Source: Arthrobacter sp. MAHUQ-56 (lineage in GTDB: Bacteria > Actinomycetota > Actinomycetes > Actinomycetales > Micrococcaceae). From it: a stretch of 64,000 nucleotides of DNA. Location: NCBI RefSeq assembly GCF_019710585.1, contig NZ_JAIFZQ010000018.1, positions 62,001 through 126,000 on the forward strand, written 5' to 3'. This document shows positions 1 through 64,000 of this stretch, one piece after another. Within the stretch, counting starts at the first letter, position 1. The number at the start of each line of letters is the position of its first letter. Both the position numbers and the translations under genes were made by a program. The notes below the pieces were generated by a model. That model was not told the origin of the DNA, ran no database searches, and worked only from the letters and a program-made list of their open reading frames with translations.

Positions 1-432
1 CTGGGACCACAGCCACACCACGAAGGCGAAGCCAAGCGTGACGCCTGCCTGCAGTCCCAGCCAGTACCAGCGGGCGAAGGTGGCACCGGACAACAGCGCC
101 ATGCCCACGGTGATGGTGATGGCGAAGGCCACGATGCCGATAAACATGTTGGGGAAGCCGAACAACGAGCTCTGCCAGGTCTGCATCACCTGCCCGCAGG
201 AAATCCACGGGTTCACATCGCACACGGTGGTGTGGTTGGGGTCCTTGAGCACTTCGAGCTTTTCCAGGACCAGGGTTCCGGAGGCAAGCCAGCCCACCAC
301 GCCGGTAACGACCAACAGCCAGCCGAACGGGCGGTTCCGGGTCATGGCCGGGGCGGTCCGTGCAGCACTGCTGACGGAATTGGCGGCGCGTTCCTGCGCC
401 TGGCTGCCGCTGACGGGGGAGATGCTGGGCAT
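1..432 (-). CDS. Vitamin K epoxide reductase family protein, C-terminus cut by window edge
   Basis: VKOR-family membrane oxidoreductases reoxidise a thiol-disulfide partner using quinone and support disulfide bond formation outside the membrane. The visible 144 residues start at an ATG at 432 (MPSISPVSGS). An Ala-rich cytoplasmic tail comes first, then a membrane segment (WLLVVTGVVGWLASGTLVLE). The loop CDVNPWISCGQVM carries the paired cysteines typical of bacterial VKOR, and two more membrane segments follow. The CxxC active site would lie beyond the left edge. The gene is divergent from rne. The family call is confident; the exact start is less so, because no strong ribosome binding site is visible. 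Confidence 0.85.
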   Translation of the reverse strand, partial: MPSISPVSGSQAQERAANSVSSAARTAPAMTRNRPFGWLLVVTGVVGWLASGTLVLEKLEVLKDPNHTTVCDVNPWISCGQVMQTWQSSLFGFPNMFIGIVAFAITITVGMALLSGATFARWYWLGLQAGVTLGFAFVVWLWSQ

Positions 433-871
433 GGGTGTGGCGTCCTTTTCGTCCGGTGCTCCTGTGCCTGATTGTAACGCCGGTGGCTGGAGGCCTTTCC
501 CAGCTGGCGGAGCAGGCTCACAGCTTCCGCCGTGATTTAGCCCGGGTATGAGAGAATGAACGTGGCTGGAAGCCGATCCACATTCGGACTCCGGTCCGGT
601 GGTTTGTTCCCAAGACCGCCAATGATGAGCAGGGCAGGCTTCGGAAGCTTCCGACAACTCCCGCGACTCCATTGCGCGGCACCTGGTTGTGGCACGTAGA
701 ACAACGGGTTTTCGAAACAATCACCGGCTCCTACGGGCTGCCGCACCCTCCATGCCGGTGCGAACCTGGGAGTATCCACTTGACTTCTGTCAACGCCTGC
801 GGGTTTTGACAATATGTGCCCCAATGGGTGCCGGATGTGGCGGTACGTCAGGGGCAGGAGTGTTGCCACAT
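433..871. other. Intergenic region between VKOR gene and rne; no gene seen
   Basis: About 440 bases separate the two divergent starts. The rne reading frame stays open upstream to 689, but that extension looks non-coding and lacks a ribosome binding site. It must hold the promoters of both genes. A TTGACA-like hexamer lies near 807, but I found no convincing paired -10, so no promoter is called. Confidence 0.5.
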
Positions 872-3800
872 ATGGACAATGAGCTGGAACTGGCCGTTAA
901 CGAAGATGCGGCGGCTACAGAAGCCGCAGCGGCGCCGAAGAGGGCCACGCGCACCCGCCGCAAGGCGGCGCCCAAGGGTGCGGCGGCCGCTGCCGCTGCA
1001 CCGGAAGACACTGTTGCCACGCCGGAAGGTACTGTTGCTGCGCCGGAGGGCACTGCCGCTGTGGACGGTGTTGAAGGAGCCGAGCCCCAGGCAGCCGAGC
1101 CCAAGGCGCCGGCGCGCCGGACCCGGGCACGGAAGAAGGCGGACTCCACCGAACCCTTGCCGGCCTTCGCTGCCGGCGACGGTGACTCCGCTGCAGTCGC
1201 GCCGGATACGGCGGCTTCCCCTGTCGCCGCACTCGACGGCGCCACGCAGGGCGTCGCCATGCAGGATGCAGCAACGCCGGAGGCCCCAACTGGTGCCGGT
1301 CCCGTCGCCGCGCCGGCCCCTGAGGCAGAAGGCGAGGCGAAGCCCGTCCGCCGCCGCCGGGTAGCCACCCGCAAGGCAGCGGCTCCGGCCCCGGCCCAGG
1401 AAGCGGCCGTTCAGGACGCAGCCGAAACGCAGCCTGCACAGGAGCAGGGGAACGACCCCCAAACGGTCGAAGGCCAGGCCGCCGGCAACCAGACGGCCGA
1501 GGCCCAAAGCCCTGGTGTCCAGGGCACGGAAGCCCATGCCGCCGATGCCCAGGCCACCGATGCCCAGGCCGCCGAAGCCGACGCTCCGCAGGCAGCGGAC
1601 GAAGCAGAAGCCGCGGAGGAAGGAAAGCCCGCCGCCGAGGCTGCCAGCCCCTTTGCTTCCCTTTTCATGGAGCCTGGCTCTCCGACGTCGGTACTCTTCC
1701 AGGCACCGGACCTCAGTGCTGTGCAGCGCCCCACGGCCGCCGCGGCCGAGCCGGAAGAGGACGAGGAAGAGGCCGAAACGGACGACGCCTCAGGCCGCCG
1801 CCGGCGCCGCAGCCGTGGCCGCCGCGGGCGCAGCCGCCTGGGCGGAACCGAAGATGACACCGAGGGCGGCGCCGGCACGGACGCCGAAGGCGCTGAAGAT
1901 ACCGACGAGGACGCCGGGGGACAGCTGGAGGACGGCGTAACGTCCCGTCGCCGTCGTCGCCGCCGCCGTGGCGACCAGGACCTTGAACTGACCGGCGGCG
2001 GGGATGACGACCCGCCCAACACCGTGACGAGGGTGCGCGCCCCGCGTCCCGTGAGCGAGGCGCCGGCCAGCAACCGGGTAGCCAGCGTGAAGGGTTCCAC
2101 GCGCCTGGAAGCCAAGAAGCAGCGCCGCCGTGAGTCACGAGACACCGGACGCCGCCGCACCGTCATCACGGAGGCGGAGTTCCTGGCGCGCCGGGAGTCC
2201 GTTGACCGGCAGATGATCGTCCGCCAGCGCGACGACAGGATCCAGATCGCCGTCCTCGAAGACGGCGTGCTGGCCGAGCACTTTGTCTCGAAGACCCAGC
2301 AGGACTCCCTCATCGGCAACGTGTACCTGGGCAAGGTGCAGAATGTGCTGCCGTCCATGGAAGCTGCGTTCGTGGACATCGGCCGCGGCCGCAACGCCGT
2401 GCTGTACGCCGGCGAAGTGAACTGGGAGGCCGTCAACCTCGAGGGCAAGCAGCGGCGCATCGAAAACGCCCTGAAGTCCGGCGACACGGTCCTGGTCCAG
2501 GTGACCAAGGACCCCGTGGGCCACAAGGGTGCCCGCCTGACCAGCCAGATCTCGCTGCCGGGCCGGTACCTGGTCTACGTCCCCGGCGGTTCCATGACCG
2601 GCATTTCGCGCAAGCTGCCCGACGTCGAACGCAACCGGCTCAAGCGCATCCTCAAGGACCGGCTCCCCGAGCAGGCCGGCGTCATCGTCCGGACCGCTGC
2701 CGAAGGCGCGTCCGAGGAAGAGCTGACGCACGACATCAACCGGCTGCGGGCCCAGTGGGAGGGCATCGAAAGCCAGTCGAAGTCCACCAAGATCCTCGCT
2801 CCCGAACTGCTGTACGGCGAACCGGACCTCACCATCAAGGTGGTCCGCGACGTCTTCAACGAGGACTTCTCCAAGCTGATCGTGTCCGGGGAAGAGGCCT
2901 GGGACACCATCGAGGCCTACGTCACCTATGTGGCACCGGACCTGGTGGGGCGCCTGGAGAAGTGGACCAAGGACCAGGACATCTTCTCAGCCTGGCGGAT
3001 CGATGAGCAGATCCACAAAGCCCTGGAGCGCAAGGTCTTCCTGCCCTCCGGCGGCTCGCTGGTGATCGACCGGACCGAAGCCATGACCGTGGTGGACGTC
3101 AACACCGGCAAGTTCACCGGCAGCGGCGGCAACCTCGAAGAAACGGTGACCAAGAACAACCTCGAAGCCGCCGAGGAAGTGGTGCGCCAGCTCCGCCTGC
3201 GCGACATCGGCGGCATCATCGTCATCGACTTCATCGACATGGTCCTGGAATCCAACCGCGACCTGGTCCTGCGCCGCCTGGTGGAATGCCTTGGCCGGGA
3301 CCGCACCAAGCACCAGGTTGCCGAGGTCACGTCATTGGGCCTGGTCCAGATGACCCGCAAGCGCATGGGTACCGGGCTGCTCGAAGTCTTCGGCGAACAG
3401 TGTGAAGCGTGTGCCGGCCGCGGCGTGGTCACCTACGACGATCCTGTGGAGCACCGCCGTGCCAACATCGTGGCGGCTGAGCACCACGTGCAGCGGTCAG
3501 AGAGCCGGCCCGAGGGCCGGGGGGAAGCCTCCCGGAGCGAAGGCCAGCGGACCGACAACAGCCAGCCCGCCGGACGTTCCGAGCGCAAACGGCGGCGCGG
3601 ACGCGGCGGCCAGCAGCCGGAGCCCGCCCCGGCACCGGCCGTTCATGTGCACACTGTCCATCCGGACCCCGCCGACGCCGAGCGGCACGCCAAGGCGGAA
3701 GCCACAAGGCTGGCCCTCGCGAACATCGCCGCAGCGGCCCATGCGGCGCACCTGCACGACGACGAGGTCGCTGCCGCCCGGCAGGCGCCGCCCGCGCCGC

Positions 3801-4345
3801 CGGCGGTGGAGCAGCCTGCCGCGGCTGAAGCCGACAAGCACGACGCCGGCACCCGGCCCGCTGCCGTCCTCACCTTCGGGGGCGAGACGGTGCCACTGCC
3901 GTTCGTGGAGCACGCGGGGGAGCAGCAGGCACAGCCCGCCTTCACGCTGGACCGGCTCGCGGAAGCGTTCGCGCACCTCGGGCAGCCAGCTCCTCCGGCG
4001 GAAGCCGCAGCGGCCCAGCCGGTGGAAGCAGCGCAGGAAGCCAAGCCTGCGGACGTGCTGCGGGAGCCGGAGCCTGTCGCCGCCGTACCGGAAACGGAAC
4101 AGGCGGCGCCGGACCAGTCCCGCCAGCGGCGGCCGCGGCGCCACCGCGGTGCCAGCCGTGCCCAGGGTGCTGCCAACGAGACCACCGTCCAGCACCACGA
4201 GAACGCGCCGGCGTCCGCCGGGGGCCACTCGCACGAGGCCAAGGCCCCGGATACGGTGAAGGCACAGGCGGCCACAGCGGAGCCGGGCAAGGTTGCCGGG
4301 GAGCCCATCATCCTCGGCGTCGGAGTCCCGGCCTCGGAGCTCTAA
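872..4345 (+). CDS. rne: Rne/Rng family ribonuclease E/G
   Basis: Endoribonuclease for mRNA turnover and rRNA/tRNA processing in the cytoplasm. The start is the ATG at 872 ([12 protein letters not shown]), with GGAG about ten bases upstream. This gives 1157 aa, the usual size for actinobacterial RNase E. An Ala/Glu-rich, Arg-patch N-terminal arm (about 1-430) precedes the catalytic core. The S1 domain begins near 456 (IQIAVLEDG). DNase I-like metal-binding aspartates sit in VVDVNTGKF (near 742) and IIVIDFIDM (near 786). The zinc link is CEACAGRG (near 844). After that comes a second low-complexity tail rich in Ala, Pro, Arg and His. Disordered arms at both ends with a central core are typical of actinobacteria and probably bind RNA and partner proteins. 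Confidence 0.95.
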
Positions 4346-4383
4346 CCCCGGAGCTCCCGTAAGGCATGGCCAACACGGCCACT

Positions 4384-4452
4384 GAAAGTCCCCGTTGCGT
4401 GGACGTTTCCCCCGCGAAGTGCGGGGGAACTGTCCACATGGCGGGGACTTTC
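4384..4452. repeat. Long near-perfect palindrome between rne and the thiD riboswitch
   Basis: GAAAGTCCCCG at 4384-4394 is the exact reverse complement of CGGGGACTTTC at 4442-4452. Inside it GTGGAC pairs with GTCCAC, and a GTTTCCCCCGC arm pairs with GCGGGGGAAC around a short loop. The whole 69-base unit can fold into one long hairpin. No T-run follows, so a simple intrinsic terminator for rne is unlikely. It could be a dispersed palindromic element or an mRNA-stabilising end of rne. Confidence 0.6.
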
Positions 4453-4512
4453 TGCGTGCCCGGCCCTGTCACCTTTCCCCCGGGTGCACCCGGGCAGCTA
4501 GGCTGGGGAACC

Positions 4513-4591
4513 GACACGGGGTGCCGCGCACAGGGCCGGCTGAGATCCACACCCGTTGAACCTGTCCGGCTAGTACCGGCGAAGGGATGTC
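4513..4591 (+). promoter_or_regulatory. TPP (THI-box) riboswitch upstream of thiD-tenA
   Basis: The conserved elements appear in order: CGGGGTGCC, GGCTGAGA, ACCCGTTGAACCTG, CCGG-CTAGTACCGG and CGAAGGGA. P1 forms from GACA (4513-4516) and TGTC (4588-4591). The aptamer's conserved GAAGGGA at 4581-4587 sits 6 nt before the TTG start at 4594 and appears to be the Shine-Dalgarno itself. Thiamine pyrophosphate binding would then block ribosome access directly. Confidence 0.93.
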
Positions 4592-4593
4592 TG

Positions 4594-6123
4594 TTGTCTT
4601 CCACCCTTTCCTTGCCCCTGCCTGCTGCGCCCGGTGCTTCCACCGTGGGCCGTGCTGTTCCCCGGGTCCTCTCCATCGCGGGGTCCGATCCCTCCGGCGG
4701 CGCTGGCATCCAGGCCGACCTCAAGAGCATCGCCGCGCACGGCGGGTATGGCATGGCGGCCATCACCGCTCTCACCGCGCAGAACACCCGTGGCGTCCAG
4801 GCTGTGCACGTTCCGCCTGCCGCCTTCGTGGCGCAGCAGCTTGATGCGGTCAGTGATGACATCTGCATCGACGCAGTGAAGATTGGCATGCTCGGTGAGG
4901 ACGCCGTCATCCGTACTGTCCGCGAATGGCTCGCCACGGTGCGTCCCGCCGTCGTGGTCCTTGACCCGGTGATGGTGGCCACCAGCGGTGACCGCCTGCT
5001 GAAGGAGTCCGCAGAAGCTGCGCTCCGGGAACTGCTGCCACTGGCGCACCTCATCACACCGAACCTTCCCGAACTCGCAATGCTGGTGGGCGGGGAGCAG
5101 GCGCAAACGTGGGAGGCGGCACTGAACCAGGGGCGGCACCTGGCAAATGCAACCGGCGCAACCGTCCTGGTGAAGGGCGGGCACCTGGGGGGAACGGCGT
5201 GCCCTGACGCGCTGGTCAACACCTCCGGCCAGCTCTCCAGCGAGGTGGTGGAGGTGCCCGGACACCGGGTGCCCACCCGCAACAGCCACGGGACCGGCTG
5301 CTCGCTGTCATCCGCGATGGCCACGGTACAGGCGCGCCTGGGCGACTGGGAAGCATCCCTGCGCACGGTCAAGCCCTGGCTGGCCGGGGCGCTCGAAAAC
5401 TCAGGACAGTTGGATGTGGGGCAGGGAAACGGTCCCGTCCACCACTTCCACCACATGCGGCCTGCACTGCCGGAGGGTGGCTTCGCTGCCCGGCTGTGGG
5501 CGGAATCCGAACAGTACCTGGCCGAGATCTACGGGCTCGAATTCATCCGCGGCCTTGCCGGCGGCCACCTTCCCGAAAAGGAGTTCGCCTACTACCTCGC
5601 CCAGGACGCGATCTACCTGAACGGCTACTCGCGGGTCCTTGCGCGGGCCAGTGCACTGGCTCCATCAGAGGCGGAGCAATTGTTCTGGGCGGGATCGGCC
5701 CGGCAGTGCCTCGAAGTGGAGTCGGAACTGCACCGGTCGTGGCTCAGCACCCGCCCGGCGCAGGACGGACTCGGCCCCGTGACCAAGTCCTACGTTGACC
5801 ACCTCACCGCTGCCTCGGCGTCAGGCAGCTACGCGGTGCTGGCCGCGGCCGTCCTGCCCTGCTTCTGGCTCTACGCCGAGGTGGGCGAAAAGCTGCACGC
5901 GCAATTCCTTGCAGCAGGGGAGCCCGCCGGGCACCCCTATGCGGACTGGCTGCGCACTTACGCCGACGAGGGCTTCGCCGAAGCCACGCGCCAGGCCATT
6001 TCGATCGTTGATGGTGCCGGCCGGGCGGCCCCGGAGCACGAGAGGGACGCGATGGTAACGGCCTTCAGGCAGTCCTGCCGGCTCGAAGTCGACTTCTTCG
6101 ACGCGCCGCGACTCTATTCCTGA
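4594..6123 (+). CDS. thiD: Bifunctional hydroxymethylpyrimidine (phosphate) kinase / TenA thiaminase II
   Basis: The fusion enzyme makes and salvages the pyrimidine half of thiamine. The N-terminal ThiD domain (about 20-275) has the substrate/ATP motifs [15 protein letters not shown] and [12 protein letters not shown]. The TenA domain (about 290-509) has the catalytic-cysteine motif LPCFWLY near residue 424. I chose the TTG at 4594 because it follows the GAAGGGA ribosome binding site inside the TPP riboswitch. Upstream in-frame codons lie in the aptamer or the palindrome. The length is 509 aa. Control by the riboswitch fits the role. A ThiD-TenA fusion is common in actinobacteria. Confidence 0.92.
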
Positions 6124-6225
6124 CACTCCGCCGGCTGCGGCGCCGGTAGTATGGAACGGCACGGTAACGGCGTAGCCTTGGGCTTGTGGTTGCTATCACA
6201 ACCCACCCGCCGGAACCAGCCTCAT

Positions 6226-6255
6226 TTGCGGCCGGAGACGAACCTAGCGTATTCT
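6226..6255 (+). promoter_or_regulatory. Candidate promoter for rplU-rpmA
   Basis: TTGCGG (6226-6231) and TATTCT (6250-6255) are 18 bases apart, giving a leader of about 125 nt before the L21 start. Only the hexamers and spacing support it. Confidence 0.4.
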
Positions 6256-6385
6256 TGATCTTCGGTGCTTACGCCAACACTTGGGTTTCTGACCCCACGG
6301 CGTTGAGGCACAGCGAGAAGCCAGGCTTATGTGGCCGGTACCGCACGCAATTTTGTTATAAACGTCGAGAGAAGTGAGTTCCCAA

Positions 6386-6694
6386 GTGGTGTACGCGATT
6401 GTCCGCGCAGGCGGCCGCCAAGAGAAGGTTTCCGTTGGAGACTTCGTTACCCTGAACCGCGTCGCCGGTGGAGCCGGCAGCACCATTGAGCTGCCCGCCC
6501 TGCTCCTGGTTGACGGTGACAAGGTCACCTCCGCCGCCGCCGACCTGGCCAAGGTTACTGTTACGGCTGAAATCCTCCAGGACCTCCGTGGTCCGAAGAT
6601 TGTCATCCAGAAGTTCAAGAACAAGACCGGCTACAAGAAGCGCCAGGGTCACCGCCAGGAACTGACCAAGGTCAAGATCACCGGCATCAAGTAA
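6386..6694 (+). CDS. rplU: 50S ribosomal protein L21
   Basis: Structural protein of the large ribosomal subunit that binds 23S rRNA. The sequence [19 protein letters not shown] and the C-terminal [10 protein letters not shown] block are diagnostic. I take the GTG at 6386 as start (102 aa, the family length). It is preceded by GAGAGAAGTGAG with good spacing. The GTG at 6374 adds four residues but would have its ribosome binding site too close. It is the first gene of the conserved rplU-rpmA-obgE order. Confidence 0.96.
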
Positions 6695-6755
6695 CCTTCG
6701 GTTACTGTTCAGGTATTTCAACAGATTCCCCAGAATTTAAAGGCAGGCATTTCAG

Positions 6756-7019
6756 ATGGCACATAAAAAGGGCGCGAGCTCCACTCGCAACGGCCGCGAC
6801 TCCAACGCTCAGTACCTCGGTGTGAAGCGCTTCGGTGGCCAGGTAGTTTCCGCAGGCGAGATCATCGTCCGCCAGCGTGGCACCCACTTCCACCCGGGCG
6901 CCGGCGTTGGCCGTGGCGGCGACGACACCCTGTTCGCCCTGACCCCGGGCGCCGTTGAATTCGGCACCCGCCGCGGTCGCCGCGTCGTCAACATCGTTGC
7001 TGCTGCAGCTGCAGAGTAA
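6756..7019 (+). CDS. rpmA: 50S ribosomal protein L27
   Basis: Large-subunit protein whose N-terminus reaches the peptidyl transferase centre. [19 protein letters not shown] is the classic L27 N-terminus, without the cleavable extension found in Firmicutes. Length is 87 aa. It lies 61 bases after rplU with an AAAGGCAGG ribosome binding site and is followed by a hairpin terminator. Confidence 0.98.
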
Positions 7020-7036
7020 CAACCAGTTCTGAAGTG

Positions 7037-7075
7037 GTGGAGCGGGCCTGTTGGTCCGCTCCACTGTTCTTTTAA
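7037..7075 (+). terminator. Intrinsic terminator after rpmA
   Basis: GTGGAGCGG (7037-7045) pairs perfectly with CCGCTCCAC (7056-7064), and the stem is followed by TGTTCTTTT. Some read-through into obgE is likely because only about 60 bases separate it from the next start. Confidence 0.75.
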
Positions 7076-9863
<2,788 letters not shown>

Positions 9864-9889
9864 GCCTGGGGCTCGCCTAAACTTGGACC

Positions 9890-11260
9890 ATGACTGAAGC
9901 CCTGATCCACCACACTGCTGAAAACCCCGGAGACGCTGCCGCTGAGGCACAGCCGCAACCGGCGGCTTCCGCAGCCCAGGCATCAGCCGAGGCGTCCGGT
10001 GCCGGCGTGGAGGCAGCAGTCCACGCCATCGCCGACCGTTCGCGCCACGCAGCGCGCCGGATGGCCATGGCCAACCGGGCATGGAAGGACCGCGCGCTCC
10101 GGGCTGTGGGAGCCGCACTCCGGGAGAATACCCAGGCGGTCCTTACCGCGAACGCGCAGGATGTTGCCGCCGGAAAAGCCAACGGAACCTCCGCGGCACT
10201 CCTGGACCGGCTCACCCTGAACGAAGCCCGCATCGCCGGCCTGGTAGCCGCACTCGAAAACCTGGCCGGCCTCCCCGACCCCGTGGGCAACGTGGTGCGC
10301 GGCCAGACCCTCCCCAACGGGCTCCGCCTGCGGCAGGTCAACGTGCCCATGGGCGTGGTGGCCGCCATCTACGAGGCACGGCCCAACGTCACCGTGGACA
10401 TCGCCGGGCTGGCGCTCAAGAGCGGCAACGCCGTGATCCTGCGCGGGGGCAGCGCCGCGGAGGCAACCAACCAGGTCCTGGTCCGGGTGCTGCGCGAAGC
10501 CCTGGAATCGGTGGGACTTCCCGCGGACGCGGTGCAGACTATTGACCAGTACGGCCGTGCGGGCGCCAACGTCCTCATGAAGGCCCGCGGCCGCGTGGAC
10601 GTCCTGATTCCCCGCGGCGGCCGGGAGCTGATCCAGACCGTGGTCACCAACTCCGCCGTCCCGGTCATCGAGACGGGGGAGGGGAACGTGCACATCTTCA
10701 TCGACGAATCCGCCGACGAAAACATGGCCGTGGAGATCCTGCTCAACGCCAAAACCCAGCGCCCCAGCGTCTGCAACACCGTGGAGACGCTACTGGTCCA
10801 CTCGGGCTCCAGCGTGCTGCCCGCCGTCGCTGCTGCCCTGGGTGCCGCAGGTGTCCGGCTCCACGCCGACGACCGCGTTCGGGCCGCCCTGCCCGCCGGC
10901 ATCGAGGCGCAGCCGGCCACGGACGAGGACTGGGGCACGGAGTACATGGACCTGGACCTGGCGGTGGGCATGGTGGACAGCATGGATGAAGCGATCCAGC
11001 ACATCCGCACCTGGTCCACGGGGCACACCGAGGCGATCCTCACCAACAGTCTTGCCAACGCCGAGAGGTTCATCGCGGAGGTGGATTCGGCGGCCGTGAT
11101 CGTCAACGCTTCCACCCGGTTCACCGACGGCGGGGAGCTCGGCCTGGGGGCGGAGGTGGGCATCTCCACCCAGAAGCTGCACGCCCGCGGTCCCATGGGG
11201 CTGACGGAACTCACCACCACCAAGTGGATCGTCCAGGGCGAAGGCCAGGTCCGCGGGTAG
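9890..11260 (+). CDS. proA: Gamma-glutamyl phosphate reductase
   Basis: NADPH-dependent reduction of glutamyl-5-phosphate to the semialdehyde, the second step of proline synthesis. The 456-aa aldehyde-dehydrogenase fold shows the catalytic cysteine in QRPSVCNTVETLL. Family motifs are VPMGVVAAIYEARPNVT and RFTDGGELGLGAEVGIS. The N-terminus has about 40 extra Ala/Glu-rich residues compared with the E. coli enzyme, so a later start is possible, but the ATG at 9890 is the first in frame. Confidence 0.95.
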   Translation: MTEALIHHTAENPGDAAAEAQPQPAASAAQASAEASGAGVEAAVHAIADRSRHAARRMAMANRAWKDRALRAVGAALRENTQAVLTANAQDVAAGKANGTSAALLDRLTLNEARIAGLVAALENLAGLPDPVGNVVRGQTLPNGLRLRQVNVPMGVVAAIYEARPNVTVDIAGLALKSGNAVILRGGSAAEATNQVLVRVLREALESVGLPADAVQTIDQYGRAGANVLMKARGRVDVLIPRGGRELIQTVVTNSAVPVIETGEGNVHIFIDESADENMAVEILLNAKTQRPSVCNTVETLLVHSGSSVLPAVAAALGAAGVRLHADDRVRAALPAGIEAQPATDEDWGTEYMDLDLAVGMVDSMDEAIQHIRTWSTGHTEAILTNSLANAERFIAEVDSAAVIVNASTRFTDGGELGLGAEVGISTQKLHARGPMGLTELTTTKWIVQGEGQVRG

Positions 11261-11290
11261 CGACGCGGTAACATAGACCAGAACCTCATA

Positions 11291-11312
11291 GGCAGCGGAG
11301 GGTTCCGCTGCC
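11291..11312 (+). terminator. Hairpin after proA
   Basis: GGCAGCGGA pairs perfectly with TCCGCTGCC around a four-base loop. There is no T-run, so it may be a stabilising or weak terminating hairpin rather than a strong terminator. Confidence 0.4.
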
Positions 11313-11339
11313 CCGTAATCATTGACCATAGGGGAGAAA

Positions 11340-11576
11340 ATGCTCCAGCAGATTGCCACGTCCGTCGCCGCCGCAGGTGAAGCAGGCCACGAAGAGCTCG
11401 CTCCGCTGTGGGCCGAACCGTGGGTCTTCGGAGTCAGCATGTTCGCCATCTTCGTGGTGCTGATGTTCATTACGCTCTCCTACACCAACCTGGGCAACCG
11501 CCACGCTGCCACCGAGGAGCACGCGGATCCGCACCGCCAGCACCCGAACAAGCACGATCGCGGGCAGGGTCACTAA
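11340..11576 (+). CDS. Small single-pass membrane protein of unknown function
   Basis: The 78-residue protein begins at the ATG at 11340, preceded by GGGGAG. After an N-terminal stretch, one membrane helix is visible at about 22-44 ([19 protein letters not shown]). A hydrophilic tail rich in His, Asp and Arg follows. Acidic and histidine residues in the tail could bind metal, but nothing shows that. It sits between proA and nadD, about 50 bases before nadD. I do not recognise the family. Confidence 0.75.
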
Positions 11577-11628
11577 GATTTCCCACAATCTGCGCCGCAA
11601 TGGTGCCCGGGGGCGGCTGCGGCTGGGC

Positions 11629-12246
11629 GTGATGGGCGGGACTTTCGATCCCATCCACCACGGCCACCTGGTGGCTGCGAGCGAAGTCGCGGCCGAATTC
11701 GACCTCGACGAGGTGGTTTTCGTTCCTACCGGCCAGCCATGGCAGAAGTCCCATAAACAGGTCAGCGAGCCCGAGCACCGGTACCTCATGACCGTCATCG
11801 CCACGGCCTCCAACCCCCGGTTCACCGTCAGCCGCGTCGATGTGGACCGCCCCGGTCCCACCTACACCATCGACACCCTGCGCGACCTTCGGGCGCAACG
11901 GCCCGAAGCCGACCTGTTCTTCATCACGGGAGCGGACGCCCTGGCGCAGATCCTGTCGTGGAAGGACATCGACGAACTGTGGTCGCTGGCCCACTTCGTG
12001 GGGGTCACCCGGCCCGGCCACGTCCTGGACGGCATGGGCCGCGACGACGTCAGCCTCCTCGAAGTCCCGGCCATGGCCATCTCATCGACGGACTGCCGAA
12101 CCCGGGTGGCTGCCAACGACCCCGTCTGGTACCTCGTCCCGGACGGAGTGGTCCAGTACATCGCCAAATACGGCCTTTACTCCGAGGTGCCAGCCAACGG
12201 CAACGGTCCAACTTCCGAAGCACGCGAACCAGCCAGTACCGAATGA
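11629..12246 (+). CDS. nadD: Nicotinate-nucleotide adenylyltransferase
   Basis: Joins nicotinate mononucleotide and ATP to make deamido-NAD in NAD synthesis. The nucleotidyltransferase signature [12 protein letters not shown] (with HxGH) and the C-terminal ISSTDCRTR are clear. The start is unusual. The GTG at 11629 leaves only two residues before the GGTFDP loop, and no canonical start codon lies in frame just upstream, although RLRLG reads on naturally. A non-canonical CTG at 11617 or 11623 cannot be excluded. Length is 205 aa. nadD followed by a membrane protein and rsfS is a known actinobacterial arrangement. Confidence 0.93.
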
Positions 12247-12253
12247 GTTCTCA

Positions 12254-13516
12254 ATGAGTCAGGAACAGCCCCCCATCCGCAGCCGCCGGGAACTCCGGAA
12301 GGCCAGGGACGCCCAGCAGGCAGCCCTGCCCGCCACGGAGCAGCGTCCCCCGGCGGCGGATCGGCCTGCAGCAGGCGCGGCTGCTCCCGCCCGCCCCGGG
12401 AATGCTCCTGCCCGCCCAACCTCTGCCGTTGAGGCCCCGCCCGCTGCCGGCGCCGCTCCTGGCGCGGAACCCGGGCCCGCTGCCGATGCCGCGCCCGCCA
12501 CCCAGCGCTCCTCCCAGATCCGGGCGAGGGACCGCGCCGCCCTGCGCGCCATCAAGGAGCTGGAGGAAAAGGAGGGACAGCTGAATGCCGGTGGACCGCC
12601 CACCAGGCGCCAGCTGCGGCTGCAGCAGCTCAAGGAACAGACGCTGACAGCTGCCAACCCCGTGGTTCCCCCCGCCGGGAGCCCCGCAGCGGCTGCACAA
12701 GCCCCGGCCGCCCCAAAGCCCAGGGAATCCCGCCAGGGCGGGCCGGGCACCGGCGGCGCGCAGCCTCCTGCTTCGTCCGCACCGCAGGGCATGACGGTTG
12801 AACAGGCCCTCGCGGCGCGGGCACTGATTGCCGAACAGGCGAAGAACCAGATCGCCAAGATGGAGCACATCGCCTCCCTGGATCCGGAAGCGGTGGATCC
12901 GGAGATCTTGGCCGAGCAGATCGCGCTGGCTGAGCGTGCCGCCGTCATGAACCGCCGGGCCATGGCCCGGCAGAAACTTGCAGAACAGGCGGGCGGCACT
13001 GCCAGCCCGCCCAAGGATTTTCCCGCCAAGGACACACCCGGGCCGTCCACCGCGAACAACCTCGCCATGGTGACGCCGCTGGAATTCGTCCAGGTGCCGG
13101 GCGTCGACCGCCCCGTGATGAAACCGCCGGCAACCTCGCATGTGCCGGTTACCACCCGGCCCGGGACAAAAGTTCCGCCCGGGGCCGGCAAGCGGAAGCC
13201 TGCCGCGAGGCCGGGGACAACCCCGGCCGATCCCGGCAACGGCCGGTCGCAGGTGATTGCGCGGGCGGAGGCCGCCGCCAAGGCCGCGCGCCGGCCGAAG
13301 CCCGTGGTGCTGCCGGATGACCAGTCCGACGACCTTTTCGAGGAGCTGCCCCGGATCCCTGCGAGGGACGCCCACGGCCTCGACCCTCTGGATGCAGCCA
13401 CGGCAGGACTGGCGCGCGCCCGGCGGAACCGGATCCTGCAATTCTGCATCCTCGCCTTCGGGATCGTCGCCCTCGTCTCGGGCATCATCCTGATCATCAG
13501 CGGCATGTCCCGCTGA
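12254..13516 (+). CDS. Pro/Ala-rich single-pass membrane protein of unknown function
   Basis: The 420-aa protein starts at the ATG at 12254 (MSQEQPPIRSRRELRKAR), eight bases after nadD stops. Most of it is low-complexity Ala/Pro/Gln sequence with charged helical stretches such as RAIKELEEKEGQLNAG. One membrane helix ends the chain (FCILAFGIVALVSGIILII). The predicted topology is a large cytoplasmic disordered region tethered at the C-terminus. Its place between nadD and rsfS suggests co-transcription but not a function. Confidence 0.8.
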   Translation: MSQEQPPIRSRRELRKARDAQQAALPATEQRPPAADRPAAGAAAPARPGNAPARPTSAVEAPPAAGAAPGAEPGPAADAAPATQRSSQIRARDRAALRAIKELEEKEGQLNAGGPPTRRQLRLQQLKEQTLTAANPVVPPAGSPAAAAQAPAAPKPRESRQGGPGTGGAQPPASSAPQGMTVEQALAARALIAEQAKNQIAKMEHIASLDPEAVDPEILAEQIALAERAAVMNRRAMARQKLAEQAGGTASPPKDFPAKDTPGPSTANNLAMVTPLEFVQVPGVDRPVMKPPATSHVPVTTRPGTKVPPGAGKRKPAARPGTTPADPGNGRSQVIARAEAAAKAARRPKPVVLPDDQSDDLFEELPRIPARDAHGLDPLDAATAGLARARRNRILQFCILAFGIVALVSGIILIISGMSR

Positions 13517-13561
13517 CCGGCTCAACGAGCCACCAATACTTAAATCCCACTAAGGAGTCCC

Positions 13562-13963
13562 GTGACCGCATCAGAATCGTCCATCAGCCTCGCCCGGGCA
13601 GCCGCCAAGGCCGCCGCGGACAAAATCGCCCAGGACATTGTTGCCCTGGACGTAAGCGAGCGGCTCGCCCTCGCCGATGTCTTCCTGATCGCCTCGGCAC
13701 ACAGCGAACGCCAGGTCAACGCCATCGTTGACGGCATCGAGGAAGAACTCGGCAAGCAGGGACTCCACCCGGTGCGCCGCGAAGGCCGGTCCGGGGGCCG
13801 CTGGGTGCTGCTGGACTACTCGGACATCGTCATCCATGTCCAGCACGAGGAAGACCGCGTCTTCTACGCCCTGGAGCGGCTCTGGAAGGACTGCCCCGTG
13901 GTGGACCTGCAGCTGCCCGACGACGCCACGGCCAAGGCCGGCGCTGCTGCGGAAGCCGAGTAG
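13562..13963 (+). CDS. rsfS: Ribosomal silencing factor RsfS
   Basis: RsfS (YbeB/DUF143 family) binds ribosomal protein L14 and blocks subunit joining in nutrient-poor conditions. Recognised from DVFLIASAHSERQVNAIVDGIEE, GRSGGRWVLLDYSDIVIHV and the C-terminal FYALERLWKDCP. The start is the GTG at 13562, with GGAG seven bases upstream. Length is 133 aa, slightly longer than the family because of an Ala/Lys-rich tail. It closes the nadD cluster. Confidence 0.95.
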   Translation: MTASESSISLARAAAKAAADKIAQDIVALDVSERLALADVFLIASAHSERQVNAIVDGIEEELGKQGLHPVRREGRSGGRWVLLDYSDIVIHVQHEEDRVFYALERLWKDCPVVDLQLPDDATAKAGAAAEAE

Positions 13964-13984
13964 CCGGCAGGGAATATTCCCGAT

Positions 13985-14014
13985 TTGGAATTTTCGGAAT
14001 TGCTGTTCTAAGAT
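13985..14014 (+). promoter_or_regulatory. Candidate promoter for the first tRNA-Ala
   Basis: TTGGAA (13985-13990) and TAAGAT (14009-14014) lie 18 bases apart in a locally AT-rich stretch, about 55 bases before the tRNA. Confidence 0.5.
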
Positions 14015-14070
14015 ATTTGAGTTGCTTCGGGGGAGACCGCGAAGAAGGCTCGAAAGGGCAGCAACAATCC

Positions 14071-14143
14071 GGGGCTGTGGCGCAGCTGGTAGCGCACCTG
14101 CATGGCATGCAGGGGGTCAGGGGTTCGAGTCCCCTCAGCTCCA
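14071..14143 (+). tRNA. tRNA-Ala (anticodon GGC)
   Basis: The cloverleaf folds cleanly. The acceptor stem is GGGGCTG/CAGCTCC (one G-U). The anticodon arm is CCTGC-ATGGCAT-GCAGG with anticodon GGC, reading GCC codons. The T arm is AGGGG-TTCGAGT-CCCCT. CCA is not encoded, as is usual in actinobacteria. A strong terminator follows immediately. Confidence 0.97.
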
Positions 14144-14150
14144 CCGGATA

Positions 14151-14187
14151 GTCCGCCGGAATCGTGAGATTCCGGCGGACTTTTTTA
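14151..14187 (+). terminator. Intrinsic terminator after first tRNA-Ala
   Basis: GTCCGCCGGAATC pairs perfectly with GATTCCGGCGGAC around a four-base loop and is followed by TTTTTTATTT. Confidence 0.95.
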
Positions 14188-14338
14188 TTTCCCTTTTTGG
14201 AACCCCGCGACGCAGTTACCCAGACGCCCCATCCCGTCCTGCTGCACCGCCGGCGCGCAAGCGCCCTGCCGCGGCAGGCCCCGGACCGGACGTCACCGGA
14301 GGTGATGGGGCGTTGTGTTTGGGGCTGCGTGGTCCCGA

Positions 14339-14367
14339 TTGGCATCCCGGACGAAAGTGCATTACTC
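14339..14367 (+). promoter_or_regulatory. Candidate promoter for the second tRNA-Ala
   Basis: TTGGCA (14339-14344) is followed after 17 bases by TTACTC (14362-14367), about 45 bases before the tRNA. The -10 is weak. Confidence 0.4.
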
Positions 14368-14412
14368 TGGTCAGGTTGCTCCGGGGAATTCGACCGGAAG
14401 GAACAAAAGTAC

Positions 14413-14485
14413 GGGGCTGTGGCGCAGCTGGTAGCGCACCTGCATGGCATGCAGGGGGTCAGGGGTTCGAGTCCCCTCAGCTCCA
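14413..14485 (+). tRNA. tRNA-Ala (anticodon GGC), second identical copy
   Basis: All 73 bases are identical to the copy 342 bases upstream, with the same GGC anticodon. It has its own candidate promoter and its own terminator, so the two are separate transcription units. Confidence 0.97.
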
Positions 14486-14495
14486 CCGTAGTAGG

Positions 14496-14529
14496 CAAAG
14501 GGAACCATCACGCGTGATGGTTCCCTTTG
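14496..14529 (+). terminator. Intrinsic terminator after second tRNA-Ala
   Basis: CAAAGGGAACCATCACG and its exact reverse complement form a 17-base-pair palindrome. The transcript tail is TTTG then TTGTTG. Confidence 0.8.
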
Positions 14530-14677
14530 TTGTTGCCGCCAGCAACTGTTAGGGACCAAAACCCTTCCGGCGCAGGTCAAAGCGCGGTACAACTGTGATT
14601 GAGGGCACATCGTCCCGCCTCCGGACCGCTTCCACCCAAGGCGGCTGCCGCGGGACGTGCTGACGAGGAGGTCGCAG

Positions 14678-15055
14678 ATGTCCCACGCAGATGGTTCCGG
14701 CTACAGCCCGAACGGCGCAGCTTCTTCAAACGGATCGCCCTTGACGCGCGATACCGCCATCCGCGGCCCGGCCAGGCCTGCCCCGTATGTCGGTGCCGGC
14801 ATCCTGCTGGCCGCCGCGATCCTGTTTCCCCTGATGCCGCAGCTGTACTCGTTTGATGCGCCGCGGCTTGGCGGCATGCCGTTCTTCTACTGGTACCAGC
14901 TGCTCTGGGTGCCGGTTTCCGCCGCATTGACGGGCACCGCCTACTGGCTTGTCACCAGGGAGGACCGACGACGGCGGGCAGCGGTCCGTGCCGGCGGCCC
15001 GCCGTGGACAGGCGAGGGCTCCGCCGAGGCAGGGCCGGGAGGCGAGCGGCCATGA
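14678..15055 (+). CDS. DUF3311 small membrane protein, symporter partner
   Basis: A 125-aa protein with two membrane helices (YVGAGILLAAAILFPLMPQL and YWYQLLWVPVSAALTGTAYW). The motif FYWYQLLWVP is typical of DUF3311 proteins. The start is the ATG at 14678 after a good AGGAGG. Its stop overlaps the start of the symporter gene by four bases (ATGA). DUF3311 genes regularly precede MctP-type sodium:solute symporters and are thought to be accessory subunits. That role is inferred from context. Confidence 0.88.
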   Translation: MSHADGSGYSPNGAASSNGSPLTRDTAIRGPARPAPYVGAGILLAAAILFPLMPQLYSFDAPRLGGMPFFYWYQLLWVPVSAALTGTAYWLVTREDRRRRAAVRAGGPPWTGEGSAEAGPGGERP

Positions 15056-16725
15056 GCGGGCGCGACATCAACTGGATCGCGCTGGTCATCGTGGTGCTGC
15101 TGTTCGTGGTGGTGGCCGTAATGGGGTTCCTGGCGGCCAAGTGGCGGCGGACCGGCGAGGAAGGCCTCCACAGCCTCGACGAGTGGGGCCTGGGCGGCCG
15201 CGGGTTCGGGACCTGGATCACCTGGTTCCTGCTGGGCGGGGACCTTTACACCGCGTACACTTTCGTCGCGGTGCCGGCGGCCATGTGGGCTACGGGCGCA
15301 GTCAGCGGCTTCTTCGCCGTGCCGTACACCATCGTGCTGTACCCCATCATCTTCATCATCATGAGCCGCCTCTGGTCGGTGTCCCACCGGCACGGCTACG
15401 TGACGTCCGCGGACTTCGTGGGCGGCCGTTACGGAAGCCGCTGGCTGTCCCTTGCCGTCGCTGTCACCGGGATCGTGGCCACCATGCCCTACATTGCCCT
15501 GCAGCTGGTGGGCATCAAGGCGGTACTGACCGTCCTCGGCCTCGGCAGCCCGGACAACGTGCTGCTGACCGACCTGCCGCTGATCCTGGCGTTCGTGGTG
15601 CTGGCCGCCTACACCTACACGTCGGGTCTGCGGGCCCCGGCGATGATCGCCGTCGTCAAGGACCTGCTGATCTACCTCGCCGTGATCGTGGCCATCATCT
15701 ACCTGCCCATCAAATTCGGCGGCTGGGACACGATCTTCGGTGCCGCGCAGCAGAAGCTGGGCACCGTGAACCAGGCGACGGGCAAACCCGCCGGCGTCTT
15801 CATCCCCGGTACGGCCAACTATTCCGCCTACTGGTCGCTGGCGCTGGGCTCGGCCATGGCCCTGTTCATGTATCCGCACTCGGTCACGGCGGTGCTCGCC
15901 TCCAAGGCCCGGAACACCATCCGCCGGAACGCGGCCATCCTGCCGCTGTATTCGCTGATGCTCGGGTTCCTGGCGCTGCTGGGATTCGCAGCCATCAAGG
16001 CAGGTACCAAGCCCGTTGACCTGGACGGTTCCGTCAACCCCCAGCTGGTGGTTCCGCAGCTGTTCCTGGACCATTTCCCGGCGTGGTTTGCCGGGATCGC
16101 GCTGGCGGCCATCGCCATCGGCGCCCTGGTACCGGCAGCCATCATGTCCATCGCCGCGGCCAACATGTTCACCCGCAACGTCTACCGCGACTTCATCCGG
16201 CCGGACGTTGACCCCAAGACCGAGGCGAAGGTCTCCAAGATCGTCTCCCTCGTGGTGAAGGTCGGCGCCTTGGTCTTCGTCATCGCCATGGACCAGTCCA
16301 CCGCCATCAACATGCAGCTGCTGGGCGGCATTTGGATCCTGCAGACATTCCCGGCCGTCGTCGCCGGCCTGTACACCCGCTGGTTCGACCGGTGGGCGCT
16401 GCTGGCCGGCTGGGCGGCGGGTATCGTCTTCGGCACAGTGTCGGCCTACAATGTGATCAACCCCGTGACCAAGGCCCACTTCGGCGGGTCCGTGGCGCCG
16501 ATCCCCGGCACGGACTTCAGCGTCTATATCGCCGTTTCGGCGTTCGCGCTGAACCTGGTGGTCGCCGCCGTCCTGACCCTCGTGCTGCGTGCACTGAAGG
16601 TCCGGACCGGCGAGGACCTCACCAGGCCCACCGACTACGCCGCGGACGAAACGGACCCCAAGGTCGTGGAGATCGAGAAGACCCAGCGTTACACCCAGCC
16701 GGGCGGACCTTCACCGGTAGCCTGA
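15052..16725 (+). CDS. Sodium:solute symporter family protein, MctP-like
   Basis: A 557-aa permease with about 13 hydrophobic helices in the SSF arrangement. The N-terminal GLGGRGFGTWITWFLLGGDLYTAYTF and the helix containing AIAIGALVPAAIMSIAAANM are SSF features. Pairing with a DUF3311 subunit points to the monocarboxylate (lactate, pyruvate, acetate) branch, but sequence alone does not fix the substrate. Start at ATG 15052, coupled to the upstream gene. A bidirectional hairpin separates it from the convergent methyltransferase gene. Confidence 0.9.
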   Translation: MSGRDINWIALVIVVLLFVVVAVMGFLAAKWRRTGEEGLHSLDEWGLGGRGFGTWITWFLLGGDLYTAYTFVAVPAAMWATGAVSGFFAVPYTIVLYPIIFIIMSRLWSVSHRHGYVTSADFVGGRYGSRWLSLAVAVTGIVATMPYIALQLVGIKAVLTVLGLGSPDNVLLTDLPLILAFVVLAAYTYTSGLRAPAMIAVVKDLLIYLAVIVAIIYLPIKFGGWDTIFGAAQQKLGTVNQATGKPAGVFIPGTANYSAYWSLALGSAMALFMYPHSVTAVLASKARNTIRRNAAILPLYSLMLGFLALLGFAAIKAGTKPVDLDGSVNPQLVVPQLFLDHFPAWFAGIALAAIAIGALVPAAIMSIAAANMFTRNVYRDFIRPDVDPKTEAKVSKIVSLVVKVGALVFVIAMDQSTAINMQLLGGIWILQTFPAVVAGLYTRWFDRWALLAGWAAGIVFGTVSAYNVINPVTKAHFGGSVAPIPGTDFSVYIAVSAFALNLVVAAVLTLVLRALKVRTGEDLTRPTDYAADETDPKVVEIEKTQRYTQPGGPSPVA

Positions 16726-16753
16726 CCATCCCGGGCAGCTCCCGGGTTATGCC

Positions 16754-16787
16754 GCCCTCCTGCCGGGTTACGTCCCGGCAGGAGGGC
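16754..16787. terminator. Bidirectional hairpin between convergent genes
   Basis: GCCCTCCTGCCGGG pairs exactly with CCCGGCAGGAGGGC around six bases. It lies between the symporter stop and the stop of the minus-strand methyltransferase and could end both transcripts. T-runs are absent, as often in high-GC actinobacteria. Confidence 0.7.
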
Positions 16788-16794
16788 GCTCACC

Positions 16795-18132
16795 TTAAAG
16801 CCACCCGGTACGGCGCAGCGGCGGGTCCCCGGGGCCCGGGCGCCGCACCAGGACCTGGTTCACACCGGTCAGCCCGTTCTCGAAGCCCAGTGCGCTGGAC
16901 GCCATGTACAACCGCCACACCCGGGCGCGGCCCTCGCCGGCAAGATGGACGGCACGCTCCCAGTTCTCCTCCAGCCGGCTCACCCAGGCGCGGAGCGTCA
17001 GCGCATAGTGGCGCCGCAGGGCCTCGACGTCGAGGACCTCGAAGCCTGCGGTTTCCAGGGCCACCACCACTTCACCGAGGCTGATCATTTCGCCGTCGGG
17101 GAAGACGTACCGGGGGATGAACGAATCGGGGTCCGGGCTGGTGGGGCCGGCGTTCCAGGAGATGGCATGGTTGAGCAGCCGGCCGCCGGGGCGGAGCAGC
17201 CCGAAAAGCGCCGCAGCATACGCCGGGGTCTGCTCGCGGCCCACATGTTCGGACATGCCGATCGAGCTGATGGCGTCGAACGGCCCGTCCTGCACGTCCC
17301 GGTAGTCCTGGACGCGGATCTCCACCTTGTCCGTCAGGCCGGCGTCGGCCGCCCGTTTCCGGGCCAGCGCGGCCTGCTCCGCCGAAAGGGTGACACCCAC
17401 CACCGTGGCGCCGTACCTCGCGGCAGCGTGGAGCGCAAGGCTGCCCCAGCCGCACCCAACGTCCAGGACGCGCATGCCCGGTTCCAGGCCCAGCTTGCGG
17501 CACACCAGGTCCAGCTTGGCTTCCTGCGCGGCATCGAGGCCGGCAGCCGGGCCGCCGTCTCCTGCAGGTGTGGTCCCGTCCGGCCACACCGCGCAGGAAT
17601 AGACCATGGACGGGCCCAGCACCAGGGCATAGAAGTCGTTGCCGACGTCGTAATGATGCGAGATCGCGGCGGCATCCCGGCGGCGGGAATGCACCTTGCC
17701 CTTGCGCGTGACCCGGGACTCCTCCGGCGGCGGAACGGGATTGGGGCCCACGGCCCCGAGCCGTACCGCGGTTCGCAGCAGCAGCCACAGTTCCCCGGCC
17801 GCAGGCGGCCGGAAGGGACCCGGTTCGGCGAATTTGCCGGCCGAGCTCAGGGCCGTAAAGGCGGCGAAAATGTCTCCGGGCGCGTCAATCTCGCCGGCTA
17901 CATAGGCGCGGCTCAGGCCCAGCTGTCCCGGCGACCACAGCATCCGCCGCAGCGCCTTCCGGGACCGGAACTCCAGGACCGGTGCGTCCGGGGGCCCGGC
18001 TTCGGAGCCGTCCCACGCCCGCAGCCGCAGGGGTATCTGCGGGGTCCCGAGTACGACGGCCAGCGCCCTGGCCAGGCGTGCCGCATGTCCCGTGGTTCCC
18101 GGTTCCGCCCGTGAATCTTCCGCTGTATCCAT
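16795..18132 (-). CDS. Cyclopropane-fatty-acyl-phospholipid synthase-like methyltransferase
   Basis: SAM-dependent enzyme that probably methylates or cyclopropanates the double bond of membrane-lipid acyl chains. The 445-aa protein has an N-terminal Cfa-type domain. The SAM motif is VLDVGCGWGSLALHAA, and the family signatures ISHHYDVGNDFYALVLG and EHVGREQTPAYA follow. It is closely related to the second methyltransferase of the operon at 39326-40564 (same N-terminal LKVWDGSEAG-like block). Start is the ATG at 18132, 46 bases from the divergent monooxygenase gene, so the two promoters overlap. The exact lipid product cannot be read from sequence. Confidence 0.9.
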   Translation of the reverse strand: MDTAEDSRAEPGTTGHAARLARALAVVLGTPQIPLRLRAWDGSEAGPPDAPVLEFRSRKALRRMLWSPGQLGLSRAYVAGEIDAPGDIFAAFTALSSAGKFAEPGPFRPPAAGELWLLLRTAVRLGAVGPNPVPPPEESRVTRKGKVHSRRRDAAAISHHYDVGNDFYALVLGPSMVYSCAVWPDGTTPAGDGGPAAGLDAAQEAKLDLVCRKLGLEPGMRVLDVGCGWGSLALHAAARYGATVVGVTLSAEQAALARKRAADAGLTDKVEIRVQDYRDVQDGPFDAISSIGMSEHVGREQTPAYAAALFGLLRPGGRLLNHAISWNAGPTSPDPDSFIPRYVFPDGEMISLGEVVVALETAGFEVLDVEALRRHYALTLRAWVSRLEENWERAVHLAGEGRARVWRLYMASSALGFENGLTGVNQVLVRRPGPGDPPLRRTGWL

Positions 18133-18178
18133 GCGCCAACACTAAAGCCGCGGGGCCCTCCGCGACTATCATGGGGGA

Positions 18179-19261
18179 GTGAATCCTGAGCTGGCCGACG
18201 TCGTGGTCATCGGTGCGGGCCAGGCAGGTTTGTCGGCCGCCTACCATTTGCGGCGCCGCGGCTTGGATTTCGCCGTGCTCGACGCCGAGAAAGGTCCCGG
18301 AGGTGCGTGGCGGCACCGCTGGAAGAGCCTGCGCATGGGCACCGTCAACGGGATCAGCGACCTGCCGGGCATCGCCAAGCCGGACGTTGACCCTGCCGAA
18401 GCGAGCTCCGAATTCCTCGCCCGATACTTCGGAACCTACGAGGCGGAACTGCGCCTTCCCATCCACCGGCCGGTCAAAGTCCGGGCCGTCAGCCGGGAGG
18501 ACCACAACCCGGCCGGGCGGTTGAGGATCACCACGTCGGCCGGTGCCTGGAGCGCCAAGGCGGTCATCAACGCCACCGGCACGTGGACGCGCCCGTTCTG
18601 GCCCATCTACCCGGGCCAGTCCTCGTTCCGCGGCCGGCAGCTGCACGTTGCTGACTACGTCTCCGCTGATGAGTTCAGGGGCAGGCATGTCATCGTGGTG
18701 GGCGGCGGCATCTCCGCCGTCGGCCTGCTGGATGAAATCTCCCGCGTCACGTCCACCAGCTGGTTCACCCGCAGGGAGCCGGTGTGGCGGGACGAACCCT
18801 TTGACGCCAAGGCGGGGCATGACGCCGTGGCCCTGGTGGAGGAACGCGTGCGCCAGGGGCTTCCGCCGCAAAGCGTGGTGTCGGTGACCGGGCTCATCTG
18901 GACTCCCGCCCTGCGGGCCGCCAAGGAGCGGGGCGTCCTCGAGCGGCAGCCCATGTTCACCGCCATTGAACCGGACGGCGTCCGGCGGGCGGACGGGAGC
19001 TTCCTGGCGGCCGACGCCATCCTCTGGGCCACCGGATTCCGGGCCGAACTCGAGCACCTGGCGCCGCTCCACCTTCGGGGTCCCGGCGGGGGAATCGCGA
19101 TGGAGGGTACCCGGGTGGCCGCCGAGCCGCGCGTGCACCTGGTGGGTTACGGGCCGTCGTCGTCCACCATTGGCGCCAACCGGGCCGGGCGGGCGGCGGT
19201 TGCCGCGCTGCTGGAACTGCCGGGAATGGCGACGGCGGCGGAAACGGTAACGTGGGGCTGA
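18179..19261 (+). CDS. Flavin-containing monooxygenase-like NAD(P)/FAD oxidoreductase
   Basis: Single-component flavoprotein of 360 aa. The FAD-binding motif is VVIGAGQAGLSAAYHLRRRG at the N-terminus, and the NADPH-binding motif is VVGGGISAVG near 178. ATGFRAELEHL matches the ATG motif of the family. The build resembles CzcO/FMO-type oxidoreductases rather than classical Baeyer-Villiger enzymes. The start is the GTG at 18179, inside a GGGGGAGTGA stretch. The substrate is unknown. Divergent from the Cfa-like gene and 25 bases upstream of the methyltransferase gene. Confidence 0.87.
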   Translation: MNPELADVVVIGAGQAGLSAAYHLRRRGLDFAVLDAEKGPGGAWRHRWKSLRMGTVNGISDLPGIAKPDVDPAEASSEFLARYFGTYEAELRLPIHRPVKVRAVSREDHNPAGRLRITTSAGAWSAKAVINATGTWTRPFWPIYPGQSSFRGRQLHVADYVSADEFRGRHVIVVGGGISAVGLLDEISRVTSTSWFTRREPVWRDEPFDAKAGHDAVALVEERVRQGLPPQSVVSVTGLIWTPALRAAKERGVLERQPMFTAIEPDGVRRADGSFLAADAILWATGFRAELEHLAPLHLRGPGGGIAMEGTRVAAEPRVHLVGYGPSSSTIGANRAGRAAVAALLELPGMATAAETVTWG

Positions 19262-19286
19262 CCCGTTTGATCCGGGCGGGCAAAGA

Positions 19287-20474
19287 ATGACAACAGAAGG
19301 CGGCGGGACACCGGTGGCAGCAAACACCCTTGAGGACGTGTTCCGCGTCCTGCGCCGGCGGCCCGATGTCGAAGCGCCCAACCTGCAGGCCTGGGACGCC
19401 ACGGACCGGCTGCTGCTGGAAACGGCCGCTGGACTGGGAGTGCAGGGACGCAGCCTCGCAGTGATCGGCGACCGCTACGGGGCCCTGACCCTGGGCGCCC
19501 TCGCCGTGCTCGCCCCGGCAACGCTGCGCGTCCACCAGGACCTCGTGACCGGGGAACGCGCGCTGCGGCTCAACGCCGCCGGGCTGGCCGGCCCGGGGCC
19601 AGCGGAAGGCACGGCCGGATTCGTGCAGCTGCCCCTGGGGACAGAACTCCTGTCCGGCGCAGATGCCATCCTCCTGCAGCTGCCCAAGACCCTTGCCGAA
19701 CTGGAGGAGATTGCGGCCGCCATCGCCCAGTACGCCTCGCCCGACGTCCTGCTGGTGGCCGGCGGCCGGGTGAAGCACATGTCCCTGGGCATGAACGCGG
19801 TCCTGGAGCGGTACTTCCGCTCGGTCCAGCCGCAGCTTGCCCGGCAGAAGTCCCGGGTGGTCCTGGCCCGGGGCATCAGGCCCGGAACGGTCCCGGCCCG
19901 ATTTCCTGTGGTGGAACACCTCGCGGAACTGGACCTTGACGTAGCCGCCCACGGCGCGGTGTTCGCTGGGGCCCGGCTGGACATCGGCACCAGGTTCCTG
20001 CTGACGTTCCTGCCCGCGATGAAGCCGGCGCGGCACGCCGTCGACCTTGGCTGCGGCACCGGGATCCTCGCCGCAATGTACGCGCGGCAGTTTCCGGGCT
20101 CGGCGGTCACGGCCACGGACCAGTCGGCCGCTGCCGTGCAGTCCGCGCTGGCCACCGCGAAGGCGAACGGGCTGGAAGGGCGGATCAGCGTAATGCAGGA
20201 CGACGCACTCAGCACCTTCCCCGGCGGGGCGGCAGATGTCGTGCTGCTCAACCCGCCCTTCCACGTTGGTGCCGGCGTCCACGCCGGGGCAGGACTGAAG
20301 ATGATCGAGGCGGCGGGCCGCGTCCTGGCCCCCGGCGGCGAGCTGTGGACTGTCTTCAACCGGCACCTGCAGTACCGGGAGGCGTTGGAGCGGCACGTGG
20401 GCCCGACCGTGGTGGAGGGACAAAACCCCAAATTCGTCGTCACCCGCAGCACGCGCCGGGGACCCGGAGCCTGA
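19287..20474 (+). CDS. RlmG/RsmC-type rRNA guanine-N2 methyltransferase
   Basis: The 395-aa protein has two tandem methyltransferase-like halves. The N-terminal half (LQAWDATDRLLLETA, LQLPKTLAELEEI) is the degenerate domain seen in RlmG/RsmC. The C-terminal half carries the SAM motif VDLGCGTGILAAMYA and the catalytic NPPFHVGAG typical of base N2-guanine methylation. The overall order is closest to E. coli RlmG, which methylates 23S rRNA. Whether the target is 23S or 16S rRNA is inference. Start at ATG 19287, 25 bases after the monooxygenase stop. Confidence 0.88.
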   Translation: MTTEGGGTPVAANTLEDVFRVLRRRPDVEAPNLQAWDATDRLLLETAAGLGVQGRSLAVIGDRYGALTLGALAVLAPATLRVHQDLVTGERALRLNAAGLAGPGPAEGTAGFVQLPLGTELLSGADAILLQLPKTLAELEEIAAAIAQYASPDVLLVAGGRVKHMSLGMNAVLERYFRSVQPQLARQKSRVVLARGIRPGTVPARFPVVEHLAELDLDVAAHGAVFAGARLDIGTRFLLTFLPAMKPARHAVDLGCGTGILAAMYARQFPGSAVTATDQSAAAVQSALATAKANGLEGRISVMQDDALSTFPGGAADVVLLNPPFHVGAGVHAGAGLKMIEAAGRVLAPGGELWTVFNRHLQYREALERHVGPTVVEGQNPKFVVTRSTRRGPGA

Positions 20475-20650
20475 GCGGCGGCCCGCCACGCGCGGGCCGG
20501 GACGGGCACTGCCGCCTCGGCACGGAAAGCGGACCCAACAGGGAAAACACCGCCGCGCCGCCTCCGGCACATGTGTGTGCCTGCGCGCACCCTTAACGTA
20601 CGATTCAAAGCATCACCGTAAAAGGTAGCCGAAGACGTTTAGGGGACACC

Positions 20651-21904
20651 GTGACTGAGATCCGCCAATCCTCTCCGAGGCGCGGAACCAACTTGCCCAG
20701 GATGGGGGACTTCAACCTCACGGTCATCCTGGATGCGATCCGCCGGACCTCCGGTGGCCTGAGCCGGGTGGAGCTCGCGCAGATCGTGGGCCTGTCCCCG
20801 CAAACCATCTCCAATATCTCCCGCCGCCTGCTGGACCAGAACCTGATCGTCGAGGCCGGCAAGGAAGGCAGCGGCCCCGGCAAGCCGCGCACCATCCTCC
20901 GCCTGAATCCCGGAGGCATGTACGCCCTGGGCGTCCACCTCGATCCCGCGGTGACCACCTTTGTGGTCCTTGACCTCGTTGGCGCGGTGGTGCGGCATTC
21001 CCGGATCAAGACCCCTGGCGGAAACGACCCGTCCGCGGTGATCACCACGATTGCCACCGAAATCGCCCAACTCGTGGCGGAATCGGGAGTGGACCACCAC
21101 CGGATCGCCGGCCTGGGCGTCGCCGCCCCCGGCCCCATCGACCTGGACAACGGCACCGTGGTGGATCCGCCGCTGCTGCCCGGATGGGACAGGGTGGAAC
21201 TCCGTGATGCCCTGGCCAGGGCAACCGGCTACTCCGTGCTGGTGGACAAGGACGTGACCAGCGCCGCCGTTGCCGAAACGTGGGCCGGCGGTCCCAGCGG
21301 TGCCGGCAGCTTTGTCTTCATGTACATGGGCACCGGCATCGGCTGCGGCATCGTCCTGAACGATGAAGTTGTCCGCGGCACCTCGGGCAACGCCGGCGAG
21401 ATCGGCCACATCGTGGTGGACCCGGACGGGCCGGAGTGCGACTGCGGCCAGCACGGCTGCGTAAAGTCCTCCGCTATCCCGCAGGTCCTGGTGGCCGAGG
21501 CTGAAGCCGCCGGGATCCTCGATGGCTCCGGCTCGGAGGGCAGCGGCGCCGAAGTCCAGCAAAGCTTCTCCCGGCTGTGCGAACTCGCCGATGCGGGCAA
21601 CGAAAAGGCCGCCGCCATCCTGGACAAGTCAGCCGTCCTGGTGGCCAGGGCAGCGTCAGTGGTGACCAACGCCCTGGACGTCGAGCGGGTGGTTTTCGGA
21701 GGCCCGTTCTGGAGCGGCCTGGCAGAACGCTACCTGGACAGGATCCCGGCCCTGCTTGACGCCAACAGCGCGGCACGGCTCATCCACCCCATCGAGGTCG
21801 TCGGGACCGGGGTGGGGGAGGACGTGGGCGCCATCGGCGCGGCCTCGCTGGTCCTGGAACATACCCTCGCGCCGCGGGCACAGCGGCTTCTCCTGGAAAG
21901 CTGA
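20651..21904 (+). CDS. ROK family transcriptional regulator
   Basis: Sugar-responsive regulator of 417 aa. An N-terminal winged HTH (GLSRVELAQIVGLSPQTISN, about 28-75) is followed by a sugar-kinase-like ROK fold. Motifs are GLGVAAPGPIDL and FMYMGTGIGCGIVLN. The zinc-binding segment is CDCGQHGC. The residue after that motif is K rather than the usual E, so sugar binding may be altered. Start is the GTG at 20651. It lies eight bases upstream of the ABC transporter genes and probably represses them in response to their sugar. Confidence 0.92.
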   Translation: MTEIRQSSPRRGTNLPRMGDFNLTVILDAIRRTSGGLSRVELAQIVGLSPQTISNISRRLLDQNLIVEAGKEGSGPGKPRTILRLNPGGMYALGVHLDPAVTTFVVLDLVGAVVRHSRIKTPGGNDPSAVITTIATEIAQLVAESGVDHHRIAGLGVAAPGPIDLDNGTVVDPPLLPGWDRVELRDALARATGYSVLVDKDVTSAAVAETWAGGPSGAGSFVFMYMGTGIGCGIVLNDEVVRGTSGNAGEIGHIVVDPDGPECDCGQHGCVKSSAIPQVLVAEAEAAGILDGSGSEGSGAEVQQSFSRLCELADAGNEKAAAILDKSAVLVARAASVVTNALDVERVVFGGPFWSGLAERYLDRIPALLDANSAARLIHPIEVVGTGVGEDVGAIGAASLVLEHTLAPRAQRLLLES

Positions 21905-21911
21905 GGACACC

Positions 21912-23264
21912 ATGGCACGCAGGCCCCTGACCGTACTGTCCCTGCTGGCCGCCACCGTGCTGGCCCTGGCATCCTGCACCCCCGGGAACCCGGCTGAAGG
22001 CCCAAGGACCATCAAGGTGGCCTACCAGAAGACGGATGCGTTCACCGCCCTGGACACCATGTTCCAGTCCGCCAAGAAAGAGTTCGAAGCCGCCCACCAG
22101 GGCGTCACGGTCGAGCTCCAGCCCATCCAGGCCAACGACGACGACTACGGAACCAAGCTCGCACTGGCCCTGCGCTCGCCGTCCACGGCGCCCGACGTGT
22201 TCTACGAGGACACTTTCAAGGTGCGCTCGGACGTCGACGCCGGCTACCTCCTGAACCTGGACAGCCGGCTTGGCGGGTGGGCGGACTGGGAGAAGTTCGA
22301 CGACGCGGCCAAGGAAGCGGGCAAGGCGGACGACGGCGGCACGTACGCGGTCCCGCTGGGCACCGACACACGGGCCATCTGGTACAACAAGAAGGTCCTG
22401 CAGGCGGCCGGCGTCGCCCTGCCCTGGCGTCCAGCCACCTGGCAGGACATCCTGGACACGGCCAGGAAGGTCAAGGCCAGTGACCCCTCCGTCATCCCGT
22501 TCAACATGTACGCCGGCAAGGGCACCGGCGAGGGAACGGTCATGCAGGGGTTCTATGAGCTGCTGTACGGCACCGGTGCCAGCCTCTACGACCAGGACTC
22601 GAAGAAGTGGGTGGTCGGTTCCACCGGCTTCACGGACTCGCTGACGTTCCTCAAGACGCTGTACAGCGAGAACCTTGCCGTTGCCCCGGCGGACGCCCTG
22701 GACCCGAACGTCTGGAAGAAAGTCTTCGGTGAATGGTTCCCGCAAGGGAAGCTGGGAGCCACCGTGGAAGGGTCCTACTCGCCGTCGTTCTGGCAAAAGG
22801 GCGGCAGCTACGAGTGGCCCGGCTATGCGGAGGAGATGGGTGTTGCCCCGTTCCCCACGCAGAAGGGGCAGGCTCCGGGAGCTGTGAGCATGTCCGGCGG
22901 CTGGACGCTGGCGGTTGGTGCCGAAACCAAGCAGGCGGACCTTGCCTTCAGCTTCCTCACCACCGCGCTGAACGCAAAGAACTCGCTGGACTTCACCGTG
23001 GCAAGCTCGCAGATCGCCGTTCGCAATGACGTCGCGGCCGATGCCGGCTACCAGTCCGCCAACCCGTTCGTGAAGGACGTTTCAGCACTGGTCTCCGTCA
23101 CCCACTACCGTCCCGCGACGAGCGACTATCCGCGGATCTCGGCCGCCGTCCAGGAAGCCACCGAGGCCGTCATCACGGGCAGCAAGACCCCCGAACAGGC
23201 AGCCGCTGACTACGATGCCGCGGTCGCAGGAATCGTGGGCGGCGAGAAAACCGTCCGGAAGTAG
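21912..23264 (+). CDS. ABC transporter sugar-binding lipoprotein
   Basis: Extracytoplasmic substrate-binding protein (450 aa) of a CUT1-type carbohydrate importer. The lipoprotein signal peptide MARRPLTVLSLLAATVLALA ends in a lipobox (LASC) with Cys near residue 22. The mature part shows the family-1 solute-binding fold (YGTKLALALRSPSTAPDVFY, PLGTDTRAIWYNKKVL, FPTQKGQAPGAVSMSGGW). Start ATG 21912. The sugar is not identifiable from sequence. Confidence 0.93.
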   Translation: MARRPLTVLSLLAATVLALASCTPGNPAEGPRTIKVAYQKTDAFTALDTMFQSAKKEFEAAHQGVTVELQPIQANDDDYGTKLALALRSPSTAPDVFYEDTFKVRSDVDAGYLLNLDSRLGGWADWEKFDDAAKEAGKADDGGTYAVPLGTDTRAIWYNKKVLQAAGVALPWRPATWQDILDTARKVKASDPSVIPFNMYAGKGTGEGTVMQGFYELLYGTGASLYDQDSKKWVVGSTGFTDSLTFLKTLYSENLAVAPADALDPNVWKKVFGEWFPQGKLGATVEGSYSPSFWQKGGSYEWPGYAEEMGVAPFPTQKGQAPGAVSMSGGWTLAVGAETKQADLAFSFLTTALNAKNSLDFTVASSQIAVRNDVAADAGYQSANPFVKDVSALVSVTHYRPATSDYPRISAAVQEATEAVITGSKTPEQAAADYDAAVAGIVGGEKTVRK

Positions 23265-23267
23265 CCG

Positions 23268-24149
23268 GTGCCGGCAACGCACCGGGCACGGCAGGTGGCC
23301 CGCTACCTGCCGGTCCTCCCCGCCATCCTGCTGCTGGCCGTGTTCCTTGCGGGGCCCGTGCTGTGGGCCTTCCATGCGTCGCTGACCAATGCGGGGCTCA
23401 CCGGCCGGAACGCCAGGAACCCGCAATGGGTGGGGCTGGAGAACTACCAGCGGCTGCTGCAGGACCCGGTCTTCCCGTTCTCGGTGGGGTTGACCGTCGT
23501 GTTCGTTGCCGGGTCGGCGATACTCGGCCAGAACCTGCTGGGGCTGGCGCTGGCCGTGCTGATGCGCCGCGCGCGTCCTGCCGTGGCTGCAACCGTGGGC
23601 ACCGCCGTCGTGGCCGCCTGGGTCCTGCCGGAAATCGTGGCGGCATTTGCCGCCTATGCCTTCTTCAGCCGGGACGGGACGCTGAACCAGCTGCTGGGCG
23701 CCATGGGGCAGCCGGGAACCGACTGGCTGTATGCGGTCCCCATGGTGGCCCTGGTCCTGGCAAATGTCTGGCGCGGCACGGCCTTTTCGATGCTCGTCTA
23801 CAGGGCGGCGCTGGGCGGTGTCCCGGCCGAACTGAGCGAAGCCGCGCACATGGACGGCGCCGGCCCGTGGCAGCGGCTGGTGTTCATCACGCTGCCGGTG
23901 ATCAGGGGAAGCATTGCCACGAACCTGATGCTGGTCACGCTGCAGACCCTGGCAGTCTTCACCCTGGTCTGGGTCATGACGGCGGGCGGACCGGCCAATG
24001 CCAGCACCACCCTGCCCGTGCTGGCCTACCAGGAGGCCTTCAGGTTCGGCGACATCGGGTACGGAACCGCAGTGGCCGTTGTGCTGCTCCTTCTCGGCGC
24101 GGTGTTCGGAGTGGCCTACCTGCGCCTGCTGCGGGAACAGCGGCCGTGA
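23268..24149 (+). CDS. ABC sugar transporter permease (MalF type)
   Basis: A 293-aa inner-membrane permease with six helices. The ATPase-docking EAA loop is ELSEAAHMDGAGPWQRLVFI. It starts at the GTG at 23268, four bases after the binding-protein stop, and its stop overlaps the second permease start by four bases (GTGA). It pairs with the next gene to form the channel. Confidence 0.92.
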   Translation: MPATHRARQVARYLPVLPAILLLAVFLAGPVLWAFHASLTNAGLTGRNARNPQWVGLENYQRLLQDPVFPFSVGLTVVFVAGSAILGQNLLGLALAVLMRRARPAVAATVGTAVVAAWVLPEIVAAFAAYAFFSRDGTLNQLLGAMGQPGTDWLYAVPMVALVLANVWRGTAFSMLVYRAALGGVPAELSEAAHMDGAGPWQRLVFITLPVIRGSIATNLMLVTLQTLAVFTLVWVMTAGGPANASTTLPVLAYQEAFRFGDIGYGTAVAVVLLLLGAVFGVAYLRLLREQRP

Positions 24150-25012
24150 CCGCCCCCGTACAGGTCTCCCCGCAGGTGGCCAGGGCGCGCGGAGCCCGGC
24201 AGCGCGGCAGTGCCATGGCGGACGCGGTACTGCTGATCATAGGTGCGTGCTTCCTGTTGCCGCTGCTGTGGCTGGTCTTCGGCTCCCTGGATGCGGCGGC
24301 CGGGCACGGGACCAGGGTTCCACAGCAACCCGTCCTGGACAATTTCGCTGCCGTCCTCACCCCGGACCTGCTGTTCCGTCCGCTGTGGAACAGCGTGCTG
24401 CTGTCCGCGGGCACCGGGACGGTGACCCTGGCCGCCGCCGTGCTGGCCGCCTACCCGCTTTCGCGGTACCGTTCCCGGTTCAACAGCCCGTTCATGTACG
24501 GCGTCCTGTTCGGCACGTGCCTGCCGGTCACGGCCATCATGGTGCCGGTGTACGGGCTCTTCGTCCAGTTGCAGCTCCTGGACTCCCTGCCCGCGACGGT
24601 GCTCTTCCTCGCCGCCACCAGCCTGCCCATGGCGATCTGGATGACCCGGAATTTCATGGACGCAGTGCCGCTGGCGCTGGAGGAGGCAGCCTGGATGGAC
24701 GGTGCCTCGAGAATGGCCGCCCTGCGCACCATCGTGCTGCCGCTCATGCGGCCCGGCCTGGGTGTGGTGTTCATCTTCGTGTTCATCCAGGCCTGGGGGA
24801 ACTTCTTTGTTCCTTTCGTTCTTCTCCTGTCCGAGGCCCGGCAGCCGGCAGCGGTGTCCATCTTCAGCTTCTTTGGACAGCATGGGGCAGTTGCGTACGG
24901 ACAACTGGCCGCATTTTCGATCCTGTATTCAGTGCCGGTCCTGGCCCTCTACGTCATTGTGGGGAGGGGGTCCGGCGCTGCCCTGGCTTTGTCCGGCGCG
25001 GTCAGGGGCTAG
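24146..25012 (+). CDS. ABC sugar transporter permease (MalG type)
   Basis: A 288-aa permease with six helices. The EAA loop is LEEAAWMDGASRMAALRTIV. The start is the GTG overlapping the previous stop. The cassette ends here without an ATP-binding protein gene, so energy probably comes from a shared MsiK-like ATPase encoded elsewhere, as is known for actinobacterial CUT1 importers. Its stop codon overlaps the stop of the convergent small gene. Confidence 0.92.
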   Translation: MTAPVQVSPQVARARGARQRGSAMADAVLLIIGACFLLPLLWLVFGSLDAAAGHGTRVPQQPVLDNFAAVLTPDLLFRPLWNSVLLSAGTGTVTLAAAVLAAYPLSRYRSRFNSPFMYGVLFGTCLPVTAIMVPVYGLFVQLQLLDSLPATVLFLAATSLPMAIWMTRNFMDAVPLALEEAAWMDGASRMAALRTIVLPLMRPGLGVVFIFVFIQAWGNFFVPFVLLLSEARQPAAVSIFSFFGQHGAVAYGQLAAFSILYSVPVLALYVIVGRGSGAALALSGAVRG

Positions 25013-25212
25013 TCGATGTCCTCGACGACCACTCCGAAGGGAATGCTGTCGTCCAGGTGGGCCTGGTGGCCGGTGGCCCCGGGGTTGTAGACCACCCGGA
25101 CGCCGTGCAGTTTTTCCGCCGCGGACTGCATCAGCACGGGCCTGACCGTGTCGATGAACAGCTGGCTCTTGTCGGCGAGAAACTCCTTGTAGCTGGCTGG
25201 AAGCTCAATCAT
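25009..25212 (-). CDS. Small conserved-looking protein of unknown function
   Basis: A 67-aa acidic protein starting at an ATG (MIELPASYKEFLADKS) and ending in VVVEDID. It has no membrane segment or Cys. The stop codon TAG shares bases with the TAG of the convergent permease gene. Balanced composition and a natural start suggest a real gene. I do not recognise the family. Confidence 0.65.
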   Translation of the reverse strand: MIELPASYKEFLADKSQLFIDTVRPVLMQSAAEKLHGVRVVYNPGATGHQAHLDDSIPFGVVVEDID

Positions 25213-25342
25213 GGCAAAAGGATAGACCTGCGGGCCCCGCAGGGGGAGGGGTCCCCATTGCAGGACCGGACGGTCCCCGGCTTGGATAGGATGGCGGCGG
25301 GACCCGGCCCGTGCGCCCATCACCATCACCAGGGGGAATACA

Positions 25343-26350
25343 GTGCTTTCGACCAGCGTGCCCGCACGAATCACACCAGCGGAGCTGGCCCGGGCACAGC
25401 AGGTGGTCGGCAACATTTCGCGCAGCTTTGACGCCAAGGTGGTGGGCCAGGCCAGGCTGCGGGAGTCACTCCTGGTAGGCCTGCTCACCGGCGGCCACAT
25501 CCTGCTCGAAAGCGTCCCGGGACTGGCCAAGACCACGGCGGCGCAAACCGTGGCGGAGGCCGTCAGTGCCGAGTTCCGCCGGATCCAGTGCACCCCGGAC
25601 CTGTTGCCCAGCGACATCGTCGGCACCCAGATCTACGACGCCGCCACAGGGACCTTCCAGACCCAGCTGGGACCGGTGCACGCCAACATCGTGCTGCTGG
25701 ACGAGATCAACCGGTCCAGCGCCAAGACGCAGAGCGCCATGCTTGAGGCGATGCAGGAGCGCCAGACCTCCATCGGCGGCCAGGACTACCGGCTGCCCTC
25801 GCCGTTCCTGGTCCTTGCCACCCAGAACCCGATTGAGCAGGAGGGCACCTACCAGCTTCCCGAAGCCCAGATGGACCGCTTCATGCTCAAGGACGTGCTG
25901 GACTACCCTTCACCGGCGGAGGAAGCGGAGATCATCCGGCGGATCGATGCCGGGGTGTTCGACCCAGGGCTGAAGCCCCCGGCGGCCGCATCACTGGACG
26001 CCATCACCGAAATCCAGGAACTGGTCCGCCGTATCTACATCGACCCCGCGGTGGTGAACTACATCGTGGGGCTGGTGTACGTGACCCGCAATGCCCACCA
26101 GTACATTGACGCCAGGCTGGCCGCGTTCATCGAATTCGGTGCCAGCCCCCGTGCCAGCATCGCCTTCAGCCAGGCCGCCCGCGCAGTGGCCCTGCTCAAC
26201 GGCCGCGACCACGTCATCCCGGAGGACGTCAGGTCCCTGGCGCACCGGGTGCTGCGGCACCGGATGATCCTGAACTTCGACGCCGTGGCGGAACAGGTGC
26301 CGGTCGAGTCGGTGATCGATGCCGTCGTCGGCGCCGTCCAGACCCCCTAG
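25343..26350 (+). CDS. MoxR family AAA+ ATPase
   Basis: A 335-aa AAA+ chaperone-like ATPase. The Walker A is ESVPGLAKTTAA, Walker B is VLLDEINRSS, and sensor 1 lies in FLVLATQNPIEQEGTYQLPE. MoxR proteins help mature or insert vWA-domain proteins, and here a DUF58 gene and a double vWA gene follow. Start is the GTG at 25343 after GGGGGAAT. It is the first gene of a five-gene operon reaching 30457. Confidence 0.94.
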   Translation: MLSTSVPARITPAELARAQQVVGNISRSFDAKVVGQARLRESLLVGLLTGGHILLESVPGLAKTTAAQTVAEAVSAEFRRIQCTPDLLPSDIVGTQIYDAATGTFQTQLGPVHANIVLLDEINRSSAKTQSAMLEAMQERQTSIGGQDYRLPSPFLVLATQNPIEQEGTYQLPEAQMDRFMLKDVLDYPSPAEEAEIIRRIDAGVFDPGLKPPAAASLDAITEIQELVRRIYIDPAVVNYIVGLVYVTRNAHQYIDARLAAFIEFGASPRASIAFSQAARAVALLNGRDHVIPEDVRSLAHRVLRHRMILNFDAVAEQVPVESVIDAVVGAVQTP

Positions 26351-26357
26351 GCTGCCA

Positions 26358-27245
26358 ATGGCCAGCCTCCTCCAACGCGTGAAGTCGAAGATGGCGATCT
26401 TCGCGCACCGCAAAGCCCGCGGCATGCTCGACGGCGAGTATGCTTCGGTCTTCCGGGGCCGCAGCCTCGACTTCGACGACCTGCGCGCCTACGTGCCCGG
26501 CGACGAAGTCCGTGACATCGACTGGAAGGCCACGGCCCGCCACGGCTCACCCCTGATCAGGCGCTACGTGGCCGTCCGCCGGCAGACGGTCCTCCTGGTG
26601 ACAGACACGGGGCGGAACATGGCCGCCCAGTCCCGGTCGGGGGAGACGAAGAAGGACATCGCCGTCCTCGCCCTTGGCGTCCTGGGCTACCTGGCGCACC
26701 GGCACGGCGACGCCGTGGGGCTGGTCTGCGGCGACGCCTCCGGCACGCGCACGCTGCCCGCCAAGGGAGGGGAAGCCCACCTGGAGCGGCTACTTCGGCA
26801 CATCGACTCCCACACCCGGCTGGACGCGCCCCCGAGCAGCATCGACGACCAGCTCGACTTCCTGGCGCGCATCATCAAGGGCCGCCACCTCCTGTTCGTG
26901 GTCGCGGACGAAATTCCTGCCACAGCCGCCACGGCCCAGATCCTCCGCAGGCTCCGGGCGCAGCATGAGGTCCTGTGGCTGACCATCCGTGACGCCGAGC
27001 TGGCACCAGCGCACCTCGCGCCGGGGACGGAGTCCTACAGCGTGGCCGACTCCTCCCTGCTTGTCGGGGAGCCAGCGTTGTCCGATGCTGTTGCGGCCGC
27101 CTATGCACACGCCACTGCACTGCGCGACGCAGGCCGGAAGACAATGCTCCGCAGCGCCGGGATTACCGAGGGCGAAGTGGCCGGCAGCCATGATGTCATC
27201 AGTGCGCTGTTCGCGCTCCTGGAAAGGCACCGCCGTGCAGGCTGA
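26358..27245 (+). CDS. DUF58 domain protein
   Basis: A 295-aa protein with the DUF58 signature FDDLRAYVPGDEVRDIDWKA near residue 40. The downstream part is a degenerate vWA-like fold (TVLLVTDTGRNMA). DUF58 proteins are the usual partners of MoxR ATPases. Start ATG 26358, seven bases after moxR. Its end overlaps the next gene by 11 bases. The molecular function of the family is not established. Confidence 0.9.
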   Translation: MASLLQRVKSKMAIFAHRKARGMLDGEYASVFRGRSLDFDDLRAYVPGDEVRDIDWKATARHGSPLIRRYVAVRRQTVLLVTDTGRNMAAQSRSGETKKDIAVLALGVLGYLAHRHGDAVGLVCGDASGTRTLPAKGGEAHLERLLRHIDSHTRLDAPPSSIDDQLDFLARIIKGRHLLFVVADEIPATAATAQILRRLRAQHEVLWLTIRDAELAPAHLAPGTESYSVADSSLLVGEPALSDAVAAAYAHATALRDAGRKTMLRSAGITEGEVAGSHDVISALFALLERHRRAG

Positions 27246-27699
27246 CCCGGCCTACTACGGCCCGCTCCCGTACAGCCCGCTGTGGATGTGGTGCGGCGCT
27301 GCCCTGCTGGCCTTGGTGGCAGGCTGGTTCGTCTTCGTGTTCGCCACCACCCGGCCGGATCCGAAACCGAAGCGCACCCACACCGCGTTGACAGACCTCC
27401 CCGCGCTCAAAGCGGCCTACCTGCAGCGGATCAACGACGTGGAAGTGGATGCGGCCGGGGGACACCTCACTGCCCGCGAAGCACACCAGGAACTGAGCCT
27501 GCTGCTGCGCGGCTTTGTCCGGGACGCCACAGGGGTGGACGCCACCAGGATGACCCAGCAGGACCTGGCGCGGCATCCCCTCCCGGCGGCGGCCGCCGTC
27601 GTAGCCGTCCTCTACCCGGCCGAGTTCGGCCCGGACCCGCTGCCCCACGTTGGAACCTCCGCCGCACTGGCCTGCGAGGCGGTGCGGGCATGGACCTGA
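27235..27699 (+). CDS. Single-pass membrane protein of the MoxR-vWA operon
   Basis: A 154-aa protein with one helix near the N-terminus (PLWMWCGAALLALVAGWFVF) and a cytoplasmic helical region. That region contains LTAREAHQELSLLLRGFVRD. The layout resembles DUF4381-type proteins that accompany MoxR/DUF58/vWA genes. The resemblance is by context and topology rather than strong motif identity. Start GTG at 27235, overlapping the DUF58 gene. Its end overlaps the vWA gene start by ten bases. Confidence 0.75.
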   Translation: MQADPAYYGPLPYSPLWMWCGAALLALVAGWFVFVFATTRPDPKPKRTHTALTDLPALKAAYLQRINDVEVDAAGGHLTAREAHQELSLLLRGFVRDATGVDATRMTQQDLARHPLPAAAAVVAVLYPAEFGPDPLPHVGTSAALACEAVRAWT

Positions 27700-29741
27700 T
27701 GTTCTGGTGGATGCTGCCACTGGCAGCCATCGCCGCAGCGGCCGCGGCGTGGACGGCGCTGCGGCGCCGGGCGTGGAACGAACGACGCCGGCCCGTGGCA
27801 CACGCCGACCGGCTCACCGCGCTGCCGGAATACCAGGCGGCCCTGCGGCGGCACCGGGCATGGCTGGCCGCGGCTGGCGCGGCCTGTGCCGTCCTGCTCG
27901 TGACCACGGCTGTGGCAGCCGCGCGCCCAGTGGACGTCTCCACCGTCACGCCCGGGCTGCACAACCGCGACATCATGCTCTGCCTGGACGCCTCCGGTTC
28001 CATGAGCAGCGCCGACGCCGCCGTGGTGGACACCTTTGCTGAACTTGCCCGGAAGTTCGACGGCGAACGGATCGGCCTGACGGTCTTCGACAGCACCGCC
28101 ATCCAGGTCTTCCCCCTGACCGATGACTACGCCTATGCGCAGGAACAGCTGAAGCTCGCACGGGACGCCTTCGACGGCAAACCCGGCAGCTCGGGTTTCC
28201 TGGACGGAACCTGGAGCGGCCGCGGCTCCTCCCTGATCGGAGACGGCCTGGCCTCGTGCCTCAACAGCTTTCCGGGCGCTGCGGCACGGCGCACCGGCCC
28301 AGGCAGTGGGCAAAGCAGCGACCAGCACCAGCGCTCGCGGTCCGTAGTGCTGGCCACCGACAACCTCCTCTCCGGTGAGCCGATCATGACGCTGGACCAG
28401 GCAGCCAGGCTGGCCAGGGACCGTGCCGTCCGGGTCTACGCGCTGAACCCGGGCGACCTGGATTACGGCCGCGACCCGGACCAGCCCGGCGCGCAGCTGC
28501 GGGCCGCCGTGGAGGGCACGGGCGGCCGGTACTACTCCCTCGACAGTCCCGACGCTGTGGCCGGGATCGTGGCCGCCGTGGAGGACACCGAAACTGCCGG
28601 CATCCAGGGCGCACCGCGGGCCGTCGTCTCGGACGTGCCCGGTGTCCTGCTGGTAACTGCGCTCCTGTCCGCCCTGGCGCTGTGCCTGGCGTCCTGGCGG
28701 CTGGATCCTGCACGGGCGCGCTTCCCGCGTTCACTCCGCCAGCTGCACAGGCCCCGGGTGCCGAAGGATTTCAGTTGGCCACGCCGTGCGGCCATTGTCC
28801 TGCTGGTCCTGGCGGCAGCCCTGCGCCCAGGCCTTCCCGGCGGTACCGCCGAGGCCGCCAGCAGGGACCTTAACGTGTTCTTTGTGGTGGACACCACCAC
28901 CAGCATGGTGGCCGAGGACTACGGCGCCGGCGCCCCGCGGCTGGACGGCGTCCGGAAGGACATCATGGACATTGCCAAAGAGCTGCCGGGAGCGCGCTTC
29001 TCCGTGATCACTTTCGACACCAGCGCGCATGTCCGTATGCCGCTCAGCACTGACACCCTGGCGCTGCAAACGATCACGGACGTCCTTGAGCCGCAGGTGA
29101 CCGCCTATGCAAAGGGGAGCAGCATCACCGCAGCCCGCCAGGTGCTAGCCGAACGGCTGACCGCAGCCCGCGACAGCCACCCCGGCAGGCCCCGGCTGGT
29201 CTACTACCTGGGCGACGGCGAACAGACCAGCGGCAGGGAACCGGAGGCCCTCAACCCCGGGGGCGGCCTGGTGGACGGGGGAGCAGTGCTTGGTTACGGC
29301 ACCGCGGCCGGCGGCCGGATGAAGGTGAACACTGGAATGGAGGACGACGCCGGCGCGGCGGACGGCGGGGACGGCCAGTACGTGCAGGACACCGGGGGCG
29401 GGGCCGCTGTGTCGGTCATCGACGAAGGCAGGCTGCGGACCATCGCCGGGCAGCTCAACGTGCCCTACGTCCACCGTGCCGCCGGAGACGCCGTATCGCC
29501 CATGATGCAGCAGGCGCACCCCGCCGCTGCCGTGCACACCCAGGAGGACGGTTCGCTCGCAACGAATGCCGAGCTCTACTGGATTCTTGCGGCCGGCGCC
29601 TTCCTGCTGGCCCTGCCGGAAGGCGTGGTCATCGTCCGCCAGCTTCGCAGGCTCCCGCGGCCCGGAACCGCCGTGCCCGGGCCGGCCGCCCGGGGCAACG
29701 CGGCCACCGATCCTGGACGTGCCAGGGAGGTCCTCCGGTGA
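27690..29741 (+). CDS. Membrane protein with two von Willebrand factor A domains
   Basis: One uninterrupted 683-aa frame carries what are usually two separate vWA membrane proteins. Two membrane helices (about 5-22 and 59-77) precede vWA-1, with metal-site motif DASGS at 100-104. Helices at about 316-337 and 366-382 follow. vWA-2 has a variant site, DTTTS, at 401-405. A last helix lies at about 630-652. Both domains should face outside. A GTG at 28758 just before helix four could start a separate second protein, but no stop codon ends the first, so a fusion is the direct reading. MoxR probably acts on it. Confidence 0.88.
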   Translation: MDLMFWWMLPLAAIAAAAAAWTALRRRAWNERRRPVAHADRLTALPEYQAALRRHRAWLAAAGAACAVLLVTTAVAAARPVDVSTVTPGLHNRDIMLCLDASGSMSSADAAVVDTFAELARKFDGERIGLTVFDSTAIQVFPLTDDYAYAQEQLKLARDAFDGKPGSSGFLDGTWSGRGSSLIGDGLASCLNSFPGAAARRTGPGSGQSSDQHQRSRSVVLATDNLLSGEPIMTLDQAARLARDRAVRVYALNPGDLDYGRDPDQPGAQLRAAVEGTGGRYYSLDSPDAVAGIVAAVEDTETAGIQGAPRAVVSDVPGVLLVTALLSALALCLASWRLDPARARFPRSLRQLHRPRVPKDFSWPRRAAIVLLVLAAALRPGLPGGTAEAASRDLNVFFVVDTTTSMVAEDYGAGAPRLDGVRKDIMDIAKELPGARFSVITFDTSAHVRMPLSTDTLALQTITDVLEPQVTAYAKGSSITAARQVLAERLTAARDSHPGRPRLVYYLGDGEQTSGREPEALNPGGGLVDGGAVLGYGTAAGGRMKVNTGMEDDAGAADGGDGQYVQDTGGGAAVSVIDEGRLRTIAGQLNVPYVHRAAGDAVSPMMQQAHPAAAVHTQEDGSLATNAELYWILAAGAFLLALPEGVVIVRQLRRLPRPGTAVPGPAARGNAATDPGRAREVLR

Positions 29742-30457
29742 AGCCTCCAGTCCGCCGGCGCCGCCTGCTGCTGTGGTCGCTGCTGCCGGTACTCCTGGTC
29801 CTGTGCGCGGCGGCCAAGCTCCTCAGCACGGGTATCCTGGCCGACCGTGCGGCGCATGCCTTTGCTGCCGGGGACGCGGCCGCCGTCGGTTCCGCGGCGG
29901 CGGGGCTCGGCGTCGTCAACGTCCTCGAACCGTACAAGGCGCCGTTCGCCGCGGGGGACGCCGCTGTCCTCGCGGGGGATTTCGGCACCGCCCGCGCGGG
30001 ATTCGAGCAGGCGCTCGCCGGCGCTCCCCGGGGTTCCGGGGACGAATGCCTGGTCCGGGTCAACCTGGTCCTGGTGATTGAACGCCTCGGCGACGACAAG
30101 CTCCGGGCGGAGGATCCGGCGTCGGCCGCTGCCCTCTTCCGGGAAGCGCTGGATGTCGCCGGGCAGTCCCCGGAGGGCTGCTTTGCCCCCGGCGCACCTG
30201 CCGGGGCGGGCGGACGCCTTGCGGATGCCAGCCAACGGCTGGCGGGCAAGCTCGACGCCGCCGGGCAGGCAACTGCCCCGAAGCAGGCGCCGCCGGCGGA
30301 ACCGGCGCCCGGCGATCCTTCGAAGGAGGCCAACCAGGGCCAGCTGGAACAGCTCCAGGACAGCGCGCGGCAGGCGGAGCGGCAGCGGAACAGTGGCCGT
30401 GAAAGGGAGGAATACCTGGACAGGGATCCGGCCCCCGCGCCGGAACGCCCATGGTGA
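29738..30457 (+). CDS. Membrane-anchored TPR-like helical protein of the MoxR-vWA operon
   Basis: A 239-aa protein with an N-terminal signal anchor (LLLWSLLPVLLVLCAAAKLL). Ala-rich helical pairs follow, like a degenerate tetratricopeptide repeat (LAGDFGTARAGFEQALAGAP and EDPASAAALFREALDVAG). The end is a charged Gln/Arg-rich tail. The start is the GTG overlapping the vWA stop by four bases. TPR proteins commonly end these operons and may hold the complex together. Confidence 0.72.
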   Translation: MKPPVRRRRLLLWSLLPVLLVLCAAAKLLSTGILADRAAHAFAAGDAAAVGSAAAGLGVVNVLEPYKAPFAAGDAAVLAGDFGTARAGFEQALAGAPRGSGDECLVRVNLVLVIERLGDDKLRAEDPASAAALFREALDVAGQSPEGCFAPGAPAGAGGRLADASQRLAGKLDAAGQATAPKQAPPAEPAPGDPSKEANQGQLEQLQDSARQAERQRNSGREREEYLDRDPAPAPERPW

Positions 30458-30533
30458 GGGCACGCCGGGCGAACAAAATTCTGCGTTGCAGGTAAAACAG
30501 GTCGTAAAACTGTGTCTTAATTCGGCAACCGAG

Positions 30534-30563
30534 TTGGACACCGCCTGCCACTGCCCATAGAGT
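30534..30563 (+). promoter_or_regulatory. Candidate promoter for metF-metE
   Basis: TTGGAC (30534-30539) and TAGAGT (30558-30563) are 18 bases apart. This would place the transcript start near 30570 and give a leader of about 220 nt before metF. Confidence 0.5.
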
Positions 30564-30572
30564 CTTATACAA

Positions 30573-30586
30573 GTTACCGCGGTAAC
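30573..30586. promoter_or_regulatory. Perfect 14-base palindrome at the predicted metF transcript start
   Basis: GTTACCGCGGTAAC is an exact palindrome ten bases downstream of the candidate -10. A dimeric repressor could bind here. The regulator is unknown. Confidence 0.4.
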
Positions 30587-30588
30587 GT

Positions 30589-30639
30589 GTCAGCGATCCT
30601 CCGTTACGGAGGGTGTGGGTGCCCCCATGTGGGCCTGAC
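30589..30639 (+). promoter_or_regulatory. Possible three-way-junction RNA in the metF leader
   Basis: GTCAG (30589-30593) pairs with CTGAC (30635-30639) and encloses two hairpins. These are CCTCCG-TTA-CGGAGG (30598-30612) and GCCC/GGGC (30621-30634). I see no match to SAM, SAH or cobalamin riboswitch consensus. A further hairpin lies at 30734-30758, about 20 bases before the ribosome binding site. Confidence 0.35.
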
Positions 30640-30788
30640 ATTTGCTCACGGAAAACTTCGTTCCAGGCGTAACAGTCGCGGCTGCGTCCTGTGGAGTTCT
30701 TCCGTGTTCCCCAAACTCAAATTCATTGCCGGACTGCCGCCACTTTCGTGGCAGGCAGCACCCCAATGGCCCAAAGCCAAGGACGCAA

Positions 30789-31748
30789 ATGTCACCACCA
30801 AGCCTTATTGAGACACATCCAAATCTTTCCGACGCCGCCCCCGTGGCGCTGTCCTACGAGTTGTTCCCACCCCGTTCCCCGGCTGCGGCCGAGACACTGT
30901 GGACCACCATCCGTGAACTCGAGACCACCGAGCCGGACTATGTCTCCATCACCTACGGCGCCAGCGGGTCCAACCGGGACACCGCCGTCGAACTCATCAA
31001 CCGGCTCCTGCTCGAAACCACGCTCCGGCCATTGGCCCACCTGACCTGTGTCGGCAACACGCCGCAGGAACTGGCGGGGATCATCGGCCAGCTGCTGGAC
31101 ACCGGGGTGCGCGGCATCCTTGCCCTCCGCGGCGACCTGCCGAAGGACGGCCAGGTCACCGACGGCTCGCTCCGCTATGCCCAGGACCTCATCGAGCTCA
31201 TCCGCCGGGTTGAGCAGCGGCGTTCGGCACTGCTGTGTGCGGGAAAAATCGCCGTCGGCGTCGCGGCTTACCCTGCGCGGCATCCCGAATCGCCGAGCGA
31301 GGAGCACGACGTCGAGGTGCTGCTGGCCAAGCAGCGTTCCGGCGCCGACTTCGCCATCACGCAGGTGTTCTTCCACGCGGACCAGTACGCCGACCTCCTC
31401 ACCAGGGCACGACGGGCCGGGGTCACCATCCCCATTATTCCCGGCGTGATGCCCCTGACCAGCCTCCGCCGGCTCAACCGCCTGGGTGAGCTGACCGGTG
31501 TGGAGCCCGCGCCGGAACTGATGGCCAAACTGGCTGCCGCCGACTCCGACCTGGAACGCCTGCACATCGGCGTCAACGCCACCGTCGACCTTTCGAACGC
31601 GGCCCTGGACGCCGGCGCACCCGGCATCCACATCTACACCTTCAATGAGCACCAGAGCGCGCTGGAGGTGCTGGACAAGCTCGCCCTCCCGCGGCACCAC
31701 CGGTCCAGCGCCCGCCGGGACATCGCGTCCCCCCAGCTGGCCAGCTAA
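30789..31748 (+). CDS. metF: 5,10-methylenetetrahydrofolate reductase
   Basis: Flavoenzyme that makes 5-methyltetrahydrofolate for methionine synthesis. Family motifs are YELFPPRS, YVSITYGASGSNRDTA, ILALRGDLPKDG and GADFAITQVFFHADQY. The start is the ATG at 30789 after AAGGA, giving 319 aa. The frame stays open to 30642, but that stretch lies in the structured leader. metE follows after 75 bases, placing both steps of B12-independent methionine formation in one unit. Confidence 0.95.
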   Translation: MSPPSLIETHPNLSDAAPVALSYELFPPRSPAAAETLWTTIRELETTEPDYVSITYGASGSNRDTAVELINRLLLETTLRPLAHLTCVGNTPQELAGIIGQLLDTGVRGILALRGDLPKDGQVTDGSLRYAQDLIELIRRVEQRRSALLCAGKIAVGVAAYPARHPESPSEEHDVEVLLAKQRSGADFAITQVFFHADQYADLLTRARRAGVTIPIIPGVMPLTSLRRLNRLGELTGVEPAPELMAKLAAADSDLERLHIGVNATVDLSNAALDAGAPGIHIYTFNEHQSALEVLDKLALPRHHRSSARRDIASPQLAS

Positions 31749-31823
31749 GCACTGTCCCGCCAGCTGCCCGTACTCATCACGCCAGCCCGACGTCAGGGCT
31801 GCCCAAAAACCTAGGAATCTTCC

Positions 31824-34166
31824 ATGCCTGAACTGACTGCACCCAAAAACACCCCGTTCCCGTCCGCCTCACTCCTCGGCTACCCCCGCATCGGCCGCCG
31901 CCGCGAACTCAAGAAGGCCGTCGAGGCCTATTGGGCCGGCAGGATCGACGCTGCCGAACTCGATGCCGCCGCCAAGGACATCCAGCTGGCCACCGCCAGG
32001 CGCCTGCAGGAACTCGGCCTGACCGAAGCGGCCGCCGTGCCCGGCACGTTTTCCTACTATGACCAGGTCCTGGACACCACAGCCCACCTGGGCGCCGTAC
32101 CGGCCCGGTTCGGAAAGCTCCTCAACGCTGACGGACAGCTGGACATCGACGGCTACTTCACCCTGGCCCGCGGCACCAACGAACAGCAGCCGCTGGAAAT
32201 GACCAAGTGGTTCGACACCAACTACCACTACCTCGTCCCGGAGATCGGCCCGGAGACGGAATTCTCCCTGGCCTCCACCACCAAGGTCGACGAGTTCACC
32301 TTCGCCCTGGAAAACGGCATCGAGACCCGCCCCTACATCGTCGGCCCGGTCACCTACCTGCTGCTGTCCAAGGCTTCCGACGACGCCCCGGCCGGTTTCG
32401 CGCCGCTGTCCCGCCTCGAGGACATCCTGCCCGTCTACGTCCAGCTCCTCGAAAAGCTCGCCGCCGCCGGCGCCGGCTGGGTCCAGCTCGATGAGCCGGC
32501 CCTGGTTGTTGACCAGGACACCCCGGCAACGGACATCGAGGCCGCCGTTGCCCGGGCCTACGAGGTCCTGGCCGGTGCGGCCAACCGCCCGCAGATCCTC
32601 GTCTCCACGCCGTACGGGTCCCTCGACGCGCAGCTGGGCACCCTCGCCGCCACCAATATCGACGCCCTGCACATCGACGTCTTCAAGGGCGCCGTTCCCT
32701 CCGCTGCAGCACTGGCGGGGCTGGGCAACAAGACCCTCGTCGCCGGCGTCGTGGACGGCCACAACATCTGGCGCAATGACCTTGCAGCCTCCGCCGCCAA
32801 ACTGGACCACCTGAAAGCTGCGGCCGGCAACCTCGCCGTCTCCACCTCCACCTCAACCCAGCACGTGCCGCACGACGTCGCCGAGGAGACCCAGCTGCCC
32901 GGGCAGCTCCGCAGCTGGCTGGCGTTCTCGGACCAGAAGGCCGTTGAGGTCAGGACCCTGGCGTCCTACCTGGCGGACCCTGCCTCCGCTAAGGCTGCCA
33001 TCGACGAGGCAACCGCCGTGATCGCTTCCCGTGCCACGGCCGACGGCGTGCGCCGGGCCGACGTGCGCGCCCGCACCGAAGCCCTGACCGCCGCCGACTT
33101 CACCCGCTCCGAGTACGCGGTCCGTGAAGCCGCGCAGGAGGAAGCACTGCACCTGCCGCCGCTGCCCACCACCACCATCGGCTCCTTCCCGCAGACCTCT
33201 GGGATCCGCTCCGCCCGTGCCCGCAACACGAAGGGCGAGCTCAGCGACGAACAGTACGAGCAGCTCATGAAGGACGAGATCAAGCGCGTCGTGGACCTGC
33301 AGGAGGAGCTGGGCTACGACGTCCTGGTACACGGCGAGCCCGAGCGCAACGACATGGTCCAGTACTTCGCCGAGAACCTGGAAGGCTTCGACGTCACCGT
33401 CCACGGCTGGGTGCAGTCCTACGGCTCCCGCTGCACGCGTCCGTCCATCCTCTGGGGTGACGTGACCCGCAGCGCCCCCATCACGGTCAAGTGGGCCGAA
33501 TACGCACAGTCGCTGACCGCCAAGCCGATGAAGGGCATGCTCACCGGTCCGGTCACCATCCTTGCCTGGTCCTTCGTCCGCGACGACCAGCCGCTGCGCG
33601 AGACCGCGAACCAGGTTGGCCTGGCCCTGCGTGACGAGATCGCCGACCTCGAAGCCGCCGGCATCAGGATCATCCAGGTGGACGAGCCCGCCCTGCGTGA
33701 ACTGCTCCCGCTGCGCAAGGCAGACCACGCCGATTACCTGAAGTGGTCCGTGGACTCCTTCCGCCTGGCCACCGCCGGAGCCGCCGACGCCACCCAGATC
33801 CACACGCACCTCTGCTACTCGGAGTTCGGCGTGATCATCGACGCGATCGACGGCCTGGACGCCGACGTGACCTCGATCGAAGCGGCCCGGTCCCGCATGG
33901 AGGTCGTCCACGACCTCGAGTCCCACGGCTTCGGCCGCGGCGTCGGTCCGGGTGTCTACGACATCCACTCACCGCGTGTGCCCGGCGAAGCCGAGGTCAC
34001 GGAACTGCTCGCCACCGCGGTGAAGCACGTTCCGTCCCGCCAGCTCTGGGTCAACCCGGACTGCGGCCTGAAGACCCGCGGCTACGCCGAGACGGAAGAG
34101 TCCCTGCGCAACCTGGTCAAGGCGACCGAGGCAGTCCGCGCGGGCCTGCTGGAAGCAGCGAAGTAA
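31824..34166 (+). CDS. metE: Cobalamin-independent methionine synthase
   Basis: Transfers the methyl group from 5-methyltetrahydrofolate(Glu)n to homocysteine. The 780-aa protein has the duplicated barrel fold. The C-terminal half shows TTTIGSFPQTSGIR, HTHLCYSEFG (zinc His and Cys) and VNPDCGLKTRG (second zinc Cys). The N-terminal half starts SLLGYPRIGRRRELKKA. Downstream of metF with a candidate control RNA in front of both genes. A strong hairpin follows. Confidence 0.97.
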   Translation: MPELTAPKNTPFPSASLLGYPRIGRRRELKKAVEAYWAGRIDAAELDAAAKDIQLATARRLQELGLTEAAAVPGTFSYYDQVLDTTAHLGAVPARFGKLLNADGQLDIDGYFTLARGTNEQQPLEMTKWFDTNYHYLVPEIGPETEFSLASTTKVDEFTFALENGIETRPYIVGPVTYLLLSKASDDAPAGFAPLSRLEDILPVYVQLLEKLAAAGAGWVQLDEPALVVDQDTPATDIEAAVARAYEVLAGAANRPQILVSTPYGSLDAQLGTLAATNIDALHIDVFKGAVPSAAALAGLGNKTLVAGVVDGHNIWRNDLAASAAKLDHLKAAAGNLAVSTSTSTQHVPHDVAEETQLPGQLRSWLAFSDQKAVEVRTLASYLADPASAKAAIDEATAVIASRATADGVRRADVRARTEALTAADFTRSEYAVREAAQEEALHLPPLPTTTIGSFPQTSGIRSARARNTKGELSDEQYEQLMKDEIKRVVDLQEELGYDVLVHGEPERNDMVQYFAENLEGFDVTVHGWVQSYGSRCTRPSILWGDVTRSAPITVKWAEYAQSLTAKPMKGMLTGPVTILAWSFVRDDQPLRETANQVGLALRDEIADLEAAGIRIIQVDEPALRELLPLRKADHADYLKWSVDSFRLATAGAADATQIHTHLCYSEFGVIIDAIDGLDADVTSIEAARSRMEVVHDLESHGFGRGVGPGVYDIHSPRVPGEAEVTELLATAVKHVPSRQLWVNPDCGLKTRGYAETEESLRNLVKATEAVRAGLLEAAK

Positions 34167-34184
34167 GCAGGCAGAGAAACGAAG

Positions 34185-34214
34185 GCCGGCTGGTCACCTC
34201 GGTGACCAGCCGGC
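34185..34214. terminator. Hairpin terminator after metE, shared with the convergent gene
   Basis: GCCGGCTGGTCACC and GGTGACCAGCCGGC form a perfect 14-base-pair stem between metE and the stop of the minus-strand DUF2004-like gene. Confidence 0.75.
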
Positions 34215-34235
34215 GTCGTGCTTTAAAAGGCGGGT

Positions 34236-34742
34236 TCAGGACTCCCAGACGATCTCGTCGTCCACCACGCCGTCTTCATCCGCCGAAGCCACCAGCACCT
34301 CGTCCGTAAAGTGCTCGCCCAGGGTGAAGTCCATGACGAAGTAGCGCTCCGGCTGGCCAGGGTAGATGCCCACGTGGCCCAGCTTCAGCGCCTTCAGGAA
34401 GACCTCGTTGGTGAGCTGGCTGCGGTCCTGGACACCGAAGACCTTCTGCAGGTGCTCGTCCTTGAGGGCATTGCAGTGGAAGTGCAGGTACTCCTGGGGG
34501 CTGGTGCCTTCCTGTTCCAGTTCCTCGGCGATCATGTCGCGCACCTCGTCCACTAGTTCGGGCAGGAACCGCAGCCGGTAGTCCACTTTGCGGAGTGCGG
34601 CTTCATCGAAGTGGTCGTGGGCGGTGATGTTCAGGTCGAGTTCCAGCGGGTGGCCGCGCAGCTCGTGCTTGGCGGCGATGAAGTGATCCCGGCCGTGGTT
34701 GAGCTCGATCTCTCCAAAGTGCTGGCTCGCTACCTTGTTCAT
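34236..34742 (-). CDS. DUF2004-like protein
   Basis: A 168-aa soluble protein starting MNKVASQHFGEIELNHGRD. The FGxIxLN opening and the C-terminal FVMDFTLGEHFTDEVLVASA block resemble DUF2004 proteins. It is acidic and has no membrane segment. Start ATG at 34742. The family has no established function. It lies between metE (convergent) and the LysR gene (same strand, 45 bases upstream). Confidence 0.7.
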   Translation of the reverse strand: MNKVASQHFGEIELNHGRDHFIAAKHELRGHPLELDLNITAHDHFDEAALRKVDYRLRFLPELVDEVRDMIAEELEQEGTSPQEYLHFHCNALKDEHLQKVFGVQDRSQLTNEVFLKALKLGHVGIYPGQPERYFVMDFTLGEHFTDEVLVASADEDGVVDDEIVWES

Positions 34743-34787
34743 AGTCTCAACATAGACCCGAAGTGCAGACCATTCCAGCGTTCCGGC

Positions 34788-35705
34788 CTAATTCACCGCC
34801 GTGCGCATCCCGGCGAGTGTTTCTGCCAGCAGATCCACGAACAGCTGTACCCTGGCCGTCTTCCTGTCGTTGATCAGCAGGGCAAAGACGTTGCGTGCCA
34901 ACCGGATTTCCGGCACGTCCAGCACCACGATTCCCTGCGGTTTGTTCCGCAGTGCCAGTTCCGGGACAAGGGCGGCACCCAGGCCCGCGGCGGCCATCTC
35001 CAGGCTCGCGTGGAAATCGTCGCTGTGCGCCACCACCCGCGGATGCAGGTTGCAGCCGGCGAAGAGCCGTTCGATGACCATCGCGTCGCTGGTGCCGGGG
35101 TGGTGCATGATCCACGGCATCTCCGAGAGGTGGTCCGCGGCCACCTTCGCATCGGCGCGGAAGCCCCAGCCCGCGGGCAGCACCACCCGGAAGTCGTCGT
35201 CGCCGATCCATTGCCGGTTGATGGTGTTGGGCCAGGCGAACCCGGTCTGTCCCACCTGGAACACGACGGCCAGGTCCAGGTCACCGCCCGTGCGCAGGCC
35301 CTGGATGGTCTGGCCGGGCTCGGCCACGGACACCCGCAGGTCGATGCCCAGGTTCTTCCACGCGGGGTTCTTCAAAATGCGGGGCAGGACGTAGGTGGCC
35401 AGGCTGGGAAAGATCCCCAGCCGCAGTTCCTGGCTTTCGGTGTCCTTCGCCCTGGACGCGGCGGCCATCAGCGCCTCGATGTCCGTGAGCACTTTGGCGG
35501 CATGGCGGGTCATGACGACGGCGGCTTCCGTGGGGACCACGCTGCGCGCCGAACGCTGGAAGAGGGTTACGCCCGTCTCCCGTTCCAGCGCCGTCATCTG
35601 TTGGGAAACAGCGGAGGCCGTATAACCAAGCGTCGCGGCCGCCGCCGCGAACGTTCCCAGCCGTGTCACTTCCAGCAGGGTTTTCAGATGCACCGGATTC
35701 ACCAC
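34788..35705 (-). CDS. LysR family transcriptional regulator
   Basis: Typical LTTR of about 305 aa. The N-terminal HTH is HLKTLLEVTRLGTFAAAAATLGYTASAVSQQ, and an effector-binding domain follows. I prefer the GTG at 35705 (VVNPVHLKTL) with GGCGGAG upstream. The frame also allows the ATG at 35747, adding 14 residues. It is divergent from the lipid-modification operon beginning at 35831 and is the obvious candidate to control it, though no operator is proven. Confidence 0.88.
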   Translation of the reverse strand: MVNPVHLKTLLEVTRLGTFAAAAATLGYTASAVSQQMTALERETGVTLFQRSARSVVPTEAAVVMTRHAAKVLTDIEALMAAASRAKDTESQELRLGIFPSLATYVLPRILKNPAWKNLGIDLRVSVAEPGQTIQGLRTGGDLDLAVVFQVGQTGFAWPNTINRQWIGDDDFRVVLPAGWGFRADAKVAADHLSEMPWIMHHPGTSDAMVIERLFAGCNLHPRVVAHSDDFHASLEMAAAGLGAALVPELALRNKPQGIVVLDVPEIRLARNVFALLINDRKTARVQLFVDLLAETLAGMRTAVN

Positions 35706-35830
35706 CAGCCCACAGTACTCCGCCGCCTTCCGGCGAAGAAGCTGCAACCCGCACCCATCCGGTGGCCACCGTGTGCCGAATTGCCCTCTGTATAACCATC
35801 ACTGGCAAATGTTCAGCAGAGGAGCATCAG

Positions 35831-37231
35831 TTGTCATCCAATCCAGCAGCAAGTGCAGGAGGACGCCGGCGCATCGCCGTGATCGGCAGCGGCGTGGCAG
35901 GACTAACGGCGGCCTACGTGCTCAACCGGGAGGACGACGTCACCCTTTTCGAAGCCGATTCCCGGCTGGGCGGCCATGCCCACACGCACGACATGCCGCA
36001 GCCTGACGGGACTGTCCTCGGCGTCGACACCGGGTTTATCGTGCACAACGAGCGCACGTACCCCACCCTGCTGCGGCTGTTTGCCGAGCTCGGCGTGGAG
36101 ACCCAGGACTCCGAGATGAGCATGTCCATCCGCTGCGACGGCTGCGGGCTGGAGTACGCCGGTGCACGAGGGGGCGCCCGCGGGATCATCGCCCGGCCGT
36201 CCAGCCTGCTGCGTGGCCGCTACCTGCTGATGCTGCTGGAAGTCACCCGTTTCTACCGCAAGGCGCGCGAACTGCTCAAGGCGGCGCCGCCGTCGGCCAT
36301 CAGCACTGAGGTGGAGGTCCCGGAACTGACGCTTGGCGAGTTTCTGGAACGGGAAAAATTCAGCCCGTACTTCATCTCCCACTTCATGACCCCCGTGGTG
36401 AGTGCGGTCTGGTCCTGCGATCCCACCACCGCCCTGGCCTATCCGGCCCGGTACCTTTTCACGTTCCTCGGCCACCACGGCCTGCTGGGTATCAAGGGCT
36501 CTCCCCAGTGGCGAACAGTCACCGGCGGCTCGGCCCGGTACGTGGAGAAGCTCGCCGCAACGCTGAACGACGTCCGGCTCAACGCTTCCGTTACCGCCAT
36601 CCGGCGGCTTCCCGAAGGAGTGGAGCTGGCAACCGCGGACGGGCTGGAACACTTTGACGCCGTCGTGATTGCCACCCATCCCGCCCAGGCACTCGGGTTC
36701 CTGGCCGACGCGACGCCCGGAGAGAAGGAAGCGCTCGGCGGGATGCCGTACTCGGTGAACCACACGGTGTTCCACCAGGACCCGGCTGTCCTGCCCGCAG
36801 CGGACAACGCCAAGGCCTCGTGGAACTACCGGCTGCCATCCTGCGACGCCCGCCCGGACAAGGTCCTGGTCAGCTACGACCTGACCCGGCTGCAACGGCT
36901 GGTGCCCGGCGACGGCCGGCGCTATTTGGTGAGCCTGGGGGAGTCGGAGCTGATCTCCGATGACGCTGTCCTCGAACGAATGGTGTACGAGCACCCGCAG
37001 TACACCCCGGAATCACTGAAGGCCCAGCAGGCCATCACCGCCCTCAGCGACGGCCGGATCGCGTACGCGGGGGCCTACCTGGGCTGGGGTTTCCATGAGG
37101 ACGGCGCGCTCTCCGGTGTCCGGGCGGCCGAAAAGCTTGGACGCACCTGGCCGGCCGCCAGGCCGCAAGACCCGCAGCACAGCTCCGGCGACGGCGAACG
37201 GGAACTGTTGTCCGCAGGGGAGGCTGCATGA
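35831..37231 (+). CDS. FAD-dependent amine oxidase-like oxidoreductase of a lipid-modification operon
   Basis: A 466-aa flavoprotein with the dinucleotide-binding motif IAVIGSGVAGLTAAYVLN at the N-terminus and the C-terminal YAGAYLGWGFHEDG. Such proteins occur beside DUF1365 and Cfa-like genes. In Rhodobacter a related flavoprotein (UfaD) introduces a double bond into methylated fatty acids. The same chemistry here is inference. The start is the TTG at 35831 with AGAGGAG eight bases upstream. A TATAAC -10-like hexamer at 35791-35796 may be its promoter. Its stop overlaps the next start (ATGA). Confidence 0.87.
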   Translation: MSSNPAASAGGRRRIAVIGSGVAGLTAAYVLNREDDVTLFEADSRLGGHAHTHDMPQPDGTVLGVDTGFIVHNERTYPTLLRLFAELGVETQDSEMSMSIRCDGCGLEYAGARGGARGIIARPSSLLRGRYLLMLLEVTRFYRKARELLKAAPPSAISTEVEVPELTLGEFLEREKFSPYFISHFMTPVVSAVWSCDPTTALAYPARYLFTFLGHHGLLGIKGSPQWRTVTGGSARYVEKLAATLNDVRLNASVTAIRRLPEGVELATADGLEHFDAVVIATHPAQALGFLADATPGEKEALGGMPYSVNHTVFHQDPAVLPAADNAKASWNYRLPSCDARPDKVLVSYDLTRLQRLVPGDGRRYLVSLGESELISDDAVLERMVYEHPQYTPESLKAQQAITALSDGRIAYAGAYLGWGFHEDGALSGVRAAEKLGRTWPAARPQDPQHSSGDGERELLSAGEAA

Positions 37232-37977
37232 GCAGCGGGCGCACCATGTCCACCAGTGCAGCCATCTACCGCACCTCGATCGCCCACGTGCGGCACTCCC
37301 CGCTGAAGAACGCCTTCACCTACCGCAGCTACAGCTGGTTTGTCGACGTCGACCGCCTGCCGCGCCTGCCGCTCCCGCTCCGGCCCCTGGCGGTCTTCCG
37401 CGCCGCCGACCATCTCGGCGATCCGGACGCCAGCATCCGGTCCAACGTGGAGCGATACCTGCGAACCCAGGGCATCGAGCCCGACGGCGGTCCCATCCAC
37501 ATGCTGGCCAGCGCACGGGTGTTCGGCTACGTCTTCAACCCGCTGACCCTGTTCTGGTGCTACCGCTCCAGCGGCGAGCTCCAGTGTGTGGTGGCCGAGG
37601 TCCACAACACCTACGGCGAGCGGCACTGCTACCTGCTGCAGACGGACCCCGCGGGGCGCGCCTCCGTTCCGAAAGCGTTCTACGTGTCGCCCTTCAACGA
37701 CGTCGACGGGCACTACCGGATGAAGCTGCCCGCCCCCGGCGAACGGCTCGCCGTCTCGATCGTCCTGGAACGTGTTGGGCACCGGCCGTTCGTCGCCACC
37801 ATGGATGGCACGCGCCGGCCGGCCACGGTCCGCAACATCCTGGCTGCGGCATGCGCCGTGCCGGCCGCGCCACTGCTGGTATCCGCCCTGATCAGGGTGC
37901 AGGGCGTTAAACTCTGGGCACGGCGCCTGCCCGTCGTCGCAAGACCACACCACCCTTCACAGGAGGCAGTTCAATGA
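37228..37977 (+). CDS. DUF1365 family protein
   Basis: A 249-aa protein with the DUF1365 motifs HVRHSPLKNAFTYRSYSWFV, VFGYVFNPLTLFWCY and VSPFNDVDGHYRM. The family has no proven activity but occurs with Cfa-like methyltransferases and amine-oxidase-like flavoproteins. A role in handling modified acyl chains is inferred. ATG at 37228 overlaps the upstream stop, and its own stop overlaps the next gene, so the whole operon is translationally coupled. Confidence 0.92.
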   Translation: MSSGRTMSTSAAIYRTSIAHVRHSPLKNAFTYRSYSWFVDVDRLPRLPLPLRPLAVFRAADHLGDPDASIRSNVERYLRTQGIEPDGGPIHMLASARVFGYVFNPLTLFWCYRSSGELQCVVAEVHNTYGERHCYLLQTDPAGRASVPKAFYVSPFNDVDGHYRMKLPAPGERLAVSIVLERVGHRPFVATMDGTRRPATVRNILAAACAVPAAPLLVSALIRVQGVKLWARRLPVVARPHHPSQEAVQ

Positions 37978-39329
37978 CAATGACGGACGACAACGGAACC
38001 ACGACGGCGGCCGCCTCCGGGAGCGTCCCGTACACAGTGCCGCGCCCTCCCGCGGTCATCGATGCTGCGGTCTGGCCGGGCATCGCAGCGCTTCCGGCCG
38101 GATTCAGGGCCGACGTTGCGGCGCGCATTGCCGCCGGCATCTTCAAGGCCGCGGTCCGCCATCTTCCGCTGGAGGTAAGGTACCCCGACGGCGAGGTCCT
38201 GGGATCCGCGCCCGCCGGCGCGCCCGTTATGACCATCCACCGGCCCGGTGACTTCGCCCGCCGCCTCGGCGACGGGGGCCTGATCGGATTCGGCGAGTCC
38301 TATATGGCAGGCGACTGGGACGCGGACAACCTCACCGCTTTCCTTGAAGTCTTTGCTGCCCGGGCCGGGACCCTGGTCCCGGAGCCGCTGCAGAAACTGC
38401 GCGCCCTGTTCCTGCCGCGCCAGCCACGCAGCGAACGCAATTCCCTGGAGAACACGCGTTCCAACATCTCCAGGCACTACGACCTCTCCAACGAACTGTT
38501 CGCCACGTTCCTCGACCCCACCATGTCGTACTCCAGCGCACTGTTCCCGTCCGCGGAAGGTGCCGTCCGCAACTCCGACCGGGACGGCTTCGCCGCCGCC
38601 CAGCAGGCGAAGATCGACCGCCTGCTGGACAAGGCCGCCGTCGGGCCCGGAACCCGGCTCCTGGAGATCGGCACCGGCTGGGGCGAGCTGGCCCTGCGCG
38701 CCGCCGCCCGCGGCGCCACCGTCTATTCGGTGACGCTGTCCAGCGAACAGCAGGAACTCGCCCGGAAACGGGTCGCCGAGGCCGGGTATACCGACGCCGT
38801 CACGATCGAGCTCAAGGACTACCGCGCCGTTGAAGGCGAGTACGACGCAGTGGTCTCGGTCGAAATGATCGAAGCCGTGGGCTACCAGTACTGGGCCACC
38901 TATTTCCAGACCATCGAACGGCTCCTGGCGCCGGGCGGCAAGGTGGCCATCCAGGCCATCACCATCGCCCACGACCGCCTCCTGGCCACCCGCACCGGAT
39001 ACACCTGGGTGCACAAGTACATCTTCCCGGGCGGGGTGATCCCCTCGGTGCGGGCCATCGAGGAAGTCACCGAGCAACAGACCGGGCTGCAGGTGCGCGA
39101 ACGGCTGGCCTTCGGGGAGCATTACGCCGAGACCCTGCGGCTGTGGGAGGAGCGCTTCATGGAGAGGCAGGAAGAGGTTTCGGAGCTGGGCTTCGATGCA
39201 GTCTTCCAGCGCATGTGGCTGTTCTACCTCTGCTACTCCAGGGCAGGTTTCGCGTCCGGCTACCTGGATGTCCAGCAGATCGTGCTGGACCGGAAGAGAA
39301 GCGCACCCGGGCGCGGGGCCGCGCTGTGA
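37974..39329 (+). CDS. Cyclopropane-fatty-acyl-phospholipid synthase-like methyltransferase (first of pair)
   Basis: A 451-aa SAM-dependent lipid methyltransferase. Signatures are NISRHYDLSNELFATFLD, LLEIGTGWGELALRAAARG (SAM site), VEMIEAVGYQYW and YIFPGGVIPSVRAI. The YIFPGG element and longer C-terminus match true Cfa/UfaM-type enzymes more than the shorter paralogue downstream. Start at ATG 37974; ATG 37980 is possible. Coupled to both neighbours by four-base overlaps. Confidence 0.93.
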   Translation: MTMTDDNGTTTAAASGSVPYTVPRPPAVIDAAVWPGIAALPAGFRADVAARIAAGIFKAAVRHLPLEVRYPDGEVLGSAPAGAPVMTIHRPGDFARRLGDGGLIGFGESYMAGDWDADNLTAFLEVFAARAGTLVPEPLQKLRALFLPRQPRSERNSLENTRSNISRHYDLSNELFATFLDPTMSYSSALFPSAEGAVRNSDRDGFAAAQQAKIDRLLDKAAVGPGTRLLEIGTGWGELALRAAARGATVYSVTLSSEQQELARKRVAEAGYTDAVTIELKDYRAVEGEYDAVVSVEMIEAVGYQYWATYFQTIERLLAPGGKVAIQAITIAHDRLLATRTGYTWVHKYIFPGGVIPSVRAIEEVTEQQTGLQVRERLAFGEHYAETLRLWEERFMERQEEVSELGFDAVFQRMWLFYLCYSRAGFASGYLDVQQIVLDRKRSAPGRGAAL

Positions 39330-40564
39330 CGGCCGCCCTGGCGGAGACCATCGCCGATGCCCTCCGGCCCGTGGTCGGCGGGGACCTGCCCGTCCGCCTG
39401 AAGGTCTGGGACGGCTCCGAGGCAGGACCCGCCGACGCTCCCGTGGTCCGGCTCAACAGCCCCGACGCCATCCGGCGCCTCCTGTGGGCCCCGGGGGAAC
39501 TGGGCGCAGCCCAGGCGTACGTTACCGGTGAGCTGGACATCGACGGCGACCTCAATTCGGCCCTGCAGCAGCTGTGGGAGGTGGTGCGCCGGCGCCGCCT
39601 GTCCGGGATCCGGCCCACCCCCGCGGTAATCGCCGGCATCGGAAGGATCGCCCGGGCCGCCGGCGCACTGGGCACCCCGCCCGCGCCGCCGGCCACGCAG
39701 GCCAAAGTCTCCGGACGCCTGCACAGCCTGATCCGCGACCGTGCGGCGATCAGCCACCACTATGACCTCAGCAACGATTTCTACGGATTGATCCTGGACC
39801 CGCAGATGGCCTACTCCAGCGGCTACTGGACCGAGGCTCCGGGGCCTGGATACGGCGTCGAGGATGCCCAGCGCGACAAGCTGGACCTGGTGTGCCGGAA
39901 GATCGGCCTCACACCCGGCATGCGGATGCTGGATGTCGGCTGCGGCTGGGGTTCCCTGAGCCTGCACGCCGCACGGCACTACGGCGCCACAGTTGTGGGT
40001 GTCACGCTGTCCGCGGAACAGAAGGCCTTCATTGACGGCCGGATCAGGGAGCACGGACTGGAGGACCGGGTGGAGATCCGGGTGCAGGATTACCGCGAGA
40101 TCCCGGACGGACCCTTCGACGCCGTCGCCTCCCTGGAAATGGGGGAGCATGTGGGGCAGAAAAACTACCCCATCTATGCCAGGGCGCTGTTCGACAACCT
40201 GGTGCCGGGCGGCAGAGTCCTGGTCCAGCAAATGTCGCGCCGCGGCCGGCACCCCGGCGGCGGCCCCTTCATCGAGTCCTTCATCGCCCCGGACATGCAC
40301 ATGCGTCCCGTGGGGGAGACACTGGACTTCCTGGAAGGCGCAGGCCTTGAGGTGGAGGGCGTCGAGGGAATGCGCAGGCACTACGTGCACACCCTGGAAG
40401 CCTGGTACGCCACGTTCGAGGAAAACCAGGAACGCGCCGAGGCCATGATGGGTCCGGAAGTCGTCCGGGTGTGGCGGCTGTACCTGGTGGGTGCCCTCCG
40501 GAGCTTTGCCGAGGGGCGGATGGGGGTGGAGCAGATCCTCTGCAGCAGGCCCGCCCCGCTCTAG
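39326..40564 (+). CDS. Cyclopropane-fatty-acyl-phospholipid synthase-like methyltransferase (second of pair)
   Basis: A 412-aa paralogue with MLDVGCGWGSLSLHAARHYG (SAM site), ISHHYDLSNDFYGLILD and SLEMGEHVGQKNYPIYARAL. It is nearer in sequence to the enzyme at 16795-18132 than to its operon neighbour. Start is the GTG at 39326, overlapping the previous stop. A good terminator follows. The two methyltransferases may act on different double bonds or positions, but this cannot be told from sequence. Confidence 0.92.
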   Translation: MTAALAETIADALRPVVGGDLPVRLKVWDGSEAGPADAPVVRLNSPDAIRRLLWAPGELGAAQAYVTGELDIDGDLNSALQQLWEVVRRRRLSGIRPTPAVIAGIGRIARAAGALGTPPAPPATQAKVSGRLHSLIRDRAAISHHYDLSNDFYGLILDPQMAYSSGYWTEAPGPGYGVEDAQRDKLDLVCRKIGLTPGMRMLDVGCGWGSLSLHAARHYGATVVGVTLSAEQKAFIDGRIREHGLEDRVEIRVQDYREIPDGPFDAVASLEMGEHVGQKNYPIYARALFDNLVPGGRVLVQQMSRRGRHPGGGPFIESFIAPDMHMRPVGETLDFLEGAGLEVEGVEGMRRHYVHTLEAWYATFEENQERAEAMMGPEVVRVWRLYLVGALRSFAEGRMGVEQILCSRPAPL

Positions 40565-40615
40565 CGGGCCCTGCCGCCTTGGCATCTTCGCCCGGGCGTG
40601 CGTTTAGTCACCCAT

Positions 40616-40649
40616 GGGGGTTCCGGAGGTCACTCCGGGGCCCCTTTTT
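40616..40649 (+). terminator. Intrinsic terminator of the lipid operon
   Basis: GGGG and TTCCGGAG pair with CTCCGGGG and CCCC around GTCA, and TTTTT follows directly. Confidence 0.8.
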
Positions 40650-40817
40650 GGTGCCTGCGGGGCGCCCAGGCCGAGGCGCGACACGCCGTCTTTTCCGCGA
40701 CACGCTGGCCGTTAAATGTGGCTAAGTACTCCACAGGATGTGGATTCCGTCCGCAAAAACGCCGGGATTCCGGACATTTTGAAGGCTACTCCCTGTGGAT
40801 TAAAGGTGCATTAAATG

Positions 40818-40876
40818 ACATACTTGTAATACATCATCTTGGGGTTCCGAAGAGGCGCCTGCACTACATGTAGTAT
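40818..40876 (+). promoter_or_regulatory. Candidate NrdR-box pair upstream of nrdHIEF
   Basis: ACTACATGTAGT (40863-40874) is a perfect palindrome resembling the core of the NrdR consensus. ACATACTTGTAATACA (40818-40833) is a weaker copy with its centre 43 bases upstream, about four helical turns. TAGTAT at 40871-40876 could be the -10. NrdR represses class I reductase genes in response to ATP/dATP. Confidence 0.45.
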
Positions 40877-40938
40877 CTACATACAGCTTGGACGGGGACA
40901 CCGAACCAGCGAAGATTTCGACTAAGGGGACAGCGACA

Positions 40939-41184
40939 ATGACCGTAACGGTTTACACGAAGCCTGCTTGTGTTCAGTGCAACGCCACCTACCGTGCTCT
41001 CGACAAAAAGGGCATCACCTACCAGAGCGTGGACATCTCCCAGGACGCCGAGGCCCTCGAGCGCCTGAAGGCACTTGGCTACATGCAGGCACCCGTTGTG
41101 GTCACGGACCAGGACCACTGGTCAGGCTTCCGCCCCGACAAGATCGAGGAACTTGCCCTCTCCGCTGTCACCTCCGTGGCCTAG
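40939..41184 (+). CDS. nrdH: Glutaredoxin-like protein NrdH
   Basis: Electron donor for the class Ib ribonucleotide reductase, reduced by thioredoxin reductase. The 81-aa protein has the redox motif CVQC ([14 protein letters not shown]) and the NrdH C-terminal [12 protein letters not shown]. Start is the ATG at 40939 after AAGGGGA. First gene of nrdHIEF. Confidence 0.97.
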
Positions 41185-41233
41185 GAGCCACATTTTTCCA
41201 TCCGGCAACCGTCAACCAGCTGAGGTGACTCCC

Positions 41234-41776
41234 ATGGCATCACCCACAGCGCAGCAGGACCACGTGGCTTCACTACAGGCGGCTTCACTGCACGCGGCTC
41301 AGCGCGTGGGTGTGTCACAGCCGGCCAGTCCGCAAAGTGACCCGGAACCGGTCCGAACCAGCAGCCGGCTCATCTACTTTTCCTCGGCATCCGAGAACAC
41401 CAGCCGCTTCGTCTCGAAGCTGGGCCGCGAGGTGGCCCGGATCCCGCTCTATGCGAAGGACGCACCCCTTCTTGCCACCCGGCCGTTCGTGCTGGTGGTG
41501 CCGACGTATGGCGGCACCGGGGGAGAGGGATCCGTTCCCAAGCAGGTCATCCGGTTCCTGAACAACCCGCAGAACAGGGAGTTGCTCCGCGGGGTCATCG
41601 GGGCCGGCAACACGAATTTCGGGGACAACTACTGCCTGGCAGCGGACATCATCGCCGCCAAATGCCAGGTGCCCCACCTTTATCGATTTGAACTAATGGG
41701 CACGCCAGAAGACGTGGCCCGCGTAAACAAGGGATTGGACACGTTTTGGACACGACTGTCGCAGACACAGAAGTAA
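41234..41776 (+). CDS. nrdI: Flavodoxin-like protein NrdI
   Basis: FMN protein that supplies the oxidant for assembling the Mn(III)2-tyrosyl cofactor of NrdF. Recognised from [19 protein letters not shown] (FMN loop), [14 protein letters not shown] and [17 protein letters not shown]. The 180-aa reading has about 40 extra N-terminal residues from ATG 41234 ([15 protein letters not shown]) compared with typical NrdI, so translation may begin later. Its end overlaps the nrdE frame by 31 bases. Confidence 0.95.
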
Positions 41777-43917
41777 CCAGGGCCCAGAAGCCCGAGATGC
41801 CGGCCGCCTTCAAGGGCCTTGGCTACCATGAGCTGAACGCCATGCTGAACCTGTACGGTCCCAACGGCGAGATCCAGTTCGGCGCCGACCGCGAGGCAGC
41901 CCACCAGTACTTCCTGCAGCACGTGAACAACAACACCGTGTTCTTCCACGACCTGGAGGAGAAGCTCGACTACCTGGTGAAGAACCAGTACTACGAGCGC
42001 GAGACGCTGGACCAGTACACGATGAACTTCATCCGTGACCTGTTCAACCGCGCCTACAAAAAGAAGTTCCGGTTCGAGACCTTCCTGGGCGCGTTCAAGT
42101 TCTACACCTCCTACACGCTGAAGACGTTTGACGGCAAGCGCTACCTGGAGCGCTACGAGGACCGCGTCTGCATGGTGGCCATGCACCTGGCCCGCGGCAA
42201 CGAGGAGCTTGCCACCCACCTGGTGGACGAGATCATCGACGGCCGCTTCCAGCCGGCAACGCCCACGTTCCTCAACGCCGGAAAGGCCCAGCGCGGCGAA
42301 CTCGTCTCGTGCTTCCTGCTCCGCATCGAAGACAACATGGAGTCGATCGCCCGCGGCATCAACTCCGCGCTGCAGCTCTCCAAGCGCGGCGGCGGTGTTG
42401 CCCTGTCGCTGACCAACATCCGCGAGCACGGCGCTCCGATCAAGCAGATCGAAAACCAGTCCTCCGGCGTCATCCCCGTGATGAAGCTCCTCGAAGACAG
42501 CTTCTCCTACGCCAACCAGCTCGGTGCCCGCCAGGGCGCCGGTGCCGTGTACCTGCACGCCCACCACCCGGACATCTACCGGTTCCTGGACACCAAGCGG
42601 GAGAACGCCGACGAGAAGATCCGCATCAAGACGCTCTCCCTGGGCGTCGTCATCCCGGACATCACGTTCGAGCTGGCCAAGAAGAACGAGGACATGTACC
42701 TCTTCTCGCCGTACGACGTCGAACGCGTCTATGGCATGCCGTTCTCTGACGTCTCGGTCACCGAGAAGTACTACGAGATGGTGGACGATTCCCGGATCAA
42801 GAAGACCAAGATCAGCGCCCGCGAGTTCTTCCAGACCCTCGCGGAGATCCAGTTCGAGTCCGGCTACCCGTACATCATGTTCGAGGACACCGTGAACCGG
42901 GCCAACCCGATTGCCGGCAAGATCACCATGAGCAACCTGTGCTCGGAGATCCTGCAGGTTTCCACGCCCTCGATCTACAACGAGGACCTCACCTACCAGA
43001 CCGTTGGCAAGGACATCTCCTGCAACCTCGGGTCCATGAACATTGCCAAGACGATGGATTCGCCGAACTTCGGTGCTTCCATTGAGACGGCCATCCGCGC
43101 ACTGAGCGCGGTGTCGGACATGTCCTACATCAACTCGGTGCCGTCCGTGGCCGAGGGCAATGCGAAGTCGCACGCCATCGGCCTGGGCCAGATGAACCTG
43201 CACGGCTACCTGGCCCGGGAGCGGGTCCACTACGGTTCCGAAGAGGGCCTGGACTTCACCAACATTTACTTCTACACCGTGCTGTTCCACGCCCTGCGTG
43301 CTTCGAACAGGCTCGCGATCGAAACCGGCCAGACGTTCGGCGGCTTCGAGAACTCGAAGTACGCGTCGGGGGAGTTCTTCGACAAGTACACCGAGCAGGA
43401 GTGGCTGCCCGAGACTGAGCGCGTCCGCGAGCTCTTTGCCGGCCACCACATTCCTACCCAGGATGACTGGCTCGAGCTGAAGGCCTCCGTCATGGAGCAC
43501 GGCATCTACAACCAGAACCTGCAGGCCGTCCCGCCCACGGGCTCGATCTCCTACATCAACAACTCGACGTCCTCCATCCACCCGGTGGCGGCCAAGATCG
43601 AGATCCGCAAGGAAGGCAAGATCGGCCGCGTCTACTACCCGGCGCCGTACCTCACCAACGACAACCTGGACTACTACCAGGACGCGTACGAGATCGGCTA
43701 CGAGAAGATCATCGACACCTACGCCGCTGCCACCCAGCACGTGGACCAGGGCCTGTCCCTGACGCTGTTCTTCAAGGACACCGCCACCACCCGCGACATC
43801 AACAAGGCCCAGATCTACGCATGGCGCAAGGGCATCAAGACCCTCTACTACATCCGCCTCCGCCAGCTCGCGCTGGAAGGGACCGAGGTTGAGGGTTGCG
43901 TCTCCTGCGCACTTTAA
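41746..43917 (+). CDS. nrdE: Class Ib ribonucleoside-diphosphate reductase, alpha subunit
   Basis: Catalytic subunit that reduces NDPs to dNDPs. The 723-aa protein carries [21 protein letters not shown] (active-site Cys region), [13 protein letters not shown] and the C-terminal redox pair CVSC. The TTG at 41746 is inside the nrdI end, with AAGGGA upstream. The ATG at 41797 ([14 protein letters not shown]) is an equally sensible start. No N-terminal ATP-cone is present, as expected for class Ib. Confidence 0.96.
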
Positions 43918-43937
43918 TCTTCAACTAAATCTTGCCT

Positions 43938-43969
43938 GTACGACGGCGGGCGACCGCCCGCCGTCGTAC
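43938..43969 (+). other. Strong hairpin between nrdE and nrdF
   Basis: GTACGACGGCGGGCG and CGCCCGCCGTCGTAC form an almost uninterrupted stem with a two-base loop, 40 bases before nrdF. It is followed by CTTTAA rather than a T-run. It may lower nrdF expression or protect the upstream mRNA from 3' decay. Confidence 0.7.
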
Positions 43970-43999
43970 GCTTTAACTTAGAGAACCACCCAACAATGA

Positions 44000-44983
<984 letters not shown>

Positions 44984-44995
44984 TATTCCTGTAGA

Positions 44996-45036
44996 TGGAC
45001 AACCTATTTGGTCCTTTGGACAACCTAGTTGGTCCT
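44996..45036. repeat. Two 20-base direct repeats, 21-base period, upstream of the TAC-like operon
   Basis: TGGACAACCTATTTGGTCCT (44996-45015) and TGGACAACCTAGTTGGTCCT (45017-45036) differ at one base. The period of two helical turns places both on the same face of the DNA. Each unit is a degenerate inverted repeat (CAAC...GTTGG). They look like operator sites for a dimeric regulator. Confidence 0.75.
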
Positions 45037-45048
45037 CGGTTTCTAGTT

Positions 45049-45109
45049 GCCAAGATAGTCGGCATGTATGACAAGTTAGGTTGGCAATTGACGTGGCATC
45101 CGTGATAAC
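45049..45109 (+). promoter_or_regulatory. Candidate promoter and operator of the HicA-like gene
   Basis: GCCAAGATAGTCGGC (45049-45063) is an imperfect inverted repeat. Downstream, TTGGCA (45081-45086) and GATAAC (45104-45109) are 17 bases apart. The same TTGGCA/GATA pairing and the GATAGTCGG word occur before the next gene. Confidence 0.5.
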
Positions 45110-45186
45110 TCACGGCGGCCAGGAAAGTCGCGGCTTATGCCAAAACCAGGATGTACAAGTTTCATTGGACCACCGGAGGGGGCGGA

Positions 45187-45837
45187 GTGGCAGAGTCCGT
45201 TTGGACCCATCCGAATAAGGAGTGGGAGGAGACATTGGACCTGGCCCGGCGTCTCGGGTGGTCCAGTGAGAAGGCGACAAGTCACGGTGGCTTGACCTTG
45301 ATTTGCCCGGGCGCTGATCCGAACCACAAGATTCGGGTATTTTCGACCGGCAAGGGCGCGGAAGACGTAGCGCGTACATCCCGCAAGAAGGTCAAGCGGT
45401 GTGAACATGGTGACCTCAGCGGCCCTCTCGGTCGGGCAGAGACCGCGCTGGAGGACGCTGCGAGGCTCCTCAAGGCGGCCAGCGCTCTTCTGGACCGGGA
45501 CGACGCAGAGCAGCACATGCTTGAAATCTTGGAGCTCGCCTCCGAGCAGCTTGCCGAGGCGGAGGCGGCCTTCGATGAGGCCAACCGGAGCTTCGACCAT
45601 GCTAAAGATCTGGTTGGTGAGCTTTTGGGCGCCGATGGCGCCGACGTCGCCTCCTCCCAGCTGCTAGGAAGCGCAAGTTCTCAACTTCGGACAGCCGAGC
45701 TCACGCTCAGGGATCTGCCCCCAAAGGATGCAACAGTTGAGCGGCTGGGTGCCCGGCTGGGTGCGTTGAAGACACAACGTGACGCACTTCGAGTACGGAT
45801 GAATCGTTACGGGACTGTACGCAAGGATGGCGGATAG
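45187..45837 (+). CDS. HicA-like protein with long coiled coil; candidate toxin of a TAC-like module
   Basis: The first 70 residues fit the alpha-beta-beta-beta-alpha pattern of HicA mRNA interferases. A helix with LARRLGW leads to ATSHGG (the HicA-type His at 33), LTLICPG, KIRVFST and a closing helix AEDVARTSRKKVKR. Residues about 75-205 form an Ala/Glu/Leu coiled coil, which HicA proteins lack. I take the GTG at 45187 because GGAGGGGG lies five bases before it. The ATG at 45151 adds 12 residues. The HicA similarity is by pattern only. It is followed by an HTH gene and a SecB-like gene. Codon use is less GC-rich than the core genes. Confidence 0.7.
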   Translation: MAESVWTHPNKEWEETLDLARRLGWSSEKATSHGGLTLICPGADPNHKIRVFSTGKGAEDVARTSRKKVKRCEHGDLSGPLGRAETALEDAARLLKAASALLDRDDAEQHMLEILELASEQLAEAEAAFDEANRSFDHAKDLVGELLGADGADVASSQLLGSASSQLRTAELTLRDLPPKDATVERLGARLGALKTQRDALRVRMNRYGTVRKDGG

Positions 45838-45871
45838 TCGGTTGGCAGTTGCCAACTCCCTGTGCGATAGT
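45833..45871 (+). promoter_or_regulatory. Candidate promoter and operator of the HTH gene
   Basis: GATAGTCGG (45833-45841) runs into GTTGGCAGTTGCCAAC (45841-45856), an inverted repeat with seven-base arms. TTGGCA (45842-45847) and GATAGT (45866-45871), 18 bases apart, form a promoter matching the one before the HicA-like gene. The operator covers the -35. Confidence 0.55.
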
Positions 45872-45901
45872 TAGGGAAAGCTATAGATCTGGGGAGCGAA
45901 A

Positions 45902-46528
45902 ATGGTTGAAGTAACTCTGCGCGTATCCGGTATCGATCTAGACTCTGAAGCCACTGAAAACGTCCTGGCCGAACAATTCCCCGACACGATCTGGGAAACG
46001 ATTGATGGCATGATCACGGTGACTGCTTTCGTTGAGCGCAACGGTGCGGTCGCCGACATCATCGATGTCGCCCACCGCCTGGAAAAGCAGTTGAACGGTC
46101 TTAAAGTCGTGGGTGTGCACCGCGACTTGGTCGGTATATCGGACATCGCTCTACGCGCCGGCGTCAGCCGCGAAGGGGCGCGAAAGTGGACGATGGCCAA
46201 GGATTTTCCGGTGCCCTTTGACTACATCGGTGCCGGCTCGATGAAGATATGGGCGTGGACGGAAATTGCCGCCTGGCTCAAGTCTGCCCGCGCACTTGAC
46301 TTGGAAGAAGATCTTCCAAGCCTTGAGCTGATGACCCAGATTGAGAATTGCTTGATGCGCAATCCTGATCACACAACTGTTGAATGGCATCAAGCCTCGA
46401 TCAAGTTGCCTTCGGTTCAGCCGAAGTTCCAAACCGTTTTGCCAGCCGTCCGCGTTAGCGCGGGCGGCCGTGCCCAGAAGGCCGTAACAGCTGTTTACGA
46501 CCTTGTGGGGGCGGCCGCCCATGTCTAG
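45902..46528 (+). CDS. HTH DNA-binding protein; candidate antitoxin/regulator of the TAC-like module
   Basis: A 208-aa protein in three parts. An N-terminal alpha/beta domain (1-70, MVEVTLRVSGIDLDSEATEN) and a helix-turn-helix (about 77-126: LVGISDIALRAGVSREGARK, ending KIWAWTEIAAWL) are followed by a C-terminal 80-residue tail. The first two parts match an actinobacterial family of DNA-binding proteins with the RLWRWSEVARWL-like ending. Start ATG 45902 after GGGGAG. It probably binds the repeated GATAGTYGG/CCAA-TTGG sites around it. The tail could contact the SecB-like protein, as antitoxins of TAC systems do. That is inference. Confidence 0.75.
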   Translation: MVEVTLRVSGIDLDSEATENVLAEQFPDTIWETIDGMITVTAFVERNGAVADIIDVAHRLEKQLNGLKVVGVHRDLVGISDIALRAGVSREGARKWTMAKDFPVPFDYIGAGSMKIWAWTEIAAWLKSARALDLEEDLPSLELMTQIENCLMRNPDHTTVEWHQASIKLPSVQPKFQTVLPAVRVSAGGRAQKAVTAVYDLVGAAAHV

Positions 46529-46548
46529 CAAATTGAATCGGAGATATT

Positions 46549-47076
46549 GTGACCTTGCTGCGGATCCACGCTGAGCCGGAGGACGCTGCCGTAAACCCCT
46601 CTGACGTAGCTGCCCTCGTAGCCGCGACCGAACCAGTGGAAGTCCGTCTGGATGAAGTCCATGCCGGGCCTGTCCAAAGCGCTGCCGCTGACATGACCGT
46701 GAGGCTAGTTCGCGGCGAGCCCGGCTTCGCCTACGATCCCGCAGCGGACGTCCTGTTGGTTCGACTGGAACACATCCTGAGCTGCTTTGCTGGCCAGGAC
46801 GAAGACAACGCGACAACTATCCGGGCCAACCACATCGTGGCGTTCAATGTTCTTGGGGAGCTAAATGTCCATGCCGCAACAGTTTCGGCTTGGATTGAGA
46901 CCAATGTCTATTTCATCGCTTACCCCTACATCCGTCAGTTCTTCACTCAAATGACTGCAGCACTCGGCCTGCCGCCGGTGGTTCTCGGTTATATGAAACG
47001 AGACGAGTGGCCTTTCGCGGACGCAACGTCAGAGACCGGAGCTCCTGCGGAAGAAGAACCTGTCAACGCGAACTAG
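46549..47076 (+). CDS. SecB-like chaperone, TAC-associated type
   Basis: A 175-aa protein whose C-terminal half carries the SecB core in the form seen in toxin-antitoxin-associated chaperones. The segment FIAYPYIRQFFTQM plus LGLPPVVLGYMKR parallels the PYIRE...LPPLTLE block of M. tuberculosis Rv1957. Residues 30-155 can hold the whole fold. GTG start at 46549, 20 bases after the HTH gene. Gram-positive bacteria lack a classical SecB export pathway, so a solitary SecB-like gene next to an HTH and a HicA-like gene suggests a chaperone that stabilises an antitoxin. Confidence 0.75.
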   Translation: MTLLRIHAEPEDAAVNPSDVAALVAATEPVEVRLDEVHAGPVQSAAADMTVRLVRGEPGFAYDPAADVLLVRLEHILSCFAGQDEDNATTIRANHIVAFNVLGELNVHAATVSAWIETNVYFIAYPYIRQFFTQMTAALGLPPVVLGYMKRDEWPFADATSETGAPAEEEPVNAN

Positions 47077-47608
47077 CAGTTGCAGCCCTTAGCTCACATT
47101 GGGCAAACGACGAACGAAGCAGTCGCTCTGCGGCATGAGCCGCTCCGATCTAGAAACCCGGAGTGCGGTTGAACGTCGCTCGAGGTTGCAGCTCGCTCTC
47201 GATGCCCTGCCAGACCCGGGAACATCTGAGCTACTTAGAGGTGACAGCTACATGTGAGGGGGATGGAGCGCCCCCATTTCCACCCTGCACCTTCATTCCG
47301 TTCTGGCCGGAATTGGAGCACGGCCCAGCCTGTGTCAGGTCATCGGCGGCTCGCTACCGACGTGGGACATAAACCCTCGGCATCGCGAGACGTTCCGGCC
47401 GTACAGTGCGGGGCAGTTGGAGAATCGAGCCCCTAGTGTCACGACTGGGCCGCCTCTAAATCTCAGGGCGAGCAAAAGGAGGCGGATCCGGAACCACGAC
47501 GGGAGCATAAAGGACCATCTGGTTTATCCATGTCATGGCGCGCACCTGCTGTGAGATTCCAAGATAGTTGGCCAAAGAGATTTCACACTTGTCTGCACTG
47601 GGCTCGAC
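47077..47608. other. Gene-poor stretch of the accessory island
   Basis: About 530 bases with only short frames (longest about 69 codons at 47163-47372) that lack credible starts and family features. I see no gene. It contains a third operator-like copy (47559-47573) and ends at a 19-base-pair hairpin. Confidence 0.6.
47559..47573. promoter_or_regulatory. Isolated operator-like copy (CCAAGATAGTTGGCC)
   Basis: It has perfect CCAA/TTGG arms and the same GATAG centre as the site at 45049-45063 before the HicA-like gene. No gene starts next to it, so it may be a remnant of a promoter moved or lost in rearrangement. Confidence 0.4.
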
Positions 47609-47650
47609 GCAGGAAGGCCCCGGCTCCTTTTGGAGCCGGGGCCTTCCTGC
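47609..47650. terminator. Perfect 19-base-pair hairpin next to the hsdR remnant
   Basis: GCAGGAAGGCCCCGGCTCC and its exact reverse complement are separated by TTTT. It lies 13 bases beyond the stop of the minus-strand hsdR fragment and was probably its terminator. Confidence 0.75.
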
Positions 47651-47662
47651 ACTGTGGGAGAC

Positions 47663-48268
47663 TCAGCCGACCTCGGCGGCTTCCTGCTGGGCTCGATCGC
47701 GGAGGCGTTGCTGGAGCCCGCCGCGGAGGAGGACGTGGACGAGCCCGCCGTTGTCGGCCATCTCGAGCAGGGCGTTGATGGCCTTCTGGTGGCCTTCGCC
47801 GGCGACGTAGACGATTTCCTTGATGGCCTCGTGCAGGGTGGGGGAGGCGGCGAAGGCGACGGGTCCGTTGGCGATGGCCTCGCGCTGGAGCTGTTCGTTG
47901 TTTTCGGCGTGGCGCATGACGGAGGAGATGACGTTGATCTGGTCCTCGTCGCTGATCCCGACGCCTTCGAAGAGCTTGTTGATGTGCTCGATGAGTTCCC
48001 CGAAGGTGCCCTTCTTCTTCTCCCGCACGACCCCGGACCCGGCGGCGGTGACGCCCTTGAGCCCGGGTCCGTCCCCGTCGGTGAGCTTAAGGTCCGCGGC
48101 TTCCTGCTTCTTCAGGGCGTAGTTGGGTGAGCACGGCCTGCTTCATGCGTTCCCTGAACACATCCGCGGCCGGCTTCAGGTGCGAGTACAGGCCGTTGTG
48201 GTTGCGCTGGGCCACCCACTTGGCGGCCACCAGGTCCACGTCCCTGTCGTTGTAGACGTCCACATGAC
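47663..48268 (-). pseudogene. Remnant of a type I restriction endonuclease subunit (hsdR), C-terminal part
   Basis: Two adjacent minus-strand frames join into an HsdR C-terminus. The first reads HVDVYNDRDVDLVAAKWVA to LKPAADVFRERMKQAVLT. The second reads NYALKKQEAADLKLTDGDGP through AAGSGVVREKKKGTFGELIE, INKLFEGVGISDEDQINVIS and AFAASPTLHEAIKEIV. The LFEG, NEQLQREAIANG and SPTLHEA blocks are characteristic. One extra G in the GGG at 48125-48127 shifts the frame between them. Everything upstream (helicase and nuclease domains) is missing, and part of the linker seems deleted. The conserved stop TGA is at 47663. Confidence 0.75.
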
Positions 48269-48387
48269 GCGGAAGGGTGACTAGCGCTTCGGGTGGGGTT
48301 TCTCTGGCGTTGCGATTGCTCATGCAAAGTAAGTGCGCGATGCTTCGCAGACTTTGTCGCCGCGCCCTTTGCAGATGCAGCACATAT

Positions 48388-48416
48388 GTTACGGTTACAG
48401 CAGTTAGCGGCAGTTA
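48388..48416. promoter_or_regulatory. GTTA repeat cluster upstream of the HTH-PIN-kinase operon
   Basis: GTTA occurs at 48388, 48394, 48403 and 48413. The last two lie in GCAGTTA words exactly ten bases apart. GTTACGGTTAC precedes them. The cluster ends 17 bases before the antitoxin start and overlaps the likely promoter. A related palindrome, GTAACGTTAC, sits at 48821-48830 just before the kinase gene. Confidence 0.45.
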
Positions 48417-48432
48417 TGGCAATGGAGGCGGC

Positions 48433-48861
48433 ATGACCGGGCAGGAAGAAGACTCGATCGACGTGCTACGCCGCGCGCTCCGAGGGACTAGCGATCACGT
48501 ACAAGTAACCCTTACGATCTCGCGCGGGAGTGCAGAGAATATTCTGCGACTCCTTGAATCGGAGCATGGATCGGGTGCCGTCGTCGTTCCCGTCAAGGAG
48601 CTATACACGACCACAGAAGCTTCGACCTTGCTCGGTGTCTCTCGCGCGACGCTCATGAAGCTCATCGAATCAGGCAGCATCGAAGCTGTGAAAGTTGGGA
48701 CGCACCACCGCATCCCCGCCGAAGAATTGGTTGCATTCCAGCGTGCCCGTCAGGTGAGCCAGGAAAGGGCGGCAGAACTGCTCACCGAGTTCTCTTCTCG
48801 TTCGGCCGCCGGCTTCCACAGTAACGTTACGTTCCGCGCTAGCGGTCAAGGAGAGGAGTGA
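48433..48861 (+). CDS. Excisionase-type HTH protein, candidate antitoxin for the PIN domain
   Basis: A 142-aa protein with a MerR/Xis-like helix-turn-helix at about 58-103 (LYTTTEASTLLGVSRATLMK, VGTHHRIPAEELVAF). The N-terminus is helical and the C-terminal tail (104-142) is charged. Start ATG 48433 with GGAGG six bases upstream. HTH proteins of this type are known partners of stand-alone PIN toxins in actinobacteria. The next gene starts one base after its stop and encodes a PIN domain at its N-terminus. It probably both neutralises the PIN domain and represses the operon at the GTTA sites. Confidence 0.82.
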   Translation: MTGQEEDSIDVLRRALRGTSDHVQVTLTISRGSAENILRLLESEHGSGAVVVPVKELYTTTEASTLLGVSRATLMKLIESGSIEAVKVGTHHRIPAEELVAFQRARQVSQERAAELLTEFSSRSAAGFHSNVTFRASGQGEE

Positions 48862-48862
48862 G

Positions 48863-51343
48863 GTGGCGAATCCACGGTCACTGGTGCCCGCGACAGGACA
48901 TCTGCCAACACCACGCCCACCGATTGGTGAAACCCCGACTCGACGCTCTGCGGAACACCTCGTCGCATCCGTTCTTGCGCCTGAGGATTTCGTCGAGACC
49001 GGCCGCCGGCTCTTCATCGATACGAACGTTTTCATGGACACCGATACTGCACGCTCAGCGGGTCTGAAGATGCTCTTCGAGCATTGCAAGGATGTCGCCA
49101 TCCGAAAGGGCAACGGCATCGTCGTCCCGTCCAAGGTGATCGATGAACTCTCCAAGCAGAGCAGCCTGGATGCCTCGCTGTTCACTGAGGAGCGCGCGGC
49201 CGCAGTGCGTCGTGCTGGCCAATGGCTCACGGCGCTGGAGTCCGCGGCAGCCCACGGACTCATTCGCAAGGACCTTGGTGACGGATCGAACCCTTATGCA
49301 GACGACCTATTCGTCGATCTCTTCACGCACTTCAGCGACCGGTACGACATGTGCCTGCTGACCAACGACATCACATTGCGGCTGCGCATCCGACTGCTCG
49401 CGGCCGAGGCGAAGCGTCAGCTTGTGGCAGGCACGGTAGATGTGAATGGTCGGATTGCAGTGGATACCGACCAGGACTTGTACGAACGTGGCGCTAGAAA
49501 GCTCGCGCGGATTACGCGGCACGTCGATGAGGGGCTTGCGAAGGCCAAAGACTATGCCGAAGTGGAGGCGCTGGCGCCTCTGCTGGACAAGTTCAAGCAC
49601 ACGTTTGGCGTCGCCGACATCGACGCGAGGCCTGGAGGCAGGCGCGACACCAGGGCGGCAACGAGGCCCGCTTCGCAACGAGCGGACGGAGCTTTCAAGC
49701 GTGTGACGACGCTCAAGCCGAAGGATCAGCTGCTTGGAGACGCCGTCATCCCCAAGTCGGGTGACCAGGTGATCGCAGTGTCACTGCATTCGCGTCATGC
49801 GCTCGTCTTGGGCGACTTGGTTGGCGAGGGCGGTGAGGGGTCGGTCTATGCCGTGCGAGATAATCCCAGTCAGGTTGTCAAGATCTTCGATAAGGACCAT
49901 CGAACCGAACATCGCAAGGCAAAGCTCGAACTTCTTCTTTCGCACGAACTTGAAACGCAAGGCATTGGCTTTCCCTCGCACATCATCACAAATGGTGACG
50001 GTGACTTCGTTGGCTACGCCATGCCCCGAGCGACTGGGAAGGAGCTCCAGGCGACGATCATGCGTCCTGCTCGGTTCAAAAGGATGTATCCGACTTGGAC
50101 CAAAGCAGACCTCGTAGATGTTTGCGTCTCATTCCTGGAAAAGGTTGCCTACCTGCATTCGCTGAACATCCTCCTCGGTGATATCAATCCGAAGAATCTC
50201 ATGGTTGACGAGCATAAGAACGTTTGGATCATCGATGCGGACTCATGGCAAGTGGAAGGGTACCCCTGCCCCGTGGGAACCGCGATGTTCACGGCGTCCA
50301 CGATCACGGGCGACTACGCTGACGCGCTGCGCACCGTCGAGGAGGAACGTTTTGCGATCGCAACGATGCTCTTCATGATTCTCATCACGGGTCAGTTCCC
50401 CTACGCGCGCGCCGGAGCTGATGGTGGCGACTTTGCACCCCTAATCAAGGAAGGAAAGTTCGCATTCCAGTTCCAGGGAGCGTCCGACCAGGACCAGCCC
50501 GAGGGGAACTGGAAGTTCATGTGGAGCCACCTCCCTTTTCAAATCAAACGCCTGTTCTGGCACACGTTCCAGCGCCAGGGCGGCTCGCGCTTCGATCGTC
50601 GCCCGACAGCGAACGAGTGGCTCGCGGCATTCCGCGAATACCGCGACTTCTTCGGTGGCAACGACGATTTCGACCCTATGTCGAACGATGTCTACCCTTT
50701 TCGATTCCGTGCATTCCGTCCTGACACACCCATCTGCGTCTGTCCGCAGTGTAAGCGGCCGAGCGCAATCGTCGGCAGGTGGGACGAAGAGAGCCAGTCC
50801 TACCACGCACCCAGCCTTTGCTACGACTGCAATCAGAGCAAATCTAGATGCGCCGACTGCGGCAAACCAAGGCCTGCTGACGTACTGAAGGACGGTCGTT
50901 GCTGGGACTGCAACCGCAAGCGCAACTACGCGACGTGCGAGAACTGCAACAGGGAAGTTGCCCAGACGTACCTGGTCGATGGTCGATGCTCAAACTGTCA
51001 AGCGGTTCCGTGCAAGGACTGCAAGACGTTGACAGCGAGGACCGGACTCTCTTACGGGCGCTGCGCTGCGTGCGTCAAGAAGGCAGCGGAACTCAACCCG
51101 GCGCGGCTTTGTGCCGAGTGTCACCAGCCCTTCATCACTTTCGATCACGAGCGGTGGTTCCGATCCAAAGGGCTCGATATTCCAAAGTCTCATCAGACCG
51201 CGACAAAGAAACCATGTCCACTGCGATCGACTGCTTCGCGCCCGCCGCGCACAGCCCCGGGTTCGTCGCCCTCCTCCGCTAACTCAGCCGCGCCGCCGAA
51301 GAAGAGCTTCTGGCAGCGCCTCGTCACGTGGCTGAGCTCCTGA
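48863..51343 (+). CDS. PIN ribonuclease / Ser-Thr protein kinase / zinc-ribbon fusion protein
   Basis: An 826-aa multidomain protein. PIN domain at about 48-185, with acidic residues D53 (FIDTNVF), E95 (VIDEL), D148 (YADDLF) and D169 (LLTNDITLR), so nuclease activity is expected. Kinase domain at about 315-590: Gly-loop GEGGEGSVYA, Lys340 (VVKIF), catalytic D440 and N445 in LLGDINPKNLMV, metal D458 in IIDADSW, then VEGYPCPVGT. This is the kinase type of TerY-P triads. Cys clusters at 625-753 form about five zinc ribbons (CVCPQC, CYDC, CADC, CWDC, CENC, CSNC, CKDC, CAAC, CAEC). A Ser/Pro linker and the helix SFWQRLVTWLSS end it. Start GTG 48863 after GAGAGGAG. The PIN-kinase fusion is the oddity. 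Confidence 0.9.
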   Translation: MANPRSLVPATGHLPTPRPPIGETPTRRSAEHLVASVLAPEDFVETGRRLFIDTNVFMDTDTARSAGLKMLFEHCKDVAIRKGNGIVVPSKVIDELSKQSSLDASLFTEERAAAVRRAGQWLTALESAAAHGLIRKDLGDGSNPYADDLFVDLFTHFSDRYDMCLLTNDITLRLRIRLLAAEAKRQLVAGTVDVNGRIAVDTDQDLYERGARKLARITRHVDEGLAKAKDYAEVEALAPLLDKFKHTFGVADIDARPGGRRDTRAATRPASQRADGAFKRVTTLKPKDQLLGDAVIPKSGDQVIAVSLHSRHALVLGDLVGEGGEGSVYAVRDNPSQVVKIFDKDHRTEHRKAKLELLLSHELETQGIGFPSHIITNGDGDFVGYAMPRATGKELQATIMRPARFKRMYPTWTKADLVDVCVSFLEKVAYLHSLNILLGDINPKNLMVDEHKNVWIIDADSWQVEGYPCPVGTAMFTASTITGDYADALRTVEEERFAIATMLFMILITGQFPYARAGADGGDFAPLIKEGKFAFQFQGASDQDQPEGNWKFMWSHLPFQIKRLFWHTFQRQGGSRFDRRPTANEWLAAFREYRDFFGGNDDFDPMSNDVYPFRFRAFRPDTPICVCPQCKRPSAIVGRWDEESQSYHAPSLCYDCNQSKSRCADCGKPRPADVLKDGRCWDCNRKRNYATCENCNREVAQTYLVDGRCSNCQAVPCKDCKTLTARTGLSYGRCAACVKKAAELNPARLCAECHQPFITFDHERWFRSKGLDIPKSHQTATKKPCPLRSTASRPPRTAPGSSPSSANSAAPPKKSFWQRLVTWLSS

Positions 51344-51382
51344 TCCACGATTAAGCGCGCACATCAAATGAAAGGTAATCCC

Positions 51383-52063
51383 ATGGCACTCAACATCGGC
51401 GCCGACGACCTCGTCGAGAACCCGACTCCGCGCGTCCCCGTCGCGCTTTGCCTCGACACGAGCGGATCGATGATGGGAGACAACATCCGCGAGCTTGTCA
51501 AGGGCGTCAACCTGTTCTACGACGCGATTGACGAAGATGACGACGCCCACGACGCCGCCGAAGTGAGCATCGTCGAGTTCAACTCTGCTGTGAGCCTGAT
51601 TCAGGACTTCGCTAGTATCGAGCGACTAAACCGAATCGATGCCATCGATGCGACGGGCGGCACGGCCCTCGGCGAGGGAGTCAACCTCGCCCTCGACACG
51701 CTCGAGAAGCGAAAGTCCACTTATTCCAACGCTGGTGTCCTGTACTACCAGCCCTGGCTCGTTCTGATGACCGACGGTAAGCCGAACGGACGTCCTGACG
51801 AACTCGAACGCGCAGTCCACCGCGTGACGGAACTTGTCGCCCAGAAGAAGCTCACAGTATTCCCGATCGGGATCGGGGCTGATGCCGACATGAATGTGCT
51901 GGCCCGATTCAGCCCGAACCGTCTGCCGCTTCGGCTCCAAGGCCTGAGCTTTAAGGAGTTCTTCGAGTGGCTGTCGAAGTCTGTTTCCCGTGTCTCCAGG
52001 TCCACCCCTGGAGACACAGTCAAGCTTGATCTTGAGGGCTTGGCTGGCTGGGCGGAGTTGTAA
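51383..52063 (+). CDS. TerY-like von Willebrand factor A protein
   Basis: A 226-aa soluble vWA protein with an intact metal site: DTSGS (D25, S27, S29), T94 in GGTALGEG and D131 in LMTDGKPNG. It has no membrane segment. The length and the LMTDGKPNGRPDELERAV block match TerY/YegL-type proteins. The start is the ATG at 51383 with AAAGG upstream. The ATG at 51368 adds five residues without a ribosome binding site. Its stop touches the GTG of the phosphatase gene. In TerY-P triads this protein is thought to scaffold the kinase and phosphatase. Confidence 0.92.
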   Translation: MALNIGADDLVENPTPRVPVALCLDTSGSMMGDNIRELVKGVNLFYDAIDEDDDAHDAAEVSIVEFNSAVSLIQDFASIERLNRIDAIDATGGTALGEGVNLALDTLEKRKSTYSNAGVLYYQPWLVLMTDGKPNGRPDELERAVHRVTELVAQKKLTVFPIGIGADADMNVLARFSPNRLPLRLQGLSFKEFFEWLSKSVSRVSRSTPGDTVKLDLEGLAGWAEL

Positions 52064-52819
52064 GTGTTCAATGAGTTCCATCATCAGGTGCGTGGCCGAG
52101 GGCACGAGCTTGACGGAACGCGCGGTCAGGATCGGACTCAGTACCTTTCACGCGGCGGTGTTCAAGCGATCTGTCTAGCTGACGGCGCTGGGTCCGCTTC
52201 GCATTCCGAATTTGGCGCGCAAGCGGTGGCAGACGAAGGATGCGCCGCGCTGGTCGAGCAGTTCGAACAGCTTGTCGCGCGCGTCGACGGCGGCCAGATC
52301 AAGATCGAGCTCCTAGAACGACTTCTCGCCAAGGTCAACATGCTCGCCGAACGACACGGTCGTGACGTTCAAGATTTTGCCTCGACCTTCCTCGGCGTTG
52401 CGGTTTCTGGCGACAAGTTTCTTGGTGCACATGTTGGCGACGGCGTAATTGGATACCTCAAGGACGGTGACCTGCGTGTCATCTCCGCTCCGGATAACAG
52501 CGAGTTCACCAATCAGACCACCTTCGTGACTTCTCACGGTGCCGCCGGGTCGATGCGACTCTTTCGGGGCTCGCTGCAGGGAGTGACCGGATTCATTCTC
52601 ATGAGTGATGGCGCTGGGGACAGCCTCTTCAACGCTCGCACGCGTCAGCTGGCGGCGGCCTGCGAGAAGCTTATTGTGGCTGTCGGATCTGCGCCCGCCA
52701 GACTGAGTCAGAACTCAAAACACAAGAAGCAGTGGCGGAAGTTCATAGACATCAGAGTGCGCAACGCGACTAAGGATGACTGTTCCATCGGCGTCTTTGG
52801 TCGGTCGGTGGCGTCCTAA
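52064..52819 (+). CDS. PP2C family protein phosphatase of the TerY-P-like triad
   Basis: A 251-aa metal-dependent Ser/Thr phosphatase. All four metal-binding aspartates are visible: D40 in CLADGAGSASHSEFGA, D126 in AHVGDGVIG, D182 in LMSDGAGDS and D239 in TKDDCSIGVF. The DGAGSA variant is that of PP2C proteins linked to vWA and kinase genes (YegK-like). It starts at the GTG directly after the vWA stop, with GGCGGAG upstream. It probably reverses phosphorylation set by the upstream kinase. Confidence 0.93.
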   Translation: MFNEFHHQVRGRGHELDGTRGQDRTQYLSRGGVQAICLADGAGSASHSEFGAQAVADEGCAALVEQFEQLVARVDGGQIKIELLERLLAKVNMLAERHGRDVQDFASTFLGVAVSGDKFLGAHVGDGVIGYLKDGDLRVISAPDNSEFTNQTTFVTSHGAAGSMRLFRGSLQGVTGFILMSDGAGDSLFNARTRQLAAACEKLIVAVGSAPARLSQNSKHKKQWRKFIDIRVRNATKDDCSIGVFGRSVAS

Positions 52820-53416
52820 CGCGAACGATCAGGGTCCGCGAAAACGTCACGAATCGTCGAGGGCATGGAGCCTGCCCACCATCCGTCTAGTAGTGTCGAC
52901 CCAACTAAACCGGGGGCAGCCCCCCATCCGGGAGTCTCGGCAACGCAGCGTTATGAGCGTCCGTTTTCCGCCGGTTGAGTGCCGTGGTGAAGGACGGTCT
53001 TGTGCGGCTGGCGGGCGGGCAAGGCCCGAGCTTGAGCAGGAAAGGTCTTGTTGCCTCCCGCAACGAACGCCGCTACCCACTTCCGCTACCGGTCCCGCCT
53101 CAGCGGCGGGCGGGGCGGATCGTCGTGTGACGGCCAGGGCCTGCGGCGTGCGGGGGAAGGAGCTGAAGCCGAAGCGGACGGGCGGGTCCACCGGAGCGAG
53201 GGGCCCGAGGTCGGCCCCGTTCCAGCTCGCCGCGGCGCGCTCGACGCCACGGATGGAGCGCACGCCATAGTACTCCCGGCGTCCGCCTCCGGCGGAGCCG
53301 GCGGTGGCCACCCCGGGGAGCAGGATCCCCGCGGCGCGGTTCACGGCCGTCAGCCACACCGGGTGCACGGCGATCCGGCCGTGGTTGGCCAGGTGTTTGA
53401 CCAGCTCGCTGAGCAG
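52820..53416. other. Rearranged stretch after the triad; only a possible minus-strand gene fragment
   Basis: GC-rich DNA unlike the triad before it. One minus-strand frame (53368 down to 52847) starts HPVWLTAVNRAAGILLPGVA and continues REYYGVRSIRGVERAAASWN before drifting into unlikely sequence. It may be the truncated tail of a core-like gene cut by the junction near 53420. No confident gene here. Confidence 0.4.
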
Positions 53417-53782
53417 GGCATCAGCGAGCTCTACCCTGGCTTCGACGTCCTGACCATCCAGAATGGCTCAATCGATCGAATGATTGAATTGAAGTCGTCC
53501 GGAGTCGACGCACAAGTTCAAGCCATGAGTTGGAATGAGTGGAAGACGGCCGGGGGCGAATTAAGAAATCACTTCTGGCTCTACCTCGTTGGCAATCTTC
53601 GCGCCGACCTGGAGAATACCTCACCCTTCGTGAGAGCCGTGCAAGACCCATTCGGGACACTTGCATCATCAAAGTCGGAAGACGTCATACGCAAGCGCAC
53701 TGTTCAGCTCCGGGTGCGCGAGTTTGCCGCTGCAGATCAACTCACACTGGAGTTGCGACATCAGAAAGACGCACCAAATTAG
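53417..53782 (+). pseudogene. C-terminal DUF3883 (NO VEIN-like) domain fragment
   Basis: The last 120 codons of this frame read GISELYPGFDVLTIQNGSID, RMIELKSSG and SWNEWKTA, then FWLYLVGNL and VQDPFGTL. The GFDV..IELK, NEW.TA and LYLV pattern is that of DUF3883, a nuclease-like domain common at the C-terminus of defence and chromatin-type ATPases. Nothing upstream of about 53417 continues the domain, so the gene is truncated at its 5' end. It was probably part of a larger defence protein. The stop is TAG at 53780. Confidence 0.6.
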
Positions 53783-54062
53783 GACTACAGGTGAGCAGGA
53801 TGGCAAAGTCAGCATCGTTGCCTCACCCCGAACTCCCGCAGCGAATTCCATTCACGGAGGGGCTCGCTCAAGTTTGCGTGCCCGACTTTCCTTGAACTTC
53901 AGGCTGTGCCTACAGCGCAAACTTCCAAATCAACTGACCCCATTTGCGTGTTTACAAGTACGTTTTCAAGCAGGAACAGGCTGTTCCTTCTTGAAAGTCT
54001 CTTCCACATAGACCTGCAACTCACATTTTTTCTTTTCGCTGCTGGACCCCGGTGGCAAAGTT

Positions 54063-54099
54063 AGCCCCCGAATGCCGCTGTTGCATTCGGGGGCCATTT
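54063..54099 (+). terminator. Intrinsic terminator-like hairpin
   Basis: GCCCCCGAATGC and GCATTCGGGGGC form a perfect 12-base-pair stem around seven bases, followed by CATTTTG. Confidence 0.75.
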
Positions 54100-54166
54100 T
54101 GTTGGGGGCGGCCACGGCCACTATTGAGGTAGCTGCATGTCCGGCGACGGATCGTCCTGCCACAGG

Positions 54167-54172
54167 TACGCT
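54167..54172 (+). promoter_or_regulatory. -10 element of a probable leaderless promoter
   Basis: TACGCT ends six bases before the ATG at 54179, the spacing seen for leaderless mRNAs in actinobacteria. No ribosome binding site precedes that ATG. Confidence 0.45.
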
Positions 54173-54178
54173 GAATCA

Positions 54179-54592
54179 ATGACGTTGGGGGACTCGGCCT
54201 GGATGTCTGCAGCCGCGCGCCGGCGTGCTGGCACCATCGCCTGGGTCCTGCTCGTCCTCGCATCTATGGCCCTGATCGCGTACGGCATCTTCCGCGCCGG
54301 TTGGTCGGTCTGGCTGCCGGTCCCCTCCGAGATGGAACGGTCCAGGGTGGGCAACCTATACGTCTACGGTGGCTGCGCGCTGTCCCTTGCGGCCGCCGTG
54401 TGGTCGCATACCCGGGGCAACCCGGTGTGGGTGAGTGTCTGCGTAGGGCTGCCGGGGATCCTCTTGGCATGGGCGACAATGAACGACCCCTACCACCTGA
54501 CGCGCCACCTGGCCGCGGTAGTGACGTTCCCGCTGGCGTTGGGCGGTGTTGCAGACGTTATCTGGGTGCGCGGGTACCGGAAGCGGCGCTAG
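54179..54592 (+). CDS. Four-helix membrane protein of unknown function
   Basis: A 137-aa protein with four predicted membrane helices: IAWVLLVLASMALIAYGIF, YVYGGCALSLAAAVW, WVSVCVGLPGILLAWATM and LAAVVTFPLALGGVADVIW. I take the ATG at 54179, just after a TACGCT -10, as a leaderless start. ATGs at 54137 and 54203 are alternatives. The family is not recognised. The GC-rich codon use is like that of the core genome. Confidence 0.65.
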   Translation: MTLGDSAWMSAAARRRAGTIAWVLLVLASMALIAYGIFRAGWSVWLPVPSEMERSRVGNLYVYGGCALSLAAAVWSHTRGNPVWVSVCVGLPGILLAWATMNDPYHLTRHLAAVVTFPLALGGVADVIWVRGYRKRR

Positions 54593-54727
54593 CCCGATAC
54601 ATCGTCCGCCCCCTCGGCCCGGTCACGCAATTCCTTAGGGATTGTCCTTCCACAGCAGCGGTCCTAGCATGAATGCACCGTTTTCTCCCTGCACCCTGCA
54701 GGGACGGCTCTGAAGGTCGCGAGTGCC

Positions 54728-54973
54728 ATGGCGAACAATCCTTTCAGGCATCGGAGGCACGATCAGGACGAACCTGAGCCCCCGGAGAAGGCGCACCACG
54801 CCCCACATTTGGGGGAGTGGCTGAAGCACGAGGACAAACGGATGGAAGACGCGTACAGCAGTATCTTCCTGCACCAACATGGGAGACCGCTCCCGCCCGA
54901 GCGCACCTGCATTCAGGGGTACGAGATCCTGCCTGGAGCGGATCACTGCTCGCACGGGCATCCCGTGGGATAA
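54728..54973 (+). CDS. Small hydrophilic protein of unknown function
   Basis: An 81-aa protein rich in His, Glu, Asp and Pro (MANNPFRHRRHDQDEPEPPE). The tail contains two Cys and several His (CIQGYEILPGADHCSHGHP) that could form a metal site. GAAGG lies about 12 bases before the ATG, which is a poor spacing. The balanced composition argues for a real gene but I cannot name it. Confidence 0.5.
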   Translation: MANNPFRHRRHDQDEPEPPEKAHHAPHLGEWLKHEDKRMEDAYSSIFLHQHGRPLPPERTCIQGYEILPGADHCSHGHPVG

Positions 54974-55148
54974 GGCGGCTCCCGCTCCCGGACTCTTCCC
55001 GGGCAACTGAGGGCTGCGGCAGGCGTGGGGCGCCGTGTTGACGCGGCGTGAACCTTGGCGCAGGGGCCTGGCTGGGGAACCCAGTCTCCATCCGCCCGAA
55101 CCCATCAGGCGGTTCAGCTAAACCTCGTGTCCTTTCCAGGAGACAACA

Positions 55149-55658
55149 ATGTTCAAGCGCATCCTCATCATTCTTGCTGCCGTTTTCACGGCGTTCTTCG
55201 TCATGAGCAGCCCTGCCCAGGCAGCACCACCAAACGGAAATCCGCACTTCATCAAGAACGCGACCAGTGCTTCGCTGTCCGGCTCCAACCTTGTCGTTTC
55301 GTTCAAGGAGACCGGGCTGCCTTCAGGGCAGACTGAGTTCGTCACTGCCTCGGCTGACTTCAGTGGGACCTACCAGTGCCTCACCAAGTCCGGGCACAAC
55401 CCGTCTGACATCAAGAAGACGGTCACGGATGTTCCCGTTTACGCGTCCGGGTATTTCACGGCCGACAAGAACGGCAACATCGTCGGTTCGCTGACGTTGA
55501 CTCCCCAGGATCCTGCTGCCGCTCTGGATTGCCCCTCAGGACAGACGGCAACCCTCACCGCATGGTCCTACACGGACGTTGTCGTCACTGATAACACCAG
55601 CGGCGCGACCCTGGCCATCCCGGGCACCTACAGCGGTGGAACCCGCGTAGTCCGCTAG
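55149..55658 (+). CDS. Secreted protein with Sec signal peptide
   Basis: A 169-aa exported protein. The signal peptide MFKRILIILAAVFTAFFVM ends at AQA/APP near residue 25. The mature part is beta-rich (GSNLVVSFKETGLPSGQTEF, NGNIVGSLTLTPQD) with two cysteines (YQCLTKSG, ALDCPSGQ) that could form a disulfide. GAGACAAC precedes the ATG after a CAGGAG ribosome binding site. A terminator follows. The fold looks immunoglobulin-like but the function is unknown. A short degraded paralogue lies about 450 bases downstream. Confidence 0.8.
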   Translation: MFKRILIILAAVFTAFFVMSSPAQAAPPNGNPHFIKNATSASLSGSNLVVSFKETGLPSGQTEFVTASADFSGTYQCLTKSGHNPSDIKKTVTDVPVYASGYFTADKNGNIVGSLTLTPQDPAAALDCPSGQTATLTAWSYTDVVVTDNTSGATLAIPGTYSGGTRVVR

Positions 55659-55679
55659 CGGTAACAGGAGAAGTTATTC

Positions 55680-55711
55680 GAAAAGGTCCGGGCCTCACAC
55701 CGGGCCTTTTC
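55680..55711 (+). terminator. Intrinsic terminator after the secreted-protein gene
   Basis: GAAAAGGTCCGG pairs with CCGGGCCTTTTC around CCTCACA with one bulge. The T-run is inside the 3' arm. Confidence 0.8.
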
Positions 55712-55920
55712 GTTGCTTATGTCGTCGGCACCCAAGATGGCTGTAAGTGCAAGGGGCATAGGTCTTGGGCCCCATGATGCCGGGCGCTGCGCAAGACAAG
55801 CACCCGAAAGCAGCCAAGAGTTGATCAAGAAGTTTGTACAGGCCCGTTCCGAGCTGGAACCCGACTGACCCGAAGAAGACGACCAGCGAGACGCCTGTCC
55901 AACGGCGGCGAATTCCCCTC

Positions 55921-55957
55921 GGACAAGAACGGCAACGCCGTGGGGTCGCTGACGCTC
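55921..55957 (+). pseudogene. Tiny remnant of a paralogue of the secreted-protein gene
   Basis: The stretch reads SDKNGNAVGSLTL and matches ADKNGNIVGSLTL of the gene at 55149-55658 at the DNA level along about 37 bases (compare 55462-55499). The flanks do not continue the match, and no full frame exists. Confidence 0.55.
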
Positions 55958-56003
55958 TTTCTTGATGTCCCTTCCCGCCTCGTCCTGCTTGCGGTTTGCT
56001 GTA

Positions 56004-57272
56004 TCAGGGGACGAACCCCGATGTCCTGGCAACACCGTCATATCCGCCTCTGGGTGCCTCGAGGCCATAGAGTGCACCGATGGTGGGAGCCACATCCACT
56101 GTGCGTGCCGGTTCGGAGGACGTGCGGCCGCGGGCTACCTTGGGGCTGCCGCCGGAGATGAAGAACGGGATGGGCTCGGTGGCCGGATGGCCGTGGTTGC
56201 CCGGAATGGGGTTCGAGACGACGTACGGGTCCGAGAACCGCCAGCCGGCGCGGCAAAAGACCACCATGTCCCCGGCCTCCACCCCCAGCCGCAGTTCGGC
56301 AGGATCGTGCACCGACAGCACGCCCGGGTGTGACTGAACCAGGGAGCGCACGGACTCGAGCCCGGCAGCCTTCTGGTCAGAAGGTCCGGTCCAGTACAAG
56401 AGGTCGGCACCACCGTTTTGGGCGGGAGTGACCGAGTTCTGCAGATCCGGCCGGCCCTGGAGGATCAGGTCTATCGAAATCACATTGCTGGGCAATGACC
56501 AGTCCATGGAGTGGTCCGCCAGCACCATCAGGACGCTGGAGTCCCACTTGCCGGTGCCCACAAGATGGTCCACGAACCGGCCCACCTGAAGGTCAGTATC
56601 TGCAAGGGCAGTATTGCGGGCCGCCTGCAGGGTGGTGCCGGTCAGGTCGGAGTGGCCCAGGCGGTCAACATCGCCAAGATTGGTGAACGTGAAGTCCGGG
56701 TCGGGGCCGCTGACGATGGCCAGCAGGGCATCCATGGTGGCGGCGTCAGGGGCATGACCGGTCAGCGGCAGCAAGGGGGAGGGCTCCCAGCGGTAGCTCG
56801 CCCGGGTCCCGAAGATTCCGTACAGATACTTCTTGCTGAGCACGGAGGCCGTGGTGAGGCCGGACGTACCCAGGCGCTCCAGCAGTGTGGGAAAGCGAAG
56901 ATCGGTGCTGCGGTCCATGTCCCGGACTGCCCCCTCGGCAGGGTCGAAGACCGAGTTGGCGGGAACTCCCGACCGGTCCGGCCGCACGCCCGTCATCATC
57001 ATGACGTGATTCGGAATAGTCTCCATCACCGGCAGTGACCGTGCGGCAGGAAAGTTGGTGCCCTCCGCCCGGAGGGCGGCGAGCCGCGGGGTCAGCCCGG
57101 GGGTGATCTCGTCGGGCCGGCAGCCGTCAATGACAAGGACATACGTGCGGGTCCGTGCGCTACCGGGATTCGTCGCCTGGCTGGCCCAGGAGCTACCGGG
57201 CGCTGCTGACAGGACGACGGCGGCACTTCCGGCGCCGGCCAGGCGCAGGAACTGGCGGCGGTCCGGGTTCAC
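56004..57272 (-). CDS. Exported alkaline phosphatase superfamily phosphodiesterase
   Basis: A 422-aa enzyme of the type I phosphodiesterase/nucleotide pyrophosphatase group. The N-terminus MNPDRRQFLRLAGAGSAAVV is a twin-arginine signal. The metal and nucleophile regions are VLVIDGCRPDEITPG and PNHVMMMTGVRP. Later metal ligands lie in LGDVDRLGHSD, VLADHSMDW and NHGHPATEPIP. It starts at the ATG at 57272, overlapping the upstream PhoD gene by four bases. It probably hydrolyses phosphodiesters or monoesters outside the cell. Confidence 0.9.
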   Translation of the reverse strand: MNPDRRQFLRLAGAGSAAVVLSAAPGSSWASQATNPGSARTRTYVLVIDGCRPDEITPGLTPRLAALRAEGTNFPAARSLPVMETIPNHVMMMTGVRPDRSGVPANSVFDPAEGAVRDMDRSTDLRFPTLLERLGTSGLTTASVLSKKYLYGIFGTRASYRWEPSPLLPLTGHAPDAATMDALLAIVSGPDPDFTFTNLGDVDRLGHSDLTGTTLQAARNTALADTDLQVGRFVDHLVGTGKWDSSVLMVLADHSMDWSLPSNVISIDLILQGRPDLQNSVTPAQNGGADLLYWTGPSDQKAAGLESVRSLVQSHPGVLSVHDPAELRLGVEAGDMVVFCRAGWRFSDPYVVSNPIPGNHGHPATEPIPFFISGGSPKVARGRTSSEPARTVDVAPTIGALYGLEAPRGGYDGVARTSGFVP

Positions 57273-58948
57273 AGCACGCCGCCGGTTGCCGGGACTGCCT
57301 TGCCGGTGCCGGCACCGACCGTGAACGAGGTGGCCAGCGTGGCCGCTGACGCTTGCACGGTCCGGTCGGCAAGGACGTACCAGTCCATCCGCACTCCTGC
57401 AGGGGTGACGTCCAGGACGGAGTAGCCGTGCGAGTCGAAGTCGAGATACTTCACGTGCGGGTTGGCCGTCCTGATGGCTGCCTCCACCGCCAAGGAGGAG
57501 GTCCGCGGCGGAGCGTTAAGTATGTCGTCGAGGTTGTCGCTGGTCACCGACGTGCAGACCAGTTCCGCCGCCACCGAGTCGCCCGTCGTGGGGTAGGTGA
57601 GGGGGTCGGCGGGGAGGTCGCAGGCCCACCCGGAGTGGATGTCGCCGGTAAGGAAGACGGTGTCCTTGATCCCTTGGTCCCGCAGGTGCCGGACCACCCG
57701 GCTCCGGTCCGCCTCGTAGCCGTCCCATTGGTCCACGTTGTAGGGGACTCCGTCGATGGTGGTGCCGCCCATGAGTTTCTGGACCCCCGCGACCTCGGCA
57801 AGGCTGAGTGTGGATGGAATGCGGACGGGGGCAATCATCACGGGGTTGCCCACCAGCTTCCATTGGGGGCCGCCGGAGGTGAGGTTGCCGAGCAGCCAGT
57901 CCATTTGGGCCGCTCCCGTGATGGTCCGTTCCGGGCTGTCCACCGCAGGGTCGACGCCGTTTGCCGCCTGCTGGCTACGGTAGGAGCGCAGATCCAGCAT
58001 GGACAGGCTGGCCAAGGCGCCGAAATCCAGGCGGCGGAACAGCGGACCGCCGGGCTCGTAGCGCACGGGCATCCACTCCGCATAGGCCTGGTTGGCAGCG
58101 GCGCGGCGTTCGCTCCAAAGCCCTTCTGCGCCCTCGGTATGGTTCTCTGCACCTCCGCTCCACGCATCATTGGCCGCCTCGTGGTCGTCCCAGGTGACAA
58201 TGAACGGGGCAGCCAAGTGCAGGGCCTGCAGGTCAGGATCGGTTTTGTACTGTCCGTGCCGGCGCCGGTAATGGGCCAGGGTGGTCATTTCGACGGTGGG
58301 ATCGTGAGGACGTACGACGACGTCCCGTGCCTGGTATTCCCCGGGCGCGTACTCGTAGAGGTAATCGCCCAGGTGGAGCACGGCGTCAAGGTCCCCGCGT
58401 TCTGCCAGGTGGCGGTAAGAGCTGAAGTAGCCGGCCTGGTAGTTGGTGCAGGAGACGACGCCGAAGCGGAGGTGATCCACCGGAGCGCCGGTGGCCGGCG
58501 CGGTCCTGGTCCGGCCGGCGCCGGACACGGCGCGTCCGACCGAGAAGCGGTACCAGTAGGGCGTGCCCGGCTCCAACCGGCCGGCGATCACCTTCACGGT
58601 ATGGTCGCGTTCCGGACCGGTCTTCGCAGAGCCCTTTGAGACAACCCTGCTGAAGGCAGGGTCGGTGGCCACCTCCCAATTCACTGTCACCGCTGGGCCG
58701 AGTCCGGAGCCAGGCGTGGCTTCAGCGCTGGGGGTCACGCGGGTCCAGAGCAGCACACTGTCCGGATACGGATCACCGGAGGCAACGCCGTGGGCGAACA
58801 CTGGATCTGCTGCGTGCGCAGGATGGGCGGCAAGAGTTGCGGCCCCAGTGGCAACAGCGGCAATTCCGGCAGATCGAAGGACTTGGCGCCTCGTGGGCGA
58901 GGAAACGTACTGGTGGGTAACAAAACGCATGCTTTCCAGTATCCGCAC
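57269..58948 (-). CDS. phoD: PhoD-like alkaline phosphatase/phosphodiesterase (minus-strand copy)
   Basis: Secreted, Tat-exported, metal-dependent phosphatase of up to 559 aa. The signal is TRRQVLRSAGIAAVATGAA. The PhoD domain shows HGVASGDPYPDSVLLWTRV, GVVSCTNYQAGYFSSY, LHLGDYLYEYAPGEY, FIVTWDDHEAANDAWSGG and FLTGDIHSGWACDLP. The GTG at 58948 has GAGG seven bases upstream; the ATG at 58930 is the alternative. First gene of a two-gene operon and divergent from a second PhoD-like gene across a short control region. Confidence 0.94.
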   Translation of the reverse strand: MRILESMRFVTHQYVSSPTRRQVLRSAGIAAVATGAATLAAHPAHAADPVFAHGVASGDPYPDSVLLWTRVTPSAEATPGSGLGPAVTVNWEVATDPAFSRVVSKGSAKTGPERDHTVKVIAGRLEPGTPYWYRFSVGRAVSGAGRTRTAPATGAPVDHLRFGVVSCTNYQAGYFSSYRHLAERGDLDAVLHLGDYLYEYAPGEYQARDVVVRPHDPTVEMTTLAHYRRRHGQYKTDPDLQALHLAAPFIVTWDDHEAANDAWSGGAENHTEGAEGLWSERRAAANQAYAEWMPVRYEPGGPLFRRLDFGALASLSMLDLRSYRSQQAANGVDPAVDSPERTITGAAQMDWLLGNLTSGGPQWKLVGNPVMIAPVRIPSTLSLAEVAGVQKLMGGTTIDGVPYNVDQWDGYEADRSRVVRHLRDQGIKDTVFLTGDIHSGWACDLPADPLTYPTTGDSVAAELVCTSVTSDNLDDILNAPPRTSSLAVEAAIRTANPHVKYLDFDSHGYSVLDVTPAGVRMDWYVLADRTVQASAATLATSFTVGAGTGKAVPATGGVL

Positions 58949-58977
58949 CCTCCAGCCTCAACAGGCGGGAGTTTGCC

Positions 58978-59007
58978 GAACATTCACGCGCTGGGCGGTG
59001 AATGTTC
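58978..59007. promoter_or_regulatory. Inverted repeat in the divergent phoD control region
   Basis: GAACATTCAC (58978-58987) and GTGAATGTTC (58998-59007) are exact reverse complements with arm centres 20 bases apart. The right arm includes the ATG at 59002, so the element could act as an operator or, in RNA, as a hairpin hiding the start codon. Confidence 0.5.
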
Positions 59008-60525
59008 CCATCCCGCCGCAGCTTCCTCGCGCTGACCGGAGGTGCAGCCGCGACCGCTGCCATCTACGGCTTCTCTGCTGCGCCCGCATGGGCAGAACCC
59101 CGTTTTCCCCGGAACCCGTTCACCCTGGGCGTTGCGTCCGGTGATCCCGCCCCGGACGGGGTGGTGTTGTGGACGCGCCTGGCGCCGGAACCCCAGGCAG
59201 CGGACGGACTCGGTGGCATGCCGCCCTATCAGGTCCAGGTAGTCTGGCAGGTCGCCACCGACCCGGATTTCCGCGCCGTCGTCAAGGCTGGTACGGAGAC
59301 CGCGGCACCTGAGCTGGCCCACTCGGTGCACGTTGAGGTCGCCGGGCTCAACCCCTCCTCGGACTATTGGTTCCGATTCCGGGTCGGGAGCGAGGAAAGC
59401 CCCGCCGGACATACCCGGACCGCGCCGGCCCCCGGATCGGATCCCGGCAAGATCACCTTCGGCCTGGCGTCCTGCCAGTCCTGGGCGGGTGGCCGATATG
59501 CCGCCTACCGTACCATGGCGCAGGAGGACCTCGACCTGGTTGTGCACGTCGGCGACTACACCTACGAGGGCCGGAACCACGAAACCCTCGCCGACTTCCG
59601 CAACAACCACGCCAAATACAAGAGCTCGCCAGACCTGCAGGCAGCGCATGCCCGGTTCCCTTTCGTCGTGACCTTCGACGACCACGAAGTCGAAAACAAC
59701 TGGGCGGGCGGTGTCTCACAGCCTGACAACGAGGCCTCCAACGAACCCCAGCGGTTCCTCCAGTTGCGCGCCAATGCATTCCAGGCCTACTACGAGCACC
59801 TGCCGCTGCGCCGGCCGCAGCGCCCCACCGGCCCCGACATGGTCCTGTACCGCGCACTGGACTACGGCAGCCTGGCCAAGTTCCATGTCCTGGACACCCG
59901 CCAGTACCGTTCCGACCAGCTGACCGAGAACTTCCCCGGCGGTCCGCAGCACCCCGACGTCTACGACCCTTCGCGCACCCTCATGGGGGACGCGCAGGAA
60001 CAATGGCTCTTCAATGGGCTCTCATCCTCGACCGCACGCTGGAACGTCATCGCCCAGCAGACGATGATGGCCCAGTACGACTACGACCCCACGGAGACGC
60101 TCTCCGTGAACCACGACCAGTGGGACGGCTACGTCGTGTCCCGCAACCGCCTGACCAACTTCATCAACCAGCAGAACCCTGCCAATCCCGTGATCTTGAG
60201 CGGAGATTGGCACGCAGCCTTCGTCAACGATGTCCTTCTCGACCACTCGGATCCGGCATCGAAGGTCGTCACCACTGAATTCGTTGGCACCTCCATCAGT
60301 TCCGGCTGCGGCTGGGCCCAAGCCATCAAGGACGGGCTGCCAGCCAACCCGCACACCCGCTACATCAACCCCGATAAGCGCGGCTGGACCCGCTGCACCG
60401 TGACCGCCGACGAGTTCCGCAGCGACTACATCATCGTTCCCTCAGCCGCAGACACCACATCACCCGCTGCCGTGGATGCCTCCTTCGTCGTCAGGAACGG
60501 GCGACCGGGGGCCGTGCGCGTCTGA
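59002..60525 (+). CDS. phoD: PhoD-like alkaline phosphatase (plus-strand copy)
   Basis: A 507-aa Tat-exported phosphatase (signal MFPSRRSFLALTGGAAATAA). PhoD signatures are LGVASGDPAPDGVVLWTRLA, FGLASCQSWAGGRYAAYRTM, VHVGDYTYEGRN, FVVTFDDHEVENNWAGGV and ILSGDWHAAFVND. It differs clearly from the minus-strand copy, so the two are diverged paralogues rather than a recent duplication. Start is the ATG at 59002, within an inverted repeat. No clear ribosome binding site is visible, so a leaderless or structured start is possible. Confidence 0.94.
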   Translation: MFPSRRSFLALTGGAAATAAIYGFSAAPAWAEPRFPRNPFTLGVASGDPAPDGVVLWTRLAPEPQAADGLGGMPPYQVQVVWQVATDPDFRAVVKAGTETAAPELAHSVHVEVAGLNPSSDYWFRFRVGSEESPAGHTRTAPAPGSDPGKITFGLASCQSWAGGRYAAYRTMAQEDLDLVVHVGDYTYEGRNHETLADFRNNHAKYKSSPDLQAAHARFPFVVTFDDHEVENNWAGGVSQPDNEASNEPQRFLQLRANAFQAYYEHLPLRRPQRPTGPDMVLYRALDYGSLAKFHVLDTRQYRSDQLTENFPGGPQHPDVYDPSRTLMGDAQEQWLFNGLSSSTARWNVIAQQTMMAQYDYDPTETLSVNHDQWDGYVVSRNRLTNFINQQNPANPVILSGDWHAAFVNDVLLDHSDPASKVVTTEFVGTSISSGCGWAQAIKDGLPANPHTRYINPDKRGWTRCTVTADEFRSDYIIVPSAADTTSPAAVDASFVVRNGRPGAVRV

Positions 60526-60787
60526 CTCCCAGCCGAAGAGGTATGGACCGGGCGCGGAGGGGGGCGGGCCGGCGGCGGTTGGGGGGTGACATCCGGTCTC
60601 ACGGGGATGCCTTGGCCGCCGGCCCTGTCCCTTCTTCCAGGCCCCTCCCACCAGCAGTGGGGCCATGCGTCCAAGGTAGGGGCCCATCCTGAATGACAGC
60701 CCACATTCACCGCAGGTTTTCCTCAAGAGTTCCCCCCCCATGCTTGCTGGGGTGCATTGGCTTGCCGCGGTTGGTTCCGGGCTGGGT

Positions 60788-61150
60788 CTAGCGGTGCAGG
60801 TGCTCACGCCAGTCCGCCGGCACCTTGTCTGCCGGTGCCGGGGAGGGCTGCTCCGGTGGCCTGGACTGCGGATCCGGAAGTCGCGGACCGCGGAAGAACT
60901 TCTTCGTCGTGATGTCGTAGAACCATTCCTCCCCGGGTTCAAAGGACCTCATGACGGGGTGTCCCACCGCTCGCGAGTGGGCACTGGCATGTTGGGAAGG
61001 CGATGAATCGCAGCATCCAATGTGGCCGCATTCCGCGCAGCGGCGCAGATGAAACCACCATCCGGGGCCGTCCCCGCTGAGGCACTCCCGGCACCCGGTT
61101 CCACTGGGGGTGGCGGAGAGATTGATTCCCGGGGTAGGTCGCTCGTCCAT
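60788..61150 (-). CDS. UBP-type zinc finger protein
   Basis: A 120-aa protein with the ZnF-UBP pattern: CRECLSGDGPGWWFHLRRC, AECGHIGCCDSS, HASAHSRAVGHPVMRSF and the closing EEWFYDITTKKFF. All Cys and His ligands seem present. In eukaryotes this finger binds the C-terminal di-glycine of ubiquitin; its bacterial role is unproven. Start ATG at 61150 after GAGGA. It is divergent from a fused thioredoxin-reductase-like gene 150 bases away, a pairing often seen in actinobacteria. Confidence 0.92.
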   Translation of the reverse strand: MDERPTPGINLSATPSGTGCRECLSGDGPGWWFHLRRCAECGHIGCCDSSPSQHASAHSRAVGHPVMRSFEPGEEWFYDITTKKFFRGPRLPDPQSRPPEQPSPAPADKVPADWREHLHR

Positions 61151-61300
61151 GGGTCCTCGATTCACTGCTCAGGCCATCGCGCTTGCCCACGTCGGGAGTT
61201 ATTGTGGCAGAATCTTCACGCCCGGGCACCCCTTGTCCCCGATGTTCCAGCGCGAGTATCGTGAGCGCCACCGAACCCTTGAACCGGAAAGACGGCGGCC

Positions 61301-63067
61301 ATGGATGACTCGGTTCCGGTCATGCTGATTGCTACGACAGACCCGACCTCCCGGCGCATTCTCGGAGACGAGTTGCGCCGGCGGTATGGCGCCGACTACG
61401 AGGTGGTGGTGTGCTCCGGCCACGCCCATGGCCGGGCGGTGCTGGAAGGGCTGCGGCGATGGGGTCGCCCGGTAGCACTCATCCTTGGGTGCTATGGGCC
61501 TGCTGACCGTGGGGGACTCGATTTCCTGCGGCGCGCCTACGGCTTCCACCCGGCCGCCAAGCGGGCCGTTGTGGTGACCTGGGGCGACTTCGCCAGCGCC
61601 CCCACGGTGTTCCGGGCGATCGCGCAGGGATACGCCGAGCTGCTGATCATACGTCCCGAACGCCCGCGCGACGAGGAATTCCACGGGGCGATCACCGACG
61701 CCCTGGACGACTGGCACCTGGCCCAGGGGGTCGGTTTCGAGGCGGTTCGGCTGATCGGGGACGTCGGCGACGAAAGGACCCACTCCCTGCGTGACTCCCT
61801 GAGCCGCAACCACATCCCCGTGGGCTTTTACGCTGTTGGTTCCGAAACGGCGGACCGGACGCTCCAGGGCCTGGGCCTGCGCGACCCCAAGCTGCCGGTC
61901 ATGGTGCTGGAATTCACCGCCCCACCCATCGTCCTCGAGAACCCCAGCGACCTGGAGATCGCCGAAGCGATGGGGGTGACGCGGCCTCCGCCGCCGGACA
62001 GAATCTTCGATGTGGTGGTCGTGGGAGCCGGTCCCTCCGGTCTCGCGACTGCCGTCTATGCCTCCTCCGAAGGCCTCTCCACGATGGTGGTGGAGGGGGA
62101 AGCCGTGGGAGGCCAGGCCGGCACCAGTTCGTTGATCCGCAACTATCCTGGCTTCTCCCGCGGCGTGAGCGGCGCCCACCTGGCCTACCGCTCATTCCAC
62201 CAGGCCTGGACTTTGGGCACCGACTTCCTGTTCCTGCGGAAGGTGAACGGCCTCGAAGCGGACGGAGACCTGTACGCCGTGTCGATCTCCGACGGCAGCG
62301 TCGTACGCTGCCGCACAGTGGTGGTGGCCACCGGCGTGGACTACCGCCGCCTCGACATACCTCAGCTGGAGGCCCTGGTCGGCAGGGGCGTCTTCTACGG
62401 TGCCACAGTGTCCGAGGCCCCATCGATGGCCGGAAAGCAGGTCTGTGTGGTGGGTGGCGGAAACTCGGCCGGTCAAGCTGTTCTGCACCTTGCGAAGTAC
62501 GCGAAGAAAGTGACGCTGCTGGTGCGCGGACGGACGCTGTCGGCCAGCATGTCGGATTACCTCATCTCCCAACTCGAGGCCACCCGGAACGTTGCGATCC
62601 GCTGCAGCACCGCCGTAGTGGGCGCCCGGGACCGGGACGGGTTCCTTGCCGCCGTCACGGTCGCCGCATCCGGCACTGCCGGGCCATCCTCAAGCGAGGA
62701 GATCGAAGCGGGCGGTCTGTTCGTGCTGATCGGCTCGGTGCCGCGGACCTCCTGGCTGCCCGGGACCGTAGAGCGTGACCCGGCCGGATTCCTGCGCACG
62801 GGCACCAGCCGGGATGCCAACGGGCCTCGATCCATGAGGGCGGGCAGGCCGCCATTGGCGCTGGAAACCAGCATGCCGGGTATTTTCGCGATTGGCGACG
62901 TGCGGGCCGGTTCGATCAAGAGGGTGGCGACCGCTGTGGGGGATGGCGCCACCGTAGTCTCGATGCTGCACACCTACCTGGCCGAGAATCCACTGCCTCA
63001 ACCGACCCCTGCTACCGGGGAGGCAGCCCCATCCGAGGAGCATTCCGGGGATGTCCGCTTCAACTGA
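61301..63067 (+). CDS. Fused pseudo-receiver / thioredoxin-like / thioredoxin reductase-like flavoprotein
   Basis: A 588-aa protein. Residues 5-135 look like a CheY-type receiver, but the phospho-acceptor position lacks Asp (ALILGCYGP). Residues 145-228 are glutaredoxin/thioredoxin-like (HSLRDSLSRNHIPVGFYAVG) without CxxC. The TrxR part starts at 235 with FAD motif GAGPSG (242-247) and NADPH motif GGGNSAG (385-391). The reductase CxxC is also missing (GVFYGATVSEA), so it cannot be a standard disulfide reductase. The family is often labelled fused response regulator/thioredoxin-disulfide reductase. Start ATG 61301. Confidence 0.9.
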   Translation: MDDSVPVMLIATTDPTSRRILGDELRRRYGADYEVVVCSGHAHGRAVLEGLRRWGRPVALILGCYGPADRGGLDFLRRAYGFHPAAKRAVVVTWGDFASAPTVFRAIAQGYAELLIIRPERPRDEEFHGAITDALDDWHLAQGVGFEAVRLIGDVGDERTHSLRDSLSRNHIPVGFYAVGSETADRTLQGLGLRDPKLPVMVLEFTAPPIVLENPSDLEIAEAMGVTRPPPPDRIFDVVVVGAGPSGLATAVYASSEGLSTMVVEGEAVGGQAGTSSLIRNYPGFSRGVSGAHLAYRSFHQAWTLGTDFLFLRKVNGLEADGDLYAVSISDGSVVRCRTVVVATGVDYRRLDIPQLEALVGRGVFYGATVSEAPSMAGKQVCVVGGGNSAGQAVLHLAKYAKKVTLLVRGRTLSASMSDYLISQLEATRNVAIRCSTAVVGARDRDGFLAAVTVAASGTAGPSSSEEIEAGGLFVLIGSVPRTSWLPGTVERDPAGFLRTGTSRDANGPRSMRAGRPPLALETSMPGIFAIGDVRAGSIKRVATAVGDGATVVSMLHTYLAENPLPQPTPATGEAAPSEEHSGDVRFN

Positions 63068-63917
63068 GGCCAGACCATTGATACCGCCGATGCGGTGGCT
63101 GCTCTACGTGGCTGCCTTCCTCGTGTTCCTTGCCGGGCTCGTGCTGTTCGTGTTTCCGCTCAGGACGGCTGAGTGGTTCGCGTGGACAGTCAATCCGCCG
63201 ATGACCGCGGTCTTCCTCGGGGCGGCTTACTGGGCCAGCGCCGGGCTGGAGCTGACGGGGGCCCGCTCGGCAAGCTGGGGTGCGGCGAGGCTGGCGGTCC
63301 TGCCGGTGTTCATCTTCACGACGCTGACGCTGGCAGTCACCCTGGTCCATCTCGACCGCTTCCACCTCTCGCCGGCCAACGGCCCCGTTGCCCAGGCATC
63401 CACCTGGGCATGGCTGGCAATCTATGCTGTCGTGCCCATCGCGATGCTCCTCATCAGCTGGATGCAGATCCGGTCCCCGCGTGACGTCCCAACCTCCGTA
63501 CCGCGTGGAGGGGCAGTGCTGCCCCTTGCACTCCGGCTGCTCCTGATGGGAATCGCCGCGGTACTGCTGTTGTACGGCGCGGCGCTCCTGGCCATACCCA
63601 TGGCCGCCGCAACGTGGTGGCCGTGGCCACTCTCCGAGCTCACGGCGAGGGCTGTCGGAGCGTGGCTGGTGGGTCTTGGGTGGTCGGCCGCGCAGGGCCA
63701 GTTCAGCCGGGACCCCCACACGGTGCGCCCCGTGGCGCTGACCTCAGTCGCGTTCTTCGTTCTGCAGGTGCTTGCCCTGCTTCGGTATGGCGGCGCCCTG
63801 GCATGGCCGGGCGTACCGGCCATCGGCTTCGTAACCGTCCTGCTCGCCATCGGCGTCGCCGGGGGCTGGGCACTTGCACTTTCCGGCCCGCGGGTGGCCC
63901 GGGCTACAACTGCCTGA
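63051..63917 (+). CDS. Polytopic membrane protein of unknown function
   Basis: A 288-aa hydrophobic protein with about eight predicted helices, for example LLYVAAFLVFLAGLVLFVF, AVLPVFIFTTLTLAVTL and GFVTVLLAIGVAGGWALAL. No catalytic motif is evident. The ATG at 63051 lies inside the previous gene (17-base overlap), so it is co-transcribed with the TrxR-like flavoprotein. It may receive electrons from it or house a partner, but that is speculation. Confidence 0.75.
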   Translation: MSASTEARPLIPPMRWLLYVAAFLVFLAGLVLFVFPLRTAEWFAWTVNPPMTAVFLGAAYWASAGLELTGARSASWGAARLAVLPVFIFTTLTLAVTLVHLDRFHLSPANGPVAQASTWAWLAIYAVVPIAMLLISWMQIRSPRDVPTSVPRGGAVLPLALRLLLMGIAAVLLLYGAALLAIPMAAATWWPWPLSELTARAVGAWLVGLGWSAAQGQFSRDPHTVRPVALTSVAFFVLQVLALLRYGGALAWPGVPAIGFVTVLLAIGVAGGWALALSGPRVARATTA

Positions 63918-64000
63918 GTTCGCCGTCCTGCGGCTCTCCCCGGCCCAGCGCGTAGGAAGAGCCCGAGGGCGTCCGCTCAAGAAGCCCGAAGTCCACCATG
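63904..64000 (-). CDS. 3' end of a minus-strand gene cut by the window edge
   Basis: A minus-strand frame runs from the edge to a TAG at 63904 and ends VDFGLLERTPSGSSYALGRG then EPQDGELRQL. An in-frame ATG sits at 63999 but is probably internal. It is convergent with the membrane protein gene. Too short to identify. Confidence 0.35.
   Translation of the reverse strand, partial: MVDFGLLERTPSGSSYALGRGEPQDGELRQL

What the first reader, a model, noticed from the sequence alone, without database searches (positions are those of the whole stretch)
35831..40564. Fully overlapping operon for unusual fatty acids (flavin oxidase, DUF1365, two Cfa-like enzymes)
Four genes joined by four-base overlaps combine an amine-oxidase-like flavoprotein with methyltransferases. 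Related Rhodobacter genes (ufaD, ufaM) make methylated, desaturated and furan fatty acids. With two methyltransferases, this operon may make methyl-branched, cyclopropane or furan lipids not expected in an iso/anteiso-rich actinobacterium. The divergent LysR gene is a likely switch.
Basis: partly seen in the sequence, partly recalled or inferred. Interest (0 to 1): 0.5.

Follow-up and report, generated by a model that had tools for sequence, protein, structure and literature searches.

The report
Furan fatty acid operon, two methylases

Summary
In detail: four genes (35831-40564, +) joined by three 4-base overlaps. The order is UfaD-like, UfaO-like, UfaM-like (CFA1: same clade and active-site signature as methylases of proteobacterial operons of this type), then a second methylase, CFA2. 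Furan lipid is the best prediction. Cyclopropane is less likely from CFA1 and CFA2, which both have Gln at E. coli Cfa His266; a Cfa-like gene with the canonical residues lies elsewhere in the window (16795-18132, -).

The divergent LysR is probably not the switch: 26 of 28 genus genomes without DUF1365 still carry it. A SigK-type promoter (CCATCC-N15-CCGAAT, 35755-35781) precedes the operon; similar sites precede 69 of 97 related flavoprotein genes, and the genome has a distant sigK-rskA pair with the same motif upstream.

Similar operons are common in actinobacteria (CFA2 in 46 of the 80 best loci), so this is a variant of a known pathway. Least explained is CFA2: in the genome samples searched, close relatives occur only beside DUF1365, and its solved-structure relatives are Cfa synthases. 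It is a candidate second methylase.

The parts
35755..35781 (+). SigK-type (ECF) promoter CCATCC-N15-CCGAAT, ending 49 bases before the first start codon
   Evidence: Only exact match in the window, 0.04 expected; best upstream site scores 10 or more of 12 in 69 of 97 loci against about 4% of Markov-shuffled upstream regions; 9 exact copies in the genome, 0 of the reversed control. Consensus recalled, not read.
35831..37231 (+). UfaD-like FAD oxidoreductase (amine-oxidase family), predicted desaturase of methylated acyl chains
   Evidence: Pfam PF01593 112.8 bits; 32-40% identity to nine flavoproteins of proteobacterial operons of this type
37228..37977 (+). UfaO-like DUF1365 protein, predicted O2-dependent furan-forming step
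   Evidence: Pfam PF07103 242.6 bits; 13 columns invariant across 12 proteins, nine of them proteobacterial; UfaO has DUF1365 in PMC7380195; AlphaFold2 model pLDDT 88
37974..39329 (+). CFA1: UfaM-like SAM methyltransferase, predicted first methylation with double-bond shift
   Evidence: Clade with seven proteobacterial methylases that follow DUF1365, SH-aLRT 99; shared EM[IF]EAVG and Q266
39326..40564 (+). CFA2: second SAM methyltransferase of unknown product, separate clade with Q266 and M268
   Evidence: Clade support 99; E236, H240, Q266, M268 in 48 of 48; close relatives only beside DUF1365 in the genus and phylum samples
40616..40645 (+). Terminator-like hairpin after the operon
   Evidence: 13 pairs, 9 G-C, followed by a T run; number of such sites in the region no more than shuffles give
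34788..35708 (-). Divergent LysR-type regulator; neighbour, probably not specific to the operon
   Evidence: PF00126 and PF03466; present in 26 of 28 genus genomes without DUF1365
16795..18132 (-). CFA3: stand-alone Cfa-like enzyme with the canonical Cfa residues tested; candidate cyclopropane synthase
   Evidence: CMAS 301.5 bits; C139, E239, H240, H266, I268 and Y317 present

Best explanation
This is a SigK-controlled furan fatty acid operon. Shown by sequence: gene content and order, family and clade membership, the promoter motif, and a sigK-rskA pair elsewhere in the genome. Inferred from Lemke et al. 2020: CFA1 (UfaM-like) methylates the cis double bond of a phospholipid acyl chain using SAM and shifts the double bond; the flavoprotein (UfaD-like) desaturates it to a conjugated methyl-diene, probably with O2 as electron acceptor; the DUF1365 protein (UfaO-like) adds an oxygen atom from O2 to close the furan ring. 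The unsaturated chain would come from the genome's membrane desaturase. Least certain is CFA2: most likely a second methylation on a product or intermediate of the same pathway, such as the other ring carbon, giving a dimethyl furan. SigK would turn the operon on under an unidentified, perhaps oxidative or light-type, stress.
For: Families and operon. Roles of UfaM, UfaD, UfaO and FufM: PMC7380195 sections 4, 8, 9 and 10 read. CFA1 groups with seven proteobacterial methylases that follow DUF1365, SH-aLRT 99, quick search without bootstrap, with the same residues: A240 in 78 of 78 and 7 of 7, Q266 in 77 of 78 and 7 of 7. Flavoprotein 32-40% identical over 410-446 positions to nine proteobacterial partners. 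A Halomonas UfaM, encoded consecutively with ufaD and ufaO, gave the methylated intermediate in E. coli (PMC12089945 passages). Desaturase present. Promoter. sigK-rskA: SigK model 275.3 bits over a cut-off of 226, RskA N and C domains, same motif 39 bases before the first possible start. CFA2 within 3 kb of DUF1365 in 12 of 12 genus genomes that have it at 82% identity or more and in 3 of 3 at 57% or more in a phylum sample of 119.
Against: No lipid data. R. sphaeroides and R. palustris sequences could not be fetched, so the UfaM clade rests on operon position in other proteobacteria, and the split is deep (35-43% identity). The SigK consensus was recalled; its paper is not held. 28 of 97 loci have no site of 10 or more of 12, among them 6 of 8 Rhodococcus/Rhodococcoides loci, though three of these eight (L017, L018, L082) and L058 have an exact copy elsewhere in the locus. 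R. capsulatus, which has a SigK-like RpoE, has no homologue of RSP_1090 or RSP_1091. CFA2's role is not demonstrated; 41 of 53 DUF1365-bearing genus genomes lack it. Gln266 as a sign against cyclopropane is inference: E. coli expressing Halomonas ufaM also showed cyclic fatty acids, from its own cfa or not.
Confidence: 0.73

Rival explanations
1. The operon makes methyl-branched or methyl-dienoic fatty acids, but the DUF1365 protein does not close a furan here; the end product is a methylated mono- or diene lipid.
For: In R. sphaeroides the methylated monoene and diene are real intermediates that can accumulate. DUF1365 identity to nine proteobacterial copies is only 24-32%.
Against: A DUF1365 gene lies beside the flavoprotein gene in 79 of 80 loci, and 13 columns are invariant across the 12 proteins aligned.
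Confidence: 0.13
2. The operon makes 10-methylstearic (tuberculostearic) acid, as once claimed for UfaA1 of M. tuberculosis.
For: CFA1 is in the clade of the mycobacterial methylase encoded before a SigK gene (L058). Recombinant UfaA1 was reported to give 10-methylstearate in crude extract (passages of PMC5660069).
Against: The 10-methylstearate genes bfa (tms) are described as distinct from ufaA1 (passage of PMC7791843). Two BfaB-like proteins, labelled so by a 4-base overlap with an upstream gene (Pfam gave no hit to the held part of that gene), lie outside the CFA1 and CFA2 clades. The flavoprotein here is of the amine-oxidase family.
Confidence: 0.06
3. CFA2 is a cyclopropane synthase, so the operon makes both a furan and a cyclopropane lipid.
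For: CFA2 is nearest to the actinobacterial stand-alone Cfa-like clade, 50% identical to CFA3, keeps E239 and H240 in 48 of 48, Y317 in 46 of 48 and C139 in 38 of 48 (Ser here).
Against: Gln at 266 and Met at 268 in 48 of 48, against His and Ile in 13 of 13 other Cfa-type proteins compared. The genome already has CFA3. But the 13 include two BfaB-like proteins, so His266 alone does not prove cyclopropane synthesis.
Confidence: 0.2
4. The divergent LysR protein controls the operon.
For: It is adjacent and divergent, and a LysR hit is present in the 15 Micrococcaceae loci of the 80.
Against: Its orthologue stays in 26 of 28 genus genomes without DUF1365. The SigK-type motif lies between the two genes.
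Confidence: 0.15

Closest known systems
ufaD-ufaO-ufaM furan fatty acid pathway of Rhodobacter (Cereibacter) sphaeroides and Rhodopseudomonas palustris (Lemke et al. 2020, PMC7380195)
   Same: Flavoprotein, DUF1365 protein and UfaM-type methylase; in R. palustris the three are RPA2571, RPA2570 and RPA2569.
   Different: Extra Cfa-like methylase CFA2 in the operon; SigK-type promoter, whereas in R. sphaeroides furan genes belong to the RpoE-ChrR regulon (passage of PMC6852236); actinobacterial host.
Actinobacterial FAD-DUF1365-CFA(-CFA)-DUF1295 operons (Streptomyces, Rhodococcus, Nocardia and others; mycobacterial Rv0449c-Rv0447c, gene order recalled)
   Same: Same gene families in the same order; CFA2 type in 46 and DUF1295 in 56 of 80 loci; a SigK and RskA hit in the same locus in 36 of 80.
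   Different: Here DUF1295 and sigK-rskA are not adjacent, and a LysR gene is.
FufM, the 9M5-furan methylase of R. palustris (RPA0924)
   Same: Proposed role: a second methylation in the furan pathway, present in a subset of pathway genomes.
   Different: FufM is 38% identical to plant LIME1 (PMC10940516). CFA2's solved-structure relatives are led by Cfa synthases, unlike the coclaurine-N-methyltransferase-like second methylases of two proteobacterial clusters.
BfaA/BfaB (TmsA/TmsB), 10-methylstearate synthesis in mycobacteria
   Same: Flavoprotein plus Cfa-like methylase in overlapping genes.
   Different: Different methylase clade; here the flavoprotein is of the amine-oxidase family and a DUF1365 gene is present.

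Membership tests
UfaD-UfaO-UfaM furan fatty acid pathway | Flavoprotein, DUF1365 protein and UfaM-type methylase encoded together | tested here: met
   published definition read in PMC7380195
UfaD-UfaO-UfaM furan fatty acid pathway | Methylase belongs to the UfaM lineage rather than the Cfa lineage | tested here: met
   CFA1 with seven operon methylases of proteobacteria, SH-aLRT 99; UfaM itself (RSP2144, RPA2569) could not be fetched, so this is met by proxy
UfaD-UfaO-UfaM furan fatty acid pathway | Source of cis-unsaturated acyl chains in the host | tested here: inconclusive
   One FA_desaturase gene, 92 bits over a cut-off of 29.7, beside a gene that reads by eye like a ferredoxin reductase (no family search); its product was not tested
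UfaD-UfaO-UfaM furan fatty acid pathway | Furan fatty acid in the lipids | not testable with these tools
   Needs fatty acid methyl ester analysis
Canonical cyclopropane fatty acid synthase (Cfa) | C139, E239, H266, I268, Y317 of E. coli Cfa (roles recalled) | tested here: not met
   CFA1 and CFA2 of the window: H266 is Q and C139 is S in both; CFA3 has all
FufM dimethyl-furan methylase | Sequence membership of the FufM / LIME1 family | tested here: inconclusive
   FufM sequence not held; CFA2's solved-structure matches are led by Cfa synthases (7.2e-53) over coclaurine N-methyltransferase (6.8e-12)
BfaA/BfaB (TmsA/TmsB) | Methylase in the BfaB clade | tested here: not met
   CFA1 and CFA2 lie outside the branch of the two BfaB-like proteins L104 and L128, whose label rests on gene arrangement
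SigK regulon | CCATCC-N15-CCGAAT upstream and a SigK/RskA pair in the genome | tested here: met
   consensus recalled, so assignment to SigK rests on conservation and on the copy before sigK; control by SigK itself not tested

The most novel reading that the evidence does not exclude
CFA2 founds a family of furan-pathway methylases not descended from FufM: a Cfa-type enzyme that independently acquired the UfaM-like His-to-Gln change and adds a second methyl group, so that actinobacteria make dimethyl-furan (or another doubly methylated) lipids. By extension, the actinobacterial SigK regulon, including the mycobacterial Rv0449c-Rv0447c operon whose UfaA1 was credited with tuberculostearic acid, is at core a furan fatty acid stress response.
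Probability: 0.33. Interest if true: 0.65.

Novelty: new variant of a known kind. Interest (0 to 1): 0.45.

Why it matters
Furan fatty acids are described as radical and singlet-oxygen scavengers; their bacterial route was worked out genetically in two alphaproteobacteria (PMC7380195). The evidence here extends the gene set, with a testable stress-sigma promoter, to a large group of soil actinobacteria, and gives the DUF1365 gene a likely role there. It also suggests what the mycobacterial SigK operon may do: I found no held paper with both 'furan fatty acid' and 'ufaA1' (0 papers), none listed with both 'furan fatty acid' and 'Rv0449c', and 8 with 'furan fatty acid' and 'Mycobacterium tuberculosis', of which I looked at passages of two. 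CFA2 is a concrete, assayable enzyme of unknown product tied to this pathway.

Tried and rejected
LysR as main switch: rejected, because its orthologue is kept in 26 of 28 genus genomes without DUF1365. Two operon cyclopropane synthases: held unlikely on active-site residues. 10-methylstearate: held unlikely on clade and flavoprotein family. CFA2 as a FufM orthologue: not supported (against 126, 127), but FufM itself was not compared. Consensus sigma-70 promoter: none found in 34600-41000.

Fold of the DUF1365 protein: the model resembles small beta barrels (a designed barrel Z 7.8; nitrobindin, a fatty-acid-binding-like protein and the spirocyclases OssO and OlmO about 7; Foldseek best E 3.9e-3, none at 0.001). 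Z under 8 may mean only a common arrangement, so no mechanism was drawn from it. No credible solved relative by sequence (best E 0.32).

Mosaic history: the FAD tree places the window and two relatives (L155, L156) with one-methylase genomes, the CFA1 tree with two-methylase genomes (AU p 0.011 and 2.4e-22; quick trees, long-branch warnings, groups named after seeing the identities). The 3' half seems to have been exchanged between lineages; direction not settled.

Other motif copies in the genome: 7 of 9 gave no clear regulon, except one 143 bases before a gene that reads like an ABC-transporter ATPase (no family search).
Full report
The four genes lie at 35831-40564 on the + strand, with 4-base overlaps at 37228, 37974 and 39326 and a terminator-like hairpin at 40616-40645 (no more such sites than shuffles give). 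Families: Amino_oxidase, DUF1365, CMAS, CMAS. The genome, 4.57 Mb in 26 contigs, has one DUF1365 gene. The PF02353 search gave five matches, four over the cut-off; three are full Cfa-like proteins, all in this window: CFA1, CFA2 and CFA3.

In R. sphaeroides and R. palustris, UfaM methylates cis-vaccenate, UfaD desaturates the product, UfaO uses O2 to give the furan, and FufM adds a second methyl in R. palustris (PMC7380195, sections 4, 8, 9 and 10 read). RPA2571, 2570 and 2569 are ufaD, ufaO and ufaM, the same order as genes 1-3 here. In a Halomonas the three genes are also consecutive, and its UfaM gave the methylated intermediate in E. coli (passages of PMC12089945).

Spread. The search for related loci confirmed 560 relatives of the flavoprotein and kept the best 80. 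In those 80, hits were found to DUF1365 in 79, CFA1 type in 76, CFA2 type in 46, DUF1295 in 56, SigK and RskA both in 36, and the LysR in 15, all Micrococcaceae. In an even sample of 119 genomes of the window's phylum DUF1365 occurs in 17; in 81 genomes of the own genus, in 53. So the operon, even with two methylases, is not unusual in actinobacteria.

Which methylase is UfaM? In a quick maximum-likelihood tree of 61 of the 174 methylases collected, CFA1 and its actinobacterial orthologues form one clade (100) that joins seven methylases lying after DUF1365 in proteobacterial operons (99), apart from E. coli Cfa, CFA2 and CFA3. At E. coli Cfa positions, after removing duplicates, CFA1-type proteins have A240 in 78 of 78 and Q266 in 77 of 78; the seven proteobacterial ones have A240 and Q266 in 7 of 7. 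CFA2-type proteins have H240, Q266 and M268 in 48 of 48, and C139 in 38 of 48 (Ser in this window). The 13 other Cfa-type proteins compared, CFA3 and two BfaB-like proteins included, have C139, H240, H266 and I268 in 13 of 13. The catalytic meaning of these positions is recalled, and His266 in the BfaB-like proteins shows that it does not by itself mean cyclopropane. CFA2 is sister to the stand-alone clade (97), so its Gln266 looks independently gained; this is inference from the tree.

CFA2 is tied to the pathway in the samples searched. At 82% identity or more it occurs in 12 of 81 genus genomes, in all 12 within 3 kb of DUF1365. In the phylum sample, matches of 57% or more occur in 3 of 119, each within 3 kb of DUF1365 (weaker matches, 52% and less, were taken as other Cfa types). 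The other 41 DUF1365-bearing genus genomes lack it, which fits an accessory step. The likeliest known parallel is FufM, described as present in a subset of pathway organisms. In two proteobacterial clusters (Acinetobacter L094, Burkholderia L098) a second methylase sits beside DUF1295; both resemble coclaurine N-methyltransferase. FufM is 38% identical to plant LIME1 (PMC10940516 section 25 read); that LIME1 belongs to the coclaurine-methyltransferase family is recalled. CFA2 instead matches Cfa synthases best. A dimethyl-furan role for CFA2 is therefore a proposal of analogous, not orthologous, function.

Regulation. An exact CCATCC-N15-CCGAAT lies at 35755-35781, 49 bases before the start codon, and is the only one in the window (0.04 expected). 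Upstream of the flavoprotein in 97 loci the best site scores 10 or more of 12 in 69, against about 4% of Markov-shuffled upstream regions; exact sites were found in 15 of 98. The loci are related, so these are not probabilities; 28 of 97 lack a good site, including 6 of 8 Rhodococcus/Rhodococcoides loci, where another gene often precedes the flavoprotein gene and three loci have an exact copy elsewhere. In 23 of 30 Micrococcaceae loci, chosen, the hexamers are more conserved than the spacer (0.92 against 0.62 mean majority). The genome has 9 exact copies and none of the reversed control pattern. One lies just upstream of an ECF sigma gene on contig C13, over 300 kb from either contig end, that exceeds the SigK model's cut-off and is followed by a gene with RskA N- and C-terminal domains. 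In M. tuberculosis sigK is reported as autoregulated through the Rv0449c promoter (passage of PMC7509140). A photooxidative stress study notes that the R. capsulatus RpoE and ChrR resemble SigK and RskA, but also that R. capsulatus lacks homologues of RSP_1090 and RSP_1091 (passages of PMC7074977). That the motif is SigK's consensus is recalled; the source paper was not held and a text search for it found nothing relevant. The LysR orthologue is in 78 of 81 genus genomes at E 1e-90, including 26 of 28 without DUF1365, so it is not specific to the operon; it could still contribute.

Substrate. The genome has one membrane desaturase beside a gene that reads like a ferredoxin reductase and no FA_desaturase_2, so unsaturated chains are plausible but not shown.

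History. Protein identities and trees suggest that the front half of this operon belongs with one-methylase relatives and the back half with two-methylase relatives; the 3' half seems to have been exchanged.

Limits. No lipid measurement exists here. Rhodobacter and Rhodopseudomonas sequences could not be obtained. The Agrococcus furan acid (PMC9323897, passages) is a different, 12-carbon compound whose gene cluster is only proposed, so it neither confirms nor excludes this pathway in actinobacteria.

Noticed in passing
window 16795-18132 (-): Third Cfa-like gene (CFA3) with the canonical Cfa residues tested, divergent from an ORF at 18179-19261 that reads like a flavin monooxygenase; candidate cyclopropane synthase.
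   Followed up: partly
L003 10123-11482: CFA1 of Pseudarthrobacter sp. Fe7 is split over reading frames (frameshift or sequencing error).
   Followed up: no
L082 8313-9531: CFA2 of the Rhodococcus erythropolis plasmid is in two pieces and not annotated; possibly a frameshift.
   Followed up: no
L075 5883-9952: In an Actinophytocola MAG, CFA2 and DUF1295 are divergent from the flavoprotein gene, a rearranged form of the operon.
   Followed up: no
L187 1195-1221 (own genome C13:706194-706220): Another exact SigK-type motif, 143 bases before a gene that reads like an ABC-transporter ATPase; possible further regulon member.
   Followed up: no
window 14071-14145 and 14413-14487: Two tRNA-Ala (GGC) genes close together, which explain repeated peptide stretches in spurious open reading frames there.
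   Followed up: yes
L098 30-2577 and L094 5996-7833: DUF1295 next to coclaurine-N-methyltransferase-like methylases in proteobacterial clusters of this type; candidates for FufM-type genes.
   Followed up: partly
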